Positions 1 to 14,853 of a stretch of DNA of 14,853 nt are shown piece by piece. The notes beneath the pieces were generated by a model. It made no database searches, had not been told where the DNA came from, and worked only from the letters and a program-made list of their open reading frames with translations. The DNA is from Pseudomonadota bacterium (GTDB lineage Bacteria > BMS3Abin14), in assembly GCA_016937135.1 (NCBI GenBank), contig JAFGWO010000218.1, positions 1 through 14,853 of the forward strand, given 5' to 3'. The translations under genes were made by a program, and so were the position numbers. The number at the start of each line of letters is the position of its first letter. Position 1 is the first letter of the stretch.

Positions 1-112
1 AAACGGTGAAGGTATGGTGACACTTGGCGCAGCGCACCTTTACACCCTTGCCCCTGACTTTCTCATCGGGGATCCGGTATTTGGTATGGCATTTTTCGCA
101 TTCGACGATCAC
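1..112 (-). CDS. Zinc-ribbon (MJ0042-type) protein, N-terminal fragment
   Basis: Only the first 37 codons lie in the window; the gene continues off the left edge. Reading leftward from a GTG at 112, the protein begins MIVECEKCHTKYRIPDEKV and then has a second Cys-x-x-Cys pair (CAKCHHTF). The two CxxC/H knuckles about 20 residues apart, with the YRIPDEKV linker, are typical of the MJ0042 / zinc_ribbon_5 domain that often opens deltaproteobacterial proteins. A GGAGG Shine-Dalgarno sits about 8 nt upstream of the GTG and supports this start. The domain presumably binds one zinc ion. In related proteins it is followed by a membrane segment and a DUF3426-like or TPR region, but that part is not visible here, so the protein's role is unknown. 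Confidence 0.8.
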   Translation of the reverse strand, partial: MIVECEKCHTKYRIPDEKVRGKGVKVRCAKCHHTFTV

Positions 113-298
113 GGTTTTCCTCCAGGAGTGTCGTAACCCGTCAGGGAATCCGACGTCCGGCTGGATCTGGTCCGGATGCTAACTATTCCTATCAGATTTT
201 TTCTTTTGAGTTAAGAGGCACTTTGATCCCGTGGCCGGGGTTTCCGGGTCCCCTCAAATGGTTTCGGGAAGGTGGAGCTCCACCCTTTCCCCTCCCTG

Positions 299-307
299 TG
301 CTAAAAT
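299..307 (+). promoter_or_regulatory. Possible extended -10 promoter with an upstream palindrome (nitrilase gene)
   Basis: TGCTAAAAT at 299-307 fits an extended -10 element (TG-N-TATAAT with one mismatch). No convincing -35 is seen. Instead the -35 region carries a perfect 14-bp palindrome, GGTGGAGCTCCACC at 271-284. Transcription from here would start near 314 and give a leader of about 70 nt. The rest of the 113-382 gap shows no gene. Confidence 0.35.
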
Positions 308-382
308 CCGGCCGTCGTCTTTAAAAGGGAGAAGAACCTTTTCAGCAATCCCCGTCAAGGGGGGGAAGGATCGGGGTGGCCT

Positions 383-1174
383 GTGATGGACCTTCATCTG
401 GTGCAGTGGGGTGTGATCCCGGGTGAGCCGGAAGCCAACCTCGGCCTGGCCAGGGATCTTCTTGACCGCACCCGGCCTGAAAAGGGGAGCCTGATCCTGC
501 TTCCGGAGATGTTTCCCTGCGGATTTCACTATCCGGGTCTGGCCGCTGCTGCGAGCCGGGCCGCCGAAATCATTGGATGGATGGCCGATGCCGCGCGTCT
601 TTTTCGGTCCTGCCTGACCGGGTCTCTCCCCGCCGCGGTTTCCGGCGGGATCGCGAACACCATGGTTTTTCTCGATGAAAAGGGCAATGTCTCAGGTGCC
701 TACGACAAGATCCATCTTTTCCCGCCCGCGGGGGAGGAGGATTTCTTTGTGCCGGGAGATCACACGGTCGTTCTGTCGCGGGAAGATATGAATGTGGGCC
801 TTGCCATCTGCTTTGACCTCCGCTTTCCCGAAATGGGGAGGCGGCTTGCCGATCAGGGGGCGCGGCTCATGGCCGTGTCGGCCTATTGGCCCCTGGAACG
901 GCTGGGGCATTTTTCCGATCTTGTCAAGGTGCGGGCCATGGAAAACCAGTTCTTCGTGGCCGGCTGCAACTCCTGCGGCAAGGACGCAAAAGGGGTTGCC
1001 ATCGGAGGAGGCAGCATGGTCGCCGGGCCGTCCGGGGAGATCCGCGGGGTCCTTGGAAGGGAGGAAGGCGTCCTCTCCGTGACCGTGGAGCCCCTTGAGG
1101 TGGAAAGGACCCGGGAGCGGTTTCCCGTCCTGAGCCGGCGAAGGAAAGATCTATTTCCCTGGCCCGGTTCCTGA
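383..1174 (+). CDS. Carbon-nitrogen hydrolase (nitrilase superfamily, omega-amidase-like)
   Basis: The protein has 263 residues, the usual size for a stand-alone nitrilase-superfamily amidase. The Glu-Lys-Cys triad is complete: E42 in LLPEMF, K109 in AYDKIHLF and C143 in LAICFDLRFPE. The following VSAYWP and VRAMENQFFVAGCNSCG stretches are also typical. The pattern is closest to the omega-amidase/YafV branch, which removes the amide from alpha-keto acid monoamides such as 2-oxoglutaramate, but substrate cannot be fixed from sequence. The enzyme should be cytosolic, with no signal peptide. It starts GTG-ATG, so the real start may be the ATG at 386; a GGAAGGA lies at 364-370. It is transcribed alone, divergent from the zinc-ribbon gene and convergent with the TPR gene at 1222. 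Confidence 0.85.
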   Translation: MMDLHLVQWGVIPGEPEANLGLARDLLDRTRPEKGSLILLPEMFPCGFHYPGLAAAASRAAEIIGWMADAARLFRSCLTGSLPAAVSGGIANTMVFLDEKGNVSGAYDKIHLFPPAGEEDFFVPGDHTVVLSREDMNVGLAICFDLRFPEMGRRLADQGARLMAVSAYWPLERLGHFSDLVKVRAMENQFFVAGCNSCGKDAKGVAIGGGSMVAGPSGEIRGVLGREEGVLSVTVEPLEVERTRERFPVLSRRRKDLFPWPGS

Positions 1175-1221
1175 TGGTTGGCGGCAAGTAAGGCTGGGAT
1201 TCCGGTCAGGTCAGGGCCAGG

Positions 1222-2502
1222 CTAAGGCGGGGTTTTTCCCTCGTGATCCTTGTGGAGGTTTTCCAGCTTTTCCTGCGCTTTCCGGAAGCGGGGATTAATG
1301 GAAAGGGCTTCCTGATAGGCCTTGACAGCCAGGTCTTCTTTTCCCATGGCCTCCAGGGCCTGGCCGCGGCAGAAGAACGCATCCGCGTACCGGTTGTCCC
1401 CGGCAAGAATGGTGTCCGTTTCGGTCAGCGCCCTCGCAGGGTCCTCCATCCGGAGATAGACGCAGGCAAGGTCAAGACGCACGGAAGGCATGTTCGGGTT
1501 CAGGGTTAAAGCCCTTTTTAATTCGAGGCGCGCCTCCTCGAGATTGCCTGTGTAAAGATAGGTTTTTCCCAGAAGGGCGGCGATGTCGGGCCATTGCGGG
1601 TGATCCTCCGAGAGGCGGGAAAGGATCTCCCCGGCTTCTTCAAAAAGGCCGTCCCGGACCATGGCCGAACAAAGGGTCAGTTCCCCTTCCGTAACAGCCT
1701 TGTCCTGGGCGAGGTCGATTTCCCTCCTTCCCGAACGGATGATGAGGTAGATCACGGTGGCGAACAGGACCAGCAGAAGAATGAAAAAACCGAAGGGGAC
1801 TCCCGACTGGCGCATCCAGCCTAAAATTTTCCTGGGGGCGGGGAGGTCCGGGGGGGGGCCGCTTCTATCGGTCTGGACAACCTGGAAAATGGAGGCCAGC
1901 CTGGAAGCGGGTATGTCCGACTCGGCCGGGGGCAGAAGATCGGAAAGGGAATAGGTGATGAGTTCGGACCGGTCGTTGCTCCGCTCCTGGGCGACAATCC
2001 CCACACCGGGGTGGAGCCAGATAAACCCGGAGTAGATAGGGTCTGTAGCGGGCCGGAACCCGATCTTGATGGCATCCCGGAAGGTCCCCGCCGGCACTGT
2101 GACCGGGCCGCGGGAAAGGACCTCGAAAAAGAGGGGCGGGTCGGACCAGGAGGATTGCCACGTACGCCCGGGTTCGAGGGGTTTCTGGGCAATAAGGATC
2201 AGTTCCCCGCGCGGAAAGACATCGCTGCCGGGAGTTGTGTTGAGCCGGAAGAGACCCTCTTCGGACAGGATGAAAAAGAAGAGAGGCTGGTTGCCATAGG
2301 ACGCTTCAATAAGGGGGACCCCCTTGATGTTCCTTGTGCCTTTGACAACCAGGGTCTCAAGTTTCCCTTCCTGGTCCCGATAGGTCCAGGTGCTTCCGGG
2401 ATTCAGGGGAAGGACAGGTGAGCTGTAGCCGACATCTGCCATTGACAGACAAAGGCTAACCGTCAAAAGCAGAAAGGCAACCTTTCTCCATATGAGGCTC
2501 AT
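1222..2502 (-). CDS. Membrane protein with extracytoplasmic N-terminal half and cytoplasmic TPR repeats
   Basis: The product has 426 residues. It starts with a signal-like hydrophobic stretch (residues 8-22, ending near YSSP). About 200 residues follow with no family I recognise, rich in short beta-like segments (PLNPGSTWTYRDQEGK, GPVTVPAGTFRDAIKIGF). The PLxPGxxWxY opening and VPAGxF motif resemble lipoprotein-like beta-sandwich modules seen in many bacterial hypothetical proteins. A single membrane helix sits at about 236-256, followed by basic SGRR. The C-terminus, about 270-410, holds roughly four tetratricopeptide repeats. The likely topology is outside-in, with the TPRs facing the cytosol for protein contacts. 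No Shine-Dalgarno is obvious before the ATG at 2502. The coding strand contains a run of nine C (plus-strand G at 1850-1858) in a Pro-rich linker. Function unknown. Confidence 0.8.
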   Translation of the reverse strand: MSLIWRKVAFLLLTVSLCLSMADVGYSSPVLPLNPGSTWTYRDQEGKLETLVVKGTRNIKGVPLIEASYGNQPLFFFILSEEGLFRLNTTPGSDVFPRGELILIAQKPLEPGRTWQSSWSDPPLFFEVLSRGPVTVPAGTFRDAIKIGFRPATDPIYSGFIWLHPGVGIVAQERSNDRSELITYSLSDLLPPAESDIPASRLASIFQVVQTDRSGPPPDLPAPRKILGWMRQSGVPFGFFILLLVLFATVIYLIIRSGRREIDLAQDKAVTEGELTLCSAMVRDGLFEEAGEILSRLSEDHPQWPDIAALLGKTYLYTGNLEEARLELKRALTLNPNMPSVRLDLACVYLRMEDPARALTETDTILAGDNRYADAFFCRGQALEAMGKEDLAVKAYQEALSINPRFRKAQEKLENLHKDHEGKTPP

Positions 2503-2513
2503 TTGGTGGGAGA

Positions 2514-2542
2514 GTGTACAGTTATTCGTGCTTCGTGTACAG
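2514..2542. repeat. Paired GTGTACAG direct repeat in a divergent intergenic region
   Basis: GTGTACAG occurs at 2514-2521 and again at 2535-2542, exactly 21 bp apart (two DNA turns). Each contains the palindrome TGTACA. The pair lies 12 bp upstream of the TPR gene start (2502, -) and about 90 bp upstream of the YacP-like gene (2634, +). Spacing on one face of the helix suits a dimeric or tandem regulator, but no known operator is recognised. Confidence 0.3.
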
Positions 2543-2633
2543 AGTGAGGTTGTCGGATTTTTTGCCGGGGAAGCTTTTCAGCCCTGTCCGGTTGATGGGC
2601 AGGACCTTTGGGGGGGAGGCGGTTTACTAAAGG

Positions 2634-3134
2634 ATGCGGATCCTCATCGATGGCTATAACCTGATACGGAAAATCCCCGAGCTTCAGAGGCTCGAACGGA
2701 TCGATATGGAGGAGGCAAGGGAAAGCCTGATCCGGGAGCTGTCCGTCTACAGGCGGGGGAAAAGGCACCGGATCGAGGTGATTTTCGATGGCGCCGAGGC
2801 ATCCCGCCTGGGGGGGTCGCAAAGCAGGCAGACAGGGATCACGGTACGGTTTTCCCCCAGGGGAAGCAGTGCGGACCGGTTGATTCTGGAGGCCCTCAAG
2901 GATGGCGCCGCGGATGTCCTCGTAAGCGCGGATCGGGAATTGACCGACGCGGCCGGCCGTTCGGAGGTGACCGCGGTCTCCCCCGGGCTTTTCTGGGACA
3001 AGGTTCTCGAGGAGATGTACCGCAGCTTCAAGGGGGAAGAGGACCAGGAGGCAGAGCTTCCCGGGAGGGGGCAGACCGGGCGGAAACTGGCGAAATCCCG
3101 GAGGAGGGATCAGGCCAGGATCGACAAACTTTAG
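2634..3134 (+). CDS. YacP-like NYN (PIN-fold) domain protein, probable ribonuclease
   Basis: The protein has 166 residues. It opens MRILIDGYNLIRKIPEL, the signature start of NYN/YacP domains (PF05991, related to Bacillus Rae1). Acidic residues that would hold metal in the PIN-like fold are visible: D6 (IDGYN), D52 (VIFDGAEA), D81 (SADRLI) and D100 (VSADREL). By family this is a single-strand or ribosome-associated endoribonuclease. After about residue 130 comes a charged tail with many Lys and Arg (TGRKLAKSRRRDQARIDKL), which may contact RNA; the tail role is inference. The start follows GGGGGAGG at some distance and AAAGG directly before the ATG. It stands alone on the plus strand and converges on plsY with only 18 bp between stop codons. 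Confidence 0.8.
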   Translation: MRILIDGYNLIRKIPELQRLERIDMEEARESLIRELSVYRRGKRHRIEVIFDGAEASRLGGSQSRQTGITVRFSPRGSSADRLILEALKDGAADVLVSADRELTDAAGRSEVTAVSPGLFWDKVLEEMYRSFKGEEDQEAELPGRGQTGRKLAKSRRRDQARIDKL

Positions 3135-3152
3135 GGCCGGCTGTTCAATCTC

Positions 3153-3749
3153 TCACATGGAGCCCGGTTTCTGGAGCCGGTTTTCCGTTCCATCCATGAT
3201 CCGGATCAAATTTTTCCTGTGCTGGATCCAGAGGAGGGCGGCTGCGGCGCCGCAAAAGAGGGTCATCCTTGCGGGGCCTCCAAGGAACAGGGAGAAGAGA
3301 GGGCACGCGGCAGCTGCCGAAAGGGCCCCGGCGGAGGAATAGCGGGTCAGGAACACGGCAGCGAGCCAGGTGGCGAGGCACAGGAGGGCGATTGGCAGGC
3401 TCAGGGCCAGGAGGGTCCCGAAGGTCGTCGCCACCCCCTTTCCGCCCTTGAAGCCGAGGAGAAAGGAAAAGTCGTGCCCGAGGATCGCGGCGCCGGCGGC
3501 GAAATACGGGACAAGAGAGGCATCCGCAAAAAAGGCCCGGGCGGCAAGGACCGGGATCAGGCCTTTTCCCAGATCTCCCAGGAGGGTGATAATTGCCGCT
3601 TTTTTCCCGAGGGTTCTCAATACATTGGTCGTGCCGATGTTTCCGGATCCGGCAAGACGCGGGTCCGATCCGCCCATGGCCCTCGCGACCAGAACGCCGG
3701 TCGGAAGGCACCCGAGGAGATAGGAAGCGAGGATGAAGACCCATTCCAT
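3153..3749 (-). CDS. plsY: Acyl-phosphate:glycerol-3-phosphate acyltransferase PlsY
   Basis: PlsY transfers an acyl group from acyl phosphate to glycerol-3-phosphate, giving lysophosphatidate, the first step of membrane phospholipid synthesis. The 198-residue integral membrane protein shows all three family motifs: SGNIGTTNVLR (35-45), GHDFSFLLGFKGGKGVAT (91-108) and, near the C-terminus, HRKNLIRIMDGTEN. The usual SGNxGATN has Thr in place of Ala. Hydrophobic helices fill the rest. The open frame extends to an ATG at 3803, adding 18 residues (MLVFFPVTKRGKAVIWGP). I chose the ATG at 3749 because MEWVFILASYLLGCLPTG matches the usual PlsY beginning and neither start has a strong Shine-Dalgarno. 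It diverges from the TlpA-like gene and shares its upstream region. Confidence 0.92.
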   Translation of the reverse strand: MEWVFILASYLLGCLPTGVLVARAMGGSDPRLAGSGNIGTTNVLRTLGKKAAIITLLGDLGKGLIPVLAARAFFADASLVPYFAAGAAILGHDFSFLLGFKGGKGVATTFGTLLALSLPIALLCLATWLAAVFLTRYSSAGALSAAAACPLFSLFLGGPARMTLFCGAAAALLWIQHRKNLIRIMDGTENRLQKPGSM

Positions 3750-3857
3750 TGGGCCCCAGATTACCGCTTTCCCTCTCTTCGTAACAGGAAAAAAGACAAG
3801 CATCTACGATCTTCGCTGAAAAAAACGTGACTTCAGGAGGTTTCAACGCCGGTGGAA

Positions 3858-3899
3858 TTTGCGCACATTTCCCGGGATTGCGGGTATTTTTTGCGCAAA
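3858..3899. promoter_or_regulatory. Two TTTGCGCA palindromic sites, candidate activator binding sites
   Basis: TTTGCGCA at 3858-3865 is mirrored by TGCGCAAA at 3892-3899. The right site is itself a perfect 10-bp palindrome (TTTGCGCAAA, 3890-3899) and the left matches it at 8 of 10 positions. The sites are 32 bp apart, about three helical turns, and lie some 85-125 bp upstream of the predicted sigma-54 start. That is where enhancer-binding activators usually bind. The regulator is unknown. Confidence 0.4.
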
Positions 3900-3957
3900 C
3901 GAGAATCGACGGGATGTCCTTTTTCTGGAAAAACCGTTGTTTCAGGAGGAGTTAGTG

Positions 3958-3974
3958 TTGGCATAACTATTGCT
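3958..3974 (+). promoter_or_regulatory. Sigma-54 (-24/-12) promoter
   Basis: TTGGCATAACTATTGCT matches the RpoN consensus TGGCAC-N5-TTGCW with one mismatch (T for C at the sixth position). It has the required 10 bp between the -24 GG (3960-3961) and the -12 GC (3972-3973). Transcription would begin near 3985, about 45 nt before the TTG start of the TlpA-like gene, and would also cover the TPR gene. Confidence 0.7.
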
Positions 3975-4028
3975 GAAATTAATAGATTGTCAAAAAACAG
4001 GAATTTTTCTCCGAAAGGAAAGTGCCCA

Positions 4029-4511
4029 TTGAGACGTCTCCTTGCCATCGCCATGGCGCTGGTTTTCATCTCATCCTGTTCGGGCGGAGGGGGCGGCGCT
4101 TCCACCGGGGGGGCGGATTTTGCCTTCCCTGCCCTGGACGGATCCACCGTTCGCCTTTCCGACCACGACGGCAAGGTGGTCCTCATCGATTTCTGGGCGA
4201 GCTGGTGCGCCCCGTGCAGGGATATGGTGCCCGTCCTGTCGAAGCTTTCCAGGGAATATTCCGACGACGGTCTGGTGGTCCTGGGTGTTTCCCTTGACCA
4301 GACGGAGCCAAAAACCCTGGGTTATCTGGTTCAGGAATGGGGCATTCCCTACAGGATCCTATTAGGAGATGAAAAAACCTTGAAGGTTTTTGGCGGCGTG
4401 ACGAGCCTTCCTACCCTTTTCATCATCAACAGGGAAGGGAGGCTGGTCGGGAAGATGCTGGGGTATCACAGCTACAGCGAGCTTGAGGACCAGGTTAAAA
4501 GGTATCTTTAA
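4029..4511 (+). CDS. TlpA/ResA-like thioredoxin-fold lipoprotein
   Basis: This is a thiol-disulfide oxidoreductase of the TlpA/ResA/AhpC-TSA type, acting outside the cytoplasmic membrane. From the TTG start it has 160 residues. A short basic start and hydrophobic helix (RRLLAIAMALVF) end in the lipobox ISSC, with the lipidated Cys at 17. A Gly/Ser linker follows, then the thioredoxin fold with active site WCAPC (Cys 60 and 63), VVLIDFWASW before it and the cis-Pro loop TSLPTLFII. Such proteins reduce or isomerise periplasmic disulfides, often in cytochrome c maturation. The frame stays open to an ATG at 3852, but that version would place the sigma-54 promoter inside the gene and bury the signal peptide. 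AAAGGAAA sits about 7 nt before the TTG. The partner TPR gene begins 31 bp downstream. Confidence 0.88.
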   Translation: MRRLLAIAMALVFISSCSGGGGGASTGGADFAFPALDGSTVRLSDHDGKVVLIDFWASWCAPCRDMVPVLSKLSREYSDDGLVVLGVSLDQTEPKTLGYLVQEWGIPYRILLGDEKTLKVFGGVTSLPTLFIINREGRLVGKMLGYHSYSELEDQVKRYL

Positions 4512-4542
4512 AGAAAGGATTCCGGGATCCGGGGGCCTGCGG

Positions 4543-5127
4543 ATGGAAAAAAAAGGAATTATCCTTGTTGTGGGCGCGGCCCTTTTCTTCGGCCTGATGG
4601 CAGGGATCCTTTTGCCGAGTTTTTTCGGTCCGGAAGGGCCGCCTCTCCCGATGCCGTCCCTGGTCGGGGAGCCCGAACCCCCGTTTAACAGGGGACCCGA
4701 TTACTCCCTTAAAATCCGGGAAATCAAACGCCAGCTGCAGAAAAAACCCGATGAGGTCAGGCTTCTGATTCAGCTTGGCAATACCTATTTTGACGACAAC
4801 CGGTATCCGGAGGCCATCGAGGCTTACTCGAGAGCCCTTGCCCTTTCGCCCGGAAACCCGGATGTGCTCACCGACCTCGGCATCATGCACCGGAGAAACG
4901 GCGATCCGGAAAAGGCGTCGGAGTGCTTCCGGCAGGCAGCTTCCCTTTCGCCGGACCACCCTCAATGCCGTCTGAACCTGGGGATCGTCCTTTTTTTTGA
5001 CCTCAAGGACCCGGAAGGGGCCATCAGGGCCCTGGAGGATTTCATCCGAATAGTGGGAGATTCCCCGGAGGGCCATAGCGCCAGGACCCTGATCGCGCAG
5101 ATCCGGGCAGGCTCCGGCAAAGAGTGA
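4543..5127 (+). CDS. Membrane-anchored TPR protein downstream of the TlpA-like gene
   Basis: The product has 194 residues. The N-terminus is MEKKGIILVV followed by a hydrophobic segment to about residue 28, which fits an uncleaved membrane anchor. A Pro-rich linker (30-52) follows, then three tetratricopeptide repeats at about 72-103, 106-137 and 140-171, with clear signatures such as AIEAYSRALALSPGNPDVLTD. The likely role is a periplasmic or membrane-side scaffold. A TPR partner beside a TlpA-type thioredoxin recalls cytochrome c maturation (CcmG with CcmH/CcmI-type TPRs), but no heme-lyase gene is in view, so that is inference. The frame extends upstream to 4483, overlapping the previous gene; I chose the ATG at 4543, preceded by GGGGG. 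Co-transcription with the lipoprotein gene is likely. Confidence 0.82.
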   Translation: MEKKGIILVVGAALFFGLMAGILLPSFFGPEGPPLPMPSLVGEPEPPFNRGPDYSLKIREIKRQLQKKPDEVRLLIQLGNTYFDDNRYPEAIEAYSRALALSPGNPDVLTDLGIMHRRNGDPEKASECFRQAASLSPDHPQCRLNLGIVLFFDLKDPEGAIRALEDFIRIVGDSPEGHSARTLIAQIRAGSGKE

Positions 5128-5164
5128 GGGTCGCCCGAAAAATTTTTGGAAGAACCAGGGGTCG

Positions 5165-5187
5165 CCCCCCGGGAGGGGGTTTGTTTT
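5165..5187 (+). terminator. Probable intrinsic terminator of the tlpA-TPR unit
   Basis: CCCCC (5165-5169), a 5-nt loop CGGGA and GGGGG (5175-5179) form a short all-GC stem, followed directly by TTTGTTTT (5180-5187). It lies 37 bp after the TPR stop codon on the plus strand, and the T tract overlaps the stop of the convergent protease gene. The stem is short, so efficiency is uncertain. Confidence 0.5.
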
Positions 5188-6016
5188 AATCCCCCGCCTT
5201 GGGGGCCTCGCGGTAGGGCAGGGGGATGTACTGGACCGAAGGACGGCGGGACGCCGGCTGGGGGAACAGGGTCATGAAGCGGAAGATCTCCTTCGGGATC
5301 TCGCTGTTTACGGAAAGACCCAGCTCCCTGGCTTCCTCGCACGGGATCGGGTAATCATGGGTCCATTTCCCCCCTGACAGGACCCGGGCGAGCCTGCGCG
5401 CCTGGGCGGCCGGCATTTTTTCCATCAGAATACTTTCCACGCATTTCTGGACCTGCCGGATGGCCTTGCGGCTGACGTCGGCAAGGATAAGGGTTTCATC
5501 CTCCACCTTTTCAATCGGTTTGCTCTCCACGGCCTTGATGATCGAAACGGCCGGGAAATCCCCTATCTGGGGATCCACCGGCCCGATGACCGCGTTTTCA
5601 TCCATGAAGATCTCGTCCGCGGCCAGGGCCACTAGGGTGCCGCCGGACATGGCGTAATGGGGTATGAAGACCGTCACCTTTGCGGGATGCCGGAGGAGGG
5701 CCCGGGCTACCTGCTCCGAGGCGAGGACGAGGCCCCCGGGGGTGTGCAGGATGATATCGATGGGGATGGATTCATCGGTCAGCTTGATGGCCCGGATGAT
5801 TTCCTCGGAGTCCTGGATGTCGATGTAGCGCATCAGGGGGAATCCGAAGAGGCTCAGGGTCTCCTGGCGGTGGATGAGGGCGATGACGCGGCTGCCCCGC
5901 TCGGCCTCGATCCTGCGCAGGGACGCGAGCCTTTTGGCCTCGAGGGCCCGCCTCTGGATAAGGGGGGCGAAGGCCATAACGATAAAGAACAGCCAGAACA
6001 GATCAAGGATCTTCAT
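5186..6016 (-). CDS. Membrane-anchored SDH/ClpP-fold serine protease
   Basis: From the ATG at 6016 the protein has 276 residues. It begins with one membrane helix (MKILDLFWLFFIVMAFAPL), then a charged helix and a ClpP/crotonase-fold domain. The landmarks of the serine dehydrogenase proteinase family (PF01972, formerly DUF114) are present: IDIILHTPGGLVLASEQ (about 86-102), the nucleophile Ser124 in HYAMSGGTLVALAADEI, and MDENAVIGPVDPQIG (about 138-152). It resembles signal peptide peptidase SppA in fold and motif order. It should cut membrane or membrane-proximal proteins or peptides; the substrate is unknown. A GTG at 6058 would add 14 residues before the helix, which I consider less likely. 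It lies 98 bp downstream of thyX on the same strand and may be co-transcribed with it. Confidence 0.85.
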   Translation of the reverse strand: MKILDLFWLFFIVMAFAPLIQRRALEAKRLASLRRIEAERGSRVIALIHRQETLSLFGFPLMRYIDIQDSEEIIRAIKLTDESIPIDIILHTPGGLVLASEQVARALLRHPAKVTVFIPHYAMSGGTLVALAADEIFMDENAVIGPVDPQIGDFPAVSIIKAVESKPIEKVEDETLILADVSRKAIRQVQKCVESILMEKMPAAQARRLARVLSGGKWTHDYPIPCEEARELGLSVNSEIPKEIFRFMTLFPQPASRRPSVQYIPLPYREAPKAGD

Positions 6017-6114
6017 GAAGACAACCTGGCACGGCCAAAGGGAGACGATGAGCGGCACTGGGTGACGCCGGTTTCCCGCTTCAAGGTTTTTTCACGCATC
6101 ACGCCCATACCCCC

Positions 6115-7104
6115 TTACTCTTTCCCCCATGGCTTCCTCAACCCGAGGCGCGCCAGCTTTTCGGCCAGCTCCCCCGCCTCCCGGCCTTCCTTGATTTCCC
6201 CGTCCCTTTCGGAAAGGAGCCCCGACGTGAAAAGCCGGGAAACGGCCTCTTCTTTTTTCCCCTCGCTCATGAGGGCGATCACCTCGATCTCAATCCGCGA
6301 GAGGGTCATGGCGCCGAGGCCGTAATCCAGAAAGGCTTCCCAGGTCAGAGGCACCCACCTTCGGACGATCTCGCCGGCGATGGCGGTGGCATATTCCCGG
6401 ATCTCCAGCTGGGCCTTCTCATCCATCCTCAAGGCGAGGAAATGCAGGAGGTTGTGCAGATCGATCTTCCAGTAGGCCTCGGTGTAGGTGCAAAGGGGCA
6501 GGTCCTTTCTGGCCTGCTCCCTGGCCACCCCGAGTTCGATCCTCTCCCGATAGACCTCCCGGGCCAGGGCCTGAAGCTCGGCTTCCCTGCGGCTCAACCC
6601 CTCCCCGAGGTCCATGTCCAGGGCCTCCCCGCTGCCCTGCCGGTTGACTTCGGACTGGAGGCGCCATTGTCCCGGAAGGGTTTTCTTTGCGCTGTCGATG
6701 GCGATGGAATACCGGGTGGAATACTCGTTGACGCTGGCTGTCCGGTGACGGATCCACTGGCGCCAGAGATCCATCGGAATCCGGATGTGCAGCTTTACCT
6801 CGCACATCTCGAAGGGGGAGGTGTGCCGGTTCCTCATAAGATAGCGGATCAGGGAGCGGTCGTCGCTGACGGTTCTGGTTCCCTTTCCGTAGGAGACCCG
6901 GGCGGCCTGGACGATGGATTCGTCGGACCCCATGTAATCGATCAACCGGACGAAACCGTCGTCTAGAACCGGGAATTTCCGCCCGATCACCTGATCAAGC
7001 CCCGGGACAGCGACCCGCTCCGGCTCCACCATGTCTCTCTCTTTTTCCAAAACGGGATCCTCCCCCGGCGGCAATGGGCCGGAAATTTTCTGAAAAGTTA
7101 CCAC
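6115..7104 (-). CDS. thyX: Flavin-dependent thymidylate synthase ThyX
   Basis: ThyX makes dTMP from dUMP using methylenetetrahydrofolate with FAD and NADPH, replacing ThyA. The signature RHRx7S motif is intact as RHRTASVNEYSTRYS at 119-133. Supporting motifs include NRHTSPFEM (92-100) and the later DLHNLLHFLALRMDEKAQLEIREYA segment region. At 329 residues it is longer than the roughly 220-250-residue minimal enzyme. It has an N-terminal lead of about 45 residues, a middle insert (about 142-172) and a charged helical C-terminal tail of about 60 residues. The start is GTG at 7104, well supported by GGAGAGGTGAT about 9 nt upstream. A ThyX-only genome fits a deltaproteobacterial anaerobe. It diverges from the TDT transporter gene and shares an AT-rich control region with it. 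Confidence 0.95.
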   Translation of the reverse strand: MVTFQKISGPLPPGEDPVLEKERDMVEPERVAVPGLDQVIGRKFPVLDDGFVRLIDYMGSDESIVQAARVSYGKGTRTVSDDRSLIRYLMRNRHTSPFEMCEVKLHIRIPMDLWRQWIRHRTASVNEYSTRYSIAIDSAKKTLPGQWRLQSEVNRQGSGEALDMDLGEGLSRREAELQALAREVYRERIELGVAREQARKDLPLCTYTEAYWKIDLHNLLHFLALRMDEKAQLEIREYATAIAGEIVRRWVPLTWEAFLDYGLGAMTLSRIEIEVIALMSEGKKEEAVSRLFTSGLLSERDGEIKEGREAGELAEKLARLGLRKPWGKE

Positions 7105-7176
7105 AAACCGGTATCACCTCTCCACCCCTTTCCTGCCTTGCCCGGACATCATGACCGAAAAAGAATCGAGAGACCC

Positions 7177-7210
7177 TTGATAATTTATTAGAATATGCTA
7201 AATTACGCAA
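7177..7210. promoter_or_regulatory. Opposed overlapping promoters sharing a 7-bp inverted repeat (thyX / TDT transporter)
   Basis: On the plus strand TTGATA (7177-7182), a 16-bp spacer and TAAATT (7199-7204) could drive the TDT gene. On the minus strand TTGCGT (7210-7205), a 17-bp spacer and TAAATT (7187-7182) could drive thyX. The two -10 boxes fall in the arms of a perfect inverted repeat, TAATTTA (7181-7187) and TAAATTA (7199-7205). This is the only strongly AT-rich patch between the genes. Confidence 0.45.
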
Positions 7211-7286
7211 AAATTAAGGGGCCGGTTTTCCTTCCGAATAATCGGCAGTCTGTATGGGAAGTTACACCCATGGGAAACGGGGCGCT

Positions 7287-8276
7287 ATGACGCCCGAAAA
7301 GGAGATCGCCTTGGATCACAAGCCTTCCCGTCTCAAGAATTTCGGCATCTCGTGGTTCGGTGTTGTAATGGGCATGTTCGGTTTTGCCATCGCCGTGAGC
7401 AGGGCCGAAGAGATCCTGCATCTGAAGCTCCATGTGAGTCCTTATGTCCTGGCCCTGACGGCGGTGGTGTCCCTGGCGATCGCCTCCCTTTATCTGGCAA
7501 AGGCCGTCCGGTATCCCCGGTCGGTCCTGGACGAGGTGGCCCACCCCCAGAAGATATCCTTCATGCCTACTATCACCATAGGGCTTATCCTCACGTCCAT
7601 CGCCTTTCTGCAGATCAGCCCCTCCCTCTCCTTCTGGACCTGGGTTTTGGGGACGGCGGGGCATTTTTTCCTGACCCTTTATGTCGTCTCCTCGTGGGTC
7701 CATCACACCAGGTACGACATCAAGCACCTCAACCCGGCCTGGTTCATCCCGGTGGTCGGGAACATCCTCGTGCCCGTCGCCGGGGTAAGCCATGCCCCCA
7801 TCGATGTTTCCTGGTTCTTTTTCAGCCTGGGATTGTTCTTCTGGCCCGTTCTGATGAGCATCATCTTCTATCGGCTCCTCTTCCACGGGAGCCTTCCCGA
7901 GCGCTTCATCCCGACCCTTTTCATCCTCATCGCGCCCCCGGCCGTGGCCCTCATCTCCTGGTACAAGCTGACGGGAAGCACAGGGGATTTCGGCCGGGTC
8001 ATGTACGGAATCGCCCTGTTCTTCTTCGTCCTGATCCTCTTCCAGGCCAAGTATTTTGTCCGTCTGAAATTCTACCTTTCCTGGTGGGCCTATTCCTTCC
8101 CGGTGGCCGCCATGACCATAGCGACCCTGATCATGGGGGAGGAAAGCGGTCCGGGGTTCTACCACGTCCTGGCTGTCGGCCTTCTCGTCTGCCTCGCGGC
8201 CCTTGTCGCCCTTTTGATCATCCTGACGGGGATAAATATTTCCCGGAAGGCCATCTGCGTGGAGGAGGACCACTAG
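7287..8276 (+). CDS. TDT/SLAC1-family membrane transporter (TehA-like)
   Basis: From the ATG at 7287 the protein has 329 residues and about ten hydrophobic helices. The pattern matches the TDT (tellurite-resistance/dicarboxylate transporter, SLAC1/TehA) family: an opening helix SWFGVVMGMFGFAIAV, the stretch HLNPAWFIPVVGNILVPVAG in mid-protein, and WWAYSFPVAAMTIA near the end. Members include TehA, the yeast malate permease Mae1, sulfite pump SSU1 and plant anion channel SLAC1, so transport of a small anion is the safest call. An ATG at 7254 would add 11 residues; I preferred 7287 because GGGG lies 6 nt upstream and 7254 has no Shine-Dalgarno. Its stop codon overlaps the stop of the convergent nitroreductase gene at CTAG. 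Confidence 0.85.
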   Translation: MTPEKEIALDHKPSRLKNFGISWFGVVMGMFGFAIAVSRAEEILHLKLHVSPYVLALTAVVSLAIASLYLAKAVRYPRSVLDEVAHPQKISFMPTITIGLILTSIAFLQISPSLSFWTWVLGTAGHFFLTLYVVSSWVHHTRYDIKHLNPAWFIPVVGNILVPVAGVSHAPIDVSWFFFSLGLFFWPVLMSIIFYRLLFHGSLPERFIPTLFILIAPPAVALISWYKLTGSTGDFGRVMYGIALFFFVLILFQAKYFVRLKFYLSWWAYSFPVAAMTIATLIMGEESGPGFYHVLAVGLLVCLAALVALLIILTGINISRKAICVEEDH

Positions 8277-8782
8277 CCGCGGATCTTTGTCCAGTCGAGC
8301 TCGGTGACCCCGTGAGGTCTTTCCCTTGAGGCGGCGTAGCCCACCGCGATGATGCATTCCACAAGGAAGTGATCAGGGATATCCAGGAGCCGCCGGACAT
8401 ATTCCTCCGAAGGCGTCCCTTCTGAAAAGGATCGCAGGCGCACCTGGCACCAGCAGCTGGAAAGGCCAAGGGACTGGGCGGCGTATTGCAGGGTGATCGC
8501 GGCGATGGAGCAGTCCTCAATGCAGGTATCGGATCTCATGGTATCCCCGAGGATGACGGCCCCGAGGGGGGCGCCGGCCAGGAAGGACGCCCCGTGGGGT
8601 TTGCAAAGGGCAAGGTCGGCCAGGATCCCCCTGTCGGTAACGAGGATGAATTCCCATGGGTTCAGGGACCTTGAAGACGGGGACCGGACAAGGGCTTCCC
8701 GGAGGATCTGGAGCTTTTCTTCCTCGATGCTCCTGGGGGAGAAGTCACGCACGCTCCGCCTGTTTCGCAGCAGCTCGATCAA
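8273..8782 (-). CDS. Nitroreductase-family flavoprotein
   Basis: This is an FMN-dependent nitroreductase-like oxidoreductase of 169 residues, normal for a small single-domain member. It shows the FMN-binding start LLRNRRSVRDF, the SPSSRSLNPWEFILV segment, and a C-terminal IIAVGYAA. The frame is open upstream to 8911, but that part overlaps the transporter gene and carries no nitroreductase features. The TTG at 8782 has AAGGAAG 8 nt before it and gives the family's usual beginning (M-IELLRNRRSVRDF). TTG and the transporter's TGA stop share bases as TTGA, so translation is probably coupled. The mid-region is Cys-rich for this family (DTCIEDC, SSCWCQ). The substrate is unknown; quinones or nitro compounds are common in the family. 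It is the second gene of a two-gene unit. Confidence 0.87.
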   Translation of the reverse strand: MIELLRNRRSVRDFSPRSIEEEKLQILREALVRSPSSRSLNPWEFILVTDRGILADLALCKPHGASFLAGAPLGAVILGDTMRSDTCIEDCSIAAITLQYAAQSLGLSSCWCQVRLRSFSEGTPSEEYVRRLLDIPDHFLVECIIAVGYAASRERPHGVTELDWTKIRG

Positions 8783-9894
8783 TTGACTTTCTTCCTTTCT
8801 GAAAAAAACCGGTGCATATGATGGACCGCCAGGCCTGCCGCAAAGCCCAGGGCCATGTTCGTCCCGACGGACACGATCACGGTTGCCGCCGCCGGGGCGA
8901 TGTGCGGCCACCCGGAAAGGTCCCGGGCGAATTTCACCATCTCAATGCCCACCATCAGCATCATGGCCCCGATGATGGCTTCGGGAAAGACGGCCAGGAG
9001 AGTCGCGATGGAACCTGCCAGAAAGATCCCCATGAAAATTTCGATGAGCCCCTCGATGATGTTGGCTCCCCCGGTGCGGGCCCCGAAGTAGTACTGGGCG
9101 GCGAGACCTCCCGCCCCATGGCACAGCGGCATGCCTCCGAAGAAGGGGACGGTGAGGTTCATGATCCCCATGTTCAGGGCCAGCTTGTGTTCGGACACCG
9201 GTTTGTCGGGCCAGTACTGTGAAATGAGCGCCGATGTGGCGATCACGGCGTTGGTGACGGTGAGGGGCACCTGGGCAAACCCGGCCCGCACGAGGCTTTC
9301 CCAGACGTGGCCCGGGGGGAATAACGACACCCCCGGAAGGGCGAGACCTATCCCTTTTACCCCCGAAAAATCACCCTTGAAGGCCATGATCCCCACGCCC
9401 ATAGCCATGAGGAGAAGGGCCGCGGGAAAGTATCGGCTTTTCCGGAAAAGGAGGACCACGGCGATGGACAGGGCCCCTAGAAGCCATTGGGGGTGGATCA
9501 TTTTCAGGGACTGCAGCCCCAGGAGGATCCCCAGGGAGACCTGGATCCCCCGCACGACGGACCTGGGCGTGATTCGGGTCATGATCCGCATGGCCCCCGT
9601 CAGGGCGATGAACACCCAGATGATGCCCATGGCGAAGGCGGAAGCGTAGATCATGGCAGGGGACCACACCTGGGCAATGGCCATGACGGCGAGGACCTTC
9701 ATGGGTTCGATGGGCATGGGAAGGCGGTAGACCATCCCCGTGGCGATATTGGCAAGGCCCATCATGACGAGAAGGCCGGCAGGGTCCATGCCGCAGACCG
9801 CAATGTACCCGATGGCCAGGGGGAAGAGGGTACCAAAATCCCCCATGGATCCGGCCAGTTCCCGGAGGTTGAATTCGAAGTCGCCAAGGCGCAT
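8779..9894 (-). CDS. MOT1-like molybdate/sulfate transporter
   Basis: The 371-residue polytopic membrane protein matches the MOT1 branch of the sulfate-permease superfamily (PF16983, putative sulfate/molybdate transporter). Telling motifs are the opening NLRELAGSMGDFGTLFPLAI, the segment PLTVTNAVIATSALI in the middle, and PLCHGAGGLAAQYYFGARTGG after it. No STAS domain is present, also as in MOT1 and unlike SulP proteins. It probably imports molybdate, possibly sulfate, by secondary transport. The ATG at 9894 lacks a visible Shine-Dalgarno, and a heptad repeat tract begins 19 bp upstream. Its TGA stop overlaps the TTG start of the nitroreductase gene. No molybdate riboswitch or ModE-like site is evident before it. 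Confidence 0.87.
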   Translation of the reverse strand: MRLGDFEFNLRELAGSMGDFGTLFPLAIGYIAVCGMDPAGLLVMMGLANIATGMVYRLPMPIEPMKVLAVMAIAQVWSPAMIYASAFAMGIIWVFIALTGAMRIMTRITPRSVVRGIQVSLGILLGLQSLKMIHPQWLLGALSIAVVLLFRKSRYFPAALLLMAMGVGIMAFKGDFSGVKGIGLALPGVSLFPPGHVWESLVRAGFAQVPLTVTNAVIATSALISQYWPDKPVSEHKLALNMGIMNLTVPFFGGMPLCHGAGGLAAQYYFGARTGGANIIEGLIEIFMGIFLAGSIATLLAVFPEAIIGAMMLMVGIEMVKFARDLSGWPHIAPAAATVIVSVGTNMALGFAAGLAVHHMHRFFSERKKVN

Positions 9895-9912
9895 TGGAAA
9901 AGAATAGTACAG

Positions 9913-9966
9913 TTCAGAGTTCAGAGTCCAGAGTCCAGAGAAAGAGTTCAGAGACAGAGTTCAGAG
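9913..9966. repeat. Heptad tandem repeat (TTCAGAG / TCCAGAG)
   Basis: Eight units lie head to tail: TTCAGAG twice, TCCAGAG twice, AAAGAG, TTCAGAG, ACAGAG and TTCAGAG, so six are 7 bp and two are 6 bp. The tract starts 19 bp upstream of the MOT1-like gene's ATG, and on that gene's strand reads CTCTGAA. The remaining spacer to the rpe stop (9967-10152) contains no gene I can support; near 10104-10122 GGGAAAA and TTTTCCC form a weak hairpin after rpe. Confidence 0.85.
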
Positions 9967-10152
9967 GGCTGAGCTAAGAGCCCGCGGTGAAGTTGGCAAA
10001 AAGGCCAGGCCCCAATGCGGAAGGCTGATGTTTTTGCGGTGGAAGCGCTGTGAAGAAGCGGGGAGTGAATGGGGGACGAACTACAGGGAAAAGGGCCGCG
10101 CAGGGGAAAAAATCATTTTCCCTTTTTGTTCCCTTGTTATCTCCTCTTTTTT

Positions 10153-10854
10153 TCAGGCATAGGCGAAACCGCCCTGGGCCATTTTCCCCTCCTCCTTCAT
10201 CCGGTCGATGACATTCCGGTAGGGCGGATGATTGAAGATGGCGGATCCGGCCACGAGGATGGTTGCCCCCGCGGACACCACCTCGGCCGCGTTGCCGGGG
10301 CCGACCCCGCCGTCTATCTCGATGGGGATCCTTTTGCCGCCGTGCCGGAGCATGGCGGACAATTCCCGCACCTTGTCCATGACGGAGGGTATGAAGGCCT
10401 GGCCCCCGAATCCCGGGTTGACGCTCATGAGCAGAATAAAATCCACGTCGTCGAGGATGTATTTTAACCCGTAAGGGGGAGTGGCGGGATTAAGGACAAC
10501 CCCGGCAAGGGCCCCCTTTTCCCGGATGAGGGCCAGGGAGCGCTGAAGGTGGACCTGCGCCTCGAGGTGGACGCTGATCATGTTGACCCCGGCATCCACG
10601 AAGGCGCCGACGAACTGGTCGGGGTTTTCGATCATGAGGTGCGCGTCGAAGGGGAGGTTCGTACAGCCGCGGAGTTTGGCGATCACCGGGGGACCAAAGG
10701 TGATATTGGGGACGAAGTGCCCGTCCATGATGTCCAGGTGGAGGATGTCGGCCCCCGCTTCCTCCACGGCGGCGATTTCGTCGCAAAGCCTGGAAAAATC
10801 GGCGGAAAGGAGGGAAGGAGCGATAAGGACGCGGTTCGGGTCAAGATTCATCAT
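10153..10854 (-). CDS. rpe: Ribulose-phosphate 3-epimerase
   Basis: Rpe interconverts ribulose-5-phosphate and xylulose-5-phosphate in the pentose phosphate pathway, in the cytosol. At 233 residues it has the normal length, and all TIM-barrel signatures are present: IAPSLLSADF (11-20), HLDIMDGHFVPNITFGP (39-55), DAHLMIENP (70-78), MSVNPGFGGQ (143-152), IEIDGGV (179-184) and VAGSAIF (201-207). The metal and catalytic set H39, D41, H72 and D181 is intact. The start is ATG-ATG at 10854/10851 with GAGGCGAGG just upstream. It is the last gene of the fmt-to-rpe cluster but is separated from the PASTA gene by 309 bp of palindromic repeats, so it may be expressed at a different level from its upstream neighbours. 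Confidence 0.97.
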   Translation of the reverse strand: MMNLDPNRVLIAPSLLSADFSRLCDEIAAVEEAGADILHLDIMDGHFVPNITFGPPVIAKLRGCTNLPFDAHLMIENPDQFVGAFVDAGVNMISVHLEAQVHLQRSLALIREKGALAGVVLNPATPPYGLKYILDDVDFILLMSVNPGFGGQAFIPSVMDKVRELSAMLRHGGKRIPIEIDGGVGPGNAAEVVSAGATILVAGSAIFNHPPYRNVIDRMKEEGKMAQGGFAYA

Positions 10855-10886
10855 TGCCTCGCCTCAGAAATCTTTCAATGTGAATG

Positions 10887-11152
10887 ATTGATGACTTCGC
10901 AAAAAGTCATCAATGCGCCCCGTGCGGGGCGCCCGGATTGGGGGCCAGGGACTGCGCCTGGAAGGGGCGCCCGGATAATTGATCCGACATTATCAATTAT
11001 CCGTGAGAAAAACGAAAATCCCACTTTTCGTTTTTCGTAGAGCTAAAGGACCAAAAGACCTTTAGCGATTATCAGTAGCTACCGTGAGGAAAGGGAAAAC
11101 GACGTTTTTCCCTTTCCGTTTCGCAAAAAGTCCCGGATCGGACTTTTTGCGA
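10887..11152. repeat. Array of seven consecutive perfect stem-loops (palindromic element, copy A)
   Basis: The whole 309-bp gap between rpe and the PASTA gene is non-coding and is built of hairpins. Arms are: 10887-10897/10904-10914 (11 bp, ATTGATGACTT); 10915-10921/10926-10932 (7 bp, GCGCCCC); 10972-10983/10992-11003 (12 bp); 11007-11018/11025-11036 (12 bp, GAAAAACGAAAA); 11042-11049/11059-11066 (8 bp, GCTAAAGG); 11088-11099/11106-11117 (12 bp, GGAAAGGGAAAA); 11121-11133/11140-11152 (13 bp, TCGCAAAAAGTCC). Loops are 4-9 nt. A weaker CCAGG/CCTGG pair lies at 10945-10961, and GGGGCGCCCGGAT is repeated at 10926 and 10964. No stem is followed by a clear T tract on either strand, so these are not plain terminators. 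The class of element is not one I can name. Confidence 0.9.
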
Positions 11153-11163
11153 TCCTGTCATAA

Positions 11164-12117
11164 TTAATCCCCCATCTCCTTTTCCTCCACGAGGGTCCCG
11201 TCCAGATACACCATCAGGGTGCCCGGACCGGGGATGGTGAGGGGGAGGGTGACGGAGGTTCCCGGTTCCACGACGTTCTCCCAGAGGGTCCGGGGCCCTT
11301 CATCGGTCTGAAGGACGATGGTCAGGGTTCGTTCGAGGAGGCCGGGAGGGATGGAGTGCTGGAAAAGGAAAAGCCTTCCGTCCTCTGATGCTTCCGGCAT
11401 TTTCGACACCGTTAGGTGGATGCTTTGGCCCTCGGTTACAGGACTTCCGGGAGGGGGGTTTAAAGCCATGACTGTCCCGGGCGGGAGCGCCGCTGATGCC
11501 ATCTCCTCCACCCGGCCGGGGGCGAGCTTCCACCCTCTGAGGATGTCCAGGACCGTTCCCATGGGAAGATCGGTCAGGTCGGGGAGAAGATAGGTGGCCG
11601 GCCGGGGCCCCTCGCTGAGGAGAAGGTTGACGGCCGTATCGCGCGGTACGAAAAGATCCGGGGATGGAAACTGGGCGATTACATCCCCCCGGGGGATGTC
11701 CGGATGGAAGGACCGGGCCGTCCGTCCCAGGCTGAGGCCCGCCTGCACGAGGACGAGCTCCGCGTTGCGAAGATTGCGGCCCGCGAGGTCCGGGACGAAG
11801 ACAGTCCTTGTCCCCTGGCTGACGATGACGTGAACAATGCGGTTTTTCCGTGTGCGGATCCCCGGCCCCGGGTCCTGGGAAATGACATGTCCGGGAGGGA
11901 CGCCAACGTCGAACCCCGTTCCCGAGATCCTGACGCCCAGCTTTTCCCGGCTGGCGCGCTCGAGGGCCGCCTTTAGCTCCATACCCGTAAAATCCGGGAC
12001 CGTGACTTCCCCCCCCCGCGTCAGGAAGGCGAAAACCACCCAGGCTGACAGGACCGCCGCCAGGATCATGCCTCCGGCAAGGAGGAAAATTTTCGCGACT
12101 ATACCCACGCGGGTCAT
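11164..12117 (-). CDS. Membrane-anchored protein with three PASTA domains
   Basis: The 317-residue protein has one N-terminal membrane helix (about 7-32, AKIFLLAGGMILAAVLSAWVV), then three PASTA domains outside the membrane at about 37-100, 105-170 and 175-240. Each follows the pattern of VPDFTGM or VPDLAGR start, a helix, a PPGxVxxxxP turn and a V-strand end. A C-terminal beta-rich segment (245-317, PGTSVTLPLTIPGPG) follows. PASTA domains bind peptidoglycan fragments or beta-lactam-like ligands, but this protein has neither the kinase nor the transpeptidase domain found in PknB or PBP2x. A stand-alone PASTA protein between rsmB and rpe is, as I recall, common in Geobacter-like genomes. GGGAGGGA lies about 12 nt before the ATG. 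Palindromic repeats lie on both sides of this gene. Confidence 0.88.
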   Translation of the reverse strand: MTRVGIVAKIFLLAGGMILAAVLSAWVVFAFLTRGGEVTVPDFTGMELKAALERASREKLGVRISGTGFDVGVPPGHVISQDPGPGIRTRKNRIVHVIVSQGTRTVFVPDLAGRNLRNAELVLVQAGLSLGRTARSFHPDIPRGDVIAQFPSPDLFVPRDTAVNLLLSEGPRPATYLLPDLTDLPMGTVLDILRGWKLAPGRVEEMASAALPPGTVMALNPPPGSPVTEGQSIHLTVSKMPEASEDGRLFLFQHSIPPGLLERTLTIVLQTDEGPRTLWENVVEPGTSVTLPLTIPGPGTLMVYLDGTLVEEKEMGD

Positions 12118-12146
12118 GCTTTAAAAATCCCTCCCTTTGCTCCTGA

Positions 12147-12269
12147 GGATCCGGCTTCACCGCGCCCCGCGCGGGGCGGCCGGATCCATGACCGGCATTA
12201 CACGTCCTGGATCCGTAAAGCGAAAAGTCCCGGATCTAAGTTTTCGCGGCCCTATCATATTCAGCTGAA
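12147..12269. repeat. Palindromic element, copy B (related to 10887-11152)
   Basis: The gap between the PASTA gene and rsmB holds a smaller set of inverted repeats. GGATCCGGC (12147-12155) pairs with GCCGGATCC (12179-12187) around a perfect 16-bp palindrome CGCCCCGCGCGGGGCG (12163-12178). CGGATCCA (12181-12188) can also pair with TGGATCCG (12208-12215). GCGAAAA (12220-12226) pairs with TTTTCGC (12241-12247) around GTCCCGGATC. A 10-bp palindrome TTCAGCTGAA ends the block (12260-12269). GCGCCCCGxGCGGGGCG and AAAAGTCCCGGATC are shared with copy A in the same order and orientation. Confidence 0.8.
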
Positions 12270-12326
12270 CTGAAAACAAAAACAAGCCTCCCGTAAAAAA
12301 GAGATGAAGGCAAAGGAAAAATGACC

Positions 12327-13700
12327 TCAGGCTTTTTTCATCAGGCAGGCGTAGAACCCGTCGCAGTGATGACGATGGGGCCAGAGGCGAAGGTCCCCTT
12401 CCGACGAAAACAGGCCCGGGGGAAGGTCCGGGAAGAGGGCCCGCAGATCCTGTCTCTTAAAGCCGCGTGTTTCGCCAAGGAACTCGCCGATCACCTCCTC
12501 ATTTTCCTCCCGGAAAAGGGAGCAGGTGCTGTAAAGGAGAAAACCTCCACGGATCAGAAGGGCCGCGCACGAAGAGAGAAGGGCAAGCTGTCCGGCGACA
12601 AGGCCCGGGATGGAAAAGGGGTCCTTGTTCCATTTGCCCTCGGGGTGGCGTCTTAAAATCCCGGTGCCGCTGCAGGGGGCGTCAAGAAGGATCCGCTGAA
12701 AGGAACCGGGAGGAAAGGGGGCGCCTTCCCGGGACATCTCGGCGGCCAGAAGGGCCACTTTTTGGACCCTGAGTCTGGCCAGCCCCTCGGCCATCAGGCG
12801 AACTCTCGAAATCTTCCGGTCAACCGCGGCTATGAAGGCCCTGTTTCCGGTGATCTGGGCCAGATGGCCGGTCTTGCCCCCCGGGGCGGCGCACGCGTCC
12901 AGGATGCGTTGGCCGGGGCGGGGATCGCAAAGGGGGGCGATAATCTGGGCTCCTTCGTCCTGAACGGCGCACCGCCCATCCAGGAAAGGGGGAAGATCCA
13001 GGGGGGACCATCCCCCCTGGACAAGGATGGCGGTATCGCAAAGAGCCCCGGGGACGGCCCGGATCCCCGCCGATTCCAGTTCCTCGAGCAGGGCCTGGCG
13101 GCTGGTCATAAGGGTATTGACCCGGAGCGTCAGGGGCGGTTTCCGGTTCAGGGCCTCCAGGATCCCGCGGGTCTCATCGATGCCTTCCTGGGCGGCGAGC
13201 CGTTCGACCATCCAGCGGGGAAACGAGGTGGAAACCTCGATATGAAGGATCGGGTCCTTCTCGAAATCGGGAAGGGGGACGGGCCCGGATGAGGCCGCTC
13301 TCCTTAAAAGGGCGTTGACGAGGCCGGAAAAACCGGCGTAGGGGGTGTTTTTTACCAGGCGGACGCTTTCATCGACGGCGGAATGGGAGGGGATCCGGTC
13401 CAGAAGGAAGAGCTGGTAGAGACCCAGGAAAAGGGCCTGGCGAACCGGCTCAGGAAGGGCCGCATCAGGTCTGGTCAAACGTCCCTTGAGGTTGTGCTCC
13501 AAAAAAAGGCGATGCCGGACGACGCCCTGGGTGAGTTCGGTGACAAGGCCCTTGTCCCTGCGGGTGAGGGTCGAGCGGGTGAAGGATTTTTCCCGAAGGG
13601 CCTCCAGGGATTCCTCACCTTTTTCCCATTCGATGAGGATATGCCAGGCCGCTTCCCTTGGCCCCTCACGGGGCAGGGGTCTCTGAATTTTCCCTTTCAT
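12327..13700 (-). CDS. rsmB: 16S rRNA (cytosine-967-C5)-methyltransferase RsmB (Sun/Fmu)
   Basis: RsmB methylates C967 of 16S rRNA using S-adenosylmethionine. From the ATG at 13700 it has 457 residues, close to the normal length. The N-terminal part (about 10-140) is the NusB-like RNA-binding domain (REAAWHILIEWEKGEESLEAL, GLVTELTQGVVRHRLFLEHNL). The methyltransferase domain shows the SAM motif ILDACAAPGGKTGHLAQ, motif IV LLDAPCSGTGILRRHPEGKW and motif VI LLYSTCSLFREENEEV, so both conserved cysteines (PCS and TCS) are kept. The frame is open to 13796, but the extra 32 residues lie within DUF116 in another frame and look unlike the family. The chosen start still overlaps the DUF116 stop by 35 bp, suggesting coupled translation. 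Confidence 0.95.
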   Translation of the reverse strand: MKGKIQRPLPREGPREAAWHILIEWEKGEESLEALREKSFTRSTLTRRDKGLVTELTQGVVRHRLFLEHNLKGRLTRPDAALPEPVRQALFLGLYQLFLLDRIPSHSAVDESVRLVKNTPYAGFSGLVNALLRRAASSGPVPLPDFEKDPILHIEVSTSFPRWMVERLAAQEGIDETRGILEALNRKPPLTLRVNTLMTSRQALLEELESAGIRAVPGALCDTAILVQGGWSPLDLPPFLDGRCAVQDEGAQIIAPLCDPRPGQRILDACAAPGGKTGHLAQITGNRAFIAAVDRKISRVRLMAEGLARLRVQKVALLAAEMSREGAPFPPGSFQRILLDAPCSGTGILRRHPEGKWNKDPFSIPGLVAGQLALLSSCAALLIRGGFLLYSTCSLFREENEEVIGEFLGETRGFKRQDLRALFPDLPPGLFSSEGDLRLWPHRHHCDGFYACLMKKA

Positions 13701-14475
13701 CGGAGGGTCGCTCCCGGAGCAGAAAAGCGCCGATGGCCTTCTCAACGCTGTCGACACTGACCCGCGTATTGAAGCACGGCCCCTCGGGTCGGTCAATGAG
13801 GACCCCGATCACCGGGATCGGATAGGTTTCCACGATTCCGCTGGAAAGATCCCTTTCGCAGGCCACGGCAACGATGAGTTCCGGGCGGGTCTCCTCGATC
13901 ACCCTCCGGGCAAGGGTCCCCCCTGTGGCTACGGTCATCTCGACCCCGATCCGGTCCGCGAGTTCCGTGAGCCGGGAGAAGTCGCACCGGCCGCACTGGC
14001 GGCAGTTCCGGACATTGACGGTGATGCGGTAGGGGCAGTCATCCTTCTGGATGCAGTGGGGCATCAGGACCAGGATCCGTTTCGGCGGGGCCTTGAATCC
14101 CCCGGATTTTACGAGCTCATTGTTGATCTCGATGAAGGACCTGCGGACCGCGTCCCTGGAAATCCCGAGAATGCTCCCGAGGACCGTGATCACGGGGAGG
14201 AAAAACCGGATGAGGATTCCCCGGAGCTTCCTGGCTCCCGGGATCTCCTTCCCGCGTATGATGATGCCAGCAAGGGTCAGGATGCCCAGGGTGATGATGA
14301 TGAGGAGTCCCCCAAGGGCCCACCCCATGAAGGAGGAAAACTCCGTGCCGAAGAACCGGTAGCCCAGGGAGGGGAGGATCCAGAAGAGAGACAGGACAAG
14401 GACGGCGATCGCCTCAAGGGCGAAGAGCAGACCGATGAAGATCCTTTTGGAGGATTTCGCGGGGGTCCTATCCAC
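13666..14475 (-). CDS. DUF116 membrane protein with Cys-rich domain
   Basis: The 269-residue protein has three hydrophobic segments at about 12-34, 50-74 and 88-106, then a soluble DUF116 domain. That domain has a conserved cysteine pattern: MPHCIQKDDCPYRI, VRNCRQCGRCD, VAVACERDLSSGI and GPCFNTRV. Four cysteines in CxxxxxC...CxxCxxC spacing suggest a metal or iron-sulfur site, but this has not been shown to my knowledge, and the family's function is unknown. It starts with GTG at 14475, overlapping the fmt stop by 8 bp with GGAG upstream, and its 3' end overlaps rsmB. This tight packing between fmt and rsmB argues for one transcript and perhaps a role linked to translation, though position alone cannot prove that. 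Confidence 0.88.
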   Translation of the reverse strand: MDRTPAKSSKRIFIGLLFALEAIAVLVLSLFWILPSLGYRFFGTEFSSFMGWALGGLLIIITLGILTLAGIIIRGKEIPGARKLRGILIRFFLPVITVLGSILGISRDAVRRSFIEINNELVKSGGFKAPPKRILVLMPHCIQKDDCPYRITVNVRNCRQCGRCDFSRLTELADRIGVEMTVATGGTLARRVIEETRPELIVAVACERDLSSGIVETYPIPVIGVLIDRPEGPCFNTRVSVDSVEKAIGAFLLRERPSDERENSETPAP

Positions 14476-14853
14476 CGAACCGGTCTCCGCGGGTCAGATG
14501 CCACCCTGCGAGAAACTCCGGGGCCGTCATCTCCCTTTTCCCTTCCGGTTTGATTGTGAGGATCCGAAGGAGGTCCTTCCCGCAGAAAACGTCCAGCCCT
14601 CCTTCCCGGGCTCCGATGATCTCGCCGGGACTTCCCTGGACCGTCGAGGACAGGGCCCTGGCGGAAGTGATGAGCATCCTTTTCCCGCGAAGGGTGGAGT
14701 AGGTCCCGGGCCAGGGGGTGAATCCCCGAACGCGGTTGGCTATCTGTGCCGCCTCCATGCCCCAGTCGATCAGACCGTCTTCCCGGACGAGAACAGGCGC
14801 GTAGGTGGCCCGGTCGTGGTCCTGAGGGACGGGGGTCAACTCCCCCTTTTCCA
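14468..14853 (-). CDS. fmt: Methionyl-tRNA formyltransferase, C-terminal fragment
   Basis: Fmt adds the formyl group to initiator Met-tRNA. Only the last 128 codons are present; the frame continues without a stop through the right edge. The fragment begins within the linker to the C-terminal domain (EKGELTPVPQDHDRATYAPV), followed by LIDWGMEAAQIANRVRGFTPWPGTYSTL, the classic start of the Fmt C-terminal OB-fold domain that grips the tRNA. The catalytic N-terminal formyltransferase domain lies outside the window. The TTG at 14839 should not be taken as a start codon, because in-frame coding sequence matching Fmt continues upstream of it. The stop codon at 14468 overlaps the DUF116 start. Confidence 0.95.
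   Translation of the reverse strand, partial: EKGELTPVPQDHDRATYAPVLVREDGLIDWGMEAAQIANRVRGFTPWPGTYSTLRGKRMLITSARALSSTVQGSPGEIIGAREGGLDVFCGKDLLRILTIKPEGKREMTAPEFLAGWHLTRGDRFGG

Follow-up and report, generated by a model that had tools for sequence, protein, structure and literature searches.

Why should a single intergenic gap of a bacterial genome hold seven perfect hairpins in a row? The gap lies between the gene for a PASTA protein and rpe, both on the same strand, in the 14,853-nucleotide stretch of DNA from a Pseudomonadota bacterium that was analysed as a whole (contig JAFGWO010000218.1; hereafter the window, and its genome G000). The original prediction had offered two readings: a structure that stabilises or processes the transcript, or a non-autonomous mobile element made of palindromes, belonging to a REP/RAYT-like or a MITE-like family.

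All seven perfect stems were confirmed at positions 10887-11152, including the abutting first pair and the two 3-bp gaps that had been described. The arms had been put at 7-13 bp; the upper limit of 13 bp holds and the lower does not, the shortest measured arm having 8 bp. The claim that such a density is far beyond chance was borne out by a shuffle check. When these 266 bases were put through 2000 dinucleotide shuffles, no more than three hairpins with arms of at least 7 bp arose (mean 0.19) versus seven observed, and no more than one stem of at least 11 bp versus five. The other 266-bp stretches of the window (n = 281) contain at most one hairpin each. A terminator scan of 10800-12400 returned one plus-strand site (11093-11111) versus 3.7 expected in shuffles, so that terminators, as predicted, do not explain the stems. 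Coding evidence is likewise absent as had been stated, with no ORF of at least 80 aa inside the array, and none of the 16 window proteins scanned matches a transposase family. The unit itself, delimited by terminal repeats, is shifted slightly relative to the hairpin span, and the PASTA stop codon lies 3 bp from its right end (Table 1).

Table 1. Features of the hairpin array and of a second, degenerate copy in the window
Feature	Position	Strand	Description
Whole long-form element	10889-11160	+	272 bp, read from H1 to H5; layout as in the 273-bp copy L301 of genome G003
Left terminal repeat	10889-10908	+	TGATGACTTCGCAAAAAGTC; terminal motif with 0 mismatches
Right terminal repeat	11141-11160	-	TGACAGGATCGCAAAAAGTC; terminal motif with 0 mismatches
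Left flank	10885-10888		TGAT; matches the right flank TAAT (11161-11164) at 3 of 4 bases, an inexact duplication
Hairpin 1 (H1)	10887-10914		11-bp arms, loop 6; overlaps the left end of the element
Hairpin 2 (H2)	10915-10932		8-bp arms, loop 2; G+C-rich; abuts hairpin 1
Hairpin 3 (H3 type)	10972-11003		12-bp arms, loop 8
Hairpin 4	11007-11036		12-bp arms, loop 6; extra H4-type stem of the long form; 3 bp from hairpin 3
Hairpin 5	11042-11066		8-bp arms, loop 9; extra stem, at the position of H5 in the repeated module
Hairpin 6 (H4)	11088-11117		12-bp arms, loop 6
Hairpin 7 (H5)	11121-11152		13-bp arms, loop 6; runs into the right end; 3 bp from hairpin 6
Second, degenerate copy	12155-12258	+	Between the PASTA gene and rsmB; profile match 12155-12255; H1 and H4 not recognisable

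Is the array unique to this gap? A search of the gap sequence against its own assembly (1.71 Mb in 292 contigs, 81% complete) returned 160 matching pieces. Among the matches listed, hairpins 6-7 turn up at dozens of sites, mostly at a distance of about 28 bp from hairpins 1-2, and the common element is therefore shorter than the window copy. This common form measures about 156 bp and has five hairpins, namely H1 at the left end, the G+C-rich H2, H3, H4, and H5 running into the right end. The stretches fetched from G000 comprise 75 intervals of at least 30 bits on 55 contigs; 48 are near full length, and the window copy itself contributes three of the 75, as pieces. The pattern TGANNNNNTCGCAAAAAGTC occurs 186 times in G000 with up to two mismatches, versus twice for the reversed pattern. 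The terminal repeats are 20 bp long and imperfect, and their inner 12 bases are common to both ends. Tandem copies also occur, for instance two with ACGT between them (contig C84) and three with AAGG between them (C113). A second long copy, part of which is cut off by a contig end, lies on C193. At another locus (L176:840-1008, G000:C164) the end of a gene runs directly into an isolated H5 hairpin with the right end, which may have been recruited as a 3' end or terminator.

Exact 4-bp flanking duplications were found at 31 of 80 copies from G000 and its relatives, versus 3.2 expected when left and right flanks are paired from different copies, a control for target preference. The 80 were drawn from 82 full copies (two were left out for insufficient flank or as a duplicate) and are not all independent, since some are related or stand in tandem. 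Beyond the 31, a 5-bp match was seen at two more copies and agreement at three of four bases at another 20; the 49 copies that carry no exact 4-bp duplication include the window copy. The most frequent duplications are AGGT, AAGT, ATGT and ACGT. Owing to a preference of the targets for A before and T after, the register is uncertain by one base; shifted registers score 30 and 26. An insertion that replaces an inverted repeat and leaves no duplication, in the style of IS1272, was also considered and does not agree with these flanks.

The original prediction had proposed a comparison of rpe loci among relatives, and this comparison yielded ten empty sites. PASTA and rpe are adjacent with no insert in 10 of 11 family relatives, where the gaps span 18-269 bp and come no closer to the terminal motif than 5 mismatches. 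The eleventh relative (G006) cannot serve as an empty site, as the 1.5 kb that precede its rpe contain no PASTA match. Judged by Rpe, the closest named record is CP070682.1 (73% identity), and its gap sequence is identical to the one in G002.

The family is thus small, non-coding and dispersed in multiple copies, with 20-bp imperfect terminal inverted repeats, 4-bp (rarely 5-bp) target duplications, a modular hairpin interior and empty sites in relatives, the features by which a MITE is known. The hairpin array is one copy of a lineage-specific, multi-copy MITE, in a long form with seven hairpins. Of the interpretations originally offered, the non-autonomous MITE-like element made of palindromes is the one that is supported; the REP/RAYT version and transcript stabilisation as the cause of its presence are not, as set out below.

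The search for further copies, also proposed at the outset, was extended to other genomes. A 156-bp query matched 11 of 61 genomes, namely G000 and 10 of its 11 family relatives (G001 being the one missed), and none of the 49 others. A covariance model matched 14 of 386 genomes, 11 of 12 within the family and 3 of 374 outside it (G103, G325 and G370). The exact H5 pattern gave no match among named GTDB genomes. The match in G325 (L317, G325:C20:163552-163697; E 7e-12) is a multi-hairpin stretch from which the terminal motif is absent. Three loci in G004 and G011 (L233, L236, L252) represent another type of element, with like ends (TGATAACCTCGCAAAAAGTCTCTTCGAGCC...) and a different interior; L236 is flanked by ATTT on both sides. 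Derivatives of about 47-48 bp that consist of the two ends only were also seen (L169:985-1032, L256:1475-1521 and L205:220-266), with duplications of ATTT at L256 and of 5 bp (AGGGT) at L169. We dropped the argument that these derivatives prove the interior dispensable: a direct repeat is common to H1 and H5, and deletion after insertion would give the same 48 bp and flanks.

Which transposase could have moved such an element? Its ends (TGAnnnnnTCGCAAAAAGTC) are similar to the ends of IS1182-type insertion sequences. With up to three mismatches the end motif is found at 13 of 17 IS1182-type loci (9 of 12 genomes) versus 3 of 38 other transposase loci, and the reversed motif at 2 of 17 and 1 of 38, respectively. 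Among these IS1182-type loci are three copies from one genome (G146) and two loci that are one copy (L267/L270 of G007). Two of the three matches at other transposase loci (L226 and L230, 0 mismatches) are nearby sites of the repeat family itself, and the third (L223) has 3 mismatches. In the 81% complete assembly of G000 no Y1, rve or DDE_Tnp_1 gene was matched and no IS1182-type transposase was found. An rve-type IS or other DDE_Tnp_1 genes were rejected as partners, being absent from G000 and having the end motif near only those 3 of 38 loci. Across the 12 family genomes no intact IS1182-type transposase was found; the copy in G005 is incomplete and the others are fragments. MITEs can outlive their autonomous partner.

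The G005 locus was singled out by a scan for long-range inverted ends, which covered 34 of 40 transposase loci of the relatives. It is a 1667-bp IS with a 531-aa transposase and the ends TGACGGCATCGCAAAAAGTA and TGATGGACCCGCAATTAGTC, and it lies 4 bp from a MITE copy. The protein matches Pfam DUF772 and DDE_Tnp_1 above the Pfam cut-offs; its best NCBIfam match is IS1182, with E 1.8e-33 and 116 bits versus a cut-off of 270. Its two flanks do not match each other. A protein alignment, in which the row for G130 is in the wrong frame and carries no information, shows that the G005 transposase is without about 75 residues present in G146 and G370. The missing part includes the expected site of the catalytic glutamate, and the IS is for that reason probably inactive. 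IS1182-type fragments begin with TGACGGACTCGCAAAAAGTA in G009 and TGATGGCTTCGCAAAAAGTA in G007; a short fragment in G004 has no such end.

Transposases of the G005 type were found at E 1e-20 or better in 11 of 386 genomes. In G146 the open frame has 535 aa, and its IS copies show duplications of gctt (4 bp) and aatct (5 bp), the third copy having no recognised second end; the copy in G130 is flanked by aacat (5 bp). A genome of another family, G370, has a transposase that is 60% identical and a MITE of its own, 155 bp long. The IS end there is AGATGGCTTCGTAAGAAGTC, and the MITE end is TGATGGCTTCGTAAGAAGTC in five of six copies, the sixth having C at the first T change. IS and MITE ends are identical at 19 of 20 bases, and both differ from the end in the window by T for C and G for A; MITE and IS ends therefore change together. 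Exact 4-bp duplications (AAGA, TTAT, AGAT, ATCA) flank all four copies of this MITE with both ends readable, and two further copies are cut by contig ends. The flanks of a related copy in G103 (AATC/ATTA) and those of the G370 IS itself are unmatched. Judged from sequence, IS1182-type elements both inside and outside the family have ends of the MITE's kind, and show duplications of 4-5 bp where these are readable outside the family.

We conclude that the array is very probably a MITE copy inserted between the PASTA gene and rpe and moved in trans by an IS1182-type transposase. Such a transposase, supplied by an IS that is now lost, broken or unassembled, would have recognised the ends of the element, and copies would have moved by a DDE reaction with a staggered cut. 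Duplication of the H4-H5 module in tandem would have given rise to the long form. Another genus also shows the seven-hairpin layout, in copy L301 of G003 (duplication TAGT/TAGT), with the same order and spacing but different sequences in the stems. Relative to the window copy, 11 pairs of L301 in hairpins 3, 4 and 5 are doubly compensated, and its hairpins 1 and 7 together have 4 broken pairs. On this sequence comparison we regard the layout as a real subtype. In G005 a 566-bp element (L295:305-870, contig C4) with the flanks AAGT/AAGA carries an H4-H5-type module of about 82 bp in tandem and so exceeds the window copy in number of hairpins.

Pairing in the stems persists while their sequence changes. 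In an alignment of 70 of the 82 full copies, 94.2% of the cells at 52 pairs can pair, and 16 pairs show double changes. Seven of the copies left out were cut or of odd length (L005, L179, L224, L235, L236, L260 and L261); L014, L064, L162 (twice) and L200 were likewise not entered. Doubly changed cells number 148 versus 50 (sd 10) in shuffles, none of 500 shuffles reaching 148, with the proviso that the shuffles ignore kinship and that the structure was derived from the same sequences. When the partner is slid by 1-3 columns, at most 33 doubly changed cells remain. Pairing may be kept by selection on the folded strand during transposition, by selection on RNA or by template-switch correction.

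Template switching within palindromes, by which one arm is corrected from the other, is known as a mechanism from other palindromes and would make stems co-vary with no structural selection at all. In its favour are double changes for which no wobble intermediate is needed, for example from G-C to C-G in H4 and from G-C to U-A in H3. However, broken pairs remain in many copies, and correction must therefore be inefficient after insertion; we consider this account possible, but only tentatively.

If the element is mobile but its hairpins are preserved through selection on an RNA transcribed from H1 to H5, the compensatory changes seen in the stems would equally be expected. On this strand G-T exceeds A-C in 131 versus 78 cells, which would suit RNA, and the excess persists without the two loop-proximal pairs of each stem (112 versus 32 cells) and when counted by pair-by-genome cases (73 versus 38). 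Counted by pairs, however, it is small (36 versus 24), and folding energies are alike on both strands, the plus strand being more stable in 38 of 70 copies (p 0.34). Orientation was scored for the 93 copies that have a gene no more than 600 bp away on either side, genes being called simply as longest ORFs; 30 are antisense, 23 sense, 21 divergent and 19 convergent, with no bias. An Rfam search of the array gave four weak matches of 14-18 bits versus gathering scores of 45-60. The evidence for a strand-specific RNA function is mixed, and we regard selection on RNA as unlikely. By analogy with the proposal for IS1272, the internal hairpins, extruded as cruciforms or single-strand hairpins, might be recognised by a structure-sensitive IS1182-type transposase, so that copies that keep their stems would spread and modules would multiply. 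This idea is improbable as it stands; if true, it would describe a transposon with structure, not sequence, as its cargo.

Could the array instead serve the host, as a regulatory or mRNA-stability element retained for the PASTA-rpe transcript? It lies between two same-strand genes, and the minus-strand RNA of the gap folds at -136.7 kcal/mol (z -9.6), none of 100 shuffles being equally stable. Yet the ten relatives have no element at this place, and the same element adjoins many other genes with no bias in orientation. Stabilisation of the transcript, as originally suggested, is very improbable as the reason for its presence, although an incidental effect on the mRNA may occur.

Movement of REP/BIME-type palindromes by a RAYT (Y1, HUH) transposase is barely credible: the element is intergenic, palindromic and high in copy number, and Y1 genes occur in 8 of 12 family genomes, but no Y1 transposase (PF01797) was matched in G000 (81% complete) or in the element carriers G007, G010 and G011, the inverted repeats that flank 5 of the 11 Y1 loci tested in relatives are near-perfect but differ in sequence from those of the element, and copies of the element show target duplications, which are not known as a REP feature. 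Those five loci (L195, L198, L201, L202 and L204), each with inverted repeats of its own, are RAYT-like units unrelated to the element.

The array extends the known dispersed MITE families by one whose ends match those of IS1182-type elements. The turnover of stem sequence with pairing that persists across genera, and the expansion of hairpin modules within the element, are unusual. Knowledge of the family also helps in reading genomes of this lineage, in which many gaps between genes are occupied by copies and several contigs break off within or next to one. Searches of openly licensed papers turned up neither this family nor any MITE with a co-varying hairpin array.

How does the element compare with known systems? 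A MITE of an IS1182-family element is a known kind: ISMac2 of Methanosarcina acetivorans has a 160-bp MITE with 4-bp direct repeats in 14 copies (PMC3852290). It resembles the element in length, 4-bp repeats, multiple copies and an IS1182-family partner, a likeness of description and not of sequence, and differs in its archaeal host; the words "hairpin" and "secondary structure" are absent from the text of that paper. What is unusual here is the structurally maintained, expandable hairpin array. ISPse1, a captured IS1182-family element, likewise has 4-bp repeats (PMC3281130). IS1272, of the same IS family, is reported to replace target stem-loops and to leave no duplication (PMC5678879); inverted-repeat (stem-loop) structures are central to its transposition, whereas of the readable insertions described here most left 4-bp duplications. 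The stem-loop-replacing model of IS1272 raises the question of whether DNA hairpins are substrates of IS1182-type transposases, for which the present family offers a natural data set. BrickBuilt of Porphyromonas gingivalis is also an intergenic MITE with an internal tandem array, built from a 23-nt minisatellite unit in contrast to the hairpin module of about 82 bp (PMC4596501). ERIC, Correia/NEMIS, RUP, YPAL and other such bacterial repeats, compared by description and not by sequence, are likewise small, mobile and non-autonomous, and RNA structure motifs occur in some of them (PMC2229807). REP/RAYT systems (PMC3733652, PMC2817692) share the dispersed palindromes, whereas in G000 no Y1 gene was found and the element has target duplications and the terminal inverted repeats of a DDE-type IS.
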